From: Alphaproteobacteria bacterium
Lineage (GTDB): Bacteria; Pseudomonadota; Alphaproteobacteria; Micropepsales; Micropepsaceae
Reading direction: 5' to 3'
NCBI GenBank assembly: GCA_025350465.1
Contig: JANXXU010000013.1
Coordinates: forward strand, 44,182 to 108,181
Length of the DNA stretch: 64,000 bases
Notes under the pieces: model-generated
Database searches by the model: none
What the model was told of the DNA's origin: nothing
The model's input: only the letters and a program-made list of their open reading frames with translations
Shown: in pieces, positions 1 through 64,000 of the stretch
Position numbering within the stretch: position 1 is the stretch's first letter
How the letters are laid out: each line of letters opens with the position of its first letter
Position numbers and translations under genes: made by a program

Positions 1-978
1 GGACGACCGGTTTGGATCGACGCCTATTCTTTGCCCGACGACGTCGATATCCGTGTGCAACTCGACTCGAGCGTCATTCGATTCGTGGTCGAGCGCAAAC
101 GCGTCGTCTCGACCAACACGCATATCTGGGTGCTGTGGATCAGCGCCGGCGGGATCATTTTGCTTTCCGTTGCGATCCTTTTCCTGCGCAATCAGATACG
201 GCCGATCGAACGGCTGGCCGATGCGGCGGAGGCCTTCGGTAAGGGGCGCGACGTGCCGGACTTTCATCCGACCGGCGCCACCGAAGTACGCCGTGCGGCG
301 CTCGCCTTTCTCGACATGCGCGAACGCATCTCGCGCTTTGTACAGCAGCGCACCGACATGCTCGCCGGCGTCAGCCACGATCTGCGCACGCCGCTGACGC
401 GCATCAAACTCGAGCTGGCGATGATGGGCGAAAGCGCCGAGGCGCAAGCGCTCAAGGCCGACATCGCCGAGATGGAGCACATGCTCGACGAGTACCTCGC
501 CTTTGCCCGCGGACAGGGCGGCGAGCCCGCCGCCGATACAGATATCGGCCAGCTCCTGCGAGACATCGCGACGAATGCCGGGCGCAAGGCGGAAGGCCAA
601 GGCGTCAGCAAAGCCGTCGACGTGAAGCTGGCGGGCGACCTCGTCATGCAGGTGCGGCCGAACGCGATGCGCCGCTGTCTCACAAACCTCGTCGACAACG
701 CGCTGCGCTACGGCAATCGCGCCGAACTGACGGCCGCCGAAAAAGGCAATGCCGTGGAAATCGTCGTCGACGACGACGGGCCGGGTATTCCCGCCGACAA
801 GCGCGAAGAGGTCTTTCGCCCGTTCTACCGGCTGGAAGGCGGACGCACGCTGGCGTCGGGCAACGTGGGACTGGGGCTCGCGATCGCGCGTGACATCGCG
901 CGTGGCCATGGCGGCGATGTGACGTTGTCGGACAGCCGCTTCGGCGGCTTACGCGCTGTGGTCCGGCTGCCGGTTTAG
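1..978 (+). CDS. Sensor histidine kinase, EnvZ-like (5' end missing)
   Basis: The frame is open from base 1, so the N-terminus lies outside the window; about 325 residues are visible. In order: the end of a periplasmic sensor region, one transmembrane helix (IWVLWISAGGIILLSVAILF), a HAMP linker beginning RNQIRPIERLADAAEAF, a DHp domain with the phosphoacceptor histidine in GVSHDLRTPLTRIKLEL, and a HATPase domain with the N box NLVDNALRYG, G1 box DDDGPGIP and G2 box GNVGLGLAIARDI. This is the EnvZ/OmpR-type architecture. The response regulator is probably upstream, out of view. The ORF-track start at 31 is an internal TTG codon, not a real start. Confidence 0.93.
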   Translation, partial: GRPVWIDAYSLPDDVDIRVQLDSSVIRFVVERKRVVSTNTHIWVLWISAGGIILLSVAILFLRNQIRPIERLADAAEAFGKGRDVPDFHPTGATEVRRAALAFLDMRERISRFVQQRTDMLAGVSHDLRTPLTRIKLELAMMGESAEAQALKADIAEMEHMLDEYLAFARGQGGEPAADTDIGQLLRDIATNAGRKAEGQGVSKAVDVKLAGDLVMQVRPNAMRRCLTNLVDNALRYGNRAELTAAEKGNAVEIVVDDDGPGIPADKREEVFRPFYRLEGGRTLASGNVGLGLAIARDIARGHGGDVTLSDSRFGGLRAVVRLPV

Positions 979-982
979 ATCG

Positions 983-1336
983 CTAATGCAAGCGGGCGCC
1001 GTTGGGGATCGGCTGATCGGCGTTGATCAAAACGATGTAACCATCCTTGTCGGCGAAGCCCAATGTCAGCACCTCGGAGGCGAACGGCCCGATGCGGCGC
1101 GGCGGTAGGTTCACAACGCCGCAGACCTGGCGACCGATGAGCTGCGCGGGCGAGTAATGCTGCGTGATCTGCACCGAGCTTGTCTTTCGTCCGATCTCGG
1201 GACCGAAATCGACGACCAATTTGTAAGCAGGCTTTCGCGCTTCGGGAAAGGCGTCGGCGGACACAACCGTGCCGATGCGAATGTCGACGGCCATAAACTG
1301 ATCGAACGTGATCGTGAGGCTTGTTGCGGTCACCAT
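983..1336 (-). CDS. csaA: CsaA-type tRNA-binding domain protein
   Basis: A 117-residue single-domain protein with the OB-fold tRNA-binding signature of the CsaA / EMAP-II family: FMAVDIRIGTVVSADAFPEARKPAYKLVVDFG near the N-terminus and QVCGVVNLPPRRIGPFASEVLTLGF in the second half. Family length is about 110 residues, so it is full-length. CsaA proteins bind tRNA and have been described as export-related chaperones; the cellular role is not settled. It is the last gene of a minus-strand run and its stop lies 4 bp from the convergent kinase stop. Confidence 0.9.
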   Translation of the reverse strand: MVTATSLTITFDQFMAVDIRIGTVVSADAFPEARKPAYKLVVDFGPEIGRKTSSVQITQHYSPAQLIGRQVCGVVNLPPRRIGPFASEVLTLGFADKDGYIVLINADQPIPNGARLH

Positions 1337-1446
1337 TCAATCTCCGCCCGCTGTCATGGTCCGCCCCCGGGTCGCGGCTTCGCTTTGCCCGAGGGTAAAC
1401 TCAGGCAGACCATCCAACTTCCATCGCCTCAAGAGTAAAGTCGTGG

Positions 1447-1468
1447 ATGGTCGGCGTTCGCCGACCAT
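1447..1468. terminator. 10-bp palindrome between phasin and csaA
   Basis: ATGGTCGGCG-TT-CGCCGACCAT forms a near-perfect hairpin just downstream of the phasin stop on the minus strand. No clear T-run follows, so a terminator or an mRNA-stabilising or processing hairpin are both possible. Confidence 0.4.
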
Positions 1469-1502
1469 GACAATCCATGGATCAAACGCGATCCAAGGAT
1501 TG

Positions 1503-1955
1503 TCACTTCTTACCGCTCGACATCTTGTCGGTCAGCGCGCGCAGCTCTTCAACCGATTCCGAGGCGCGGTCGCGCATGATCTTGAATGCGTCGCTGTTGG
1601 CGCTGACGGCCATGTCGGCCAATTCGCGCATGTGCTTGAAGGCGCGCCCGACCGTCTTTTCCACGAGTTCGGCCTGCTTCTTCGGCAAATCCTTGCCCGA
1701 ATTCGCCTTCATCAGATCGCCGACCGATTCCTGGATCGCCTGCATCGTCTCGCTCATGATCTCGCCTTGGCGGCGCATCATATTTGCGTAGCCTTCGGCG
1801 GCCTTGCGATTGGCGTTGACCAGCGCCTCGATGTTCTTGCGCTGACTTTCCATCAGCGCTTGCGTATCGATCCCCGGCACGGTGAAGCGCTCGAAAAAAC
1901 TTTGATCGAAATTCGGCCATTTGAAGTCGAATTCCGGGAAGGGTGATTTGGCCAT
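1503..1955 (-). CDS. Phasin family protein
   Basis: A 150-residue, mostly helical, charged protein without a signal peptide. The phasin_2-like segment is ERFTVPGIDTQALMESQRKNIEALVNANRKAAEGY followed by MMRRQGEIMSETMQAIQESV. Phasins coat polyhydroxyalkanoate granules, and the seven-residue hydrophobic spacing fits an amphipathic coiled coil. The C-terminus is KMSSGKK. An AAC-type SD cannot be seen clearly, but AAAACA precedes the ATG after GGGAG. It sits 51 bp downstream of a TetR gene, which could control it; that is inference. No PHA synthase is in the window. Confidence 0.88.
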   Translation of the reverse strand: MAKSPFPEFDFKWPNFDQSFFERFTVPGIDTQALMESQRKNIEALVNANRKAAEGYANMMRRQGEIMSETMQAIQESVGDLMKANSGKDLPKKQAELVEKTVGRAFKHMRELADMAVSANSDAFKIMRDRASESVEELRALTDKMSSGKK

Positions 1956-2006
1956 GTTTTGTTTTCTCCCAAGGTGGGCGACCTTGACGCCGCCCTGCCG
2001 GTTCAG

Positions 2007-2603
2007 TCAATCGGCAGATTGCTTTTCGTCTTTCGCGCGGTTGAGCGTGCCGAGCCATGACTCGGCCATGCGCAGGCGCCGGTCGACATGCGCCATCGTC
2101 TTGGAGAGATCTTCGCCGTCGGTCAGCCAGACGCCCATGGTGTCGGCGAGTAGGACGGCAATCCCCCGCGTCGTGGCAATGCCGCGCAAGCCCGTGGTGG
2201 GCAGCTGAGCGTTATCGGCGATCCACCGCGCGCTGCGCAGCAAAATGGGGGCGGCCTCGAGCCAGCCACCGGGGTCACCCAGGGTCTCGGCGTGGATTAC
2301 GGCGAGCGCCGGCCTATACGGTGCCATCGCTTCAAAGCAGCTCAAGACTGCGTCAAACGCGCGGTCTCGGGGCGGCGTGTTCTCGGCGGGTTCGGTCATC
2401 CGCTTCAATGCCGCTATGTCGATGCTGGCGCCGATTAGCTTCAGAAGGGCATGTTTGTCGGGGCAAAGTTGATAGACAGTCTCGACCGGTACATTCGAGT
2501 GGCGTGCGAGGTGGGCGAGGCTAAGCGCGCGCCAGCCGTCCCTCTCGATCATAGCGAGAGCGGCGGTGACGAGCTTGTCTTGTGCTGTTTGCCTTTCGGC
2601 CAT
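2007..2603 (-). CDS. TetR family transcriptional regulator
   Basis: A 198-residue protein. Residues about 8-55 are a TetR_N helix-turn-helix: KLVTAALAMIERDGWRALSLAHLARHSNVPVETVYQLCPDKHALL. The C-terminal ligand-binding region (about 75-180) has no family I can name; it contains a run resembling COQ9/TetR_C helical domains. It lies between proC (24 bp upstream) and phasin (51 bp downstream) on the same strand, so it is likely co-transcribed with them. Ligand and targets unknown. Confidence 0.85.
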   Translation of the reverse strand: MAERQTAQDKLVTAALAMIERDGWRALSLAHLARHSNVPVETVYQLCPDKHALLKLIGASIDIAALKRMTEPAENTPPRDRAFDAVLSCFEAMAPYRPALAVIHAETLGDPGGWLEAAPILLRSARWIADNAQLPTTGLRGIATTRGIAVLLADTMGVWLTDGEDLSKTMAHVDRRLRMAESWLGTLNRAKDEKQSAD

Positions 2604-2627
2604 GGCGACAGCTTATGCCGTCCGAAG

Positions 2628-3482
2628 CTATTTGCCGAGTTCTTGTCCGCGCGCCGTCGCCGCGGCGACGGCGGCCCGCAGCAGCGGCTCAAGGCCGCGC
2701 TCCGACATCAGAATTTTGAGCGCCGCCTCGGTTGTGCCCCCGGGACTGGTGACCGCGCGGCGCAAATCGTCCGCCGCCTCCTTGCGTTCGGCAAGCAAAG
2801 CGCCCGCGCCTTCGACTGTCTTGCGCGCGAGCCTCAGGGCGGTCAGCGGCGGTAAGCCCACGGCCACACCGGCTTTGGCGAGCGCCTCGACGAGCAGGAA
2901 TACATAAGCGGGGCCGGAGCCCGAAACGGCCGTTACCGGATCGATCAACTCCTCGCGCTCGAGCCAGATCACCTCGCCGACCGCGCTCAGGATGCGTTCA
3001 GCCAAAGCGCGCTGCGGGCCGGTGACCTGAGGCGTCGCAAAGGCCCCCGAGATTCCCTTGCCGATCGCCGCCGGCATATTCGGCATGGCGCGTACGATCG
3101 CGGCGTCGCCACCAAGCCACTCGGCGATTTTTTCCGCTTTCGTTCCAGCGGCGATCGAGACGACCAACGCTGAACGCGCTGCCGACGCATAGTCCGGCAC
3201 GACGGTCTGCATAAGCTGGGGCTTGACGGCGAAGATGATCGCGCGCGGCTTCGCTGCTGCGACGTCTGCCGCAGACTTGACGGTTGTTGCTCCGGCCGCA
3301 CGAAAGCGGCGCGCATCGCGCTGGTTCAGCGCCGGATCAACGACAATCAGTTCGCGGCCTAATCCCTTGGCTGTGAGCCCGCGCGCCAAAGCGCCGCCCA
3401 TATTGCCGGCGCCGACGATGACGATCGGGCGCACCCTTGAGGATGCCGCGTCTTTTTTGGACTTCAGGCGCTGCCTTGGCAT
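2628..3482 (-). CDS. proC: Pyrroline-5-carboxylate reductase
   Basis: Catalyses the NAD(P)H-dependent reduction of pyrroline-5-carboxylate to proline, in the cytoplasm. The 284-residue product has the dinucleotide-binding motif IVIVGAGNMGGALARGL at about residue 20, VKPQLMQTVVPDY, the small-domain motif RAMPNMPAAIGKG, and the family signature ending in GSGPAYVFLLVEALAKAGVAVGL and the TVEGAGALL ... DLRRAVTSPGGTTEAAL region. The first 18 residues are basic and may be over-annotated, but the start at 3482 overlaps the upstream ybjN-like gene by 19 bp, which fits translational coupling. Confidence 0.96.
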   Translation of the reverse strand: MPRQRLKSKKDAASSRVRPIVIVGAGNMGGALARGLTAKGLGRELIVVDPALNQRDARRFRAAGATTVKSAADVAAAKPRAIIFAVKPQLMQTVVPDYASAARSALVVSIAAGTKAEKIAEWLGGDAAIVRAMPNMPAAIGKGISGAFATPQVTGPQRALAERILSAVGEVIWLEREELIDPVTAVSGSGPAYVFLLVEALAKAGVAVGLPPLTALRLARKTVEGAGALLAERKEAADDLRRAVTSPGGTTEAALKILMSERGLEPLLRAAVAAATARGQELGK

Positions 3483-3961
3483 TCGTAGACGACCGTCGCG
3501 GCTGCTTCGGCAGCCGACTTACCCGCCCAAATCACGAATTGAAAGGCCGGAAAGTAGCGATCGCAGGCTTCGAGGGCCGCTTGCACCAAAGCCTCGCATT
3601 GCTCCGGCGTGGCGCCGATTGCGCCACGCAGCAGCAATCCATGCCGGTAAATGATCTGGCCGGAATCAGGATACATCTCGAAATGGCCGAGCCAGAGCTG
3701 CTCGTTGATCATGTTGATCAGCGTCGCGATCTCGGTGCGGCGCAGCTTGGGCACTTTGACCTCGAGTTGCGCGGCAAGCTGCAGCGTTTCGACGTCGGCG
3801 CGCCAACTGAACGATAGATGATGATCCTCGGTGCGGCCGGGGAAGGACAAATGCATCTCGTCCTCGCCGGCGCGATCGAACAGCCATTCGTTCTGGACGG
3901 CGATCTGCTCCATCAAATCGATGGGATTGCCGGAGGCGTCGACTTCGATGGCGGTATTCAT
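3464..3961 (-). CDS. YbjN domain-containing protein
   Basis: A 165-residue soluble protein resembling the YbjN sensory-transduction-regulator family (PF10722): QNEWLFDRAGEDEMHLSFPG near the N-terminus and TEIATLINMINEQLWLGHFEMYPDSGQIIYRHGLLLRG in the middle. In alphaproteobacteria a YbjN-like gene is often next to proC, as here. Molecular function is not established. First gene of the minus-strand run ending at csaA. Confidence 0.85.
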   Translation of the reverse strand: MNTAIEVDASGNPIDLMEQIAVQNEWLFDRAGEDEMHLSFPGRTEDHHLSFSWRADVETLQLAAQLEVKVPKLRRTEIATLINMINEQLWLGHFEMYPDSGQIIYRHGLLLRGAIGATPEQCEALVQAALEACDRYFPAFQFVIWAGKSAAEAAATVVYECQGSA

Positions 3962-4201
3962 AGTGCTGCGACCTTTCTTACTGCCCGAGAGTCAGGCCGC
4001 CGCCGGAGGGGGCCGGCGGCGGGACACGCGAGGGTAAATGACGCAAGGGAACGCAGGGTGCGCTCAGGGCTCGTACTAACGCTACAGGTACTAGGTCTAG
4101 TCGCCCTACGCGAAGCAGCACCCATGAGTGGAAGGGTGCACCAACAGTTGAGTCGTGCGCAAGAGTCCCCCGACAAGAACGTCAAGCATCATGTGGACGA
4201 G

Positions 4202-4525
4202 TCAGCGGCGGCGACGCAGCCTTGGGGATTGGCTGCGGATAGGCCGATTTCTGACGCTCGCCGACTCTGTTTTCGGTGCCGCGATGCGCTCGGATTCGAG
4301 TTTTGTGATTCGCGCTTTAAGCGTTTCGACCTCGTTGCGTGCTTTTAGCGCAACGGCTTTCATCGCTTCGAACTCCTCGCGCGGCACGAGTTCCAAATCA
4401 TTCGCGAGTCGCTCGCCTTGGGAGCGCACAAGCGTCGCAATTTCGTCGCGCACGCCCTTTGCCGCACCGGCGGCGTTGGTCACGAACTTGGCGACCTGAT
4501 CGAGAAACGGGTTTTCGCTTTGCAT
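4202..4525 (-). CDS. BMFP / UbiK-like accessory protein
   Basis: A 107-residue protein beginning MQSENPFLDQVAKFVTNAAGAA; I use this ATG, not the longer ORF-track start, because family members start right at this motif. Residues 50-85 are a predicted coiled coil (FEAMKAVALKARNEVETLKARITKLESE), the BMFP/YqiC layout. E. coli UbiK belongs to this family and assists aerobic ubiquinone synthesis; membrane-fusogenic activity is described for Brucella BMFP. The C-terminus is basic (RSQSPRLRRRR). It is divergent from lgt. The 240 bp downstream (3962-4201) contain no gene I can support. Confidence 0.85.
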   Translation of the reverse strand: MQSENPFLDQVAKFVTNAAGAAKGVRDEIATLVRSQGERLANDLELVPREEFEAMKAVALKARNEVETLKARITKLESERIAAPKTESASVRNRPIRSQSPRLRRRR

Positions 4526-4647
4526 GACTGCCACCACCGTGCAGGGGACCCAGAAAAGGTAGAGACCCGGCGGTGCCACCGCAATGCGGCCTGCTTGACA
4601 GCCCTTGCAGGCGGGCCTCACACCTGAGGCGGCCTTAAGGAGCCTCC

Positions 4648-5502
4648 ATGTTCGTCATCCCGTTCCCGCAGATCGACCCAGTCTTGATCAGCTTTGGGCC
4701 GATCGCCATTCGCTGGTACGCGCTGGCGTATGTCGCCGGCCTGTTGCTGGGCTGGTGGTACTTGGTCCGCCTACTGAAGATCGACCGGCTTTGGGTCGGC
4801 GTGCCGTTCGACGGTAAACCTCCCATGACGGCCGAGCAGGTCGGCGATCTGTTCGTTTGGGCCGCCCTCGGTGTGATTCTGGGCGGACGTATCGGGTACG
4901 TTCTCTTCTACGGGTTGGTCTATAACACTCAGTATTTCCTGGACAATCCGTTGCGCGTCTTTGCTGCGTGGGAAGGCGGAATGTCGTTTCACGGCGGGAT
5001 GATCGGCGTTGTCCTGGCGATCGCGATCTATGCGCGGCGAGTCGGCGCGGACATGGTTAAGCTGGGTGACTTGGTGGCTGTCGTGACGCCAATCGGATTG
5101 TTCTTCGGGCGCGTTGCCAACTTCATCAATGGGGAGCTGTGGGGAAAAGCGACGAGCGTGCCGTGGGCGATGATTTTTCCCCACGCCGATTTGCAGCCCC
5201 GTCATCCAAGTCAACTCTATGAAGCGGGGCTCGAAGGTATCGTGCTCTTCGCGATTTTGAATTTGCTGATCTATCGATACGGAGCGTTGCGTAAACCCGG
5301 GTTGACGATCGCCGTGTTCTTTGCGGGGTATGGTCTCTTCCGAATCCTGGTCGAGATATTCTTTCGCGACTCGGACCAATTGCTGTTCGGTGCAAACAGC
5401 GGCTTCACGATGGGCATCGCGCTCTCGCTGCCGATGTGGGCCGCCGCCGCGTTCTTTTACTGGTACGCGGTCTATCGAGTTCCGGTTGCCCCGAAAACAT
5501 GA
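4648..5502 (+). CDS. lgt: Phosphatidylglycerol:prolipoprotein diacylglyceryl transferase
   Basis: Transfers diacylglycerol from phosphatidylglycerol to the lipobox cysteine of prolipoproteins in the inner membrane. 284 residues with several hydrophobic helices. Family motifs visible: MSFHGGMIG (HGGM), the signature GLFFGRVANFINGELWGKAT with the essential Arg, Asn and Glu, and HPSQLYEA. SD AAGGAG lies six bases before the ATG. Its stop overlaps the midA start (ATGA), so the two are translationally coupled. Several predicted lipoproteins in this window would be its substrates. Confidence 0.97.
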   Translation: MFVIPFPQIDPVLISFGPIAIRWYALAYVAGLLLGWWYLVRLLKIDRLWVGVPFDGKPPMTAEQVGDLFVWAALGVILGGRIGYVLFYGLVYNTQYFLDNPLRVFAAWEGGMSFHGGMIGVVLAIAIYARRVGADMVKLGDLVAVVTPIGLFFGRVANFINGELWGKATSVPWAMIFPHADLQPRHPSQLYEAGLEGIVLFAILNLLIYRYGALRKPGLTIAVFFAGYGLFRILVEIFFRDSDQLLFGANSGFTMGIALSLPMWAAAAFFYWYAVYRVPVAPKT

Positions 5503-6602
5503 TGCCGGTTCGCGATCATCTCGCACATCTGATTGCAGCCGAAGGGCCTTTGAGCATTGCCGAATTCATGCGCACCGCGCTTACCGCGCAGGGGCTCGGC
5601 TACTATATGCGCGGCGAGCCGTTCGGCGCGGCCGGCGATTTCGTGACGGCGCCGGAGATCAGTCAGATATTCGGCGAACTGATCGGGCTGTGGTGCGTCG
5701 CGACGTGGGAAGCTCTTGGCGCGCCGTCGCAGATTTCGCTGATTGAACTTGGGCCGGGGCGCGGCACCATGATGAGCGACGCTCTGCGTGCGGCCGGCGT
5801 GCGCCCCGCATTCCTCGAAGCAGCCCAGGTGACGCTCGTCGAGATTAGCCCGGTGCTGCGCGAGCGGCAACGAGAAGCTTTGAAGGGCGCGCGTGTCGGC
5901 GGCCTGGCCTGGGCGGGCGGCTTTGACGATGCGCTGCCGGCCGACCGGGCGCTGATCCTCGTCGCCAACGAATTCTTCGATGCGCTTCCGGTCCGCCAAT
6001 ATGTGGCGACCGATCGCGGTTGGCGCGAGCGCTTGGTGGAGTTTGCCAGCGATGGTGCCTTTGCTTTTGCACTCTCGCCCGATCCGGTCCCACAAGAATT
6101 GATCCCGCGCGCGGTCGAGGATGCGGCACCGGGAGCCGTTTTCGAATTCGCCGCATCGCGTAATGCCCTGGCGACGCGCGTCGCGGAGTGCTTAGTGCGC
6201 AATCGCGGCGCCGCGTTGGTGATCGACTACGGATTTTCCGGACCTGCCGTCGGCGATACATTGCAGGCGCTGAAGGCTCACGACTTCGTGCCGGTGCTCG
6301 ACGATCCCGGTCACGCGGATTTGACGACGCATGTCGACTTCGATGCACTGGCGACCGGTTTCGCCGAGGGCGGCGCCGAGGTCTATGGCCCGCTTGAACA
6401 ATCCGTGTTTCTTCAGCGCCTCGGCGCGCGCGAGCGGTTGGAAGCTTTGGCCTCGCGTGCGACAGCCAAGCGGCGCGAGGCGCTTGAAGCGGGGTTTGCA
6501 CGATTGACCGAACCGGCACAGATGGGCAGCTTGTTTAAGACCCTTGTCGCCGCCTCGCCTGGGCTGCTGCCGCCGGGATTTGCACAACATGAACGTCGTT
6601 GA
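5499..6602 (+). CDS. Class I SAM-dependent methyltransferase, MidA/NDUFAF7 family
   Basis: 367 residues when started at the ATG overlapping the lgt stop (ATGA); the ORF-track start is 63 bp upstream, inside lgt. Motifs: GYYMRGEPFGAAGDFVTAPEISQIFGELIG near the N-terminus, the SAM-binding loop IELGPGRGTMMSDALRA, and ANEFFDALPVRQY, all typical of PF02636 (COG1565). The mitochondrial homologue NDUFAF7 dimethylates an arginine of complex I subunit NDUFS2; the bacterial role is inferred. It overlaps pgeF by 14 bp. The lgt-midA-pgeF order is common in alphaproteobacteria. Confidence 0.93.
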   Translation: MMPVRDHLAHLIAAEGPLSIAEFMRTALTAQGLGYYMRGEPFGAAGDFVTAPEISQIFGELIGLWCVATWEALGAPSQISLIELGPGRGTMMSDALRAAGVRPAFLEAAQVTLVEISPVLRERQREALKGARVGGLAWAGGFDDALPADRALILVANEFFDALPVRQYVATDRGWRERLVEFASDGAFAFALSPDPVPQELIPRAVEDAAPGAVFEFAASRNALATRVAECLVRNRGAALVIDYGFSGPAVGDTLQALKAHDFVPVLDDPGHADLTTHVDFDALATGFAEGGAEVYGPLEQSVFLQRLGARERLEALASRATAKRREALEAGFARLTEPAQMGSLFKTLVAASPGLLPPGFAQHERR

Positions 6603-7362
6603 GTGCGTTGCGCTGTTGAAGCTGCCTGGACTCGCGCACGGATTCTTCGGGCGAAGCGGCGGCGTCTCGCAGGGAATGTTCGCGTCGCTTAACTGCGGCT
6701 TCGGTTCGAGCGACGATGCCGAGCACGTGCGCGAGAATAGGGAACGCGCGGCGCGGCGCTTGGGGGTATCCGGCGACCGTTTGCTGACTGCTTATCAAAT
6801 TCATTCCGCCGATGTCGTCGTTGTCGCAGAGCCTTGGATGCGCGGGTCGCAACCGAAGGCCGACGCCATGGTGACGCGCGAACGGAACATTGCGCTTGGC
6901 ATTTTGGCGGCAGATTGCGCGCCCGTGCTCTTCGCCGATGCCGACGCCCAAGTCATTGGAGCCGCTCACGCCGGTTGGAAGGGCGCGATCACCGGGGTCG
7001 TGGAGGCGGCAGTCGAGACCATGGAAAAGATCGGCGCGGCGCGTCAGCGGATCGTCGCGACAGTCGGTCCGTGCATCAGTCAGGCGTCGTACGAAGTGGG
7101 GCCGGAGTTTCGTGCGCAATTCGTTGCCACCGACGCCGCGAGCGCTTCGTTCTTCGCGCCCGGCAAACGCGCCGGCCATTGGCAATTCGATCTGCCCACC
7201 TATGTCGGTCAGCGGCTGATGAAACTTGGCCTTAAGGCCGTGAGCGTTCTAGATCGTTGCACATACGTCAACGAGGCGGACTATTTCTCGTTCCGCCGAA
7301 CGACGCATCGATCCGAACCCGATTACGGCCGTAATCTGTCGGCAATCGTGTTGACGTCATGA
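6589..7362 (+). CDS. pgeF: Purine nucleoside phosphorylase / laccase-domain protein YfiH (PgeF)
   Basis: 257 residues from the ATG of MNVVECVALLKLPGLAHGFF. The Cu-oxidase_4 / DUF152 fold is shown by GFFGRSGGVSQGMF, QIHSADVVVV, ADCAPVLFAD, GAAHAGWKGA and VGPCISQASYEVG, which carry the His-Cys-His metal/active-site triad. Family members are described both as purine nucleoside phosphorylases/adenosine deaminases and as factors editing peptidoglycan precursor composition. It overlaps the midA 3' end by 14 bp and the following lipoprotein gene by 4 bp (ATGA). Confidence 0.93.
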   Translation: MNVVECVALLKLPGLAHGFFGRSGGVSQGMFASLNCGFGSSDDAEHVRENRERAARRLGVSGDRLLTAYQIHSADVVVVAEPWMRGSQPKADAMVTRERNIALGILAADCAPVLFADADAQVIGAAHAGWKGAITGVVEAAVETMEKIGAARQRIVATVGPCISQASYEVGPEFRAQFVATDAASASFFAPGKRAGHWQFDLPTYVGQRLMKLGLKAVSVLDRCTYVNEADYFSFRRTTHRSEPDYGRNLSAIVLTS

Positions 7363-8396
7363 TGCGTCGTCTCCCACTTCTGTTGTGTCTCGCGTTCGTT
7401 CTTGCGGGGTGCGCCGCCATCACCGATCCGATGGGCGTGAAGGATCCTTTCGCTATCCAACAGCCGTTTCAAGGCGTGGCGCGCAATGATCGCATTCTCT
7501 CTGTCGTCACTCAGGCGCCGGCGATCGTCGTCCGGCCAATCTACGGTTTGGGAGCGGAGCCCGCCGAAGCGCTGCGCAAGCGCGTGTTGATCGTGCTGCG
7601 CACACATGATGTCCCGGCGATCACGGAAAGCTCCGCTTCGATCGCATGGGTACTGCAAGGCCAAGCGGCCTTTATCCGACGTGAAGACGATCATGGCCAA
7701 GGGGAGATTAGCGGCACGATCGCCTGGCGGTTGACAGATGCGAAGGGCGACGAGCGCGCGCGGTTTTCAACGCCGATCACCGGCGATGAAAGCACCATTT
7801 CCGATTCGTTGTTCGGACCGATGGCCGATCAGATCGCGGCGCAGGTGGACCTCGCGCTAACAGGTCCCGGATCGCAGGTGGCCGAAGTGCCCATCGCTCA
7901 AGTCGAGGTCCCGCATGCGGCGGTGGCGCAAGTTACCGGTGCACCCGGCGACGGAAACGCCGCCCTGGCCAAGGCGCTGACGGCGCTTTTGCCGCTCAAG
8001 GGGATCAAAGTCGCCGATAAGAACGAAAAGGGGTCTTGGCGAATCGAAGGAAAGGTCAAGGTCGAAGCGAAGTCGCCGGCCGAAGATCTGGTCACTTTGC
8101 GATGGCGAGTGCTCGACGCCGCGGGTAAAGAACTTGGGACGATCAGCCAGCAAAATGCGGTCCCCCACAAACGGCTTGACGCTAAATGGGGAGAAATCGC
8201 CGCCTTCGCCGCCGAGGCGGCGGCGGAAGGAATCTCACAATTGATCCACAGCTATACGTCAGCGGCCCCAGCGACAGCGGCAGGACCAACCCCGCCGGCG
8301 GCTCCAGCGACAGCGGCCGTGCCAACCCGACCGGCGGCTCCGGCGACAACGACCGCACCGCCCGCACCGCCGCCATTGCGTAAATCGGTGGACTAA
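7359..8396 (+). CDS. Predicted lipoprotein of unknown function
   Basis: 345 residues. An N-terminal lipoprotein signal is clear: [18 protein letters not shown] with lipobox LAGC at about residue 18. No known domain is recognised in the central region (about 20-295), which shows two copies of a fold-like segment ([20 protein letters not shown] and [19 protein letters not shown]). The C-terminal 45 residues are Ala/Pro/Thr-rich with a tandem repeat of about 30 bp ([12 protein letters not shown] / [12 protein letters not shown]). It is coupled to pgeF by an ATGA overlap, so it belongs to the lgt-midA-pgeF run and would be processed by Lgt. Confidence 0.8.
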
Positions 8397-8506
8397 GTCC
8401 GCGACGTGTTCGCATGTTGCGTTGCGAAAATCGCGTTGCTACAAGCGCGGCATTCGCGGCGCGGGGTGGCGACGAGCCGGATTGCCCATCAAGGAAGCGC
8501 GGGTCC

Positions 8507-9439
8507 ATGAAACTCTTGTCCGGCAACAGCAACCGACCCCTTGCCGAACACATCGGCGAGTATCTCAAGATTCCTTTGACGAAGGCGGTCGTGCGACGCT
8601 TTGCCGACATGGAGGTCTTTGTCGAGATTCAGGAGAACGTGCGCGGCGAGGATGTCTTCGTCATCCAGTCGACGTCGTTTCCCGCCAACGACAATCTGAT
8701 GGAGCTCTTGATCTGCATCGACGCGCTCAAGCGTGCGTCGGCCAAGCGGATCACGGCCGTGATTCCCTATTTCGGCTACGCCCGCCAAGACCGGAAGACC
8801 GCCTCACGAGCGCCGATCTCGGCGAAGCTCGTCGCCAATATCATCACGCAAGCCGGCGCCGGTCGCGTTCTCACGCTCGATCTTCACGCGGGGCAAATCC
8901 AGGGATTCTTCGATATCCCCACCGACAATCTCTACGGCGCGCCGATCTTCGAAATCGATATCAAGGCGCAATTCGACGGCGAGGATTTGATGGTGGTTTC
9001 GCCTGATGTCGGCGGCGTGGTGCGGGCGCGGGCAATCGCCAAGCGGATCAACGCGGACCTCGCGATCGTCGACAAGCGGCGCGAGCGAGCCGGCGAATCC
9101 GAAGTCATGAATATCATCGGCGATGTCTCCGGGCGGACTTGTCTCTTGATCGACGACATCGTCGACTCCGCCGGGACGCTGTGCAACGCAGCCGAGGCAC
9201 TCGTGAGCAAAGGCGCGAAAGCGATTTTCGCCTATGCCACGCACGGTGTTCTGTCGGGCGGCGCGGTGGCGCGGATCAAGGGCTCGGCGCTCAAGGCGAT
9301 GGTGACCACCGACTCCATTGCGCCGACCGAGGCCGTGCGGGCCTGCCCGAACATCAGGATCATACCGACTGCCCCCCTCCTGGGTGAGGCAATCCGGCGC
9401 ATCGCGGAAGAACGCTCGGTCTCGAGCCTATTCGACTAG
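8507..9439 (+). CDS. prs: Ribose-phosphate pyrophosphokinase
   Basis: Makes PRPP from ribose 5-phosphate and ATP for purine, pyrimidine, His, Trp and NAD synthesis. 310 residues from [20 protein letters not shown]; the ORF-track start is 31 codons too far upstream. Motifs: [14 protein letters not shown] and [12 protein letters not shown] (ATP flexible loop), [32 protein letters not shown], and the PRPP loop [18 protein letters not shown]. Full length for a class I enzyme. The 110-bp gap from the lipoprotein gene may carry its own promoter. Confidence 0.97.
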
Positions 9440-9644
9440 GCACCTTCGCTAGAGCTAGAGCGCCCTTGGGCCGCCTCGCTACCGGGGGCGGTACCAGCGG
9501 AAATCATTGTCGCGAATGCCGTATTGGGGGTGGTATTAGGGCGATGGCACTTGAGCATTTGTGCCGGTTCGGCTAAATCCCGCGCCTTCCTTCCATTCGG
9601 AATGAACAGGATAAGGGGCCTGATGCTCCTGAAAGGGTTCAACT

Positions 9645-10469
9645 ATGACTGAAGTAGCCACAATTGCGGCCAAGACGCGGACCAAGACAGGCACCGGCGG
9701 CGCCCGCGCGGTACGACGCGAAGGCCTCATCCCCGGCGTCGTTTATGGCGGCCAAGGCGATCCAGAATACATCTCGATCGCCGTTCGCGATTTCGACAAG
9801 CATTTTCAGACCGGGCGCATGCTGTCGACCCTCTTCGTGCTCGACATCGCGGGCAAGAAATTGCGTGTCATCCCGCGCGAGGTTCAAACGGATCCGGTCA
9901 GCGACCGCCCGATCCACGCCGACTTCCAGCGGCTGGTCGAGGGCGCGCGCATTCGCCTCTTCATTCCAGTGCATTTCAAAAACCAAGACGCATCGCCGGG
10001 CATCAAGCGCGGCGGCGTTCTCAACGTCGTGCGCCACGAAGTCGAATTCTCCTGTCCCTCGGATAAGATTCCGCAATTCATCGTCGGCGATCTAACCGGC
10101 ATGGATATCGGCGACAGCTTGCATATCTCGCACTTCAAACTTCCCGAAGGGCTGGTGCCGGTGATCCGCAGCCGCGACTTCACGGTCGCCACTGTCGCCG
10201 CGCCATCGGCGTTCGCCGAAGTCGAAACGAAGACCGCAACGACGGCCGAAGGCGAAGTGGCGGCGGAAGGTGCGGCGGCGGCTCCGGCAACGGGCGCGCC
10301 AGGCGCGGCACCGGGCGCAGCGGCTGCGGCTCCGGCAGCGGGCGGCAAGGCACCGGCAGCAGGTGGCAAAGCACCGGCGGCCGGCGCGAAGGCGCCCGCC
10401 GCAGGCGGCAAGGCTGCGGCGCCGGCTGCGGCAAAAGCACCGGCGGGCGGCAAGGGCGACAAGAAGTAA
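9645..10469 (+). CDS. rplY: 50S ribosomal protein L25 (CTC/TL5 form) with long Ala/Gly/Lys tail
   Basis: 274 residues. Residues 1-90 are the 5S-rRNA-binding L25 domain (KTRTKTGTGGARAVRREGLIPGVVYGG), and 95-190 the TL5/CTC C-terminal beta domain (PVHFKNQDASPGIKRGGVLNVVRHEVEF, SCPSDKIPQFIVGDLTGMDIGDSLHISHF). From about residue 200 the protein is low-complexity, with repeated KAPAAGG-type units ending GGKGDKK; this is longer than usual for the family. Followed by pth at a 96-bp distance, the standard order in many bacteria. A GC-rich hairpin lies between them. Confidence 0.95.
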   Translation: MTEVATIAAKTRTKTGTGGARAVRREGLIPGVVYGGQGDPEYISIAVRDFDKHFQTGRMLSTLFVLDIAGKKLRVIPREVQTDPVSDRPIHADFQRLVEGARIRLFIPVHFKNQDASPGIKRGGVLNVVRHEVEFSCPSDKIPQFIVGDLTGMDIGDSLHISHFKLPEGLVPVIRSRDFTVATVAAPSAFAEVETKTATTAEGEVAAEGAAAAPATGAPGAAPGAAAAAPAAGGKAPAAGGKAPAAGAKAPAAGGKAAAPAAAKAPAGGKGDKK

Positions 10470-10494
10470 GCGTCTCGCGCTCGCGTTCGAGATT

Positions 10495-10528
10495 GACGGC
10501 CGCCGGAGGCAATACCTCGGCGGCCGTC
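10495..10528 (+). terminator. GC-rich hairpin between rplY and pth
   Basis: GACGGCCGCCGGAGG and CCTCGGCGGCCGTC pair over 14 bp with a single bulged G and a loop of 5 nt (CAATA). No T-tract follows, so this may attenuate or stabilise rather than terminate fully. Confidence 0.45.
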
Positions 10529-10565
10529 GCTTCATCGAGCCGGATGCTGAACGGAAAGACGTGCG

Positions 10566-11177
10566 ATGCTGTTGCTCGTTGGCTTGGGCAATCCTGGAGC
10601 CGCTTACCAAGGCCATCGCCACAACGTCGGCTTCATGGCGGTGGATGCGATTGCCCGGGCGCATAATTTCGGCACTCCGCGCCTGAGGTTTCGCGGCGAG
10701 GTTCGCGAAGGCACGCTGACGAGTGCGAAGGGCGCGACGAAAACGCTGATCCTGAAGCCGATGACTTATATGAACGAAAGCGGGAATGCCGTGCGTGAGG
10801 CCGTCGAGTTTTTCAAATTACCGTTGTCGGACGTCGTGGTGATCTACGACGAGATCGATCTGGCGCCCGGTAAGGTGCGAGCGAAGGCGGGCGGCGGCAA
10901 CGCGGGACACAACGGCCTGCGCTCGATCAGTGCGCATATCGGCAATGACTATCGGCGTGTTCGTCTCGGTGTCGGTCATCCCGGCATCAAGGAGATCGTG
11001 CACATGCATGTGCTGCACGACTTTGCGAAATCGGAGCGTCAGTGGCTTGATCCGCTGCTCGACGCGGTGGCGCAAGCCGCGCCTTATTTGGCCGACAGCG
11101 ACGACGCCGGCTTCATGAACAAAGTCACATTGTTGACGGCTCCACCCAAACCGCCATCGAAGTCCAAGGAGCAATAG
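10566..11177 (+). CDS. pth: Peptidyl-tRNA hydrolase
   Basis: Releases tRNA from peptidyl-tRNA dropped by ribosomes. 203 residues. Motifs: [21 protein letters not shown] with the catalytic His in [44 protein letters not shown]. The C-terminal tail [12 protein letters not shown] is basic. Located five bases upstream of ychF, the classic pth-ychF pair. Confidence 0.97.
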
Positions 11178-11182
11178 AAACG

Positions 11183-12280
11183 ATGGGCTTCAAATGCGGC
11201 ATCGTCGGTTTGCCCAACGTCGGCAAGTCGACCCTGTTCAACGCACTCACGCAAACGGCGGCGGCGCAGGCGGCGAACTATCCGTTTTGTACGATCGAGC
11301 CGAATGTCGGCGAGGTCGCCGTGCCCGATCCTCGGCTCGATAGGCTCGCGCAGATTGCAAAGTCGGCGCAGACCATCCCAACGCGATTGACCTTCGTCGA
11401 TATCGCCGGACTGGTGCGCGGCGCATCGAAAGGCGAAGGGCTCGGCAATCAATTCCTTGCGCATATCCGCGAAGTCGATGCCGTGGCCTATGTGTTGCGC
11501 TGCTTCGACGACGGCGATGTGACGCACGTTGAGGGGCGTATCGATCCGACTGCGGACGCGGAAACCGTCGAGACGGAACTCATGCTCGCGGATCTCGAAA
11601 GTCTCGAACGGCGTGTGGCGGCGGCCGAGAAGAAGGCGAAAACCGGCGACAAGGAATCGGCGGTTCAGGTGTATGCGATGAAAGCCGCGCTGGCGCATTT
11701 GCATCAAGGGCAGCCGGCGCGCTTGACGCGCGTCAGCGAGGAACATCGACCGGTGTTCGACCAACTCGGACTGCTCACCGCGAAGCCCGTCGTCTTCGTC
11801 GCCAATGTCGACGAGGCGTCGGCCGCGACCGGCAATGCCTATTCGGCGCAGGTCGAGGAGCGCGCGAGAAAAGAAGGCGCGGCCTTCGTCGCGATCTCCG
11901 CCAAGATCGAAGCCGAGATCGCCCAACTCGGCGCTGGCGAACGCGACGAGTTTCTGCACACCCTCGGATTGAAAGAGCCCGGATTGAACCGGTTGATCCG
12001 CGCCGGCTATGCGCTGCTTGACCTGGTCACATTCTTCACCGTCGGGCCGAAGGAAGCGCGGGCGTGGACCGTGCACAAAGGCGCGCGGGCGCCGCAAGGT
12101 GCCGGCGTTATTCACACGGATTTCGAGAAGGGCTTCATCCGCGCCGAAACCATCGCCTATGACGATTATGTGGCGGGCAACGGCGAGGCGGGGGCGAAAG
12201 ACGCGGGGAAGCTGCGTCTCGAAGGCAAGGATTACGTCGTCCAGGACGGCGACGTCATGCATTTCCGCTTTGCCAATTAA
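11183..12280 (+). CDS. ychF: Redox-regulated ATPase YchF (Obg/OLA1 family)
   Basis: 365 residues. P-loop GLPNVGKSTLFNALT, switch II FVDIAGLVRGASKGEGLGNQFL, and NVDE instead of NKxD, which in this family explains ATP rather than GTP preference. A coiled-coil insertion (about 135-165) and the C-terminal TGS-type domain (TVGPKEARAWTVHKGARAPQGAGVIH, FIRAETIAYDDYV) follow. Binds ribosomes and is linked to oxidative-stress response. Start is five bases after the pth stop. Confidence 0.96.
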   Translation: MGFKCGIVGLPNVGKSTLFNALTQTAAAQAANYPFCTIEPNVGEVAVPDPRLDRLAQIAKSAQTIPTRLTFVDIAGLVRGASKGEGLGNQFLAHIREVDAVAYVLRCFDDGDVTHVEGRIDPTADAETVETELMLADLESLERRVAAAEKKAKTGDKESAVQVYAMKAALAHLHQGQPARLTRVSEEHRPVFDQLGLLTAKPVVFVANVDEASAATGNAYSAQVEERARKEGAAFVAISAKIEAEIAQLGAGERDEFLHTLGLKEPGLNRLIRAGYALLDLVTFFTVGPKEARAWTVHKGARAPQGAGVIHTDFEKGFIRAETIAYDDYVAGNGEAGAKDAGKLRLEGKDYVVQDGDVMHFRFAN

Positions 12281-12350
12281 GCCTTACCTCAAACACCCAT
12301 TTGATTCCTGCGCGATTGGCAGCCAATAATCGCGCCGGGGGTTGCCACGC

Positions 12351-13370
12351 ATGAGCGTTCTGCCGGCCTGCGCCAATTGCAATACGGCGCTTCAAGGACC
12401 GTACTGCTCGAACTGCGGGCAGAAGGCGGCGGATCTGCATCGCCCGATCTGGTGGATCCTGGGCGAGTTTATGGACGCGGTGTTCAGCTTCGACTCGCGG
12501 ACGTTTCGCACGTTGTGGCTTCTGTTCGGCGAGCCCGGCGAATTCACGCGACGTTACAATTCCGGTCATCGCGCCTCGCTGCTGCCGCCGTTCCGGCTGT
12601 TCGTGATCGCGACGTTCTTGTTTTTCTTGACACTGCAGGCCACGGGTCTGGCGCTGGTCGCGTTCAACACCAAGATCATCTCGACCAAAGGCTTGCCGCC
12701 TGAAGCTATCAAAGCCTTGCAGCAGGAGGCTTCTGCAACCGTCACCACGGACAACGACAAGACCTTTACCAGCGTTCACCTCGATTTCTTCGTGCCGATG
12801 GCATCGGGCGCCGCCAGACGAGGATTGACCGCGGAGCAAAAGGCGCGCCTCGAAAAGAACGAAGCGGACATGGACAAAGAAAATGCGGCTGAAGAAGCCG
12901 CAGACCAAAGCGGTTGGTACAAGACGCTCAGGGCTTATGGCCATCGCGTCGTTCAAGGGTTCGAGAAAGCGATGGAGGACCCGCTAAGGCTGAACGGGCC
13001 GCTCAATGTCTGGCTGCCACGCATCATGCTGGTCTTGGTGCCTGTGTTCGCGTTGCTTCTGGCCGCGGTGCATTGGTGGCCCCGCGTCTACTACGTCGAG
13101 CACCTAATTTTTGCGTTGCACATCCATACCGTAATGTTTTTCGCGCTCACGATCGTTGCTTTGGCGGTGGCGCTCTTCGGCGATACGGGATTCTTGGGTC
13201 TCGCGGTTTGGCCGATCCTGCTCGTTTATTTTTGGATGGCGATGAAGCGCGTCTACGCCCGCGGTTGGCTTCTAACTTCGCTGAAGACGATCGCGGTCTG
13301 GCTGATCTATTCGGTAATATTAACCGCCAGTTTGAGTCTCGCTCTTCTCCAGGCTTTGACGGAGCTTTGA
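12351..13370 (+). CDS. DUF3667 domain membrane protein
   Basis: 339 residues from MSVLPACANCNTALQGPYCSNCGQ; the ORF track starts three codons earlier at TTG. A short zinc-ribbon (CANC...CSNC) at residues 7-22 is followed by the DUF3667 core (WWILGEFMDAVFSFDSRTFRTLWLLF, EFTRRYNSGHRASLLPPFRLFVIATFLFF). A charged region of about 100 residues separates the first helix from three or four C-terminal helices. Function unknown; the zinc ribbon may be regulatory. Confidence 0.85.
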   Translation: MSVLPACANCNTALQGPYCSNCGQKAADLHRPIWWILGEFMDAVFSFDSRTFRTLWLLFGEPGEFTRRYNSGHRASLLPPFRLFVIATFLFFLTLQATGLALVAFNTKIISTKGLPPEAIKALQQEASATVTTDNDKTFTSVHLDFFVPMASGAARRGLTAEQKARLEKNEADMDKENAAEEAADQSGWYKTLRAYGHRVVQGFEKAMEDPLRLNGPLNVWLPRIMLVLVPVFALLLAAVHWWPRVYYVEHLIFALHIHTVMFFALTIVALAVALFGDTGFLGLAVWPILLVYFWMAMKRVYARGWLLTSLKTIAVWLIYSVILTASLSLALLQALTEL

Positions 13371-13510
13371 CGGCAAAACGGCAACCACATTACGTGCCGT
13401 TCATGCTTGGGATTACGTCGAGTTCATGGCGTGGACACGATGGCGCAATGTGCGCTGTGAGATAGTGGCATCGTTGGATTGAGCCTCCAGCACCCCATTG
13501 CAGAGATCGC

Positions 13511-13556
13511 GCCCGGCACGCTTATCCCCATTCGCGTGCCGGGCGAAATCTTTTTT
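13511..13556 (+). terminator. Intrinsic terminator
   Basis: Perfect 11-bp stem GCCCGGCACGC / GCGTGCCGGGC with a 12-nt loop, followed by GAAATC and a run of six T. The orientation with the T-run serves plus-strand transcription from the DUF3667 gene (stop 140 bp upstream). It sits between two convergent genes. Confidence 0.8.
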
Positions 13557-13592
13557 GGGACCAGGCAAAGCCGGTCCTGTTTCCCTCGCAAT

Positions 13593-14291
13593 TCAAGCCT
13601 TTTCGTTGTTCAGCCACCGGCTGAAGAAGCCAGCGCCGACGGCGCCGGCCAACGGCGCTGCCCAGAAGAGCCACAGTTGCTCGAGTGCCCAGCCGCCGAC
13701 AAATAGCGCTGGTCCAGTGCTGCGCGCCGGATTGACCGAGGTGTTCGTCACCGGAATGCTGATCAAGTGAATCAGGGTCAGCGCCAGACCTATGGAGATC
13801 GGCGCAAAGCCGGCGGGGGCGTTCTTTCCCGTCACGCTCAAGATGACGACAAGAAACATGAATGTCATGACCACTTCGGAGACGGCAGCAGAGACGAGCG
13901 AATAGCCGCCCGGCGAGTGCTCTGCAAAACCATTCGAAGCAAAACCGGCGTTGGGGTCAAAGCCTGTTGCACCGCTGGCGATGATGTAGAGAACGCCGGC
14001 GCCTGAGATCGCGCCAAGCACTTGGGCCGCCCAATAGGGTGCAATGTCTTTGAGTGGAAACCGTCCGCCGGCCCAAAGCCCGAGCGTCACCGCCGGATTG
14101 AAATGCGCGCCGGAAATCGAACCCAGTGCGTAGGCGCCGGTCAGCACGGTCAGACCAAAAGCGAAAGAAACGCCCAGCAGTCCGATACCGACATGAGGGA
14201 ATGCGGCGGCAAGCACGGCGCTGCCGCAACCGCCCAACACAAGCCAAAACGTTCCAAGAAACTCAGCGGCGATTTTGCGTTCGATATCCAT
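13593..14291 (-). CDS. aqpZ: Aquaporin Z
   Basis: 232 residues, MIP-family water channel in the inner membrane with six helices. Both NPA boxes are intact: [11 protein letters not shown] (first half) and [13 protein letters not shown] (second half, with the constriction Arg). N-terminus [29 protein letters not shown] closely fits AqpZ. The gene is divergent from the TPR protein gene at 14455, and a strong hairpin lies in the shared upstream region. Confidence 0.95.
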
Positions 14292-14406
14292 ATTGAGCCC
14301 TCCCTTATCCAGCGCGGATCGAGTCGCACCTATAAGGGAGGGTTATTCAGGACGGCTCGGTTGTCGATCTCTCAGTTCCCGGCCGGGGCCCGGCCGCCCG
14401 GTTACT

Positions 14407-14443
14407 GGCCACAACGCCTGGCAAAAGCCAGAGCGTTGTGGCC
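14407..14443. promoter_or_regulatory. Long hairpin in the aqpZ / TPR-gene divergent region
   Basis: GGCCACAACGCCTGGC-AAAA-GCCAGAGCGTTGTGGCC pairs over 16 bp with one bulged A and a 4-nt A loop. It ends 11 bp before the ATG at 14455, so it would lie in that gene's leader. It may be a regulatory hairpin or a terminator for something transcribed toward 14500; neither can be decided here. Confidence 0.5.
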
Positions 14444-14454
14444 TGTGCTTTGAT

Positions 14455-15936
14455 ATGGTTGCGGGGTGGGAGGGGGTGGGGACCTTGCGAACCTGGCTGG
14501 TATTAGCCGCGCTGTTGTTGGCCGGGACAGATCCCGCGCGAGCCGCCGCTCCGCAGCTTGACCAGGCTGCGGCGGCGATCGACGAGGCGCGTTATCAGGA
14601 TGCGCTCAATTTGGTGGACCGGTCCGCCGGTGCACCGGCGAGCGACGCCGATCGAGATTGGGGAAGTTATTTGAAGGCGCGCGCGTTGGTTGGGCTCGGT
14701 CGCAGTGAGGCGGCTGAAGCGGCCGTGCGGACGCGCTATCACGTGAAGCCCAGCGCATATGCCTGGGCGTCGATCGTCTCAATTTTGACGGTGCAGGGGC
14801 ACTACGATGCGGCGGCGGCGGAAATCCTGAAGCTCCCGGTGGAGAGCCTTGTTTTCGTCAATCGACTACGGCCGCGTACGGTCGAGGACATCGTCGCGGC
14901 ACTCGAGCACAGCGGTGCAAGCGATGTGCGCGATCAATTGGTAACGCGTCTGGTGATCAACAAATACGCGGGACCGACCGCCGCGCGGGTGCCGGATGTT
15001 CTGCGCCTGCGCTATGTCGGGCTGCTGCTGAAGCAAAATCACGTCGAGGACGCGGCGCACGAAACCGAGTCGCTTGAAGCACCTGCTCTGTTGGCGGCGT
15101 TGTTGGGCGATCGAGCCTATTCGGCTCTTTGGGACCATCCGGTCGTCAGCGCGCTCCTCGGTCAAGATGCGCTGGCCGCGCGTGTCGAACGCGGCGTTCA
15201 AGCACGGCTCGAGCAGCCGGTCATCTCGGCATCCGATTGGCTCGAGACGATGCATGCGCTGCGCGCGATCAACCGGCCCGCGGAGGCCGTGCGCTTGGGG
15301 CTGCATGCGATCAACGAAGCGCGGAACGAGCTGCGCGGCTCCGGCGCTTCGCTACGACTTGAGCTTGCTTATGCATATGCGGAGATGGGCGAAGCGTGGG
15401 CCGCCCGGCGGACGGCACGCGAATTGCTGCGCGAAGAGACGCAACTGGATGCGCCGACGCAGATCGCGCTTGCGAGGTTGTTGAGCGCGGCCGGCGATGA
15501 CGAGGGCGCGCTCGCGCTCGCGACGTCGATTGAAGAGGATTCGGAAAGCGACACGACGACCGCGATGGCAGATACGGTCGAGGCTTGCGCGGCGCACAAT
15601 TTGGGGCGCCTTGACCGGCGTGACGAGGTGCTCGCCGCGTTGGCGGCGTTGGGTAAGATCGCGCCGGAGGCGATGTTCAGCGCCGAACTGTGTACCGGGC
15701 ACACGAACGAAGCGATCGCAACGTTTGCGGCAATGTTGAAAGATCCAGCGACGCGGTCGCACGCCGTTCTCATCGTGCAGCTCTATGCCGATCCCCTCGA
15801 TCCAAAGACAGATCCGCGCGGCATGCGCTATCGGCTGCGGGCACTGGCGGCGAGCGAGGCGGTACAGGAGGCCCTCAAACCCTATGGCCGTACCGTTCCA
15901 TTGCCTTTCTTAAGCTCGACGGCCGATGTCTTTTAG
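14455..15936 (+). CDS. Exported protein with TPR-like repeats
   Basis: About 493 residues from the ATG at 14455 (an in-frame GTG at 14476 with a GGAGGGGG SD-like stretch is an alternative). A signal peptide is visible (LRTWLVLAALLLAGTDPARA before AAPQ). The rest is helical with TPR-like pairs such as AIDEARYQDALNLVDRSAG, ALVGLGRSEAAEAAVRTRYHV and LAYAYAEMGEAWAARRTARELL. The ORF-track extension into the aqpZ 5' end is not credible. No enzyme domain is recognised. Its stop overlaps the stop of the convergent GST gene. Confidence 0.75.
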   Translation: MVAGWEGVGTLRTWLVLAALLLAGTDPARAAAPQLDQAAAAIDEARYQDALNLVDRSAGAPASDADRDWGSYLKARALVGLGRSEAAEAAVRTRYHVKPSAYAWASIVSILTVQGHYDAAAAEILKLPVESLVFVNRLRPRTVEDIVAALEHSGASDVRDQLVTRLVINKYAGPTAARVPDVLRLRYVGLLLKQNHVEDAAHETESLEAPALLAALLGDRAYSALWDHPVVSALLGQDALAARVERGVQARLEQPVISASDWLETMHALRAINRPAEAVRLGLHAINEARNELRGSGASLRLELAYAYAEMGEAWAARRTARELLREETQLDAPTQIALARLLSAAGDDEGALALATSIEEDSESDTTTAMADTVEACAAHNLGRLDRRDEVLAALAALGKIAPEAMFSAELCTGHTNEAIATFAAMLKDPATRSHAVLIVQLYADPLDPKTDPRGMRYRLRALAASEAVQEALKPYGRTVPLPFLSSTADVF

Positions 15937-16550
15937 GGTTGCTTGACGCCCATTTTTACGAACCCGCGGGTCGAAACGACGCGGGAAAGCCAGTCGCAGA
16001 CGGCCGGGAATTTTTTGAGATTGAAGCCGCCTTCTCCGGCGCAATGCGTGTAGGCGTAAAGCGCGATATCGGCGAGCGAGTAATGATTGCCGGCGAACCA
16101 CGCGTTCTTTTTCAAGTGGCCGTCCATCACAGCGAGCGCGGCATTGCCTTTCGCGTGCCACTCCGGAATCAGGTGTTCCTTGGCGCGGAGATGTTCCTTC
16201 GAGACGAATACCATCCAGAAGCGGGCGACGGCGATGTAAGGCTCGTGACTGTATTGCTCGAAGAACATCCACTGCAGCATTTGCGCGCGCGCAAATTTGT
16301 CCGCCGGAATGAGCGGCGAGCCCTCGGCGAGGTACCAGACGATGGCATTCGATTCCGGCAGCAGGCGACCGTCGTCAAGCTCCAACAGCGGAACGCGGCC
16401 GTTTGGATTCTTCGCCAGAAACTCAGGCTGGCGCGTGAGGCCGTCCGTGACGTCGATATCGATCGTCTTCAGCGGGATGCCGAGATAGGCTGCCGTCAGC
16501 ACGACCTTGTAGCAATTGCCGGAGCGCGGATCTTGATAGAGCGTGTGCAT
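15933..16550 (-). CDS. Glutathione S-transferase family protein
   Basis: 205 residues. Thioredoxin-like N-terminal domain (MHTLYQDPRSGNCYKVVLTAAYLGIPLKTIDI, NPNGRVPLLELDDGRLLPESNAIVWYLAEG, which contains the conserved cis-Pro and Glu-Ser glutathione-binding pair) and an all-helical C-terminal domain with HYSLADIALYAYTH. Class unclear; resembles theta/beta-like bacterial GSTs. The start codon overlaps the DoxX stop by one base (TGATG), so the two are co-translated. Confidence 0.9.
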   Translation of the reverse strand: MHTLYQDPRSGNCYKVVLTAAYLGIPLKTIDIDVTDGLTRQPEFLAKNPNGRVPLLELDDGRLLPESNAIVWYLAEGSPLIPADKFARAQMLQWMFFEQYSHEPYIAVARFWMVFVSKEHLRAKEHLIPEWHAKGNAALAVMDGHLKKNAWFAGNHYSLADIALYAYTHCAGEGGFNLKKFPAVCDWLSRVVSTRGFVKMGVKQP

Positions 16551-16966
16551 CAGTCTTTCCGGTAGAAGTTGTCGATCGCCAGCGGCCCCGAGCCAAAGCC
16601 AACGAAGGCCAACAGTCCGGCGAACGTCGTCATGTTCTTCAGGAACATGATCATCTGAATAAATTGCTCGTGCCCGGCGCCGGTCATTTGCCAGAATGCG
16701 TGCAGGGTGACGGAAACCAAAATCACGAAAGCGGCTAGCAAAAGCGCCACCAGGCGCGTGTGGAGACCAATGACCAAAGTGAAGCCGCCGACGATTTCGC
16801 AGGCACCTGACAGCGGAAACAAATACTCGGCATATGGAATGCCGTGCGTTGCCATTTGCGCTATCTCGCCGCTGTCGCTCGCGCCGAAGATCTTGCCGGC
16901 GCCACCCAACAGAAAATAGGCGCCAAGAATTATGCGGCCGACGGTCGCGATGAGATGTAATGGCAT
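16550..16966 (-). CDS. DoxX family membrane protein
   Basis: 138 residues with four hydrophobic segments. DoxX signature: VGRIILGAYFLLGGAGKI at the N-terminus, SGACEIVGGFTLVIGLHTRLVALLLAAF in the middle, and FLKNMTTFAGLLAFVGFG. DoxX proteins are inner-membrane proteins of varied, often redox-related, function. Coupled with the GST gene, consistent with a thiol/oxidative-stress link (inference). Confidence 0.88.
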   Translation of the reverse strand: MPLHLIATVGRIILGAYFLLGGAGKIFGASDSGEIAQMATHGIPYAEYLFPLSGACEIVGGFTLVIGLHTRLVALLLAAFVILVSVTLHAFWQMTGAGHEQFIQMIMFLKNMTTFAGLLAFVGFGSGPLAIDNFYRKD

Positions 16967-17044
16967 GAGGTTCCCCGATTGCGTAACGCCGGACTATATC
17001 GCGGCGCGCGACAATGCAAAGAGGTTCAGGTCGCGCCCCCGTCG

Positions 17045-17548
17045 CTAGGAGAAAACCTCGGCTTGGCCGGGCGCCAGCGGATCGTCACCGTATCTGTTCG
17101 CGCCGCTTTGTCCGCCCAGGAATAGAATATTGATGAGGGGATACAGAAGGACGCCAATAACGATCATTCCGGCAACGACGGCGGTGGTGGCGACGGATGG
17201 ATCGTTCATGTCGAACGGCGGCGCCGTCCCGTTCATCTTGGCAGTGTAGTAATAATAAGCAGCGATGCCGATCGCAAACGCCAGCGGCACCGGCAACGCG
17301 TTCCACCATCCCGTCATGCCCCGATCGTGCAATCGTTTGGTCGTCACAGCGATCGAGGGCCAGAGGAAGAACAGGGCGGTGATCGTCTGAAGAACGGGCG
17401 GAGGCTGTTGGGTACGCGGATCGATAGGAAAGAGGATGAAGTCGCCGATGATGCAGGCGAACGAAAGGGCCAAATACGGCAAAGCCCAGTTCAGCCAAAA
17501 CATCTTGCGCGAAATGCGCCCATACGGCGAGAAGAGAAAGCGCCACAT
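17045..17548 (-). CDS. DUF805 family inner-membrane protein
   Basis: 167 residues, four hydrophobic helices. DUF805 features: FSPYGRISRKMFWLNWALPYLALS at the N-terminus, TTKRLHDRGMTGWWN, and a C-terminal LGGQSGANRYGDDPL motif, which is the typical ending. Function unknown. No operon partner; 78 bp from the DoxX gene. Confidence 0.9.
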   Translation of the reverse strand: MWRFLFSPYGRISRKMFWLNWALPYLALSFACIIGDFILFPIDPRTQQPPPVLQTITALFFLWPSIAVTTKRLHDRGMTGWWNALPVPLAFAIGIAAYYYYTAKMNGTAPPFDMNDPSVATTAVVAGMIVIGVLLYPLINILFLGGQSGANRYGDDPLAPGQAEVFS

Positions 17549-17648
17549 CGTTCAACCCTCTATGCTTTGCAAGCATTACCACGACACTCTCGGAGTCAAT
17601 CGAGTCCGCCACCTGCGCAGCGTTAGGTGAAGCGATGTGGCCGCGAAG

Positions 17649-18035
17649 TCATAGGGTGAAGTGGGCGCTCCTTTCGGGCTTGGCGACGATTTGCACATCA
17701 TCGCGCCAGAGGACTTGGCCAGGGTGACGAATCTTCAGCATCGCCGTAGGCTGCCCGCCCTCGGCGATAAGTCGCGCGAGTTCGCGCGCTCGCGCGATGT
17801 GCTCGCACGCCTCCGGCCGAAATCAACAAATGCCGGCGTAGATCCGCCGTCGCCGCGATGCGACGGTGAAGCGACGCGGGATCGCCAGATGCTCGTTGAA
17901 CCACTCATAGTGCTCTTCGATCGGCACGCGCAGCCAATCCGGTAAATTCGCGTCGTCGCAGGGATCGTATTCTGATCGAAACAAGCCGAACGCAGGCCGC
18001 GCCCGAGGCGTGACCACAATAAATCGCAGAAACAT
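17649..18035 (-). pseudogene. Conserved-looking hypothetical gene split by one in-frame TGA
   Basis: The ORF track shows only the first 70 codons (17823-18035, MFLRFIVVTPRARPAFGLFR...). Reading on in the same frame past the TGA at 17823-17825 gives a further 57 codons of protein-like sequence (FRPEACEHIARARELARLI, QPTAMLKIRHPGQVLWRDD) to a TGA at 17649. The combined 128 residues read as one compact soluble protein, and the other two frames are arginine-rich, shadow-like sequence. The TGA replaces what would plausibly be TGG (Trp). Most likely a recent nonsense mutation or sequencing error. Family unknown to me. Confidence 0.65.
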
Positions 18036-18258
18036 GGACGTGACTCTTCGCGTTTCGCATGGGCGCGAAGGCCGCAGGCGAATGCTCCGTGAACCGATGA
18101 TGAGGTCCGCCTAAGCCGGCGGGATCAGCGTTTCGCCGGCGGCGGCGCGGTGCGTTTGAACAGCATTGGACACGCGCCTCGTTGCGAAAGGTCGGGAGTG
18201 GGGCGGGGATGTAATCGAAGCATGCGGCAGGCACAAGCGGTAATCGCCCCTAAACGGA

Positions 18259-18294
18259 GAAGGGCGACAGAAGCTCTCGCCTCTGTCGCCCTTC
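18259..18294 (-). terminator. Perfect 13-bp hairpin downstream of the cold-shock gene
   Basis: GAAGGGCGACAGA and TCTGTCGCCCTTC are perfectly complementary with a 10-nt loop. It begins about 30 bp past the cold-shock stop on the minus strand and is followed there by TCCGTTTAGG, a weak T tract. Read as the csp terminator. Confidence 0.75.
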
Positions 18295-18324
18295 GGTCTG
18301 AGCCGCTCCGCGCGACGTAGTGCA

Positions 18325-18534
18325 CTACGCCGATTGGAGGTTCACCGCCTTGGGGCCGCGCGCGTCCGCTTCGGTGTCGAAGCTTACGCGTTGACCTTCG
18401 TTGAGCGTCCGCATTCCAGCGCGCTCGACAGCGGAGACATGGACGAATACGTCCTTGCCGCCGCCGTCGGGCGTGATGAAGCCAAAGCCCTTTGTGGCGT
18501 TGAAAAATTTGACCGTGCCGGTCTTCGAAGCCAT
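18325..18534 (-). CDS. Cold-shock protein (CspA family)
   Basis: 69 residues from [20 protein letters not shown]; the 117-residue ORF-track entry includes untranslated leader. Both RNA-binding motifs are present: RNP1 KGFGFI and RNP2 VFVHVSAVE. Ends [11 protein letters not shown]. Single OB-fold RNA chaperone. The 361 bp before the start (18535-18895) contain no gene I can support; a long 5' leader is usual for csp genes, which could account for part of it. Confidence 0.93.
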
Positions 18535-18895
18535 GCCCGCAGTTCCTGATGCCAGTGGTTTCACCTTGGCGACGTACCAAGGCGTCGTGAAGAGCAATGC
18601 AATCGTCCGGAAAGACTTGGAACCAATTGCCCGGACGGAGCTCTTCGCCACCGCCGTCAAGCTTGGCCCGCACTTCACAGATGTGCAGCCGTCACTGTCG
18701 CCTCACTAGCGCTCATTTGCTCCAAAGGCAAGGTGCGCGCCCTTGCGCGGTTCCGTCGCGGTGGCGCCACGTCATTGATTTCACTGAGGATATCGCCCTG
18801 CGTCGGCGATCAATTCCGCCGCGACTGTGCGATCTCGCACGAAGCAAATTGACACTTGGCAATCGGCTGAAGATCTGAGTCCGCGGCGAGCGGCG

Positions 18896-19657
18896 TCATT
18901 CCGGCCAGATCGTGCGGCCGGCTCTGAGTTCGGCGAAGAACCAATCGTCGAAGCCGCGCGCGAGCAGCCATTCAATGCGGTCGCCGCGCCAGAAAATGCG
19001 CTCGCGCTCGAAGCTCGTGTTGGTGGGGATCGATTTCATGAACTCGCCGGTGCGACGCGCGTCGTTGAGAAACAGCTTGTCGCGGCGCATCGTCGCAAAC
19101 CAGCCGTTGAGACGCGGATAAAGCTCGGGCGACATTGTGAAGCCGAGCGGGCGGAGAGCCGCCAGATGGGGCCACAGCGCGAACTCGGCGATCGTCAGAT
19201 GGCCGAACGGCAACGGCGTGGGACAATTCGCCAGTACGCTTTCGATGCGTGCGAAGATCGTGTCGAGATCGGCTTGACCTGCTTCCATCAATCCCGGCGG
19301 GGCCACATCCTTGCGATCGGCCCAGGTCCAAATCGAGCAATCGAGCATGATGGCGTCGATGCGCGTGTCGGCGAGACGTTCCAAAGCGCGCGCTTCGACG
19401 CGGTCTTTGATTGCCGCCGGATAAATCGGCCGCTCGGGATATTTGAGATCGAGATAGGCGACGATGTCGCTCGAGTTGACGATCGTGACATCGCCGTCGA
19501 TCAACGCCGGAACTTCGGCGCGGGGATTTACTTTGAGCAGTGCGTCGCGATTTTCGTGCGTCAGGCCGTCGATCGGCTCATAAGCGAGGCCCTTGTAATC
19601 GAGCGCCAGGGCAACCTTGCGCGCGAATGGACTGAAACCGTTGGTAAAGAACTGCAT
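18896..19657 (-). CDS. Glutathione S-transferase family protein (long form)
   Basis: 253 residues. N-terminal GST domain MQFFTNGFSPFARKVALALDYKGLAYEPID with SPFAR near the catalytic position, PRAEVPALIDGDVTIVNSSDIVAYLDLKYP (Ser-Asp glutathione pair), and a helical C-terminal domain with TIAEFALWPHL. The C-terminal 40 residues (RERIFWRGDRIEWLLARGF) extend beyond a standard GST. Substrate unknown. Not in an obvious operon. Confidence 0.85.
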   Translation of the reverse strand: MQFFTNGFSPFARKVALALDYKGLAYEPIDGLTHENRDALLKVNPRAEVPALIDGDVTIVNSSDIVAYLDLKYPERPIYPAAIKDRVEARALERLADTRIDAIMLDCSIWTWADRKDVAPPGLMEAGQADLDTIFARIESVLANCPTPLPFGHLTIAEFALWPHLAALRPLGFTMSPELYPRLNGWFATMRRDKLFLNDARRTGEFMKSIPTNTSFERERIFWRGDRIEWLLARGFDDWFFAELRAGRTIWPE

Positions 19658-19754
19658 GATGCGCTCCTCGCGATCTTAGGGTGGCGGACCACGTGGAGGT
19701 TCTTAACACTCTCAGGCGCACTTGTCGCCGACCAATGTTTCGCGATGTGCGCTC

Positions 19755-20261
19755 TCAAACTTTCCCATTGAACTGAAATTTCTCAAGCGATTTCGACTCC
19801 GGATCGTATTCGGCGCCGAAGGCGAGTTCGCCGCCATCGCAAATCCCGATAGCCGCAGTTTTCCACGAGGCGGCTTGCGGTGATTGTTCGACGACATGAC
19901 GGTGGAAGCCGTTGACGTAGATGATGCGCTGACCGCCGACGATGAGCCCGCCGTACTGCCGATAATAGTCTGTCGCTTGCCAACCGTTGTCGACCAGTTC
20001 GCGCTGAATGAGTTGGACCATAAGTGCCGGCAGCAGCTGATCATCGAGTTCGGAAATTTGCTGCGGCGAAGGCGTCCACGTCCCCTGCACGGGACCGGGA
20101 CTTGCGCGACTGCACTGGCGAGCGAGCTCAAGCGCTTTGGCGCCGGGAAAGACGACACCCCAGGCGGGATTGAATGTTGTGGCTGTTGGAGCGGCGAAGG
20201 CTTGCGCAGCCAGCAAGATCGTAAAGACGGCCGCGAACGCCCGGGTCGTGGTGAGCTTCAT
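19755..20261 (-). CDS. Exported hypothetical protein
   Basis: 168 residues with a Sec signal peptide (MKLTTTRAFAAVFTILLAAQAFA before APT). The mature part (about 145 residues) has no domain I can name; it contains ELDDQLLPALMVQLIQRELV and GLIVGGQRIIYVNGFHRHVV, and a Cys pair (C55 and one in GICDGGELAF). Probably periplasmic. It is 15 bp downstream of the next small lipoprotein gene on the same strand, and both belong to a three-gene minus-strand run. Confidence 0.75.
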   Translation of the reverse strand: MKLTTTRAFAAVFTILLAAQAFAAPTATTFNPAWGVVFPGAKALELARQCSRASPGPVQGTWTPSPQQISELDDQLLPALMVQLIQRELVDNGWQATDYYRQYGGLIVGGQRIIYVNGFHRHVVEQSPQAASWKTAAIGICDGGELAFGAEYDPESKSLEKFQFNGKV

Positions 20262-20276
20262 GATTTCCCTGTTTCG

Positions 20277-20537
20277 TCAAAGCGGGGGGCACGTTTTCGT
20301 TTTCGCGACCATATCGTAGAGCTTCGCCCGTTCCGCGTCGCTGAGCGCGCCTTCGTTGGCGCACATCGACATCGCCTCGCAAGGCGGCGCGGGCTTTGAG
20401 GGATACTGCGCGATGGCGGCGTTGCAGAATTGATAGGCGTCCTTGCGGTCCCAGTCGCCGGGCGATTGCGCGACCGGTTCGCAAGCCGCGACCATGAGCA
20501 GAGCGCACGCGATGAAAGGCCGGCGCATCGCAGTCAT
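20277..20537 (-). CDS. Small predicted lipoprotein
   Basis: 86 residues from MTAMRRPFIACALLMVAACEP; the ORF-track entry starts too early. Lipobox VAAC. The mature part has four more cysteines (FCNAA, PCEAM, MCANEG, KTCPPL), suggesting disulphides in the periplasm. The ATG overlaps the stop of the upstream gene (ATGA at 20534-20537). Function unknown. Confidence 0.7.
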   Translation of the reverse strand: MTAMRRPFIACALLMVAACEPVAQSPGDWDRKDAYQFCNAAIAQYPSKPAPPCEAMSMCANEGALSDAERAKLYDMVAKTKTCPPL

Positions 20538-21148
20538 TCGTTGAAGTCGATCTTGGGATCGCGGGTGCAGGCATCGACCGTAACGTCTTCTTGATGCACA
20601 TAGCTGATGCGATAGCAGCGGTCGTAGATCGAGCAATAGCAGATTTCGATGTCGAGGCGCGGCCGGTCTCCCGAGGTTGCGGCTTGGAGGGGGTTGGTGG
20701 CCAGATCATCTTCGGCGACAAGGGCTGGGATGCTGTTTCCCGGTGACAGGACACGACCCACAATCGTGACGCGGCTTTGAATTTTTGTCTCGGGGACGCC
20801 CAACGCCTTCAGTGTGCTCGGCCAGTCGGTTTGGTATTTGCCGTCTAGCCGGACGCGAAGCGTCATCAAACGGGCAGGGCCCATACCGGTGTTCTGAACA
20901 ACAAGCTTGAGGACGCCCTTGCTGATCGCTTCGTGGTGATATTCGCGGCCGATTTCGACGTGCGGCCAAACCGATGCTTGCTGCTGCTCGCGCATCAACA
21001 TCGACTGATAGATCGAGACGCTTAGGGCACAAGCGCCGACGACGACCGCGGTGAGCGCCGCGATCATGTCGGCATCCAACAGGCGCTGCCTGACGCTGCG
21101 CGACGCGCGCTGGTTGTCGTTGCTGGGCGATGGTGTCGTTTCCGGCAT
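20534..21148 (-). CDS. Hypothetical protein with one N-terminal transmembrane helix
   Basis: 204 residues from MPETTPSPSNDNQRASRS (the longer start adds 11 residues). One helix at about residues 28-50 (MIAALTAVVVGACALSVSIYQSMLM) is followed by a soluble beta-rich domain (ASVWPHVEIGREYHH, LKLVVQNTGMGPARLMTLRVRLDG). This layout is common in uncharacterised proteobacterial proteins. It is the first gene of a three-gene run with the small lipoprotein and the exported protein. Confidence 0.7.
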   Translation of the reverse strand: MPETTPSPSNDNQRASRSVRQRLLDADMIAALTAVVVGACALSVSIYQSMLMREQQQASVWPHVEIGREYHHEAISKGVLKLVVQNTGMGPARLMTLRVRLDGKYQTDWPSTLKALGVPETKIQSRVTIVGRVLSPGNSIPALVAEDDLATNPLQAATSGDRPRLDIEICYCSIYDRCYRISYVHQEDVTVDACTRDPKIDFNE

Positions 21149-21229
21149 GGCGCCACCATAGCTAGTGCCGGCGCCGGGCACAAAACGGGTTCCAACGCCT
21201 TGCTGCCAAAATCCTGACAGACTGCTGTC

Positions 21230-21237
21230 AAAAATTG
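21230..21237. repeat. Target-site duplication, left copy
   Basis: AAAAATTG directly precedes the left inverted repeat; the identical 8 bp directly follows the right inverted repeat at 24975-24982. Confidence 0.9.
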
Positions 21238-21257
21238 GGTAGTGGGTCAGTTTGAAT
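21238..21257 (+). repeat. Left terminal inverted repeat
   Basis: GGTAGTGGGTCAGTTTGAAT, identical over 20 bp to the reverse complement of 24955-24974. Confidence 0.92.
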
Positions 21258-21303
21258 CCTAGGGTGGCTTCGACCTTCAGCTGAGCCGTGCCATATTATA
21301 CGC

Positions 21304-21525
21304 ATGGCAAAGACTCATTCCAAAAGACCGCGCGACCCCAATCAACTGGCCAAGCACATCATCGGGATCGCAACGGGAGAGGTCGAGGAACCCGATCCTA
21401 AGGCCAACGCAGGCCAGCGGAAGGGTGGAAAGCGTGGTGGCGCTGCTCGCGCCAAGAGCCTCACGCCCCAGCAGAAATCCGAAATCGCCCGGGCTGCAGC
21501 GGCCGCCCGTTGGAAGAAGAGCTAG
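21304..21525 (+). CDS. Small basic conserved hypothetical protein (transposon passenger)
   Basis: 73 residues, rich in Lys, Arg, Ala and Gly: KRPRDPNQLAKHIIGIATGEV, then GGKRGGAARAKSLTPQQKSEIARAAAAARWKKS. The ending resembles small, basic, possibly nucleic-acid-binding proteins found widely in alphaproteobacteria. It begins 46 bp inside the left inverted repeat, with a TATTATA stretch just upstream of the ATG that could be a -10. It overlaps the convergent 163-aa gene by 4 bp. Role in the transposon unknown. Confidence 0.75.
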   Translation: MAKTHSKRPRDPNQLAKHIIGIATGEVEEPDPKANAGQRKGGKRGGAARAKSLTPQQKSEIARAAAAARWKKS

Positions 21526-22013
21526 GCTACATCGTCCTCGTCGTCGTCCATCAGGTCAGCAGCGCGCCGCTCCGCACAGTCCTCAGTGAAGTCCGTGAAG
21601 AAGTTCAACTGCGGGTCCTTGGGGAACTGGAAGTTCATATGGTCCGCGTCACAGAGCGCGCGATACACTTTGTCGGCGACACGGTCGCGACGCTGACGCA
21701 TTGCTTTCTGACGCAGCTGCGGGGTGCCACCGTGATCTGTGTCAAACCAGAGCGGTATCTGATGCCCGTTGTCGGTGGTGACATAACACTGCTTCGCGCG
21801 GTAGGTGATTCCGTTTTGGTCAGTTCGCATCGCTTGGCGAAGCGCGGTAGTCACTTGCTTACGCAAGAGCCTGACAATGTCCTGAGGGTATGGCGCGAGC
21901 TTTTTATGGGCCATTGCCCAGCTGACAAAGTCAGTAGGATCATTTGCGTCTTTGCCGGTGTGCGCCTCCCACTCATCCCAGACGCGGAGCACCTGTTCGT
22001 TGAAGTTAGCCAT
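21522..22013 (-). CDS. Third gene of the HigBA/ImmA operon, unknown function
   Basis: 163 residues from MANFNEQVLRVWDEWEAHTG; the longer ORF-track start overlaps the upstream gene and is not needed. A soluble, charged protein: DPTDFVSWAMAHKKLAPYPQDIVRLLRKQV, then YRAKQCYVTTDNGHQIPLWFDTDHG, and an acidic tail (DLMDDDEDDVA). No known domain recognised. It starts 11 bp after the HigA/ImmA stop, so it is the third member of the operon. Could be a regulator, a second antitoxin or a peptidase target; all inference. Confidence 0.8.
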   Translation of the reverse strand: MANFNEQVLRVWDEWEAHTGKDANDPTDFVSWAMAHKKLAPYPQDIVRLLRKQVTTALRQAMRTDQNGITYRAKQCYVTTDNGHQIPLWFDTDHGGTPQLRQKAMRQRRDRVADKVYRALCDADHMNFQFPKDPQLNFFTDFTEDCAERRAADLMDDDEDDVA

Positions 22014-22024
22014 CAGTCCGTCTC

Positions 22025-23170
22025 CTAGAGTCCAGTCGGGGCCATGTGCCCCCATCCGTCAGTGAATTCCGCATCAAGCAGGTATTTGCGAATGCTCGTT
22101 TGATACTTTCGCAACCAGGCATATTTCTGCGTCTTGTGCTGTACCTGCCCAACGACAATGGCCGGATGAACTTCTAGCCGCGCTGCAAATGACAATACGT
22201 CCTGCTCTGAAATGAACGGGGCTTTCCTAAGAAGGAATGAGTTGAGCTGTTGACTTGGAATGCAAAACTCTGTGGCGGCGGCATTGGCCAATAGCTCGCA
22301 CTCCGGCAAATCCGCGTCGGCATTTAGGCTGGTGGCGTCAATCTCATCGACTGGTGCAAAGGACGTATCTCTGCCGTCACCGTTGAGGACATGTTCGCAT
22401 TCATGCCGCAGGACAAAGGCAAAGTTGTCCAGCCGATCGAGACGAAGCGTAAGCCCAATTGCTGGCTGACCGTCGATCCACACACATACGCCGTCGATCT
22501 TTGACCCTGGCAATGATTCGACCAGCACAAACCGGACACCACAGTTGCGCAGCATCTGCGGGATGCGCCCAAGGTCATCCTTGTCCTGCAAGTGCGCTTT
22601 GATCGTTGGCAAAGTCTTTCTGAGCGCTTCCTCGGAATAGAGCGGCGCCCTCATCAGCGAGGCCAACTTCATTACACGATGAAGCCATGCGTATTGAATT
22701 GCCGAGACTGTCTCGTAGCCCGTCTTCTTCGCGGCATGCGCGGTAATCTCTCCGCTTCCGATAAACGGAATGTCGTTGATGCTATTCTTGCCGAAGAACC
22801 GCAGCATTTGCAGATCAAGCAAGGCGGGGTCGGTCTCCTCGATCCAGCCGCGCTGGATCATCTCACGAACTGGAAACACGCTTTGCCAAGTAGCGCGGGT
22901 CCTAACGCCGGGGTCGGCAGGTTTCGCGCGTTGTAGGTCGTAGAGCTTCTGCAAATTCATAAAGAAGTCAGGCGATACGTTGAACGCATCGGAGAGGCTA
23001 TGAGCCATCTCAGGCGTAATTGCGCGCTTGCCAGTGAGCAACGGGCTAAGCTGCTCCGGTGCAATACCTAGAATGTACGCGAGGTCCACCTGCTTCCAGC
23101 CGCGCGCTTCCATCTCTTCAAGAAGGAAGGTGCCGGGGTGATCAACGGTCGATGTTGTGGCCTTGGTCAT
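22025..23170 (-). CDS. HigA-like antitoxin fused to ImmA/IrrE metallopeptidase domain
   Basis: 381 residues. Residues about 12-72 are an XRE/HigA helix-turn-helix (TFLLEEMEARGWKQVDLAYILGIAPEQLSPLLTGKRAI, SDAFNVSPDFFMNLQKLYDL). Residues about 205-310 are an ImmA/IrrE domain: zinc motif HECEH at 256-260 and the following ECELLANAAATEFCIP motif. Known ImmA/IrrE proteins cleave repressors or DNA-damage regulators. The HTH suggests autoregulation and antitoxin activity, and the peptidase domain suggests signal-controlled degradation (inference). The start overlaps the HigB stop by one base. Confidence 0.9.
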   Translation of the reverse strand: MTKATTSTVDHPGTFLLEEMEARGWKQVDLAYILGIAPEQLSPLLTGKRAITPEMAHSLSDAFNVSPDFFMNLQKLYDLQRAKPADPGVRTRATWQSVFPVREMIQRGWIEETDPALLDLQMLRFFGKNSINDIPFIGSGEITAHAAKKTGYETVSAIQYAWLHRVMKLASLMRAPLYSEEALRKTLPTIKAHLQDKDDLGRIPQMLRNCGVRFVLVESLPGSKIDGVCVWIDGQPAIGLTLRLDRLDNFAFVLRHECEHVLNGDGRDTSFAPVDEIDATSLNADADLPECELLANAAATEFCIPSQQLNSFLLRKAPFISEQDVLSFAARLEVHPAIVVGQVQHKTQKYAWLRKYQTSIRKYLLDAEFTDGWGHMAPTGL

Positions 23171-23466
23171 CAGTGGTAGTCCTCGAATGCAATAATGGTG
23201 ATCGTTGTTTGCTTGTCCTTCTCGTCAACCGTGAACACCAACCGCCATTGATCGTTGAGCCGAATTGAGCATTGCCCGGCTCGATCCCCCTTGAGTTTTT
23301 CGTAGTGCAGGCTTTTCCAATTTCTCAAATCCCGTTCGTCCAATGCGGCCCTCAGGAGGGTGAGCTTCCGCCGCGCGGACTTAATGACCGCTACGGGCAG
23401 GCGAAGCTTTGCCGCCTCCTCGGTCTCGATCTTCCCTAGGTCCGAATCGGCAAACACCACTTCCAT
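23170..23466 (-). CDS. HigB-like toxin, RelE/ParE superfamily
   Basis: 98 residues, the usual RelE/HigB size. Motifs: MEVVFADSDLGKIETEEAAKLRLP, ALDERDLRNWKSLHYEKLKGDRAGQCSIRLNDQWRLVFTVDE and a C-terminal TTITIIAFEDYH, which matches the HigB beta-sheet core (Ser-Ile-Arg-Leu-Asn-Asp-Gln-Trp-Arg-Leu). HigB toxins are ribosome-dependent mRNA endonucleases. First gene of the operon with the HigA/ImmA fusion. Confidence 0.92.
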   Translation of the reverse strand: MEVVFADSDLGKIETEEAAKLRLPVAVIKSARRKLTLLRAALDERDLRNWKSLHYEKLKGDRAGQCSIRLNDQWRLVFTVDEKDKQTTITIIAFEDYH

Positions 23467-23575
23467 GGGGGCTCGGTATACGTTGGAGGTATATGGCCGT
23501 CAAGAGAAATTAATTCAATGCATTAATCTGACCCTTATGCTTGACTAAAGTTGAGTGAATCCCTAGATTGAGGGC

Positions 23576-24424
23576 ATGAACCGGCTGAGCAAAGAGGACC
23601 GCGCCCGCATCCTGCACCTCCTTTGCGAGGGGTCCTCGATCCGCGCCATCACGCGCGTGACGGGGGCCAGCAAAAACACGGTGGCCAAGCTGCTGGGGGA
23701 CGCCGGGTGCGCCGTCGCCGCCTTCCAGGACGAGGCCCTGCGTAACCTCAAATGCCAGCGCGTGCAGGTTGACGAAATTTGGTCGTTCGTCGGCAGCAAA
23801 GAGAAAAACACAAGCGCGGAGAAGAAGGCGCAGGGCAATGGCGACTGCTGGACGTGGACCGCATTGTGCGCTGACACGAAGCTGCTGCTGTCTTGGTGGG
23901 TTGGCAGCCGCGATGCTGACAGCGGCAACGCTTTCATGGCTGACGTTGCCTCGCGCCTCGCCAATCGCGTGCAGCTGACCTCTGATGGTCACAAGGTCTA
24001 TTTGCAGGCCGTCGATAAAGCGTTTGGTGATAACATCGATTTCGCGATGCTCGTGAAAATGTACGGCAAAGCGTTTGAGGGACCGGCGCGCTATAGCCCG
24101 CCTGAGTGCATCGGCTGCAAACGCACGAAGATCACCGGCAACCCCGACAAGGACCACGTTTCGACCAGCTACGTTGAGCGCAGCAATCTCACAATCCGGA
24201 TGCATTCGCGGCGCTTTACGCGACTTACCAATGCGTTTTCAAAGAAGATCGAGAACCACATTCACGCAGTGGCGCTGCACTGCATGTATTACAATTTTGT
24301 ACGCATTCATAAGACTTTGCGTGTGACCCCCGCAATGGCGGCCGGTGTAACTCAGCGGCTATGGGAAGTATCCGATATTGTAGCTCTTGTTGAAGCGGCC
24401 GAAGCAAAGGGACTCGCTGCATAA
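23576..24424 (+). CDS. IS1-like DDE transposase
   Basis: 282 residues. An N-terminal helix-turn-helix ([37 protein letters not shown]) is followed by the IS1-type DDE domain: first Asp in [10 protein letters not shown], second in [13 protein letters not shown], Glu in [25 protein letters not shown]. This is the single-ORF alphaproteobacterial type annotated as IS1-like, not the two-frame IS1 of E. coli. It is intact and divergent from the toxin operon. A degenerate copy of the terminal repeat (ATTAATCTGACCC, 23522-23534) lies just upstream and may be a transposase-binding site (inference). Confidence 0.9.
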
Positions 24425-24478
24425 GCGTCAAAGGTTTATGAGTCTTGCCCCCTGATTCGCAGGGGTTAGGAGTCTAAA

Positions 24479-24649
24479 ATGACGAAAGTAGCGCCTTTTC
24501 ATTCAGCGAAACCGAACACGCCGAATGTCTATCATGACAATAACAAGTGTACCGAGGGCAATAACATAGAAACGCAGTACCTGCGGCAAGGCACTGGCGG
24601 GCGCCCGCGCTGCCAACACTGCGACCGGCTTGCTACGCAGGGGCAGTGA
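24479..24649 (+). CDS. 56-aa Cys-containing small protein (not in the ORF track)
   Basis: ATG at 24479 with a good SD (TTAGGAGTCTAAA), 57 codons to TGA at 24647. Residues include VYHDNNKCTEGNNIE and GTGGRPRCQHCDRL, that is one Cys plus a CxxC, resembling a small zinc-ribbon. Short proteins of this kind are, to my recollection, found next to similar IS1-like transposases, but I cannot confirm it here. It lies 54 bp downstream of the transposase on the same strand and overlaps the convergent 107-aa gene by 17 bp. Confidence 0.75.
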   Translation: MTKVAPFHSAKPNTPNVYHDNNKCTEGNNIETQYLRQGTGGRPRCQHCDRLATQGQ

Positions 24650-24956
24650 CTAAACCTTGGTGGAAAACCATCTCCCACCAAGGTCCTTGAAGCTGGCTAT
24701 CCGTGACGCCATACACCCGCTGTATGCGGCGCACGGGTAGCCCATGCTCCATCGCGATGGCGACCGCCTTTAAGCCAGCCCATGCGTTCCCGTGAAATTT
24801 GATTGTAGGTTCGTCGAAGGCGTGACCCTTGCCGCCCTCACATGATTCAAATGTTTCAACACCATCGCGGCGGAGTATCAGCACCGCGCGGCGAATACCG
24901 GGATCAAGTTCAAGATCGACTTCAGGCGCAAAAGCCTCTAGCGCAGGATCAGTCAT
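24633..24956 (-). CDS. 107-aa conserved-type hypothetical protein starting in the right inverted repeat
   Basis: 107 residues, soluble, acidic N-terminus: MTDPALEAFAPEVDLELDPGIRRAVLILRRDGVETFESCEGGKGHAFDEPTIKFHG. The pattern RDGVETFESCEGGKGHAF looks like a small compact fold of the kind found beside phage or transposon genes. Its ATG complement (24954-24956) overlaps the right inverted repeat, so promoter and RBS lie in or beyond the repeat. Likely expressed from the repeat or from flanking host DNA. Function unknown. Confidence 0.7.
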   Translation of the reverse strand: MTDPALEAFAPEVDLELDPGIRRAVLILRRDGVETFESCEGGKGHAFDEPTIKFHGNAWAGLKAVAIAMEHGLPVRRIQRVYGVTDSQLQGPWWEMVFHQGLVTAPA

Positions 24957-24974
24957 TCAAACTGACCCACTACC
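24955..24974 (-). repeat. Right terminal inverted repeat
   Basis: ATTCAAACTGACCCACTACC, exact reverse complement of the left repeat at 21238-21257. Confidence 0.92.
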
Positions 24975-24982
24975 AAAAATTG
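24975..24982. repeat. Target-site duplication, right copy
   Basis: AAAAATTG, identical to 21230-21237. Confidence 0.9.
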
Positions 24983-25072
24983 TCAGTGCCGCTCGTCATA
25001 CTGCGCGAGCCTTGCGATAAACTGTCATGCGGGGCGCGTAGAATTGCAATTCTCGACGGATGGAGAGCGAAG

Positions 25073-25432
25073 ATGGACACCAAGACAATCGCAGCGGTCT
25101 TTACCGACCTGTGCAAGAAGGGCGAATTCGACGCCGCCGGCCAGAAATTCTGGTCGGAAGACGTCGTGAGTCGTGAGCCCGGCGAGGGCGACATGGCCAC
25201 GTTGAAGGGACGCAAAGCCGTTCAGGGCAAAGGAGAGTGGTGGTACGCCAACCACACGATCCACAACACCAAGGTCGAAGGGCCATACGTTCACGGCGAC
25301 CAGTTTGTCGTGCGCTTCACCATGGATCTGACGCCCAAAGACGGCAAACGCCACACGATGGATGAAGTCGGCATCTATACCGTGAAGAACGGCAAGATCG
25401 TCGACGAGAGCTTCTTCTATCACGGCGAATGA
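25073..25432 (+). CDS. NTF2-like / SnoaL-like family protein
   Basis: 119 residues from MDTKTIAAVFTDLCKKGEFD (SD GGAGAG, nine bases upstream); the long ORF-track N-terminus reaches into the transposon and is not real. A cone-shaped NTF2-like domain is suggested by EFDAAGQKFWSEDVVSREPG, WWYANHTIHNTKVEGPYVHGDQFVVRFTMDL and DEVGIYTVKNGKIVDESFFYHGE. Such proteins include isomerases and uncharacterised stress proteins. Substrate unknown. Confidence 0.85.
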   Translation: MDTKTIAAVFTDLCKKGEFDAAGQKFWSEDVVSREPGEGDMATLKGRKAVQGKGEWWYANHTIHNTKVEGPYVHGDQFVVRFTMDLTPKDGKRHTMDEVGIYTVKNGKIVDESFFYHGE

Positions 25433-25543
25433 AGCGCTGCGCCGCCGAGTCTGTGGCGGCGCAAATTGTCGTCCCTATCATGATATGCAATCGTCCCGGT
25501 TGGCGCTGCACGCGCAGTGCCGATCGCGGGCGGTTGTATCGGC

Positions 25544-26488
25544 ATGGACTTCGTACTGAGGATTCCCGACGTTTCGGTCTTCGCTGGGCCGATGTATTTG
25601 GCGTTCATCGGGCTTGAGGTTTGGCTGGTGCGCTCAGGGAAGGTGCACGGGCGCTACGACGCCAAGGATGCGCTGACCAGCATTGCGATGGGCGCGGGTT
25701 ATGCGATCACCACGTTCCTGTGGGGCGCGCTCGGCTTCGGCATCGTGGTAGCTGCCTACCAAGTGCGCATCTTCACGTTCGATCTCTCGGTGTGGTCGTT
25801 CCTGCTCTGCTTCGTGATCGACGATATGCGATTCTACTGGCTGCATCGCCTGTCGCACAGGTCGCGCTGGTTTTGGGCCTATCACGTGGCGCATCACTCG
25901 AGCGAGCATTTCAATCTGTCGACGGCGCTGCGCCAACCGTGGACCTTTGCGCTGACCGGCTATGTCGTGTGGTGGGCGCCGCTCGCGTTCATCGGCTTTC
26001 ATCCGGCGCTGATCGCGTTCTGCGCGGCGGTCAATTTGATCTTTCAGTTCTTCTTGCACACCGAGGCGGTGGGCAGACTGCATCCGTGGTTCGAAGCGGT
26101 GTTCAATACGCCCTCGCATCATCGCGTGCATCACGCCGCGAACGCGCGCTATCTCGATGCGAATTACGGCGGCACGTTGATCGTGTGGGACCGATTGTTC
26201 GGAACCTTCGTGCCGGAGATCGAGCGTGAGGCGCCGCGCTACGGCCTGGTCAAGAACATCGCGACGTTCAATCCGGTGCGGGTGGCGTTCGACGAGTATG
26301 TGGGCATCGCGCGTGACATGGCCGCACCGCGACTCACGCCGCGCGAGCGGATCGCTTACGTGTTCGCACCGCCCGGTTGGAGCCACGACGGCAGCCGGTT
26401 GAGTTCGGACTCACTAAAGCGCGCGCATTTGGCGGCGCACCCGGACGATGCTGGGACGCCGGGGTTTGCTAGCGCCGTCGCCCCCTGA
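25544..26488 (+). CDS. Sterol desaturase / fatty-acid hydroxylase family protein
   Basis: 314 residues from [23 protein letters not shown]; a GTG nine codons upstream is possible. Four or five membrane helices. The eight-histidine di-iron signature is present: [21 protein letters not shown] and [19 protein letters not shown], in the FA_hydroxylase (PF04116) arrangement. Probably a membrane-bound di-iron oxygenase acting on a lipid; the substrate is unknown. The 3' end overlaps the convergent uvrB by 20 bp. Confidence 0.9.
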
Positions 26489-28721
26489 ACGGGCGTGAGC
26501 CCGGGCGGCCGGTGGCGCGCATCTGGGGCTGCTTAGGCGGCGGGGCGATTTCGGCGCCGGAGGCGTCGTAGCGCGGGCGTCTGCGGCTGGCGGCTTCGGC
26601 TTGCGCTGCTTCCACCGCTTCCTGGCGCGCGAAGGGATCGTCGGCGACGGCGAGTTCGGTTGCTTGCAGGCGCTTGATTTCGTCGCGCAGTCGCGCGGCC
26701 TCTTCGAACTCGAGATCGCTCGCCGCTTCCTTCATGCGCTTTTCCATATCGATGATATGGGCGCGCAGATTGTGGCCGATGAGATGGGGCTTGTTTTTGT
26801 CGCCGATGTCGACTGTGACGCGGTCGCGCTCATACGGGCTTTGGATGATGTCGCCGATGGATTTGCGCACGCTTTCGGGCGTGATGCCGTTCGCCTTGTT
26901 GTATTCGTCCTGCTTGGCGCGGCGGCGGCTGGTCTCGGCCATCGCACGCATCATCGATTTCGTCTCGTGGTCGGCGTAGAGGATGACGCGACCGTCGAGG
27001 TTGCGGGCGGCGCGGCCGATGGTTTGCACCAGCGAGGTCTCGCTGCGCAGGAAGCCTTCCTTGTCGGCATCGAGAATAGCGACGAGGGCGCATTCGGGAA
27101 TGTCGAGACCCTCGCGCAAGAGGTTGATGCCGACGAGCACATCGAAGGCGCCGAGGCGAAGGTCGCGTATGATTTCGATGCGCTCCAGCGTTTCGATGTC
27201 GGAGTGCATGTAGCGCACGCGGATTTTTTGGTCGTGCAGATACTCGGTCAGATCCTCGGCCATCTTCTTCGTCAGCACGGTGACGAGGATGCGATAGCCC
27301 TTCGCCGCGACTTCCTTGCACTCGGCGACGAGATCGTCGACCTGGTTTTCGACCGGACGCACGATCACCGGCGGATCGATCAAACCGGTCGGGCGGATGA
27401 CTTGTTCGACGAAGACGCCGCCGGTGCGCTCCATCTCCCAAGGCCCGGGCGTGGCGGACACGGCGACGGTTTGCGTGCGCATCGCGTCCCACTCTTCGAA
27501 TTTGAGCGGGCGGTTGTCCATGCACGAAGGCAAACGGAAGCCGTATTCGGCAAGCGTCGATTTGCGCCGGAAGTCGCCGCGATACATGCCGCCGATCTGG
27601 GGCACGGTAACGTGGCTTTCGTCGCAGAAGACGATGGCGTTGTCGGGCAGATATTCGAAGAAGGTCGGCGGAGGCTCGCCGGCTTTGCGTCCGGTCAGCC
27701 AGCGCGAATAGTTTTCGATGCCCGGGCATGAGCCGGTCGCATCCATCATCTCAAGGTCGAGCAAGGTGCGCTGTTCGATACGCTGGGCTTCGAGAAGCTT
27801 GCCCCTCTTATTGAAGTCGTCGAGCGTGACGCGCAGCTCTTCCTTGATGCCCTTGATCGCTTGCTGCAGCGTCGGGCGCGGCGTCACGTAGTGCGAGTTG
27901 GCGTAGACCTTGACGGTGTCGAGCTCGCCGGTCTTGTGCCCGGTCAGCGGATCGAATTCGTGGATCGCTTCGATCTCGTCGCCGAACAACGTCACCCGCC
28001 AGGCGCGGTCTTCGTAGTGGGCCGGAAAGATCTCCACCGTATCGCCGCGCACGCGGAAGGTGCCGCGCACAAAGCTGGCGTCGTTGCGCTTGTATTGCAG
28101 GGCGACCAGGTTCGCGAGCAATTCGTTGCGGGCGATGCTTTTGCCGGCAGCGATCGCGAAGGTCATTTGCGAATAGGTCTCGACCGAACCGATGCCGTAG
28201 ATGCACGAGACCGAGGCAACGACGATGACATCATCGCGCTCCAGCACCGAGCGGGTCGCCGAGTGGCGCATGCGGTCGATCTGTTCGTTGATCGAGGATT
28301 CCTTCTCGATATAGGTGTCGGTGCGCGGGACGTAGGCCTCGGGCTGGTAGTAGTCGTAATAGCTGACGAAATACTCGACCGCGTTTTCCGGGAAGTAGCT
28401 CTTCATCTCGCTGTAGAGCTGGGCGGCGAGCGTTTTGTTGGGCGCGAGGATCAGCGCCGGGCGCTGCGTCGCCTCGATCACCTTGGCCATCGTGAACGTC
28501 TTGCCGGAGCCGGTGACGCCGAGCAGGACTTGGTCTTTCTCGTTTTGCCTCAGGCCTTCGACGAGGCCCTTGATCGCGGTCGGCTGGTCGCCCTTGGGCG
28601 TCAGCTCCGAGACGACCTTGAAGCGCTTGCCACCCTCCGATTTTTCCGGCCGCGCAGGCTTGTGCGGCACGAACATCGCAGCCGGCGCTTCGGCGAATCC
28701 TTGGGTGGGCTTTGCGGGCAT
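26469..28721 (-). CDS. uvrB: Excinuclease ABC subunit B
   Basis: About 750 residues from MPAKPTQGF (the ORF-track TTG at 28802 would add 27 residues). Damage-recognition helicase of nucleotide excision repair. Walker [13 protein letters not shown], beta-hairpin [12 protein letters not shown], helicase motifs [19 protein letters not shown]-type [34 protein letters not shown], and a C-terminal UVR domain ([27 protein letters not shown]) that contacts UvrA/UvrC. The last 60 residues are basic and Pro/Arg-rich, longer than in E. coli. uvrA and uvrC are not in the window. Confidence 0.97.
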
Positions 28722-28871
28722 GGCGGACGAATATGGAGCGCGTTGCGGGCGATTGCCAGGGCCGGACGGCGAGCGGCTTGTGAGCTCTGACGGTCTAGTC
28801 AAGCACTGCTGACATTAGATGGCAGTGTCTTTCCCAATTGGGACAAGCACCAGTGTCGGCTGTCGAGGAAC

Positions 28872-29372
28872 TCACGCTGCCGGCAGCGACTTCACGTAGC
28901 GCCACACGCCAAGCACGGTGAGCGCCAGCATCACATGCACGGCGATCACCGGGGGCCAGCCGATCAGATAGAGGATGTCGTTGGCGAGGCCCGGTTTGAA
29001 CGGGCCGCCGCCGAAGGCGAGGCCGCGTGTTCCAAGCAGGGCATGAAAGTAGGTCGGGATCGTAAACAACCAGGTGGTGACGACGGCCGACCAGAAAAGG
29101 ATGCGGTGCCATTTGGCGCTGAGATGGACGAAGCTGCCGCCGAGGCCGAGCGCCATTAGCAACAAGCCTTGCGTGATCGCCTCCATATGCACCATGCGCC
29201 AGGCGCGTTCGTCGCCGGGCACCTGAATGTCGATGGCGGGAATCACCGGCCACAACACGATCTGGCCCAGCAAAGCGAAGAACCAATGCCAACCGACAAA
29301 CACGGCGAAGCAGAATAAGCCGATGCCGTTCAGGAACAGCAGCGCGCGCAGGCGCTCGGGAATTGCGGTCAT
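28872..29372 (-). CDS. Four-helix membrane protein resembling styrene-oxide isomerase
   Basis: 166 residues from MTAIPERLRALLFLNGIGLFCFAVF. Four hydrophobic helices. The layout VPGDERAWRMVHMEAITQGLL ... RGLAFGGGPFKPGLANDILYLIGWPPVIAVHVMLAL resembles styrene-oxide isomerase (StyC) in the spacing of VPG-x4-W-x3-H and RGL-x-FG-x3-F-x2-G. I identify this by eye only. Downstream of the PF10118-type hydrolase gene by 10 bp, so likely co-transcribed. The ORF-track entry 28795-29292 is a shadow. Confidence 0.6.
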   Translation of the reverse strand: MTAIPERLRALLFLNGIGLFCFAVFVGWHWFFALLGQIVLWPVIPAIDIQVPGDERAWRMVHMEAITQGLLLMALGLGGSFVHLSAKWHRILFWSAVVTTWLFTIPTYFHALLGTRGLAFGGGPFKPGLANDILYLIGWPPVIAVHVMLALTVLGVWRYVKSLPAA

Positions 29373-29382
29373 CTTCGATCCT

Positions 29383-30270
29383 TCAGGCAGCTCGGGGGAC
29401 GGGAGCGGGCTCGGCGAGTTTGCCCATGTCGAGTTCGCCAAGGCGATCACCGCCGTCGCGATAGAGGCGCCACCACGCTAGCACCCAAGGCGGGTCCGGT
29501 ACTTCGCGCGGATCGTAGCTCGGTTTGAGAATGCGCATCAGGCGCGGCGTCAACTTGGCGAAGATGCGGACGAGCAACCGATAGAGGGCGAGGCGCGAAC
29601 GCCAGGTGAACCAGATGCCATCTTCGATCAGCATTGCGCGATAGCCTTGGCGCGTTCGTGCCATGATGTGAATCATCGCGTAGAGCAAACCGTAGATACG
29701 CCAAACGTAGCGGCCGTCGAGCGCCTTGAAGACATCGTAGGTGGCGCATTTGTGCTCGATCTCTTCAACGAAGTGCCAAAGCACGAGCGACGAGACGGCC
29801 GCGTCGCCGTCGCGAAAGAGAAACGCGCGGTCCTCAACCAGCATATGGCCGATGGTCAGCGCCATTGCCTCGAAGCCTTCGGCGTAGGCGACGTTGAACG
29901 TGAAGGAGCGCGAGCGGGCGAATGCCTCATAGTCGGCCTTCACGGTCGCTTCATGGGCCGGGACGGTTCGATAGCCGAGATCGGCGAGGCGCTTGTTGAA
30001 TTGCTGGTGCTGGCGGAAGTGCGTCGACTCCTGGCCGATATAAAGGTCGACATCCTTGAGCAATTGGGCATCGACGATCTTGGCGCGCGCTTGGCGCATG
30101 GTCTCGATCAGATAGGGCTCGAGATAGGGCATGGCGAGCGAAGCGGCGTTGACGATGTGGCTGAATTCGGGGCGTGCGGGATTCCACCATGCCTTCAAAC
30201 TTTCGGGATAGGGAAAGCGCATGCGTCGTACGGTCATGCGGGGATCGCCGCGGATGCTGTCCGCCATCAA
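29383..30270 (-). CDS. Metal-dependent hydrolase, PF10118-like
   Basis: 295 residues; an alternative start is M12 (MTVRRMRFPYPESLKAWW). The metal_hydrol family pattern is visible: LIETMRQARAKI, YIGQESTHFRQHQQFNKRLADLGYRTVP (His/Glu ligands), SLVLWHFVEEIEHKCATYDVFKAL. These ferritin-like helical proteins carry a di-metal site and act on unknown substrates. C-terminus Pro-rich. Coupled to the isomerase-like gene downstream. Confidence 0.85.
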   Translation of the reverse strand: MMADSIRGDPRMTVRRMRFPYPESLKAWWNPARPEFSHIVNAASLAMPYLEPYLIETMRQARAKIVDAQLLKDVDLYIGQESTHFRQHQQFNKRLADLGYRTVPAHEATVKADYEAFARSRSFTFNVAYAEGFEAMALTIGHMLVEDRAFLFRDGDAAVSSLVLWHFVEEIEHKCATYDVFKALDGRYVWRIYGLLYAMIHIMARTRQGYRAMLIEDGIWFTWRSRLALYRLLVRIFAKLTPRLMRILKPSYDPREVPDPPWVLAWWRLYRDGGDRLGELDMGKLAEPAPVPRAA

Positions 30271-30732
30271 AGTTCTCCCGCCTCCTCAGCCTTTCGCCAG
30301 CGAATTGAGGCAGCCTAAAACGATTCCAACCGGCGCGCGAACGCCCCATCAAGCGTGCGCCCGACACATCCTGCGCTTTCCGCGCTTGGGTCACTTGGTT
30401 CGTTGGCGCTGCAATTGGGCGTTGAGCGGGGTGAGTCGTAGATCGCGTTGAGCGGTAACGCCGAATCGCGGTACCGCTTATGCTTCCAAACGGGGTACCT
30501 CCAACGGCCCTTGGCCTTTGGGATACTTCCAACACACCGAACTGGTATTCATGGGGAGGCTCATTTTCCGTCAGATATCGCCGTGACCTGTGCGCCGAGG
30601 GCCACAGTCGCGGAAATGAGTTGCTTCCGGGGGGAACGGTTACGTCGCGCGCTGCGTTCGCGTCGCGGTGTCTCGTTTTGAGTTCAACCAATCGGCGTGC
30701 CGCGCGCGTCGGGATCGTTTGGAGTTCCCCTC
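30271..30732. other. 462-bp intergenic region between the hydrolase and ompA-like genes
   Basis: Divergent promoter region for the metal hydrolase (-) and OmpA-like (+) genes. The ORF-track entries here are short and have no protein-like features. I see no tRNA, repeat or clear hairpin. Confidence 0.6.
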
Positions 30733-31824
30733 ATGAAATACGCAAAGATTTTGCTTGGGACGGTGGGCGCGTTGGCGCTTTGTGGATCGGCACAGGCCGA
30801 ACACTTCCACGGCTGGTATGTCGGCATCGAAGGCGGTGCGAACGCGGTCCAGAAGGATAAGTTCGCCGACCTTCAACCCGGCGGCTTGACGGATCCGCTC
30901 AATCATATCCAGCAGACCTTCGACACCGGATGGGCGGCGTTCGGCTCCGTCGGCTATGCGTTCTACAATTGGCGCATCGAAGGCGAGTTTGGGTATCGCC
31001 AAAATGGTCTTGATAAGACGAAGACACCGGCCACGTTACTCGACGTCGCGTCGACGACAAAAACGAGCGGGCATCTCAGCGAGTTCACGCTGATGGCGAA
31101 TGTCCTCTACGATATTCATCTGACCGATCGCTTCGCGATCACGCTCGGCGCCGGCGCCGGCGGCGCGGACTCAAGACTCAAATTGGCTGCCTTGGACGAC
31201 GGCGTCGCGGCTGAAGGCGAATTCATCAAAGACTCGCACTATTCGTTTGCCTATCAGGGGCTCGCAGGCCTGAACTATTACATCGGCCCACGCAGCACGC
31301 TGTTCATCAACTATCGCTATTTGGACGTGACCAATCCCAACTTCGCGGTCGCGGGCGAAAGTGCGAAATTCGACGATCTGAGAAGCCACACCGTGACTCT
31401 GGGCCTGCGCTTCGATCTCGCGCCGGATGAAGAACCTGCGCCGCCGCCACCCCCGCCGCCTCCACCAGCGCCGCCGCCCCCACCGCCGCCCGCAGTGACG
31501 CACTTCATCATTTTCTTCGGCTTCAACAAGTGCAACATCACGAGCGAAGCGGACGGCGTCTTGTCGCAAGCGGCATCCACTGCGAAAAGCACCGGCGCCG
31601 CGTCGATCTCGATCGTCGGCCATACAGATACGTCCGGCTCGAGCAAGTACAATCAGAAACTCTCGGTCTGCCGCGCCGATGCCGCCAAAAGCAACTTGGT
31701 CGGCAAGGGCGTTCCGGAAGGGTCCATTGCCGCGACGGGCAAGGGCGAAACCGAACTCATGGTGCAGACGGGCGACAACGTGAAAGAGCCGCAAAACAGG
31801 CGCGCCACTGTCGACCTTCACTAG
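30733..31824 (+). CDS. OmpA-like outer-membrane protein
   Basis: 363 residues from MKYAKILLGTVGALALCGSAQA (signal peptide, cleavage before EHFHGWYVG); SD TTGGAG. Residues about 24-235 are an eight-stranded beta-barrel (GWYVGIEGGANAV, LFINYRYLDVTNPNF, HTVTLGLRFDLAP), then a Pro linker (about 20 prolines) and an OmpA peptidoglycan-binding domain (HFIIFFGFNKCNITSEAD, ISIVGHTDTSGSSKYNQKLSVCRADAAKSNLV, GKGETELMV, NRRATVDL). The Asp/Arg pair binding diaminopimelate is in HTDTSG and NRRATV. Two Cys could form a disulphide. Confidence 0.95.
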   Translation: MKYAKILLGTVGALALCGSAQAEHFHGWYVGIEGGANAVQKDKFADLQPGGLTDPLNHIQQTFDTGWAAFGSVGYAFYNWRIEGEFGYRQNGLDKTKTPATLLDVASTTKTSGHLSEFTLMANVLYDIHLTDRFAITLGAGAGGADSRLKLAALDDGVAAEGEFIKDSHYSFAYQGLAGLNYYIGPRSTLFINYRYLDVTNPNFAVAGESAKFDDLRSHTVTLGLRFDLAPDEEPAPPPPPPPPPAPPPPPPPAVTHFIIFFGFNKCNITSEADGVLSQAASTAKSTGAASISIVGHTDTSGSSKYNQKLSVCRADAAKSNLVGKGVPEGSIAATGKGETELMVQTGDNVKEPQNRRATVDLH

Positions 31825-31845
31825 GTCAAGCGATTCTCGCAGAGG

Positions 31846-31873
31846 AAAGGGCGGCCGAGCGGCTGCCCTTTTT
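31846..31873 (+). terminator. Intrinsic terminator after the OmpA-like gene
   Basis: AAAGGGCGGCC and GGCTGCCCTTT pair over 11 positions with one G-T pair and a short loop, and the right arm runs into TTTTT. About 20 bp downstream of the stop. Confidence 0.85.
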
Positions 31874-31938
31874 CATGAGGGCGCTATAGCTCGAATGGCG
31901 GGTAAGGTTTGCGGATCGTGGAATCACGGAGCGCGACG

Positions 31939-32283
31939 ATGCCCGCAAGCCTGACGCCGATCATCATGCTGTCGATCTCGAATCTGTTCATGACGTTGGC
32001 GTGGTACGGGCATCTGAAATTCAAAGAGTACCCACTGTGGCTCGTCATTCTGGTGAGTTGGGGAATTGCCTTCGTCGAATATTGCTTCGCGGTACCGGCG
32101 AACCGCTACGGCAATGCCGTCTATTCGGCCGCCGAACTCAAGACGATTCAAGAAATCATCACGCTTATCGTGTTTGCCGGATTTTCGGTGATGTATCTGG
32201 GCGAGTCGATCCGCTGGAACCATGCCGCGGGCTTCGCTTGCCTCGTCGCCGCGGCGTTCTTCGTGTTTCACCGGTGGGAATAA
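31939..32283 (+). CDS. DMT family (DUF486) inner-membrane protein
   Basis: 114 residues with four helices: LTPIIMLSISNLFMTLAWYGHLKF, WLVILVSWGIAFVEYCFAVPANRYG, TLIVFAGFSVMYLGES, AAGFACLVAAAFFVFHRWE. YCFAVPANR is a DUF486 landmark. I use the ATG at 31939; the longer ORF-track start adds ten residues. Transport substrate unknown. Confidence 0.88.
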   Translation: MPASLTPIIMLSISNLFMTLAWYGHLKFKEYPLWLVILVSWGIAFVEYCFAVPANRYGNAVYSAAELKTIQEIITLIVFAGFSVMYLGESIRWNHAAGFACLVAAAFFVFHRWE

Positions 32284-32574
32284 TCAGAGGCCGGAGTCGC
32301 GGCGAATCTTTGCAAGCTCCGAGCAAAACGTACGATAGTCCTGGCTCGACGTGTAACTCTGGCCGGCCGTGAGCATGCGAGCCATGCCTTCGGCCGCCTT
32401 GACGCGATCGATTTTGCCGTCGGCTTCCGCCTTTTGAAGCTCGTCCGTCAACGCAGCGACGGCCGGATTGACGTCGGCCGCACTGGCGCAAGAACCGGTT
32501 GACGATGATCCGCAAGCCGCAAGAGCAAGGGAAAGAGTCAACGCGATTGCCATCGCGAAGGGGTGAAAATCCAT
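32284..32574 (-). CDS. Small predicted lipoprotein
   Basis: 96 residues from MDFHPFAMAIALTLSLALAAC, a lipoprotein signal with LAAC lipobox. The mature part (SSSTGSCASAADVNPAVAALTDELQKAEADGKI) is helical and polar with two more Cys. No known family. The gene immediately follows the convergent DMT stop. Confidence 0.7.
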   Translation of the reverse strand: MDFHPFAMAIALTLSLALAACGSSSTGSCASAADVNPAVAALTDELQKAEADGKIDRVKAAEGMARMLTAGQSYTSSQDYRTFCSELAKIRRDSGL

Positions 32575-32640
32575 GAACAGGCCCGCCCGGATCTTAGAAG
32601 GCGCGCACATTGCCTCAATCAACCGCGGATCGCCAGCGGC

Positions 32641-33069
32641 TCAATTGAATTGTTCGACGGGAAGACAGACGACTTTTTCCGTTAGTTTTCCGCCGGCATA
32701 AAAATAAAAGGTCATCGTCCGGGACCTTGGGTCGAAGACGAAGAGCGGAGCGACGCCGCCCGTTCGGGTGATCGTATCGTTTGCAAAATCAACCTGGCCG
32801 CGGACCGCTTTTGGCCACTGGTCCTTCATCGCCGTCTTGAGCTGACGCTCGGCCTCGAACTTGGCCGGCATCGACATGCCCTCGACACTGGCAGACAGGG
32901 CACTGGCGCGAATCGCATTGCCGTCGTCGACTTGAAGCCGCACGGCGATTGCCCAGGTCGGCGACTCGATGAAGCCTTCCCAACGACCGGTCGGCGCTTG
33001 CGAGGCGCCGCACGAAGTGAGCGTCAGCAGGCAGGCTGCCGCAAGGAAATATCGTCTTAGTCCGCCCAT
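32641..33069 (-). CDS. Predicted lipoprotein
   Basis: 142 residues. Lipoprotein signal MGGLRRYFLAAACLLTLTSCG (lipobox LTSC). The mature part (APTGRWEGFIESPTWAIAVRLQVDDGNA, TRTGGVAPLFVFDPRSRTMTFYFYAGG) reads as a beta-rich domain of the lipocalin-like kind. Function unknown. Convergent with nothing; divergent from the aminotransferase gene (116 bp). Confidence 0.72.
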   Translation of the reverse strand: MGGLRRYFLAAACLLTLTSCGASQAPTGRWEGFIESPTWAIAVRLQVDDGNAIRASALSASVEGMSMPAKFEAERQLKTAMKDQWPKAVRGQVDFANDTITRTGGVAPLFVFDPRSRTMTFYFYAGGKLTEKVVCLPVEQFN

Positions 33070-33173
33070 GCGCTGGATTCTGCGCCGCTCGACTTAAGGA
33101 CGATTTAACCGTCGTTAACATCTTGGCCCGCTTTCGCTTTTGCGATAACACCAGCGTCCTTCGCCCAAGGTAA

Positions 33174-34412
<1,239 letters not shown>

Positions 34413-34967
34413 CGGCCCTGTACCATGAGATGGTATGAAGCTTGGTGGGACGAATCCCCAAACTGCGGAATCGTTCCCTAGGCATTTGCGCTGTATCTCG
34501 GTGAGTACCCTTGCCCCTCGCCCTTCCGGAATCGGAAGGGAGAGGGGGCGGGGGTGAGGGATGGCGCTTATGCCATGCACGTGCGAACGCAGAATTGCTC
34601 AAGCGTTTCGTGCAAAATTTCTAAGCTTCACGTTGCGTCGCACCTATCCCTCACCCCAACCCTCTCCCTTCCCATAAGTTGGGAAGGGAGAGGGAGGATT
34701 AGAGCGACGATGTTCCGTCGCGTTGATACGCCGACATGCCGGGTGGCCGGTTCGCGCCGGCTTGTCCGGTCACGACGACGGGGAAGAAGGATTCGCGTTG
34801 CGCTGCGGCGAAGGCGTGTGGCCGCCTAAGCCCAAAGAGCAAGTGCGGGTGCTGAAGATTTTGCCCCTTGCGCTCGGGCGCAATCCGCTGAAACGATAAG
34901 GCGCCCGGTTCAGGGCGTAGCGCGCTGGGTTGCGCCCCTAAAACACCGGGCAAACGGGAGCAACCTC
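34413..34967. other. 555-bp region with palindromic repeats and no supported gene
   Basis: Two GA-rich palindromic units occur: CCCTTCCGGAATCGGAAGGG in 34520-34540 and CCCTCTCCCTTCCCATAAGTTGGGAAGGGAGAGGG at 34660-34694. From about 34710 to 34950 follows a GC-rich segment whose ORFs are weak, with an inverted pair GGGCGCAA / TTGCGCCC around 34878-34938. The only track ORF here (34699-34953, minus, 84 aa) lacks an RBS and may be a non-coding segment. It could hold a structured RNA or the EF-G-like gene's leader. Confidence 0.5.
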
Positions 34968-37016
34968 ATGGCTGAAAAGAACGGCAAGGGAGGACATGGG
35001 CCACGTTGCGTGGCCCTGGTCGGACCTCAGGGCAGCGGTAAGACGACGCTGCTCGAAAGCATTCTGTGGATCACTGGCGCCATCACGCGCAAAGGCTCGC
35101 ACGCCCAACGCAACACCGTCGGCGATGCCTCGCCCGAAGCCCGCGACAGGCTGATGAGCGTCGAGCTTGCCGCGGCCACGACAAATTATCTCGGCGATCA
35201 TTTCTCCTTTATCGATTGCCCGGGCTCGATCGAATTTCTGCAGGAATCTCTGAACGCAATGATGGGGGTCGACGCCGTGGTGGTCGTGGCCGAGCCCGAT
35301 CCGGCAAAGGCGCAGATGCTGCAGCCGATGCTGAAGCGGCTCTCCGATCTCGCCATTCCGCACTTCCTCTTCATCAACAAAGTCGACAAGGCCCAAGGCA
35401 GCATGCGCGATCTCTTGGTCGCGTTGCAGCCGGCGGCGCCCAAGCCGCTTGTCCTGCGTCAAGTGCCGATCTGGAAGGAGGGCGTCGTCACCGGTTTCGT
35501 CGACCTGGCGCTCGAGCGGGCGTTCGTTTACCGCGAACATGCGCCGTCCGAGGTCGTGGCGATCCCGACCGATGTCGCCGACCGCGAGCACGAAGCGCGC
35601 TTTCAAATGCTCGAGAAGCTCGCCGATTACGACGACCATTTGATGGAAGAATTGCTTTCCGACGTCGAGCCGCCGCGCGATGAAATTTTCGCCGATCTTT
35701 CGCGCGAGCTTGCCGAAGGACTGATCGTTCCGGTGTTGATCGGTTCGGCCGAAAAGGACAACGGTGTGCGCCGGCTCTTGAAGGCGCTGCGTCACGAGTG
35801 TCCCGGCGTCGACCGTGCGGCGGCGCGCCAAGGCGTCGCGGCGGCGGGCGACGACACGGTGCTGCAAGTCGTCAAGACGATCCACGGCGCCGGCGGCAAG
35901 CTTTCACTGGCGCGTGTGTTCAAGGGCATCTTGAAGGACGGCGCAACGCTTGCCCGCAGCGAGGGCGGGGAAGAACGCGCGTCGGGTCTTTTCTCGCTGA
36001 CCGGCGAAAAGCAAATGAAGATTCCAGCCGCCGGTGCGGGCGATTTGGTGGCGATCGGCCGCCTGGAAAAAGTGCAAACCGGAGAGACCCTGGCCGCGCC
36101 GAAAGCGGTCAAGGCCCTCAAGACCGCCGAGATCTTGCCGCCGGCCTATAAGCTCGCGATCAAGGCCGCGGACCGTAAGGACGACGTAAAGCTTTCGGGT
36201 GCGATTGCGAAACTGCGCGAAGAGGATCCCGCGATCGGGTTCGATCACATCGCCGAGACGCATGAAGCGGTTCTGGTCGGGCAGGGCGAAGTTCACCTCA
36301 AGACGGCGCTCGCGCGCACCGAACGCAAGTTCGGCCTGAAACTCGACACCCATCCCCCGCATGTCGGCTATCGCGAAACGATCCGCAAACCCATCGAGCA
36401 GCGCGGCCGGCACAAGAAGCAATCCGGCGGCCACGGCCAGTTCGGCGATATCGTGATCCATATCAAGCCTCAGCCGCGCGGCGGCGGGTTCGAGTTCATC
36501 GACAAGATTGCCGGCGGCGTGGTTCCGCGTCAGTTCATCCCTTCGGTCGAAAAAGGGGTTCGCGACTATTTGCACAAAGGGCCTTTGGGCTTTCCCGTTG
36601 TGGATGTGTCCGTGACCTTGATCGATGGGTCGTACCACTCTGTCGACTCGAGCGACGCTGCGTTCCAGCAGGCGGCGCGCATCGGGATGACCGAAGGCAT
36701 GGCGCTGTGTAACCCGGTGCTGCTCGAGCCGATCATGATTGTGGAGGTCAACACGCCGTCGGACTCGACATCGCGGATCAACCAGATCATCACCGGTAAA
36801 CGAGGCCAACTCTTGGGCTATGACGGACGGCCGGGGTGGCCGGGATGGGACGTCGTGCGCGCCCACATACCGGAGTCCGAGCTGCAGAACTTCATCATCG
36901 AGCTGCGCTCGGCTACCCAGGGTGCGGCGAACTTTTCCTACCGCTTCGACCATCTGTCGGAGTTGACGGGCAAACTTGCCGACAACGCGATTGCGCTGAA
37001 GGCGCAAGCCGCGTGA
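34968..37016 (+). CDS. EF-G-like translation GTPase paralogue
   Basis: 682 residues with the domain order of EF-G: G domain (P-loop CVALVGPQGSGKTTLL, G4 FINKVDKAQ), domain II (from about residue 290), III (KSGAIAKLREEDPAIGF-like), IV (GGHGQFGDIVIHIKPQPRGGGFEF) and V. Differences from FusA: the switch I motif RGITI is missing and the switch II sequence is DCPGSIEF, so the catalytic His of DTPGHVDF is Ser. This fits the EF-G-like group found beside fusA-bearing genomes. Its own ribosomal step is not known. Stand-alone; no str operon here. Confidence 0.88.
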   Translation: MAEKNGKGGHGPRCVALVGPQGSGKTTLLESILWITGAITRKGSHAQRNTVGDASPEARDRLMSVELAAATTNYLGDHFSFIDCPGSIEFLQESLNAMMGVDAVVVVAEPDPAKAQMLQPMLKRLSDLAIPHFLFINKVDKAQGSMRDLLVALQPAAPKPLVLRQVPIWKEGVVTGFVDLALERAFVYREHAPSEVVAIPTDVADREHEARFQMLEKLADYDDHLMEELLSDVEPPRDEIFADLSRELAEGLIVPVLIGSAEKDNGVRRLLKALRHECPGVDRAAARQGVAAAGDDTVLQVVKTIHGAGGKLSLARVFKGILKDGATLARSEGGEERASGLFSLTGEKQMKIPAAGAGDLVAIGRLEKVQTGETLAAPKAVKALKTAEILPPAYKLAIKAADRKDDVKLSGAIAKLREEDPAIGFDHIAETHEAVLVGQGEVHLKTALARTERKFGLKLDTHPPHVGYRETIRKPIEQRGRHKKQSGGHGQFGDIVIHIKPQPRGGGFEFIDKIAGGVVPRQFIPSVEKGVRDYLHKGPLGFPVVDVSVTLIDGSYHSVDSSDAAFQQAARIGMTEGMALCNPVLLEPIMIVEVNTPSDSTSRINQIITGKRGQLLGYDGRPGWPGWDVVRAHIPESELQNFIIELRSATQGAANFSYRFDHLSELTGKLADNAIALKAQAA

Positions 37017-37030
37017 TGCCTGTCACATAG

Positions 37031-37065
37031 TCTGAGATCGCGCCAAACGCCCGCACGATCTCAGA
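37031..37065 (+). terminator. Hairpin downstream of the EF-G-like gene
   Basis: TCTGAGATCG and CGATCTCAGA form a perfect 10-bp stem with a 15-nt loop, 15 bp past the stop. No T-run follows, so termination strength is uncertain. Confidence 0.5.
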
Positions 37066-37132
37066 GCCGTGATTGGTCCGTGTGGCGCCCCCACGCGTAT
37101 CTGCGTTCGGAACCGGACAACAGGAGACCGCC

Positions 37133-37651
37133 ATGACGCAGTTATCGAACCCCAACCTAAGCCGCCGGGCATTGCTGGGCGCGACGAGCGTCGTGGGTGT
37201 GCTCGCCGTGATCGGCGGAGCTTGGCGCTTCAACGCAAGCGCCCTCGGCGCCGGCAAGTTCGAGGTCGAGAAGAGCGACGCCGAATGGAAGCGCCTCTTG
37301 AGCCCGGACCAATACGCCGTGCTGCGCCAATCCGGTACGGAGCGCCCGTTCACCAGCCCGCTTGAGCACGAACACCGCAAAGGTATTTTCGACTGCGCCG
37401 GATGCGATCTAGCGCTGTTTTCCTCGACGAATAAATTCGACAGTGGAACGGGCTGGCCGAGCTTTTGGCAGCCGCTGGCGAATGCCGTTACGGAGACGAA
37501 GGACAGCTCGCTGTTCATGGAACGCACGGCCGTCTCGTGCCGGCGTTGCGGCGGGCATCTGGGCCACGTCTTCAACGATGGCCCGAAGCCGACGGGATTG
37601 CGCTATTGTATGAATGGTGTGGCGATGACGTTTAAGCCGACGGCGGCTTGA
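37133..37651 (+). CDS. msrB: Peptide-methionine (R)-S-oxide reductase, probably Tat-exported
   Basis: 172 residues from MTQLSNPNLSRRALLGATSVVGVLAVIGG. A twin-Arg signal (SRRALLG) and hydrophobic stretch suggest Tat export. The SelR/MsrB domain has both zinc pairs (FDCAGCDLALF, VSCRRCGGHLGHVF) and the catalytic Cys in RYCMNGVAM; SGTGWPSFW is the substrate loop. Reduces Met-R-sulfoxide in proteins. Located 28 bp upstream of the fRMsr gene, a two-gene methionine repair unit. Confidence 0.95.
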   Translation: MTQLSNPNLSRRALLGATSVVGVLAVIGGAWRFNASALGAGKFEVEKSDAEWKRLLSPDQYAVLRQSGTERPFTSPLEHEHRKGIFDCAGCDLALFSSTNKFDSGTGWPSFWQPLANAVTETKDSSLFMERTAVSCRRCGGHLGHVFNDGPKPTGLRYCMNGVAMTFKPTAA

Positions 37652-37679
37652 GGCGCGCGTCCGCTTTTGAAGGGCGCCG

Positions 37680-38183
37680 ATGTTTGCAGTCGAGAGACCG
37701 GGCGGAACGAAAGTTGAAATTCACGCCGAGCTGCTGCGCCAAGCCCGGGGGATTCTTGAAGGTGAGCGCGATCCTATTGCCAACGCCGCGAACATCGCAG
37801 CGTTGATTTGGCACGGCCTGCCCGATCTCAATTGGGCGGGCTTCTATTTCCTGAAGCGCAGCGAGCTGGTGCTTGGGCCGTTTCAAGGCAAGCCCGCCTG
37901 CGTTCGGATCGCGGTGGGCAAAGGTGTTTGCGGTACGGCGGTAACGCGTCGCGCGCCGGTTCTCGTGTCGAACGTTCATGAGTTTGCCGGCCACATCGCT
38001 TGCGATTCCGCTTCGAATTCGGAACTTGTCGTGCCCCTTATTCGCGGCGGCAGCGTTGTCGGCGTGCTCGATCTCGACAGCCCAATGTTCGATCGCTTCG
38101 ACGGCGACGACAGCGCGTGCTGTGAAGCTCTCGCCCGACTGTGGGTTGCCGGCAGCGATCCGATGGAGAATCAAAATGCTTGA
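37680..38183 (+). CDS. msrC: Free methionine-(R)-sulfoxide reductase (GAF domain)
   Basis: 167 residues, a single GAF domain. fRMsr features: LPDLNWAGFYFLKRSELVLGPFQGKPACVRIAVGKGVCGTA, and HIACDSASNSELVVPLI with the catalytic Cys, and VVGVLDLDSP. Reduces free Met-R-sulfoxide in the cytoplasm, complementing MsrB. The start is 28 bp after the msrB stop, and its last codons overlap the DUF1272 gene by 8 bp. Confidence 0.92.
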   Translation: MFAVERPGGTKVEIHAELLRQARGILEGERDPIANAANIAALIWHGLPDLNWAGFYFLKRSELVLGPFQGKPACVRIAVGKGVCGTAVTRRAPVLVSNVHEFAGHIACDSASNSELVVPLIRGGSVVGVLDLDSPMFDRFDGDDSACCEALARLWVAGSDPMENQNA

Positions 38184-38424
38184 GCTGCGTCCGAATTGCG
38201 AATGTTGCGATCGAAACTTGCCGCCCTCGGTGAGCGGCGCGATGATCTGTTCCTTCGAGTGTACGTTCTGCGCGACGTGCGCAAGCGGCGTGCTCAAAGG
38301 CCAATGCCCGAATTGCGGCGGCAGTTTGATGCCGCGACCGACCCGCGCGATTACGCTGCTTGCCAAGTTTCCTGCGTCTGACGTGCGTAAACTGAAGCCC
38401 GCCGGCTGCACACCCGCGACATGA
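38176..38424 (+). CDS. DUF1272 zinc-ribbon protein
   Basis: 82 residues from MLELRPNCECCDRNLPPSV; overlaps the fRMsr 3' end by 8 bp. Cysteine pattern CECC...CSFECTFCATC...CPNCGG matches DUF1272. Probably a zinc-binding protein of unknown role; co-translated with msrC. An inverted pair GAGCCGG / CCGGCTC follows about 10 bp later. Confidence 0.92.
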   Translation: MLELRPNCECCDRNLPPSVSGAMICSFECTFCATCASGVLKGQCPNCGGSLMPRPTRAITLLAKFPASDVRKLKPAGCTPAT

Positions 38425-38639
38425 AAGAAGAGCCGGACCGCCCGGTGTTCCAAGCGACCCGGCTCCGTCACGCGAGCACCTGCCGTGTAATGGGTGCCGG
38501 CAGGCGGCTGATTTCCATGGGGGGATAGAAACCAGCTGTCACGCCAGGAGGGGGCCTGGCACTGAAACCCGTTGGGGGAGGCCTCAGCTCTCATTAAATG
38601 GGTACAGGACGCGCATTTCTCAAGCGCGAGGCCCGGCGC

Positions 38640-39527
38640 TCAAAAGCTCCAATTGCGCGCTTCGTCGACCAGAAAATCCCGAAATACCGCCACTCGCTTT
38701 GTGCCTTTGAGATTTTCCGGATAGCACAAATGGACCTCGAATGAGGGGCCCGGCGTGTCGCACATCACGCGCACGAAATCCGCTTTGCCGGCGGCGAAAT
38801 AATCCGGCAGGGCGCCCAAGCCTACGCCTGTCTCGATCGCAGTGCCCATGCCGATGATGTTGTTGACGTAGAGCGCGGCCTTGCGCGGTTCGCCGGCCTT
38901 GCGTCCGACCTCGGCCAGCCAATTGATGTTCCTGAGTTCCGGCGGTGCGTCGCCGTAGACGATGACGGCGTGGGAATCGAGCTCGGCCGGGGAGTTCGGT
39001 TGCCCGCGGCGCCGAATGTAATCTCGCGACGCATAGACGTGGTAATTCACGTCGAACAATTTGCGCTGGATCAGATCGCTCTGCACGGGCTGGCGCATGC
39101 GCAAGGCGATATCGGCCTGGCGCTGAGCAAGATCGAGTTCGCCGTCGTCGATGATTAGCCGAACGTTCACATCCGGGTGCCGCGTGATGAATTTGTGGAG
39201 GCGCGGGGCCAGCCAATAGACGCCGATTCCCGTCGTCGCCGTCACACGCAGGTCGCCACGCGGCACTTCGCGGCTGTCGAGCAACGCTTCTTCGACGCCC
39301 GACAACTGCTCAAAGATCGTCTGCGTCGTGCGAAACAGCAGTTCGCCCTGCTCGGTCAGAATGAGACCGCGCGCATGGCGCGTGAAGAGAGGTACTCTGA
39401 GATCATCCTCGAGCGCGCTGATCTGGCGGCTCACGGCGGATTGGGAGAGGGCCAATTGCTCGCCGGCATGGGTGAAGCTGCCGGCGTGCGCGACGGCGTG
39501 GAAGACGCGAAGCTTATCCAAGTCCAT
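38640..39527 (-). CDS. LysR family transcriptional regulator
   Basis: 295 residues. N-terminal winged HTH: FHAVAHAGSFTHAGEQLALSQSAVSRQISALEDDLRVPLFTRH. The effector domain (about 90-290) is RBS-type with TATTGIGVYWLAPRLHKFITRHPDVNVRLI. It is 39 bp downstream of trxB on the same strand, so the two may be co-transcribed; LysR proteins usually regulate a divergent neighbour, which is not the case here. Effector unknown. Confidence 0.92.
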   Translation of the reverse strand: MDLDKLRVFHAVAHAGSFTHAGEQLALSQSAVSRQISALEDDLRVPLFTRHARGLILTEQGELLFRTTQTIFEQLSGVEEALLDSREVPRGDLRVTATTGIGVYWLAPRLHKFITRHPDVNVRLIIDDGELDLAQRQADIALRMRQPVQSDLIQRKLFDVNYHVYASRDYIRRRGQPNSPAELDSHAVIVYGDAPPELRNINWLAEVGRKAGEPRKAALYVNNIIGMGTAIETGVGLGALPDYFAAGKADFVRVMCDTPGPSFEVHLCYPENLKGTKRVAVFRDFLVDEARNWSF

Positions 39528-39566
39528 ATGACTAACGCCTCAGCTCCAGTTGCGGCGAACGCGCGA

Positions 39567-40532
39567 TTACTCCGCCGCTTCTCTCAGCGTTGCGTGATGG
39601 GCCAGATATTTCTCTGCCTCGAGTGCCGCCATGCAGCCCATGCCGGCGGCAGTCACCGCCTGGCGGAAAATTCGATCTTTGACGTCGCCAGCTGCGAAGA
39701 CGCCGGGAACGGCGGTGCGTGTCGAGTCGGGCTCGGTGACGATGTAGCCGTCGGCGTCCATGTCGATTTGGCCCTTGAACAATTCGGTTGCCGGCACGTG
39801 GCCGATGGCAATGAACACGCCGTCCACCGGCAAATCGCTTAGGGCGCCAGTGTTCACGTCCTGAAGGCTCAGGCCCGTCACCGACTTCGGATCGTTGCTG
39901 CCGTGGACTTCGCCGATCACGCTGTTCCAGACCACCTTGATTTTCGGGTGCGCGAATATGCGGGCTTGCAGCATTTTTTCGGCGCGTAGCGCGTCACGGC
40001 GATGAATCAACGTCACCGAGGTCGCAAAATTCGTCAGGAAAAGCGCTTCCTCGACAGCAGTGTTGCCCCCGCCGACAACGGCGACATCCTTGCCGCGATA
40101 GAAGAAGCCGTCGCACGTGGCACATGCCGAGACACCATGACCTTTGAACATCTCCTCAGACGGGATGCCGAGCCAACGAGCTTGCGCGCCGGTGGCGATG
40201 ATCAACGCATCGCACGTGTAAACCGTGCCGCTATCGCCGATAAGGCGGATCGGGCGCGCGCGTAGGTCGGCGCTGATGATGACATCGTCATTCATTTTTG
40301 CGCCGACGTGTTCGGCCTGTGCCTTCATTTGTTCCATAAGCCAGGGACCTTGGATGGTCCCGGCAAATCCTGGATAGTTTTCCACATCGGTCGTGATGGT
40401 CATTTGGCCGCCCGGCTGAAGCCCAGCCACGATCATTGGCTCCAGCATGGCCCGCGTCGCATAGATCGCCGCCGTATAGCCGGCTGGACCCGAGCCCAGA
40501 ATCAGCACTCGCGAATGAATGGTCGACGTCAT
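39567..40532 (-). CDS. trxB: Thioredoxin reductase
   Basis: 321 residues from MTSTIHSRVLILGSGPAGYTAAIYATRA; the ORF-track extension of 20 residues is Arg-rich and unlikely. FAD-binding GSGPAGYTAAIYAT, active site CATCDGFFYRG, NADPH-binding GGGNTAVEEALFL and HRRDALRA, and the C-terminal GVFAAGDVKDRIFRQAVTAAGMGCMAAL. Low-molecular-weight type. Reduces thioredoxin. Upstream of the LysR gene. Confidence 0.97.
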   Translation of the reverse strand: MTSTIHSRVLILGSGPAGYTAAIYATRAMLEPMIVAGLQPGGQMTITTDVENYPGFAGTIQGPWLMEQMKAQAEHVGAKMNDDVIISADLRARPIRLIGDSGTVYTCDALIIATGAQARWLGIPSEEMFKGHGVSACATCDGFFYRGKDVAVVGGGNTAVEEALFLTNFATSVTLIHRRDALRAEKMLQARIFAHPKIKVVWNSVIGEVHGSNDPKSVTGLSLQDVNTGALSDLPVDGVFIAIGHVPATELFKGQIDMDADGYIVTEPDSTRTAVPGVFAAGDVKDRIFRQAVTAAGMGCMAALEAEKYLAHHATLREAAE

Positions 40533-40754
40533 GCGCCTCACTCTACGATTCGGTTTCACTGTGTAGGTATTGAGCCCGGGGTTCCGGCGCAATCCCTTGA
40601 CGGCCGCTTTCGCGGTTTCGTGTTGATTTTCGTACGAATAGGTAAGTTAGGGCCGGAATATTGCAGTTTTTCGCTTACGCGGCGCGGGCTTGGCGACCGA
40701 GAACATCATTGGAGGCTGGCGCCGCTGTTTCTCCAGCGAGCCCCCGTCTTCGTG

Positions 40755-41726
40755 CTAACCGGCACGCGCATTCATTCGCCGGTTGATCTCAGCAGCGATG
40801 TGGGAAGTCTCTTCGAGCGGCGGATAGCTCCAGGTCTCGATCTTCCCCGAGAAATGCCGCGCGATGCCGCGCGCGATCAAGTTGGCGTGGAGGCGGTCGA
40901 ATTTGGCGGTGCCGCCCGGCAGGTCGATGATGTGAATCGGTCTACCCGTGCTCGCCGGTTCGGTCAGAAGATTCGTCGAATCGCCCGTCACAAGAAACGC
41001 ATCGCAAAGAGCCAATATCGCGAAATAGGGGTTGTCGCCGGTGCCGTCCCAAACGAATGAGCTGGTGCCCTCGAGGGTCTGCTTGATGATGCGCGTTTGC
41101 CCTTCACCCGTTCGTCGCGAGGGAGTAACGATCAGGCTGAAGCCATCGTTTGCCAATTGCTTGAGCCGCGCTGCAAATTGTTCGGCAACGCGCTCGTCGA
41201 ACTGATGCGCGTTGCTATTGCCGCCGATGAGCACGCCGACGCGCGGGTGCTTCAAATGTTGAAACGTCGGGGCCCATTGCGCGGCCGCAGCCTCGAGTTT
41301 CGCACGGGTGACGCCGTTCGGGGCGCCCACGGTCGTAATGACGTTGGGGCCGACGACTTGGTCGTGCTCGGGTGGGATGACGAGATCGAAATGCCGCAAA
41401 GCGACCCGTGGTTTCTGAATGTGGACCGCAAACGTCTTGCCGGCCGAAAGCCGCTTGACGGCAAGGACGAAGGGAATGCTGCGCCAACCGCAATCGATGG
41501 TCAGCCTTGGCCATGGAGGTGCGAATGTCGGGCCGCCTGGGGGTAAAGATTCGAAGGGACGCGGCCACGCCGTCAGAGGGAGCCAGGTCCACGGGGCGCG
41601 CGGCTCGACAATCTTAACCTCAACCGGCAGACCGACTGCTTCGGCCAGACCCACGCATTGATTCACGATCCCCACCCGGGGGTCGCAAACGACCCAGCAG
41701 GCCTCCTTAAGACCAAAGCTATTCAC
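40755..41726 (-). CDS. ELM1 family protein
   Basis: 323 residues. The ELM1 (PF06258) pattern is shown by ACWVVCDPRVGIVNQCVGLAEAVGLP at the N-terminus, KTFAVHIQKPRVALRHFDLVIPPEHDQ in the middle, VGVLIGGNSNAHQFDE and ALCDAFLVTGDSTNLLTEPASTGRPIHIIDLPGG. The plant member affects mitochondrial fission; in bacteria the fold is glycosyltransferase-like and the role is unknown. Divergent from the Lrp gene. Confidence 0.9.
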   Translation of the reverse strand: MNSFGLKEACWVVCDPRVGIVNQCVGLAEAVGLPVEVKIVEPRAPWTWLPLTAWPRPFESLPPGGPTFAPPWPRLTIDCGWRSIPFVLAVKRLSAGKTFAVHIQKPRVALRHFDLVIPPEHDQVVGPNVITTVGAPNGVTRAKLEAAAAQWAPTFQHLKHPRVGVLIGGNSNAHQFDERVAEQFAARLKQLANDGFSLIVTPSRRTGEGQTRIIKQTLEGTSSFVWDGTGDNPYFAILALCDAFLVTGDSTNLLTEPASTGRPIHIIDLPGGTAKFDRLHANLIARGIARHFSGKIETWSYPPLEETSHIAAEINRRMNARAG

Positions 41727-41821
41727 AGTGTTTCGCGATCATGAAATTTTATTGCTGAAATCCCTTGCGACCTGCGCTAGAACGGCGCCGCGCAATATTA
41801 TGACTCCGCCGAGGACGCGTC

Positions 41822-42295
41822 ATGCAGCGGATCAAGCTGGATGCCATAGACCGTCGCATTCTGCACGAACTTCAGGCCAACGGCCGCATTACCAATGTGG
41901 AGTTGTCCAAAAGGGCCAAGATCTCCGCACCCCCCTGTTTAAGGCGGGTGCGCGCCTTGGAGCAAGCGGGCTTTATTCGAGGCTACCATGCCGACCTCGA
42001 TGCCAAGACGCTGGGCTATGAGGTCATGGCTTTTGCTTTCGTCGGACTCTCGAGTCAGGCCGAGCCAGATCTCAAGGCCTTCGAAGCTCAGGTCGCGCAA
42101 TGGCCGATCGTGCGGGAGTGCTACATGATGTCGGGGGAAACCGACTTCATCCTCAAATGCGCGGCGCGCGATTTGAGCGAATGGCAATCCTTTGTCACTG
42201 AAAAGCTGACGGCGGCAAAAAACGTCGCGTCGGTAAAGACAGCGCTGACGATCCGTCCGTCGAAGAAAGATCCGGGCGTGCCGATCGAGGTTTAG
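41822..42295 (+). CDS. Lrp/AsnC family transcriptional regulator
   Basis: 157 residues. HTH: RIKLDAIDRRILHELQANGRITNVELSKRAKISAPPCLRRVRALEQAGFIRGYHADLD, followed by the RAM effector domain (GYEVMAFAFVGLSSQ, VRECYMMSGETDFILKCAARDLSEWQSF). Likely binds an amino acid. Divergent from ELM1 by 95 bp, which it may regulate (inference). Confidence 0.93.
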   Translation: MQRIKLDAIDRRILHELQANGRITNVELSKRAKISAPPCLRRVRALEQAGFIRGYHADLDAKTLGYEVMAFAFVGLSSQAEPDLKAFEAQVAQWPIVRECYMMSGETDFILKCAARDLSEWQSFVTEKLTAAKNVASVKTALTIRPSKKDPGVPIEV

Positions 42296-42304
42296 GCGGC
42301 AGCT

Positions 42305-42748
42305 TCAGTTGGGCCGCGTCTGAAACAGCGCCTCGGCCTGGTTCAGCAAATCGTCGATTTCGACCGGCTTGGCGATGAACCCGTCGGCGTGAAGATCTGC
42401 CACTGCGCGGCTTGCATCGTCCTTATCGGACGCCGTGAAGATCAGCATGCAAGTGTTCTTATTCTTTGCCGATGCGCGCGCGGCGTGACCGACTTCGAGG
42501 CCGTCGACGCCCGGCATGAAAAGGTCGAGCAAGAGAAGGTCGTAGACATTGCGCTCGATCAGCGTGATCGCTTCGGCGCCGGTGGGCGTGGAGTCGACCT
42601 TCGCGCCCGCCATCAAAAAGGCTTCGACCGCGACGTCGAGATTGATCAGGTTGTCGTCGACGACAAGAACCTTCTTGCCGAAAAGCGCGGTGTTGGGCGA
42701 CGCAGAGCCATTTGGTGCGTCAGGTATATTGGCCAGCGTCTTCCGCAT
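42305..42748 (-). CDS. Single-domain response regulator
   Basis: 147 residues: a 20-residue N-terminal tail and one receiver domain. VLVVDDNLINLDVAVEAFLMAG (acidic pair), phosphoacceptor Asp in LLLLDLFMPGVDGLEVG, and the Lys in FIAKPVEIDDLLNQ. No output domain, so probably a phosphorelay intermediate. Divergent from the hybrid kinase at 43111, its likely partner. Confidence 0.93.
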   Translation of the reverse strand: MRKTLANIPDAPNGSASPNTALFGKKVLVVDDNLINLDVAVEAFLMAGAKVDSTPTGAEAITLIERNVYDLLLLDLFMPGVDGLEVGHAARASAKNKNTCMLIFTASDKDDASRAVADLHADGFIAKPVEIDDLLNQAEALFQTRPN

Positions 42749-43110
42749 ATGGGGTTTCTCCGCGCTGTCGGCAAACTACACGTGAGCGCATTTATCGGCC
42801 GTAAACGAAAACGGACGGCAAACGAGTGCTCGGCGCACGCCTGTCATCCGAGCCAGGCATATAGTGAAAGCGCGATTAGCGGCTTAGGCGGCATTGTCGC
42901 TTTGCTGATGTTCGAGCCGATTTGACTGTCAAATTTAGGAAATGTTCGCCTTTCCCGCCAATGATAGACACGGACTGCACGCTGCGCACGCCCGACAGAG
43001 GCGAACGGGGCTCTTGGAATGATCAGTGCGAGCAAATTGCATCTTGTCGCCACTGCGGTATTTGCCGCGCTGGAGCCGGGCATCGACCATTCTCAGCTTG
43101 GCCGCGGCGC

Positions 43111-45048
43111 ATGATCGCGACTTCCAAGGGAGCCTATGAGCAGGCCCGTGAACTTGCGTTGGTCGCCGAGACGACGAGCGATCTGATCACCATCGCCGAT
43201 AAAAACTGGCACATCATTTGGGTCAATCCTGCGTTTGAACGTCTTACGGGATACTCGGCGAGCGAGGTCGTGGGACGCAAATCCTCAGATTTTGGTCTCG
43301 ATCAACTGAGGACGCCGGACGAGTTGAGCGTGATGCTCAAGGCGCTGAACAGCGGCGAAGCAGTCCGCGACGCTTTTGAGTTCACCTCGGCGTCTGGGCA
43401 AAAATACGATCTGGAAGGAATGATCCAACCGGTCAAGGACGATCGCGGCGAGATCTGCAAATTCATAGCCACGCACCGCGATATCACGCAACGCGTCGCC
43501 GTTCTCGCTCGTCTGCGCGAGAGCGAGGCGCGCTACCAGCTTGCGGTTCGGGGTTCGTCCGACGGAATTTGGGACTGGAACATCGCCGAGCAACGGACGT
43601 TCTTTGCGCCGCGGGTGCGTGAGTTGCTGGGCTATGGTCCGGAAGACCAGTTTTCCGACACGATGGAAACCTTTGAAAACGCCCTCCACCCCGACGACAA
43701 GAAACGCGCCCTCGCCGTCATGCGCGCGCATATCAAGCATCGCGAGCTCTATGATATCGACCATCGTCTACGCCTGAAGGACGGTTCCTATCGCTGGTTC
43801 CGTGCTCGCGCTCAAGCGGTATGGGATCGGCGCGGTCGCGCCATCCGAATGGCCGGCAGCATCAGCGACATCGACGATTTGATCCGCAGCCAGAAGCAGG
43901 CAGAGGAAGCAAATCGTCTGAAATCCGAATTCTTGGCCAATATGAGCCATGAAATTCGCACGCCGCTCAACGGCGTGATGGGCATGAGCCAACTTCTCAT
44001 GCGGACACCGCTCGACGACAAGCAGCAAAGATTTGCCAGCACGATCTTATCAGCCTCGAAGTCGCTGCTGGGGCTCATCAACGACATCCTTGATCTGTCC
44101 AAGATCGAATCTGGAATGATGAAACTCGACTGCGCTTGGTTCGACATGACGGAAATCGTCGAGCGGGCGATAACCACGGTCGAGGGCGTCGCCACGTTGA
44201 AAAAGACGCGCGTGCACTGCACGATCGCGCCGGAGTGCCTCGGCTCGTCGAAGGGCGACGGCGAGCGCATCGTTCAGATCTTAGTCAATCTGCTGGGTAA
44301 CGCCCTCAAGTTCACCAACGAGGGCGAAGTGTGGGTGCGGGTCGAATCGGTCGAGGGCGGCTGGACCAAATTCCTCGTCAGCGACTCCGGACCGGGCATT
44401 AAGTCAGAGCAATTGGCGCTGATTTTCGAACGCTTCCGTCAAGTCGACGGCTCAAGCACGCGCAAGTACGGCGGCACCGGCCTCGGTTTGGCAATCTGCA
44501 AAGAACTCGTGACGTTGATGAACGGCAAAATCGGCGTCGAGAGCACGTTGGGCGCAGGCGCGACCTTCTGGCTCACGCTGCCGCTCGAGCGGCAAGCCTT
44601 GGCCATGACGGAAACCTCGGAGGCGAATTCAGAACAGCGCGACGAGGCCTCGTTCCAGGGGAGGCGCGCACTCGTCGCCGAAGACAACATGACAAATCAA
44701 GCCGTCATCACCGAGGCGTTGAAACTGCATGGTTTTTCGGTTTGTCTCGTCGAGAACGGTCTTCAAGCGTTGCGGCGGCTTGAAGCAGAACCGTTCGATG
44801 TCGTTTTCATGGATATTCAGATGCCGGTGATGAATGGTGACGTGGCGCTGCAGAAAATTCGGAACTCCGGTGCGCCATTTGCAGACATTCCTATCGTGGT
44901 CGTTACGGCAAGCGCGATGAAGGGCATGGAGGAAAAATTCTTGGATCTTGGGGCCGATGCCTACATTTCTAAGCCCGTCGATCTCAAGGAATTGAGCGTC
45001 GCGATCGCCAAAGTCATGAGCGGCGTCGCCGCCAGGCGCGCGGCCTAG
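43111..45048 (+). CDS. PAS-PAS hybrid histidine kinase with C-terminal receiver
   Basis: 645 residues from [24 protein letters not shown]. Two PAS domains (about 15-130: [31 protein letters not shown]; about 145-265: [26 protein letters not shown], with [10 protein letters not shown]), HisKA ([23 protein letters not shown]), HATPase ([36 protein letters not shown]) and a receiver ([13 protein letters not shown], phosphoacceptor in [16 protein letters not shown]). I prefer the 43111 ATG because the upstream residues of the ORF-track version are Cys-rich and unprotein-like. Confidence 0.9.
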
Positions 45049-45059
45049 AGGCACGAACG

Positions 45060-46292
45060 ATGTCGACATTTTCGCTGACGAGAACGCAAGAGCAACGGCT
45101 GAAGCAGGCGTTGCTCGGGGACGAGAAACTCGGCGCCTCCGAGTTGCGCGTCATCAACACGGACGTTTACAAAGAGCGCCTTGGAGCGGAATGGTTCAAG
45201 TATAAGAGCATCATCAACGCTTATGCGATCCAAGCGATCAAAGCCAATTTAGACGCTGACGATATCTTCGTGCCGACCAAGCATGGCTTCGCCGTCTTCT
45301 TTTTCTCCTCCAGCGAGGAGAAAGTCGCGGCTACCTCCGAAACAATGGCGCAGGAGCTTTCGCGGCTGCTCGGCGGAGAGAAGGTCTTCCAAGATCCGCC
45401 GGTGAGCTGCTCGGCGCGCGCTATGACGCGTGCGGACCTCGTCAACGAAATCGACATCGATCTTGGCTTGGGTCTGCAGCGCGCACCGCGAGCTGTCGTC
45501 GCCGAGCCCATTTTGAGGATCGATACGCCAACGCCTGCAGCAAGCGGGCGGGCGGCATCCGGCTATTGGCCATTGTGGCACGCCAAGGCCCAACGCGTGG
45601 TCGGTTGTATCAGCGAGCCGGAGAATGCCGGACCGCTGATGAACGACCCAAAATACTATGAAAGCGCCATTCAACATTTGCGCTACGACCTCGACACGTT
45701 CAACCTCGTTCTGCGCGACGTCTACAAGCTCTACAAGAGCGGTGAGACCGCGGTCATCATGTTCTCGATCAATTTCAAGAGCTTCTGCGCGCCGGAATTC
45801 AACAAGGAGTATTTGCTGGCGCTGCGTCAAACACCGGCGAATCTCTTGCCCTATCTGTTGCCGCGATTCGTCCGCATGCCGCCCGGCGCACCCAACACGT
45901 TGATCGCGACCAAGGCGCAGGCGCTATCGTCCATCTTCAAAAAGGTCGCGTTGCAAGCGCCGCTTGAGGGCGATCTGCGACGTTTCGAATATACGGCCTG
46001 CACCGTTCTCGCGACCTCGGTCAAAGAAGCAACGCGCGTCTCTCGACTCCCCGCCGTTGCGCAGCAGAGCATTGCGCCGCTTCTGGCGGGGTTCGTTCAG
46101 ACAGCCAAGAGCATGCGTTACGGTGCGCTGATTACCGGCGTCGACACTCAAGAAGCATTCGGATCGGCGCTGCAAGCCAAAGCCGACTTCGTCTCGGGCG
46201 CGGTCGTTGGTCCGTTGGCGCACCTCCCCGGCTCGCAATTCCATTTGACCGCGGACGAGATTCGCGCGACGCCACGTCAGAAGGCGGGTTGA
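45060..46292 (+). CDS. Hypothetical protein, possible degenerate GGDEF-EAL output protein
   Basis: 410 residues, 11 bp after the hybrid kinase. No catalytic motif of a cyclic-di-GMP enzyme survives, but spacing resembles them: DDIFVPTKHGFAVFFFSSSEEKVAATSETMAQEL sits where a GGDEF RxGGDEF strand would be, and TAVIMFSINFKSFCAPEFNKEYL plus ALITGVDTQEAFGSALQAKADFVSGAVVGPLAHL resemble the beta-strands and C-terminus of an EAL domain. The middle (FCAPEF to NTLIATKAQ) has no EAL or DDFG motif. If right, it would bind or relay rather than hydrolyse. Alternative: unrelated fold. Confidence 0.5.
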   Translation: MSTFSLTRTQEQRLKQALLGDEKLGASELRVINTDVYKERLGAEWFKYKSIINAYAIQAIKANLDADDIFVPTKHGFAVFFFSSSEEKVAATSETMAQELSRLLGGEKVFQDPPVSCSARAMTRADLVNEIDIDLGLGLQRAPRAVVAEPILRIDTPTPAASGRAASGYWPLWHAKAQRVVGCISEPENAGPLMNDPKYYESAIQHLRYDLDTFNLVLRDVYKLYKSGETAVIMFSINFKSFCAPEFNKEYLLALRQTPANLLPYLLPRFVRMPPGAPNTLIATKAQALSSIFKKVALQAPLEGDLRRFEYTACTVLATSVKEATRVSRLPAVAQQSIAPLLAGFVQTAKSMRYGALITGVDTQEAFGSALQAKADFVSGAVVGPLAHLPGSQFHLTADEIRATPRQKAG

Positions 46293-46296
46293 GGCG

Positions 46297-46770
46297 CTAC
46301 TTGAACTCGACCTTGGTGACTTCGTAGGAGCGGCCGCCGGAGGGCGTGTTGACTTCGGCGGTGTCGCCGGTGGTCTTGCCGATCAAAGCGCGGGCCAAGG
46401 GCGAAGAAATCGAGATGCGGCCCTTGGCGAAATCGGCCTCCAGATCGCCGACGATCTGATACTTCGCCTTTTGTTCGGTGTCTTCGTCGATGAGCGTAAC
46501 CGTCGCGCCGAATTTGACGACCTTGCCGGAGAGCTTGGAAACGTCGATCACCTGCGCGCGCGAGAGCTTGTCTTCGAGCTCCATCACGCGGCCTTCGATA
46601 AAGCTCTGACGTTCCTTCGCGGAATGATATTCGGCGTTCTCCGAAAGGTCGCCGTGCTGGCGCGCCTCGGCGATCGCTCTGATCACCGCCGGACGCTCAG
46701 TCCCCTTCAAATGCTTGATCTCGGTTTCCAGGGCGGTGTAGCCCGCCGCCGTCATGGGAATTTTTTCCAT
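46297..46770 (-). CDS. greA: Transcription elongation factor GreA
   Basis: 157 residues from [23 protein letters not shown]. The N-terminal coiled coil with the acidic tip ([35 protein letters not shown]) stimulates transcript cleavage by stalled RNA polymerase, and the C-terminal FKBP-like domain has [33 protein letters not shown]. Normal length. Lies 234 bp downstream of carB; the same order occurs in other alphaproteobacteria. The ORF-track start adds 52 residues of leader. Confidence 0.97.
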
Positions 46771-47004
46771 CGGCACTCTGCCTTGTCCTTGGTCGTACCA
46801 CTGACAACAAATTCGCAAGGCCTTGGAGGTACGACCGCCCAAGGCCTCAAACCGTTCGTCGCTCGCCAGAAAGTCGGTTGCGCGGTGTTCGCGTGAGTCT
46901 TTCAACCCCAAACGACGCACCAGCAAAATCTAAAGCCGATGCGCCCAAAATTCAAGTATCTTCAACGCTAACGAAAACGTCATGAAACCTTTTAGATCAA
47001 GGCG

Positions 47005-50271
<3,267 letters not shown>

Positions 50272-50429
50272 GCGACACACCCCCTCCGTCGCGTCGCCTG
50301 CGGCTCGCGACACCTCCCCCGTTAAGAACAGGGGAGGAAAGAAGAAAGCGCGCCGGTGCTTTCCTCCCCTGCTTGCGGGGGAGGTGGCCGAGCGTAGCGA
50401 GGTCGGAGGGTGGAAGTGGATGCGCAGAC
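50272..50429. repeat. Intergenic palindromic repeat between the HD gene and carB
   Basis: Two palindromic arms: CACCTCCCCCGTTAAGAACAGGGGAGG (about 50311-50337) and TTTCCTCCCCTGCTTGCGGGGGAGGTGG (about 50360-50387), with CCGAGCGTAGCGAGGTCGGAGGG between it and the gene end. The same GGGGGAGGTG core and TCGGAGGG signature recur at 52945-53084, so this is a dispersed repeat family. The carB SD lies in the left end. Confidence 0.75.
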
Positions 50430-51089
50430 TCACACATCCGTCGCCTCCAATTCCTTGAGCTCGCGCTTGATGTTGGCGCGGGCTTGGGCGGCGTAGGCGC
50501 CTTCGAAGACACCGGTGCGGAAGATGCGCGGTGCCAGGACGATGCGTTCGAGGAAGGCCATGCGTCCGGCTTTCCATTCGTCGTCGCTCAGATGGGCGTA
50601 TTCTTCGCGGACGCCCTCGACGTATTGGCGGTACGCGGCTTCGGGCGCGCCGAGGATCGCGAAATCGGCGTCGAGGAAGACGTCGTCGTCGTAGTCGCCG
50701 CCCGTCGCGCCCAAATGATTCTTCGTCGCCAATATCAATTTTGCGACGCGGTCGATCAAAAGCGTGTGGGCGCCCAAGGCGCGCAATTCGTTCGTCGCCC
50801 GTTCGGCGCTTTTTTCTTCGTTGTCTTTGGCTTTCGGATCGTAGACGCAATCGTGATACCAGGCCGCGAGAGCGAGGCGCGATGGGTCACCGATCTCGTC
50901 GGCATAAAGCTCCAGGCAATCGAAGAGCGCGACCAAATGGCTGAGCGTGTGATAGTGGCGCTGCGGTTCGGCATAGGACGCGCAAAGCCGATCGAACGCC
51001 TTGCCCGCCGCGCCGGCGTCGAAGGTGCCGAGCGCATTCATGTGGGTGCGCCATAGGCCCCTCAGCTTGGTCATCCGCTCCGTGCTCAT
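50430..51089 (-). CDS. HD-superfamily-like hydrolase of unknown substrate
   Basis: 219 residues from [20 protein letters not shown], overlapping the carA stop by 4 bp (ATGA). The region [20 protein letters not shown] (YHTLSH) and the next HDCVYDP give the HD-type metal motifs of COG4339-like proteins (His ... His-Asp ... Asp). Family members are often annotated as predicted metal-dependent HD phosphohydrolases. It is inserted between carA and carB in the same orientation; the link to carbamoyl phosphate synthesis is unknown. Confidence 0.85.
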
Positions 51090-52270
51090 TGTTTGGCCTC
51101 CATCGCATGCACGAAGCGGGTGAAGAGATAATGGCTGTCGTGGGGCCCGGGCGAGGCTTCGGGGTGATATTGCACCGAGAACACCGGGCGGCCCTCGAGG
51201 GCGAGGCCGCAATTGGTTTTGTCGAAGAGCGAGATGTGGGTTTCCTTGAGCCCGCGCGGCAGCGTCGCGCTGTCGACGGTGAAGCCGTGGTTCATCGAGA
51301 CGATCTCGACCTTGCCGGTCGCAAGATCTTTCACCGGATGGTTTGCGCCGTGATGGCCTTGATGCATTTTCTTGGTCTTGGCGCCGAGGGCGAGCGCCAT
51401 CATTTGATGGCCGAGGCAGATGCCGAAGACGGGTTTTCCTGAATCAATGAGCTTGCGGATCACCGGCACGGCGTAGGCGCCGGTCGCGGCCGGATCGCCG
51501 GGGCCGTTGGAGAGCACGACGCCGTCGGGCGCGTGGCGCATGATCGCATCGTAGCTCGTGTCGGCAGGAACGACCGTTACTTTCGCACCGATCGTCGCGA
51601 GGCCGCGCAGGATGTTGCGCTTCACGCCGTAGTCGATGACGACGACGTTGAAGCGCGTCTTGCCGGGCTTGGCGTAGCCCTTGTCCCACTGCCACTCGGT
51701 CTCGTCGAGCGACCAAGCCTGGCGCGCGGTGACTTCCTTGGCGAGGTCCATGCCTTCGAGGCCTGGCCAGGATGCCGCTTCGCGCTTGAGCGCCGGCAAA
51801 TCGAAATTGCCGTTGGGCGCGTGCGCGATGACGCCGCTCGGCATGCCTTTGTCGCGGATGGCGCGCGTCAGGCGGCGGGTGTCGATGCCGGCGAGCGCCA
51901 CGATGTTGTGGCGCTTCAGCCAAAGATCGAGATGCTGGGTGTTGCGATAGTTCGAGGGCGCCGTGATTTCCGCCTTGACGATCAGACCGCGCGCGGCGGG
52001 CGTTGCCGTCTCGATATCTTCGTTATTCGTCCCCACATTGCCGATATGGGGAAACGTGAAGCAAATGATCTGCGCGGCATAAGAGGGATCGGAGAGGATC
52101 TCCTGATAGCCGGTCATCGCGGTGTTGAAGCAGACTTCGCCGACCGCTTTGCCCGTCGCGCCGAAGCCCACGCCTTGGAAAACCGTGCCGTCGGCCAGCA
52201 CCAGCGTGCCCGAGATTCTTCTTCGCGCGGGGCCGTGGCCCGTGTCGCGGGGGCTTGTGGTCTCTGACAT
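51086..52270 (-). CDS. carA: Carbamoyl-phosphate synthase small subunit
   Basis: 394 residues from MSETTSPRDTGHGPARRRISGTLVLADGTVFQGVGFGATGKAVGEVCFNTAMTGYQEILSD. The N-terminal CPSase small domain is followed by a class I glutamine amidotransferase: Cys in KPVFGICLGHQMMALALG, then NHGFTVD and VQYHPEASPGPHDSHYLF (His, Glu). Hydrolyses glutamine and channels ammonia to CarB. First gene of carA-HD-carB. The longer ORF-track start adds 25 Arg-rich residues. Confidence 0.97.
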   Translation of the reverse strand: MSETTSPRDTGHGPARRRISGTLVLADGTVFQGVGFGATGKAVGEVCFNTAMTGYQEILSDPSYAAQIICFTFPHIGNVGTNNEDIETATPAARGLIVKAEITAPSNYRNTQHLDLWLKRHNIVALAGIDTRRLTRAIRDKGMPSGVIAHAPNGNFDLPALKREAASWPGLEGMDLAKEVTARQAWSLDETEWQWDKGYAKPGKTRFNVVVIDYGVKRNILRGLATIGAKVTVVPADTSYDAIMRHAPDGVVLSNGPGDPAATGAYAVPVIRKLIDSGKPVFGICLGHQMMALALGAKTKKMHQGHHGANHPVKDLATGKVEIVSMNHGFTVDSATLPRGLKETHISLFDKTNCGLALEGRPVFSVQYHPEASPGPHDSHYLFTRFVHAMEAKQ

Positions 52271-52467
52271 TTTCGATAACTCGCGCGCGTCCCGCAGAGT
52301 GATTCGGCGCCGGCTGCGGGATCGCGGGACCATATGGGAGGCCAAGCGCGTGCGTCAAGAAAGACGAAAAAGCCTTTCCACAAGCGCAGTTGCGCGAGGT
52401 GGCGCAATCGCCTGTGACCCACAGGTCGTTGCGGCTATGGTGCCGCCCTCAGTTCCAAGGAAACCAT

Positions 52468-52920
52468 ATGCGTGACAAGTTCAACGAGGCGCTGAAGACG
52501 GCCATGAAGGCCGGCGACAAGCGCCAGGTCTCGACGCTGCGTCTCATTCTATCGGCGCTGAAGGACCGCGACATCGAAGCGCGGGGCCTGGGGAAAGAGC
52601 CCACCAGCGCCGACGAGATCCTGCAGCTGCTGCAGAAGATGATCAAACAGCGCAACGACTCGATCGAAGCGTTCGACAAAGCGGGTCGCGTCGAACTCGC
52701 AAACCAGGAGCGCGAGGAGAAGGCGATCATCGAAGCCTATCTGCCGCAGCAGATGAACGCGGACGATGTGCGCGCGGCCGCGAAGGCCGCTGTCGCTGCC
52801 GTCAGTGCGGCGTCGGTCAAGGACATGGGCAAGGTGATGACCGAACTCAAAACGAAATACGCCGGCCGTATGGATTTCGCGAAGGCGAACGCCGTGGTGA
52901 AGGAGTTGCTGACTCAGTGA
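52468..52920 (+). CDS. GatB/YqeY domain-containing protein
   Basis: 150 residues from MRDKFNEALKTAMKAGDKRQVSTLRLILSALKDRDIE; an SD-like CCAAGGAAACC precedes it. The YqeY/Asn-tRNA amidotransferase-like domain pattern includes KQRNDSIEAFDKAGRVELANQEREEKAIIEAYLPQQMNADDV and MGKVMTELKTKYAGRMDFAKANAVVKELL. YqeY proteins share a C-terminal domain with GatB but are stand-alone and of unclear role. Divergent from carA; upstream of dnaG, a common alphaproteobacterial order. Confidence 0.93.
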   Translation: MRDKFNEALKTAMKAGDKRQVSTLRLILSALKDRDIEARGLGKEPTSADEILQLLQKMIKQRNDSIEAFDKAGRVELANQEREEKAIIEAYLPQQMNADDVRAAAKAAVAAVSAASVKDMGKVMTELKTKYAGRMDFAKANAVVKELLTQ

Positions 52921-52944
52921 ACGGCGGTCGCGTCACTCTGCCTC

Positions 52945-53084
52945 TTCTTTCCTCACCCGCAATAGCGGGGGAGGTGTCGCGAGCCGAAGGCGATGCGACG
53001 GAGGGGGGAAGTGGTGCGCGTTACCTCCCCCCTCCGACGTCGCTTCGCTCCGCCACCTCCCCCGCAATAGCGGGGGAGGAAAGA
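52945..53084. repeat. Pair of inverted palindromic repeat units before dnaG
   Basis: Two GC-rich units facing opposite directions: TTTCCTCACCCGCAATAGCGGGGGAGGTG...GACGGAGGGGGGAAG and its mirror TTACCTCCCCCCTCCGACG...CACCTCCCCCGCAATAGCGGGGGAGGAAAG. Same family as 50272-50429. The right-hand arm supplies the SD (GGGGGAGGAAAG) of dnaG. Confidence 0.85.
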
Positions 53085-53086
53085 TA

Positions 53087-55012
53087 ATGCGCTTTAGCCC
53101 GCGATTTTTGGATGAGTTGCGCGATCGGGTGCGTGTCACCGAGGTCGTCGGCCGCAAGGTCCGGCTGATCCGGCGCGGGCACAATCACGTCGGCTTGTGT
53201 CCGTTCCACAACGAGAAGACGCCGTCGTTCTCGATCAACGAGCAGAAGGGATTTTATCACTGCTTCGGCTGCGGCGCGCATGGCGACATCATCACCTTCG
53301 TGATGGAGACGGAGGGGCTCACGTTCCCCGAAACCGTTGAGCAGCTCGCGAACCAAGCGGGCATGCCATTACCGGCACGCGACGCGCACGAAGAGGAGCG
53401 CGAGAAAACGCGGCGTTCGCTCTACGACGTGATGGAGCTTGCGGCCGTCTTCTTCGAGAGCGAACTGCAAGGCGCGCGCGGAAAGAAGGCGCTGGCTTAT
53501 CTTGAAGGCCGCGCGCTCACCGGCTCAGGCGTTGCGCCGTTCCGCTTGGGCTTTGCGCCGGAGTCGCGCAGCGCGCTGAAGGAGCATCTGACCGGCAAAG
53601 GCGTTTCGCTCGACGAAATGATCGAGGCGGGTTTGCTGATCGCGCCGGACGACGGCAGCCCGCCTTACGACCGCTTTCGCGGCCGGGTGATTTTTCCGAT
53701 CGCCGACGGGCGCGGGCGGATCATCGCGCTCGGCGGACGCACGCTCGATCCCGAGGGCACGCCCAAATATCTGAACTCGCCCGAGACGCCGCTCTTCAGG
53801 AAGAGCGCGGTGCTGTTCAATCTGGGCCAAGCGCGCAAGGCCGTGGGGCAAGGCGCTCTGCTTGTCGCCGTCGAAGGCTATGTCGACGTGATCGCGATGG
53901 TCGCGGCCGGGTTCGGCGGTGCGGTCGCGCCGCTCGGCACCGCGCTGACGGAAGAGCATCTCGGCATGATGTGGCGCATGGCGCCCGAGCCGATCCTCTG
54001 TTTCGACGGCGATGCCGCCGGGCAGAAGGCGGCGTTTCGCTCGCTCGATCTGGCGTTGCCGCTGCTCGAGCCCGGGCAGTCGTTGCGTTTCGCCGTGCTG
54101 CCGGAAGGCGAAGATCCCGACGATCTGATCCGTGCGAAGGGCGCCGGCGCAATGCAATCCGTGCTCGCCGAGGCGCAACCTTTGTCCGACGTCTTGTGGC
54201 GGCGCGAGAGCGAGGGCCACGATCTCACGACGCCGGAGCGGCGCGCCGGCTTCGAAGGCCGGATCATGGGTTTTGCAAACCAGATCGCCGATCCGAAGGT
54301 CCGCGAGCATTATCGCCGGCTCTATCAGGAGCGCATTCGCGAGCTCTTCGGCGGCGCGCCGGCGGCCAAATCGGGGGGGCTGCGCGAGTGGCGGCCGCCG
54401 ATGCCGCGGCGCAAATGGGGCGAGGCGCCGAACCCGGCGCGCGATCATCGCGAGAGCCGGGCCTTCAGCGGCCAGGCGTCGGACGCCCTAAAGCGGTCGC
54501 TGGCGGCGCGCGCCTCAAGCCACGCCGTGATTTCCTCGGTCCGGCTCTTGGAGGCATTGCTCCTCGCGGTGCTCAACCACCCCTTCCTTTTGGAGGCAGA
54601 AGTCGAGACCTTGTCGGCGTTGGCGATCGAGGACGCTCAACTTGACAAGCTTCGGAGCGAACTTCTACATGCGGCCTCTTCGGGCCAAACCCTTGACAGT
54701 CAAGGCATACGAGACCACCTCACCGACCGGGGAATGGGGGCCGTTTACCAAGTCATGGAGCAAAGGCCGTTGCTCAGAGGCATGCCGTTTACGCAGGCCG
54801 GATCGGCCATGGCGACCGTGCGCGAGGGCTGGGCCCACGCCATCCGCCGCTACCGCAAGCTGACGGACCTCGAAGATGAGCGGATTTCGGCGGCTGCGGC
54901 CATGAAATCGGACGACACCGAGGAAAGCCGCCTGCGCCTGGACGAAGTCGACAAAGCGCAGAAGTCGCCGGAAGGATCGGAAGCAGGCCCCCCTGATTCA
55001 TCTGCCATATAG
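53087..55012 (+). CDS. dnaG: DNA primase
   Basis: 641 residues. Zinc-binding domain with ligands C38, H41, C59 and C62 (CPFHNEKTPSF, CFGCGAHGD), catalytic TOPRIM domain with VAVEGYVDVIAMVAAGFGGAVAPLGTALT and LCFDGDAAGQKAAFRSLDLALPLL, then a helicase-binding C-terminal domain. Makes RNA primers for replication. The RBS GGGGGAGGAAAG lies within the repeat just upstream. Followed by rpoD after 12 bp, the macromolecular synthesis operon order. Confidence 0.97.
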   Translation: MRFSPRFLDELRDRVRVTEVVGRKVRLIRRGHNHVGLCPFHNEKTPSFSINEQKGFYHCFGCGAHGDIITFVMETEGLTFPETVEQLANQAGMPLPARDAHEEEREKTRRSLYDVMELAAVFFESELQGARGKKALAYLEGRALTGSGVAPFRLGFAPESRSALKEHLTGKGVSLDEMIEAGLLIAPDDGSPPYDRFRGRVIFPIADGRGRIIALGGRTLDPEGTPKYLNSPETPLFRKSAVLFNLGQARKAVGQGALLVAVEGYVDVIAMVAAGFGGAVAPLGTALTEEHLGMMWRMAPEPILCFDGDAAGQKAAFRSLDLALPLLEPGQSLRFAVLPEGEDPDDLIRAKGAGAMQSVLAEAQPLSDVLWRRESEGHDLTTPERRAGFEGRIMGFANQIADPKVREHYRRLYQERIRELFGGAPAAKSGGLREWRPPMPRRKWGEAPNPARDHRESRAFSGQASDALKRSLAARASSHAVISSVRLLEALLLAVLNHPFLLEAEVETLSALAIEDAQLDKLRSELLHAASSGQTLDSQGIRDHLTDRGMGAVYQVMEQRPLLRGMPFTQAGSAMATVREGWAHAIRRYRKLTDLEDERISAAAAMKSDDTEESRLRLDEVDKAQKSPEGSEAGPPDSSAI

Positions 55013-55024
55013 TAGGGGGATCTT

Positions 55025-57634
55025 GTGAGCCGAAAACTCCCGTGGCCGTTTTCTCTTTTTATCGCTGACGAAGCTGACGTGACAAAGAAACAGACCGAAG
55101 ACCGCAAAGCCGCCGCGAAATCCGTGCCGGCCGCAAAAAAGACAGTGGAAAAGACGGGCACCAAGCCTGCAGGGGGGAAACCGACGGTTAAGGCCGACGC
55201 GAAAGCGCCGCCGCCAAAGCCGAACGGCAAGACTGCGGCAAAAGCGCCGCCGCCAAAGCCCGGGGCTAGCAAGCCGTCCGCTGCGCCAGCTTCCGCCAAG
55301 AGCGCATTACTGACCAAGTCCGCCGCGCCTCAAAAGCCTTCAGCCCCAGTAAAACCAGTTTCCCCCGGAGCGGCAAAGTTCATGACGAAGATTCCAGGCG
55401 CCGCTCAGAAATTGCTCGCCGGACAGCGCCCGTTGGCGCAGAGCGGCAAGCAAGCGGCGGCCAAGACGCAAAAGCCCGGCGAGGCCGAACCGCAGGGTGA
55501 AGATCGCCACGATTCCCCGCTGCTCGATCTGACCGACGCCGCCGTCAAGAAGATGATCGCGCGGGCCAAGACGCGCGGCTACGTCACCTATGACGAGCTG
55601 AACAAGGTGCTGCCGTCCGAGCAGGTGTCGTCCGAGCAGATCGAAGACACGATGTCGCTCCTCAGCGACATGGGCATCAACGTCGTCGAGACGGAAGAGA
55701 AAGAAGAAGAGTCCGAAGGCGGCACCGACGTCGCCCTGCAGAAAGAAGAAACGACCGCCGTCACCAAGGTCGAGACCGAGGTGGTCGAGCGCACGGACGA
55801 TCCGGTGCGCATGTACTTACGCGAGATGGGCTCGGTCGAGCTGCTCTCGCGCGAAGGCGAAATCGCCATCGCCAAGCGCATCGAGGCGGGGCGCGAATTG
55901 ATGATCGGCGCGCTCTGCGAAAGCCCGCTGACATTCGAAGCGATCATGGTGTGGCGCGACGAATTGAACGAAGGCAAGATTTTGCTGCGCGACATCATCG
56001 ACCTCGACGCGACCTATGGCGGTGGACCGGAAGGCAAATTGCTGGCGCAGCAACAGGCATTGCTGCAGCAGCAGATCGCCGACGGCTTGGTGCAGCCGTC
56101 GCCCGAACTCGCCAGCATTATGCAACAGCGGCCGATGCAGCCGACGCAACAGCGCTCGCCGTTCGGCCAGCCGATGCGCCCGGGCATGCCGATCGGCGGC
56201 CAACCGCCGCGTCCCGGAATGCCGGGTGCGCCCAAGCCGTTCCTGCGCGCGGTGCCGTACGCGGCGCCGAGGCCGGCGGTGAAGACTGCCGAGGACGGCG
56301 ACGTCACGGCCGTCGAAGGCGGCACACCCGAACCGCAGGAAGACACCGGCGAGGACGATGAGGGCAATCTCTCGCTCGCCGCGATGGAAGCGACGCTGAA
56401 GCCCAAGATCCTCGAGACGTTCGAAGAGATCGCCTCGCGCTACAAGAAGCTCGGCAAGCTCCAGGACGCCGAGATCGAAGCGCATATCTCGTCGGAAGAG
56501 TTGTCGACGAGCCAGGACCGGCGCTACAAGAAACTGAAGAACGAGACGATCGAGCTGGTGAAGAGCTTGCGGTTGAACAACAACCGCATCGAAGCGCTGG
56601 TCGACCACAAATACGGCCTCAACAAGCGTTTGATCGGGCTCGAGTCGCGTTTGCTGCGTCTGGCCGAAAGCCACGGCGTGCCGCGCGAGGAATTCCTGAA
56701 GGAGCACGAGGGCGAAGAGCTCGACCCCAACTGGGCGCGCCGCGTCGGCCGCTTGACGCGCCGCGGCTGGAAGGACTTCGCCCACGAGGAGCGCGACAAG
56801 ATCCGCGATCTGCGCGGCGAAATCCAAGTCTTGGCGCAGGAGACGCGCCAGCCGATCTCCGAGTTCAAGCGCATCGTGCGCACGGTGCAAAAGGGCGAGC
56901 GCGAAGCCCGCCAGGCGAAGAAGGAAATGGTCGAGGCCAATTTGCGCCTCGTGATTTCGATCGCCAAGAAATACACCAACCGCGGCTTGCAGTTCCTCGA
57001 CCTCATCCAGGAAGGCAATATCGGCTTGATGAAGGCGGTCGATAAGTTCGAATACCGCCGCGGCTATAAATTCTCGACCTATGCGACGTGGTGGATCCGG
57101 CAGGCGATCACGCGCTCGATCGCCGACCAGGCGCGCACCATCCGCATCCCGGTCCATATGATCGAGACGATCAACAAGCTGGTGCGCACCTCGCGCCAGA
57201 TGCTGCACGAAATCGGCCGCGAGCCGACGCCGGAAGAACTTGCAGAGAAATTGGCGATGCCGCTGGAGAAGGTGCGCAAGGTTCTGAAGATCGCCAAGGA
57301 GCCGATCAGCCTCGAGACGCCGATCGGCGACGAGGAAGATTCCCATCTAGGCGATTTCATCCCCGACACCAACGCTATCCTGCCGATCGACGCCGCCATC
57401 CAATCGAATCTGCGCGAGACGACGACGCGGGTTCTGGCCTCGCTGACGCCGCGCGAGGAGCGCGTCTTGCGCATGCGCTTCGGCATCGGCATGAATACCG
57501 ACCACACGCTCGAAGAAGTGGGCCAGCAGTTCTCGGTCACCCGCGAACGCATCCGCCAGATCGAAGCGAAGGCGCTCAGGAAGCTGAAACACCCGAGTAG
57601 GTCGCGGAAGCTGCGGAGTTTCTTGGATAATTAG
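55025..57634 (+). CDS. rpoD: RNA polymerase primary sigma factor (sigma-70)
   Basis: 869 residues from GTG at 55025 (SD TAGGGGG); GTG at 55079 is an alternative. Region 1.1 (about 160-215: [29 protein letters not shown]), 1.2 ([30 protein letters not shown]), a non-conserved region with a Pro/Met/Gln-rich insert, then 2.1-2.4 ([68 protein letters not shown]), 3 and 4.2 ([32 protein letters not shown]). The first 155 residues are Lys/Ala/Pro-rich low-complexity, unusual for RpoD. Sole housekeeping sigma factor here. Confidence 0.97.
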
Positions 57635-57678
57635 GTTCGAGAGCGTCCTTGCGGCACTCCCGCGATGATTTTTCGCCG

Positions 57679-58428
57679 CTACCGCTTCCGATAGAAGAGC
57701 CGAGGATCGAGGGACGACGGGCTAACCTTCGCCGCAAGATCACCTTTCTTCGCCGTATCCGCGATCTTCGCCGCGAAGCCGTCGCTCGCATAGGGGCTGA
57801 CGATGACTTCGTCGATAAACGTGGCGAGATCGAGCGGGACGTCGAGGCCGGCTTCCGGGATTTCGTAGCCGATCGCTGCGTTTACAAGTATTCGTACCTC
57901 GCGCTCGTGCTCAAAGCCGTGATTTTTGATCATGAACGGACGAAAGGTATTGGGCAGCGGTCCGTCCACCACCAGGCCGTCCTTGGAATGATCGAGGTAC
58001 GTCACCTTGCCTACGCCGCACAGCCCGATTGCGCCGCTCGACTTCGCCTCATCTTCCATTTTCACGACGAGCTCTTCGAGCTTGGCGAACGTCGACACGA
58101 TAGCGATGCTGTCGCCCTTGGCATAAAGGTCCCACATCGCGACTGACTCGTACTCCGCACCCACCCAGCAGGAAGCGGCCGTCCTTGGACGCTGAAAATC
58201 GGTGTACGCTGCGATGTCAAAGCCGCCCCTCTTCTTCACGTCGTCCCAAAATTCGTAATCCTTTTTGGGCCACGCGCCTTCGAAGTGATCGCCGAAGCGG
58301 TCCACGCGGGTGAAGTGAAGGAGGGCGGTGCCGAAGAGGTGTTCGATCTTCGGCAACGTCAAGTACCGCCATACGCGCGCCTCGGGCGGCAGCTTGTTGG
58401 CAAAAGCGGGGTGAACAGGTGCTGTCAT
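57679..58428 (-). CDS. DUF2971 family protein
   Basis: 249 residues. DUF2971 features: VWRYLTLPKIEHLFGTALLHFTRVDRFGDHFEGAWPKK at the N-terminus, CWVGAEYESVAMWDLYAKGDSIAIVSTFAKLEELV, and EHEREVRILVNAA. Soluble, function unknown; some members are near defence or toxin genes. Divergent from the PD-(D/E)xK-like gene at 58482 (53 bp). Different in gene type from the housekeeping genes before it, and likely accessory. Confidence 0.85.
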   Translation of the reverse strand: MTAPVHPAFANKLPPEARVWRYLTLPKIEHLFGTALLHFTRVDRFGDHFEGAWPKKDYEFWDDVKKRGGFDIAAYTDFQRPRTAASCWVGAEYESVAMWDLYAKGDSIAIVSTFAKLEELVVKMEDEAKSSGAIGLCGVGKVTYLDHSKDGLVVDGPLPNTFRPFMIKNHGFEHEREVRILVNAAIGYEIPEAGLDVPLDLATFIDEVIVSPYASDGFAAKIADTAKKGDLAAKVSPSSLDPRLFYRKR

Positions 58429-58481
58429 AGACGTTATTATATCACGCGACTCTCAGAGCATACCGCATCGATCGGAAACAG

Positions 58482-59513
58482 ATGTCGACGCGAGACGAAG
58501 AAGAGCGGCGCGCGCGCGCATGGCTAGGCGAACGAGGGTACGCTTGCGAGCGGCCGAAGTGGCTGCCCAAGGGTCGCAACCCTGACTATTGGGCGCAAAC
58601 GGAAACCGTCGATCCGCCCGGAATTTGGATTGAGGTCAAGAGCACGGATGAAGACGGCGGAACGTCTGCGCTTGGAAAGCACTATCCGCAGATTAGCGAC
58701 GCGGTCATTCCACCAGGGCTTCACGGGCATGCGCTATTTCACTTGGCGGCGGACACCGCCAAACAATCCATCGCTCGCTTGCTCAAGAGCTTCGCGCTGC
58801 AGGCGCCCCGGTATGTCGGCAAGAAGTGCGTGCTCGCGTTTGTCCAGCAGTCGCGCGACAAGAAGGATTTGCTTCGCGCCGAGGTCACAACCGAGATCCC
58901 GGAGATGCTATGGATCTTCGGCAGCGGCGGCGGCCTGTTTCATCCACCGCTCGGAATGGTCAAGGACAGCTACGCGATAACCTCGGTCTTTGACCGCACA
59001 GCGCTGGTGCGCAGCGAAAGAGCGTTCAACATTTTTGATTGGCTTGGGAAAAATGAGTGCGCGCTGGTCGTTCACCTCGATCCGTGCGACCGGCCACTCG
59101 AACAAATTTCATCCATGTCTGGTGGAACGGTGACGCTGCGCGAAAAGTCTGTCGCGGCGCTTGCCGATGCCAACAATCAGATCAAGACTGCATGCCGGGT
59201 GCGACCTGCGCCAGGTATTGCTTTGTTAGTACCGCGTGATCGGCACGCCAGCTCGTTGATGGTTCAAGCGGCCTGCTATGGGCAACTACAAGTCCCCGTG
59301 ACCGTGGCTGCAGAACACTCAGGCCAATCGGCTCAGATGTTTCATGGCGGAGGCGGAGTATTTGCCGAGGGAAAGAACCGGCATCTGTCTGCAGCGATCT
59401 TGCTTACGATGTCCGGAGACGCAACGTTCTATCCCAACCCATACGCGCATCACAAAATTCTCGACGATGCTCAAGTCTTCGACGGGGCGACGAGGGCGCG
59501 TGTTTCCTTCTGA
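58482..59513 (+). CDS. Putative PD-(D/E)xK nuclease-like protein
   Basis: 343 residues. The N-terminal 60 residues contain a PD-(D/E)xK-type pattern: PD at 34-35 (RNPDYWAQT) and EVK at 51-53 (IWIEVKSTDEDGG), the spacing used by many restriction-like nucleases. The rest (about 75-343) has no domain I recognise; it includes KKCVLAFVQQSRDKKDLLRAE and VTLREKSVAALADANNQIKTACRVRP. Divergent from the DUF2971 gene. Could be a nuclease, a nuclease-related binding protein or unrelated. Confidence 0.6.
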   Translation: MSTRDEEERRARAWLGERGYACERPKWLPKGRNPDYWAQTETVDPPGIWIEVKSTDEDGGTSALGKHYPQISDAVIPPGLHGHALFHLAADTAKQSIARLLKSFALQAPRYVGKKCVLAFVQQSRDKKDLLRAEVTTEIPEMLWIFGSGGGLFHPPLGMVKDSYAITSVFDRTALVRSERAFNIFDWLGKNECALVVHLDPCDRPLEQISSMSGGTVTLREKSVAALADANNQIKTACRVRPAPGIALLVPRDRHASSLMVQAACYGQLQVPVTVAAEHSGQSAQMFHGGGGVFAEGKNRHLSAAILLTMSGDATFYPNPYAHHKILDDAQVFDGATRARVSF

Positions 59514-59542
59514 CAATTGGCGACAACAGCGCATTCGAAAAA

Positions 59543-59710
59543 GGCGACAGGACAGCTATTCCTTCGCCTCATTGACGCTGCCGGGAACGGGTAAACCGTC
59601 CAAAAACGAAGCGCGGCGACAGCATTCATATTTTCTCGCTTTCTGGGAGATACGGCGACAGGATACCAATTCCCTCGGCTCAATCACCCCGAAGGCAATA
59701 GGTAAGCCGT
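59543..59710. repeat. Degenerate GACAG-type repeats upstream of the 301-aa gene
   Basis: Two copies about 57 bp long align by eye: GGCGACAGGACAGCTATTCC... (59543-59600) and GGCGACAGGATACCAATTCCC... (59654-59710), with a shorter GGCGACAGCATTCAT unit at 59615. Another set lies downstream of the gene (60670-60785), so the repeats flank it. They resemble REP-like sequences seen with RAYT genes, but no transposase is visible here. Confidence 0.45.
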
Positions 59711-59747
59711 ATTAGCAATTGAAATAATTCAGCACGGGGTAGACCGG

Positions 59748-60653
59748 ATGGATTTCGAAGCTGACATTCGAGAGCATGTGCTAGCGCACCTTCCGTACCC
59801 GCCGGAATTCGAGAGCGAGTTGCGACAGAAGCCAATCGAGGATTTGGCGATCATCTACGGAAATTGGTGTAGCCGACATATTCAAACGCGCCCGCGCACC
59901 GTACACAAATCGGCCGCGCTGCGTCTCAACCCCCAGGCCGTCACATTCGAGCGCGTATTGGTTGCGATTACCGAAAAGGTCAAAACAGGGGTCGACATAA
60001 CACCCCATCTGAGTCGACGCATTCGGCACGGATACGTGGCGCCGGACACAAACAAACCTAAGGCGCTTAACCGACGAAAAGACCTTGACCTCCTCCTGAA
60101 CGATTGGGGCATGCATCACCTCCATCTTTCGACGATGCTCGAAGCCGACGGTTTCGTCTCGCGAACCGGGCCGCTGCTATTTGTGATCTTTAGACATTCT
60201 GATGCATATTTGGTTGATATCGCCGAGCATGGCGATTGGACCAACGATCAAATGATCGATGTTGTGATCAAAGAGTGGCCAACAATTGGAGCGGTAGCAG
60301 AACTAAAGGGCGTGTTGCCGCCGACACAGCAACCAAGCGCGAAAGAACGCCAAACCCTTCGAAACGCGGGAATCAATTCGCCTCTCGTCGCCGACGGAAA
60401 GGTTTTTTTCCCGCTGGCTGGCCTGACAACCGCAGGGACAGCCGGCAGCGTGACCATGGCAGTCATTCACCTCTTCAAGGGCCTTAAACGCTTCATCGCG
60501 ATGATGAGCGATGACCCGGATTTCGTCGCTAAATCAATGAGCTCTTACGGCGTTGAGACCCCAGCAACGCCGGACTTGCACTTTGCTTTCTTCGAAGACG
60601 GTGGATACGGCATAATCGAGCGCATCACCGGCTTCCGATTCCGCCTTCTCTAA
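59748..60653 (+). CDS. Hypothetical protein of the accessory patch
   Basis: 301 residues, soluble. N-terminal half: DIREHVLAHLPYPPEFESELRQKPIEDLAIIYGNWCSRHIQTRPRTVH. Middle: LLNDWGMHHLHLSTMLEADGFVSRTGPLLFVIFRHSDAYLVDIAEHGDWTNDQMIDVVIKEWP, resembling phage or toxin-like uncharacterised proteins. The C-terminus has GVETPATPDLHFAFFEDGGYGIIERITGFRF. No known catalytic motif. Flanked by short repeats on both sides; likely horizontally acquired. Confidence 0.7.
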   Translation: MDFEADIREHVLAHLPYPPEFESELRQKPIEDLAIIYGNWCSRHIQTRPRTVHKSAALRLNPQAVTFERVLVAITEKVKTGVDITPHLSRRIRHGYVAPDTNKPKALNRRKDLDLLLNDWGMHHLHLSTMLEADGFVSRTGPLLFVIFRHSDAYLVDIAEHGDWTNDQMIDVVIKEWPTIGAVAELKGVLPPTQQPSAKERQTLRNAGINSPLVADGKVFFPLAGLTTAGTAGSVTMAVIHLFKGLKRFIAMMSDDPDFVAKSMSSYGVETPATPDLHFAFFEDGGYGIIERITGFRFRLL

Positions 60654-61091
60654 CTATCAGGTGAAACCAGGGACAGCATACCTATTCATCGGCGGTTGCC
60701 GGCCCAGCCGCGGGCGGTCAGGAATGCAGCGACGGGATACATTCCCGCCGGTCCAATCACTACACAGGCAATACGCAACCTTTCCCGAACTCGGCTTTCT
60801 GGGATTGACACGAGTCGCTTCATGCTTATGACAAAGGTGTTTCGTTTGACATTGTGAAATGGGATGTCCTGAGGCGGTTGCGGCCCAATGCGCGATGTGT
60901 GCCCGGATTGCGCCCCGTGTTCGGTGCGTTAAGCCTGTCTGCTTCTGCGGGCTCCTGCTGTAAATTTCTGCTTTTAACAGCGAAATACAGCGGGATGGCC
61001 CGATGCGATGCGACGGCGAAACAGGGCCAAGCAGGCGCCGGAATTGCCTGCGATCGATTTGGCTTGGTTCCAACTGGACGCGCTCCACTTC
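60654..61091. other. 438-bp stretch with no supported gene
   Basis: The first part holds the GACAG-type repeats (60670-60785). The rest has only weak ORFs and may include the promoter of the ExoIII-FEN gene. No hairpin or tRNA recognised. Confidence 0.55.
60670..60785. repeat. Degenerate GACAG-type repeats downstream of the 301-aa gene
   Basis: GGGACAGCATACCTATTC (60670-60687) and AGCGACGGGATACATTCCC... (60727-60785) align with the copies at 59543-59710. Confidence 0.45.
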
Positions 61092-62795
61092 ATGAAGATT
61101 GCGACCTTCAACGTCAACAACATCAGGAAGCGGCTACCCAATCTCATCGATTGGCTTGATGCGACGAAGCCCGATGTCGTCTGCCTGCAGGAGCTCAAGG
61201 CGACGGACGCGGAATTTCCCGCAGCTGCGATTAAGAAAAAAGGATACGGCGCCGTTTGGCGGGGGCAGAAATCGTGGAACGGGGTTGCGATTCTTGCGCG
61301 CGGGGCTGAGCCCGTTCTGACGCGCGACGCGCTGCCCGGCGATGCGAAGGACGGCGAGGCGCGCTATATCGAGGCGGCGGTGAACGGCGTGCTGATCGCC
61401 TCGCTCTACGCGCCGAACGGCAATCCGCAGCCGGGGCCGAAATTCAAGTCCAAGCTCGCGTGGATGGAGCGGCTCATCAAACATGCGGCCGAGCTCACCG
61501 CGTCCGGCGCGCCGATCGTACTCGCCGGCGATTACAATGTCGTGCCGACCGATTTCGATATTTATGTTTCGAAGACGGATTCATATGCCAAGAACGCGCT
61601 GGTTCAACCGGCGCCGCGAGAGCACTTTCGCCGCCTGCTCGCGCAAGGCTGGACAGACGCCATGCGCAAGCTCCACCCGAACGCGCCGATGTTCACGTTC
61701 TGGGACTACATGCGCAACAGATGGCCGCGCGATGCAGGCTTACGGCTCGATCATCTGTTGTTGAGTCCGGAGGCGGCGAAACGGCTCGTCGCGGCGGATG
61801 TCGATCGCGATGTGCGTGCGCAAGGTAACGCCAGCGACCACGCGCCGGCGTGGATCGAACTCAGCGACGGCAAAGCGCCGCGACGCGCTCAAACGACTTC
61901 AGCGAAGGGCGGCGACATGAAGGCCAAGCCGACCAGGCAGACGACGAAGAAAAAATTGGCGCGGCCGCTGCTGGTGGTCGACGGCGATAACTTCGCCCAC
62001 CGCTCCTATCACGCGTTGCCGAAGTCGATCCTAAGGCGGGGCAAGAAACCCGCGGGCGCGATTCTGGGCTTTGCCAACATGCTGGTGCGGCTCTATCAAG
62101 CGGAGCAGCCGCGGGCCGTGCTCGTCGCTTGGGACACGTTGGAGGCGTCCACGTACCGCCACAATGCCTTCCCGGATTACCAAAGCGGGCGCGAATTCGA
62201 CGACGCCTTGCTCGAGCAGCTCGATCTGTTGCCGCAGGTGGTCGAGGCGTTCGGCTTTGCCATTGCCAAAGCGGCGGGCTACGAGGCCGATGATTTCCTT
62301 GCCGCCGGGGTTGCGGCAGAGGAGCGGCGGGGCGGCACGGTGCTCGTCGCCAGCGGCGATCGCGACACGTTTCAGCTGGCGTCGGAACGCACGACCATTC
62401 TTTACCCGCAGCGCGGCGGCGAGATGGCGCGCATCGGTCCGGCGGAGGTGCGCGAGCGCTACGGCGTCGATCCGGGACAGGTGCCGGATTTCATCGCGCT
62501 GCGCGGCGATCCGTCCGACAAGCTGCCGGGCGCGCGCGGCGTCGGCGCGGTCGGGGCCGCCAACCTAATCCAAAAATATGGGACATTGGAGAACGTGCTG
62601 AAGGCAGGCCGCTTTCCGACGCAGGCCGAGGAGCTGCGGCTCTTCCGCAAAATCGCCACCATGAATGCCAAGGCGCCGCTGCCGCGCATTGCCGACCAAA
62701 AGCCCAATTGGGCGAAGGCCGCCAGCCTGATGCGCGCGTGGGAGATCAATCGCCTGGCCGATCGCCTCGAAGAATTGGCAGAGAGGAAGGGCTAA
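61092..62795 (+). CDS. Exonuclease III / 5'-3' flap exonuclease fusion protein
   Basis: 567 residues from MKIATFNVNNIRKRLPNLIDWLD. Residues 1-260 are exonuclease III (xthA-type AP endonuclease): CLQELK, YAPNG, GDYNVVPTDFDIY, LRLDHLLLSPEA and ASDHAPAWIEL. After a basic linker (about 262-290), residues 290-567 are a FEN-type 5'-3' exonuclease: LLVVDGDNFAHRSYHALPK, AAGYEADDFLAAG, LVASGDRDTFQLAS and the H3TH region RGDPSDKLPGARGVGAVGAANLIQKYG. No stop separates them. An in-frame ATG at 61918 could also give the second half alone. Combines abasic-site cleavage with flap removal, two base-excision-repair steps. Confidence 0.88.
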   Translation: MKIATFNVNNIRKRLPNLIDWLDATKPDVVCLQELKATDAEFPAAAIKKKGYGAVWRGQKSWNGVAILARGAEPVLTRDALPGDAKDGEARYIEAAVNGVLIASLYAPNGNPQPGPKFKSKLAWMERLIKHAAELTASGAPIVLAGDYNVVPTDFDIYVSKTDSYAKNALVQPAPREHFRRLLAQGWTDAMRKLHPNAPMFTFWDYMRNRWPRDAGLRLDHLLLSPEAAKRLVAADVDRDVRAQGNASDHAPAWIELSDGKAPRRAQTTSAKGGDMKAKPTRQTTKKKLARPLLVVDGDNFAHRSYHALPKSILRRGKKPAGAILGFANMLVRLYQAEQPRAVLVAWDTLEASTYRHNAFPDYQSGREFDDALLEQLDLLPQVVEAFGFAIAKAAGYEADDFLAAGVAAEERRGGTVLVASGDRDTFQLASERTTILYPQRGGEMARIGPAEVRERYGVDPGQVPDFIALRGDPSDKLPGARGVGAVGAANLIQKYGTLENVLKAGRFPTQAEELRLFRKIATMNAKAPLPRIADQKPNWAKAASLMRAWEINRLADRLEELAERKG

Positions 62796-62858
62796 TGTCA
62801 GGAGCCTGCATACCCCCACCCAAGCGCCGCCAGGACCGCGCGGGCGCGCGGTGCGGCG

Positions 62859-62891
62859 CTATCCCTCCCCACAAGGGTGGAGGGAGAATAG
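62859..62891. repeat. Palindrome between the ExoIII-FEN gene and the cyclase gene
   Basis: CTATCCCTCCCCAC-AAGG-GTGGAGGGAGAATAG pairs over about 14 bp with a short loop, 63 bp after the stop. It could be a terminator-like or dispersed repeat element. Confidence 0.5.
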
Positions 62892-62916
62892 ACTGCCCGA
62901 AACTGGGGAAGCTTTC

Positions 62917-64000
62917 GTGCAGCGCAAACTAACCGTCATCTTTTCGGCCGACGTCGTCGGCTATAGCGGGTTGATGGAGCGCGATGAGGCGGGGACACTC
63001 GCGCGTCTCAAGGAAAACCGCCGCGCGCTGTTCGATCCGCGCGTCGCCACGCATGGCGGGCGCATTTTCAAGCTGATGGGCGACGGCGTGCTGATCGAAT
63101 TTTCGAGCGCCACCTCGGCCGTCAGCTGCGCGCTCGAGATACAGCAAGCAATGGATGCCGCGGAAGCGGACGCACCGGAGAGCGAGCGGCTGCGCTATCG
63201 CATCGGCATCAACCTCGGCGACGTCATCATCGAGGGCGATGACATCTATGGCGAGGGCGTCAACGTCGCGGCGCGGCTGCAGGCGCTGGCGCCGGTCGGC
63301 GGCGTCGCCTTGTCGCGCAATGTCAGCGATCAGGTCACCGGCAAGGTCGCGGCGGCGTTCGAGGACATGGGGCTGCACACGGTCAAGAACATCGAGCGCC
63401 CGGTGCATGTGTTCGTGGCGCGGGCGGCGTCGGGGTCGCTCAAGGCGGTGAAAGCGGAGGGCGCGCATCGCGTCTCCATCTGTGTTCTGCCGTTCGCCAA
63501 TATGAGCGGCGACGCGGAGCAGGAATATTTTTCCGACGGCATTACCGAAGACATCATCACCGATTTGAGCAAGGTCTCGGCGCTGTGGGTGGCTGCGCGC
63601 AACACCGTGTTTACCCTCAAGGGCAAACACGTCGACACGCAACAGACCGCGCGCGCGCTAAACGTGAGCCACCTGCTCGAAGGTAGCGTGCGAAAATCCG
63701 GCAACCGCGTGCGCATCACCGCCCAGCTGATCGACGGCGCCAGCGGCGGGCATATCTGGGCCGAGCGCTACGACCGCGACCTCAACGATATTTTCGCGCT
63801 GCAGGACGAAATCTCGGAAGCGATTGTCGCGGCGCTCAGGATCAAGCTGCTGCCCGAGGAAAAATCCGCCATTGAGCAGCGCGGCACCAACAACCTCGAG
63901 GCCTACAAAATGTTCCTGCTGGCGCGGCAGTTAAGCGTCAACGCCAATTCCGGCGACACCCGCCGATCCGAAGCGATTATCCGCCTATGCCGGCGCGCCA
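62917..64000 (+). CDS. Class III adenylate cyclase with TolB-like/TPR C-terminus (3' end missing)
   Basis: Absent from the ORF track because it runs off the window. GTG at 62917 with SD GGGGAAG. The nucleotide cyclase catalytic domain is at residues 1-175: RKLTVIFSADVVGYSGLMERDE (metal Asp), GGRIFKLMGDGVLIEFSSATSAV (second metal Asp), IYGEGVNVAARLQALAPVGGV. It continues into a TolB-like region (SICVLPFANMSGDAEQEYFSDGITEDI, GGHIWAERYDRDLNDIFALQDEI) as in rhizobial cyclases. The C-terminal TPR part is cut off. Confidence 0.9.
   Translation, partial: MQRKLTVIFSADVVGYSGLMERDEAGTLARLKENRRALFDPRVATHGGRIFKLMGDGVLIEFSSATSAVSCALEIQQAMDAAEADAPESERLRYRIGINLGDVIIEGDDIYGEGVNVAARLQALAPVGGVALSRNVSDQVTGKVAAAFEDMGLHTVKNIERPVHVFVARAASGSLKAVKAEGAHRVSICVLPFANMSGDAEQEYFSDGITEDIITDLSKVSALWVAARNTVFTLKGKHVDTQQTARALNVSHLLEGSVRKSGNRVRITAQLIDGASGGHIWAERYDRDLNDIFALQDEISEAIVAALRIKLLPEEKSAIEQRGTNNLEAYKMFLLARQLSVNANSGDTRRSEAIIRLCRRA

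Follow-up and report, generated by a model that had tools for sequence, protein, structure and literature searches.

A degenerate GGDEF-EAL protein conserved with a hybrid histidine kinase and a single-domain receiver in Micropepsaceae

Introduction

FimX of Pseudomonas and Xanthomonas is a tandem GGDEF-EAL protein in which both catalytic sites are dead, and it carries REC and PAS domains in the same chain. LapD, a HAMP-GGDEF-EAL inside-out receptor, is likewise a dead tandem protein, and the Arg that follows its EAL motif (R450) lies at the center of the c-di-GMP site (PMC3032553). The two are examples of dead tandem proteins in which c-di-GMP binding persists. YdiV (STM1344) is, to our knowledge, devoid of a GGDEF domain and encoded outside any two-component cassette. 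This EAL-like anti-FlhD4C2 factor lacks 8 of 10 conserved residues and works through protein contact, with no binding of c-di-GMP (PMC3510510).

The destination of the signals carried by hybrid kinases and single-domain receivers is a common open question in Alphaproteobacteria. Within this class, PopA of Caulobacter, which binds c-di-GMP, is tied to receiver domains and is not known to carry an EAL domain, and TipF of Caulobacter is membrane anchored. PopA is a GGDEF c-di-GMP adaptor protein, and TipF is an EAL protein that serves as a c-di-GMP receptor and recruiter (PMC10212136).

Here we describe a 410-residue degenerate GGDEF-EAL protein encoded within a 64,000-nucleotide stretch of a Micropepsaceae genome (GCA_025350465.1, contig JANXXU010000013.1, positions 44,182–108,181, forward strand), referred to below as the window. 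Like FimX, it is a tandem GGDEF-EAL protein with both catalytic sites dead as judged from its residues, but it has lost more of the pocket residues than FimX, and it is a bare GGDEF-EAL protein whose kinase and receiver are separate neighboring genes rather than parts of one chain. It shares the dead tandem with LapD but has no HAMP or periplasmic domain, and the Arg corresponding to R450, which LapD keeps, is missing. The likeness to YdiV, an EAL barrel that has likewise lost most of the conserved residues, is one of features. The link of PopA to receiver domains resembles the receiver-fused relatives described below. The same genome encodes a separate protein (locus L090, 1012–2301) with an N-terminal hydrophobic stretch, a coiled-coil-like region and an EAL domain, which is TipF-like by eye. 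Degenerate GGDEF-EAL proteins are an already known kind; what is new here is the three-gene cassette, the class-wide family, the receiver fusions and a candidate working surface.

Results

A gene under purifying selection with a tandem GGDEF-EAL fold

The open reading frame at 45060–46292 (+ strand, ATG start) lies in a 4.06-Mb genome assembled into 52 contigs, which groups with genomes that have Rhizomicrobium among their named counterparts. Differences from a 71%-identical ortholog are distributed over the three codon positions as 88/61/212, mostly at position 3, and the resulting dN/dS of ∼0.14 places the gene under selection. The reading frame is thus a real gene under purifying selection, and the same ratio rules out a decaying pseudogene.

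When used as a single query, the 410-residue protein matched no Pfam or NCBIfam model above cut-off and nothing relevant in PDB sequences or NCBIfam. The sole Pfam match was to EAL over residues 341–384 (E=0.054, 13.3 bits versus a gathering cut-off of 31.3). A 31-member family profile searched against PDB sequences matched FimX of P. aeruginosa (4j40) with E=2.9e-11, continuously over profile positions 69–402 (334 positions), and other solved EAL and GGDEF domains were matched at the expected ends, including the cyclases 3ign and 4zve. Alignment by hhalign to a GGDEF-EAL protein of the same genome gave a probability of 96.9% (E=1.6e-10) with the motifs in register. An AlphaFold2 model built on eight sequences, the closer orthologs not among them, was of moderate quality (pLDDT 71.7, pTM 0.55), with an unreliable domain arrangement; all of its 50 best PDB matches in Foldseek were EAL or GGDEF-EAL proteins (E down to 1.4e-10), with LapD (3pjw) among the top matches of the whole model.

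The degenerate EAL domain, a TIM barrel, spans residues 166–390 (45555–46229, +), supported by Foldseek, the FimX profile match and the sub-threshold Pfam match; weak EAL matches were also obtained for 6 of the first 18 family members, the best at 4e-4. The degenerate GGDEF domain spans residues 28–105 (45141–45374, +). Its hairpin, VPTKHG-FAVF, aligns in register with RLGSDEFAVL in hhalign, and AlphaFold2 predicts a beta-alpha-beta-beta-alpha order for the domain. Modeled alone, the N-terminal domain gave a best Foldseek E value of 0.065, with none below 0.001, in a list made up mostly of GGDEF domains. A distant family member (L065) has a Pfam GGDEF match above cut-off (32.5 bits) at the position that corresponds to this domain. 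The three peptides that the initial annotation had taken as GGDEF and EAL landmarks, on which it proposed a comparison with these folds, were located at residues 67–82, 232–242 and 360–389. Profile, profile–profile and structure comparisons bear that assignment out, with no unrelated fold appearing in any of them, and we conclude that the protein has a tandem GGDEF-EAL fold.

Loss of catalytic residues and a conserved stretch at the former active site

The segment equivalent to the GGDEF signature RLGSDEF reads PTKHG-F in the window protein, which lacks both GG(D/E)EF and the metal-binding acidic residues; the first metal-binding Asp is aligned with N33. Within the EAL domain, substitutions have removed the EAL Glu, the catalytic Lys, both Asp residues of DDFG, the Gln of QG and the Glu that precedes GV. 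These losses extend through the family: none of the 31 members has the EAL Glu, the catalytic Lys or the second Asp of DDFG, and 3 of 31 have the Gln of QG. From the catalytic set E, N, DD, K, E, Q, the clade formed by the window protein and its two orthologs retains only N238, the Asn of SxN; the Gly of QG is present in 31 of 31 members. The earlier statement that all catalytic motifs are absent is therefore nearly exact, the exceptions being this Asn in the three orthologs and the QG glycine. By these residue losses the 410-residue protein is predicted to be a catalytically dead GGDEF-EAL pseudoenzyme.

The window protein has the dead GGDEF-EAL tandem of a FimX/LapD-type receptor but not the retained pocket Arg: the position after EAL is unconserved across the family, and residue 188 is a Glu in the window protein. 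The residues that would form a c-di-GMP pocket are lost, which favors protein interaction over nucleotide binding, and as read from these residues c-di-GMP binding would be absent.

Conservation is concentrated elsewhere in the barrel. Three-way identity among the three orthologs is 66% over residues 232–290 (45753–45929, +), compared with 40% over the whole EAL-like domain and 14% in the linker. This most conserved stretch includes a motif of the family's own, P-x-G-x-P-x-x-R/L, which occupies the strand that normally carries ELTE; P274, G276 and P278 are conserved in 87% of the 31 members. From its position and conservation, the stretch is likely to be a working surface at the mouth of the former active site.

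A three-gene cassette with a hybrid kinase and a single-domain receiver

A PAS-PAS hybrid histidine kinase with the Pfam architecture PAS-PAS-HisKA-HATPase-receiver is encoded immediately upstream on the + strand, at 43111–45048. Its longest frame runs from 42922, but translation probably starts at the ATG at 43111 rather than at the listed TTG at 42922, because conservation begins there. The catalytic motifs of the kinase are intact by sequence, as is the receiver Asp in MDIQMP. The kinase stop codon ends at 45048, leaving the 11-bp gap to the downstream ATG that had first been noted (45049–45059, +). The gap contains a GAGG-type ribosome-binding site and measures ∼10–25 bp in the two genomes with orthologs (G088 and G093), where strand and order are identical; the arrangement suggests a single transcript. 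The third gene of the cassette, at 42305–42748 on the − strand, is divergent and encodes a single-domain response regulator (Pfam Response_reg, 73 bits).

Close orthologs of the 410-residue protein were found in just two other genomes, both of the same genus, with 71% and 47% identity. Kinase orthologs (E < 1e-150) occur in 3 of 96 Micropepsaceae genomes, and these are exactly the genomes with pseudo-GGDEF-EAL orthologs, so the proposed co-occurrence with the kinase held without exception, although the three occurrences fall within one genus and are not independent of each other. The receiver ortholog sits in the same place in the cassette in each of these genomes. Flanking genes are also common to two cassette-bearing genomes. 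In G093, the three cassette genes are the only ones in common over a 14.6-kb stretch, so the unit has been kept intact in a different neighborhood. With three occurrences in one genus, and G093 being 82% complete, this amounts to strong linkage and not to a large sample. A functional linkage of the pseudo-GGDEF-EAL protein and the kinase is strongly supported. The link to the two-component system is a genetic one; unlike some of its relatives, the window protein carries no receiver domain of its own in Pfam searches.

A wider pseudo-GGDEF-EAL family in Alphaproteobacteria

Distant relatives with ∼20% identity to the 410-residue protein are present in many other genomes. With this protein as the sole query, a scan of named genomes returned no match, and a four-sequence alignment of distant relatives retrieved seven loci. 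With the first profile, 101 of 387 alphaproteobacterial genomes gave matches at E 0.001 or better, and 52 (∼13%) gave matches of at least 100 bits; the latter count is the more cautious one, since ordinary GGDEF or EAL domains may account for weaker matches. A phylum-wide search with a larger profile matched 299 of 398 genomes. Matches outside the class reached at most 51 bits over partial stretches, and we rejected them as evidence of family spread since they represent ordinary GGDEF or EAL domains.

In three family members the degenerate GGDEF-EAL module is preceded by a fused N-terminal receiver, matched by Pfam at >100 bits (L130, 6704–8503 and 8528–10420; L132, 7520–9262), and in a fourth (L135, 7906–9909) a PAS domain takes the place of the receiver. 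A plasmid search with a receiver-fused member as query returned receivers only. A kinase or receiver gene lies within 1 kb upstream in 23% of ∼60 members (19% when the three cassettes are left out), compared with 0–2% beyond 4 kb, in a count that ignores kinship. Many distant members have no nearby kinase.

Other arrangements were seen among the distant relatives. Adjacent pairs of family genes occur in L100 (6148–7695 and 7902–9443) and L124 (5986–7386 and 7435–8766), and as the facing pair of L130; such pairs may form heterodimers. The related genomes of L150, L151 and L154 have two same-strand receiver genes and a kinase within ∼2 kb upstream of the family gene, which looks like a second, different conserved cassette. 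Two named relatives from Azospirillum, on plasmid pAB510c of Azospirillum sp. B510 (L158, 4929–6218) and plasmid AZO_p3 of A. lipoferum 4B (L159, 4929–6221), are both annotated 'hypothetical protein'. Directly 3′ of each are hydrogenase maturation genes (hyaD/hybD, hypC, hybE, hypA) and a sigma-54 regulator, and it could be asked whether these members take part in hydrogenase regulation. A survey of the literature, largely outside subscription journals, found no description of the pseudo-GGDEF-EAL family.

Discussion

We propose, with a probability of about 0.6, that the 410-residue protein acts as a non-enzymatic relay: a GGDEF-EAL protein with dead catalytic sites, dedicated to a two-component cassette whose three genes encode the divergent single-domain receiver, the PAS-PAS hybrid kinase and the pseudo-GGDEF-EAL protein itself. 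The protein would have kept both folds while losing diguanylate cyclase and phosphodiesterase chemistry. The PAS domains would sense a cytoplasmic signal, the kinase would phosphorylate its own receiver, the separate single-domain one or both, and the phosphorylation state would alter contact with the pseudo-GGDEF-EAL protein. Through the conserved surface at what was once the EAL mouth (residues 232–290), the latter may then bind and control a target protein, much as YdiV does. The initial annotation had suggested a nucleotide-binding or protein-interaction output for the kinase; an output role of one of these kinds fits the evidence, and we consider it most likely that the relay works by protein contact, with ligand binding possible too. 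In this model we infer the direct contact between the partners, the direction of signaling, the target and independence from c-di-GMP. Counting against a relay is that the path of the phosphate is not visible, the 410-residue protein having no HPt or other phospho-acceptor.

The alternative that survives best, though we regard it as doubtful, is that the protein is a receptor for c-di-GMP or another nucleotide like FimX and LapD, in which a remodeled pocket integrates the kinase module with the messenger. Among solved structures FimX is the nearest relative by profile, the strands that surround the former pocket carry the most conserved stretch, and N238 and the QG glycine are retained. The genome also has a c-di-GMP network by sequence, with matches above cut-off to seven GGDEF, four EAL and three PilZ domains. 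Against these points stands the absence not only of the Arg after EAL but also of the residues at the DD, K, E and Q positions, and YdiV, with 8 of 10 conserved residues missing, is unable to bind c-di-GMP (PMC3510510).

The operon-like gene order and the strict co-occurrence would fit equally well if the protein were not an output but fed back on the kinase or the single-domain receiver, whether as an inhibitor, a phosphatase cofactor or a polar localizer, and Pfam detects no DNA-binding or other known effector domain in it. We find this unlikely, since the receiver-fused relatives put these domains downstream of phosphorylation, the usual place of outputs.

GGDEF and EAL domains dimerize, and the protein might instead tune an active GGDEF or EAL enzyme by pairing with it. 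The presence in the genome of GGDEF and EAL proteins above cut-off, the adjacent gene pairs among distant family members and the dimerization of the LapD EAL domain (PMC3032553) are compatible with such heterodimers, but the conserved three-gene cassette encodes no active enzyme, which makes this a rather improbable account of the locus. Finally, the sub-threshold Pfam EAL match might by itself point to a remnant in decay or to the chance resemblance of an unrelated protein, but either is scarcely credible in view of purifying selection, the profile match to FimX and the conservation of the cassette.

The relay reading can be extended, more tentatively and at somewhat below even odds, from the window protein to its relatives. 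The alphaproteobacterial pseudo-GGDEF-EAL family might have left c-di-GMP metabolism altogether and now serve two-component systems as a general output module that acts by protein contact. Its members would be connected through operon linkage, through a single-domain receiver encoded nearby or through a receiver fused to them. The Pfam GGDEF and EAL models are the usual means of counting c-di-GMP networks, and the family falls mostly below their cut-offs. The cassette, compact and limited to three genes, is a small unit that lends itself to testing. If the family does serve as a dead-enzyme output of two-component systems, it would explain where the signals of some hybrid kinases and single-domain receivers go.
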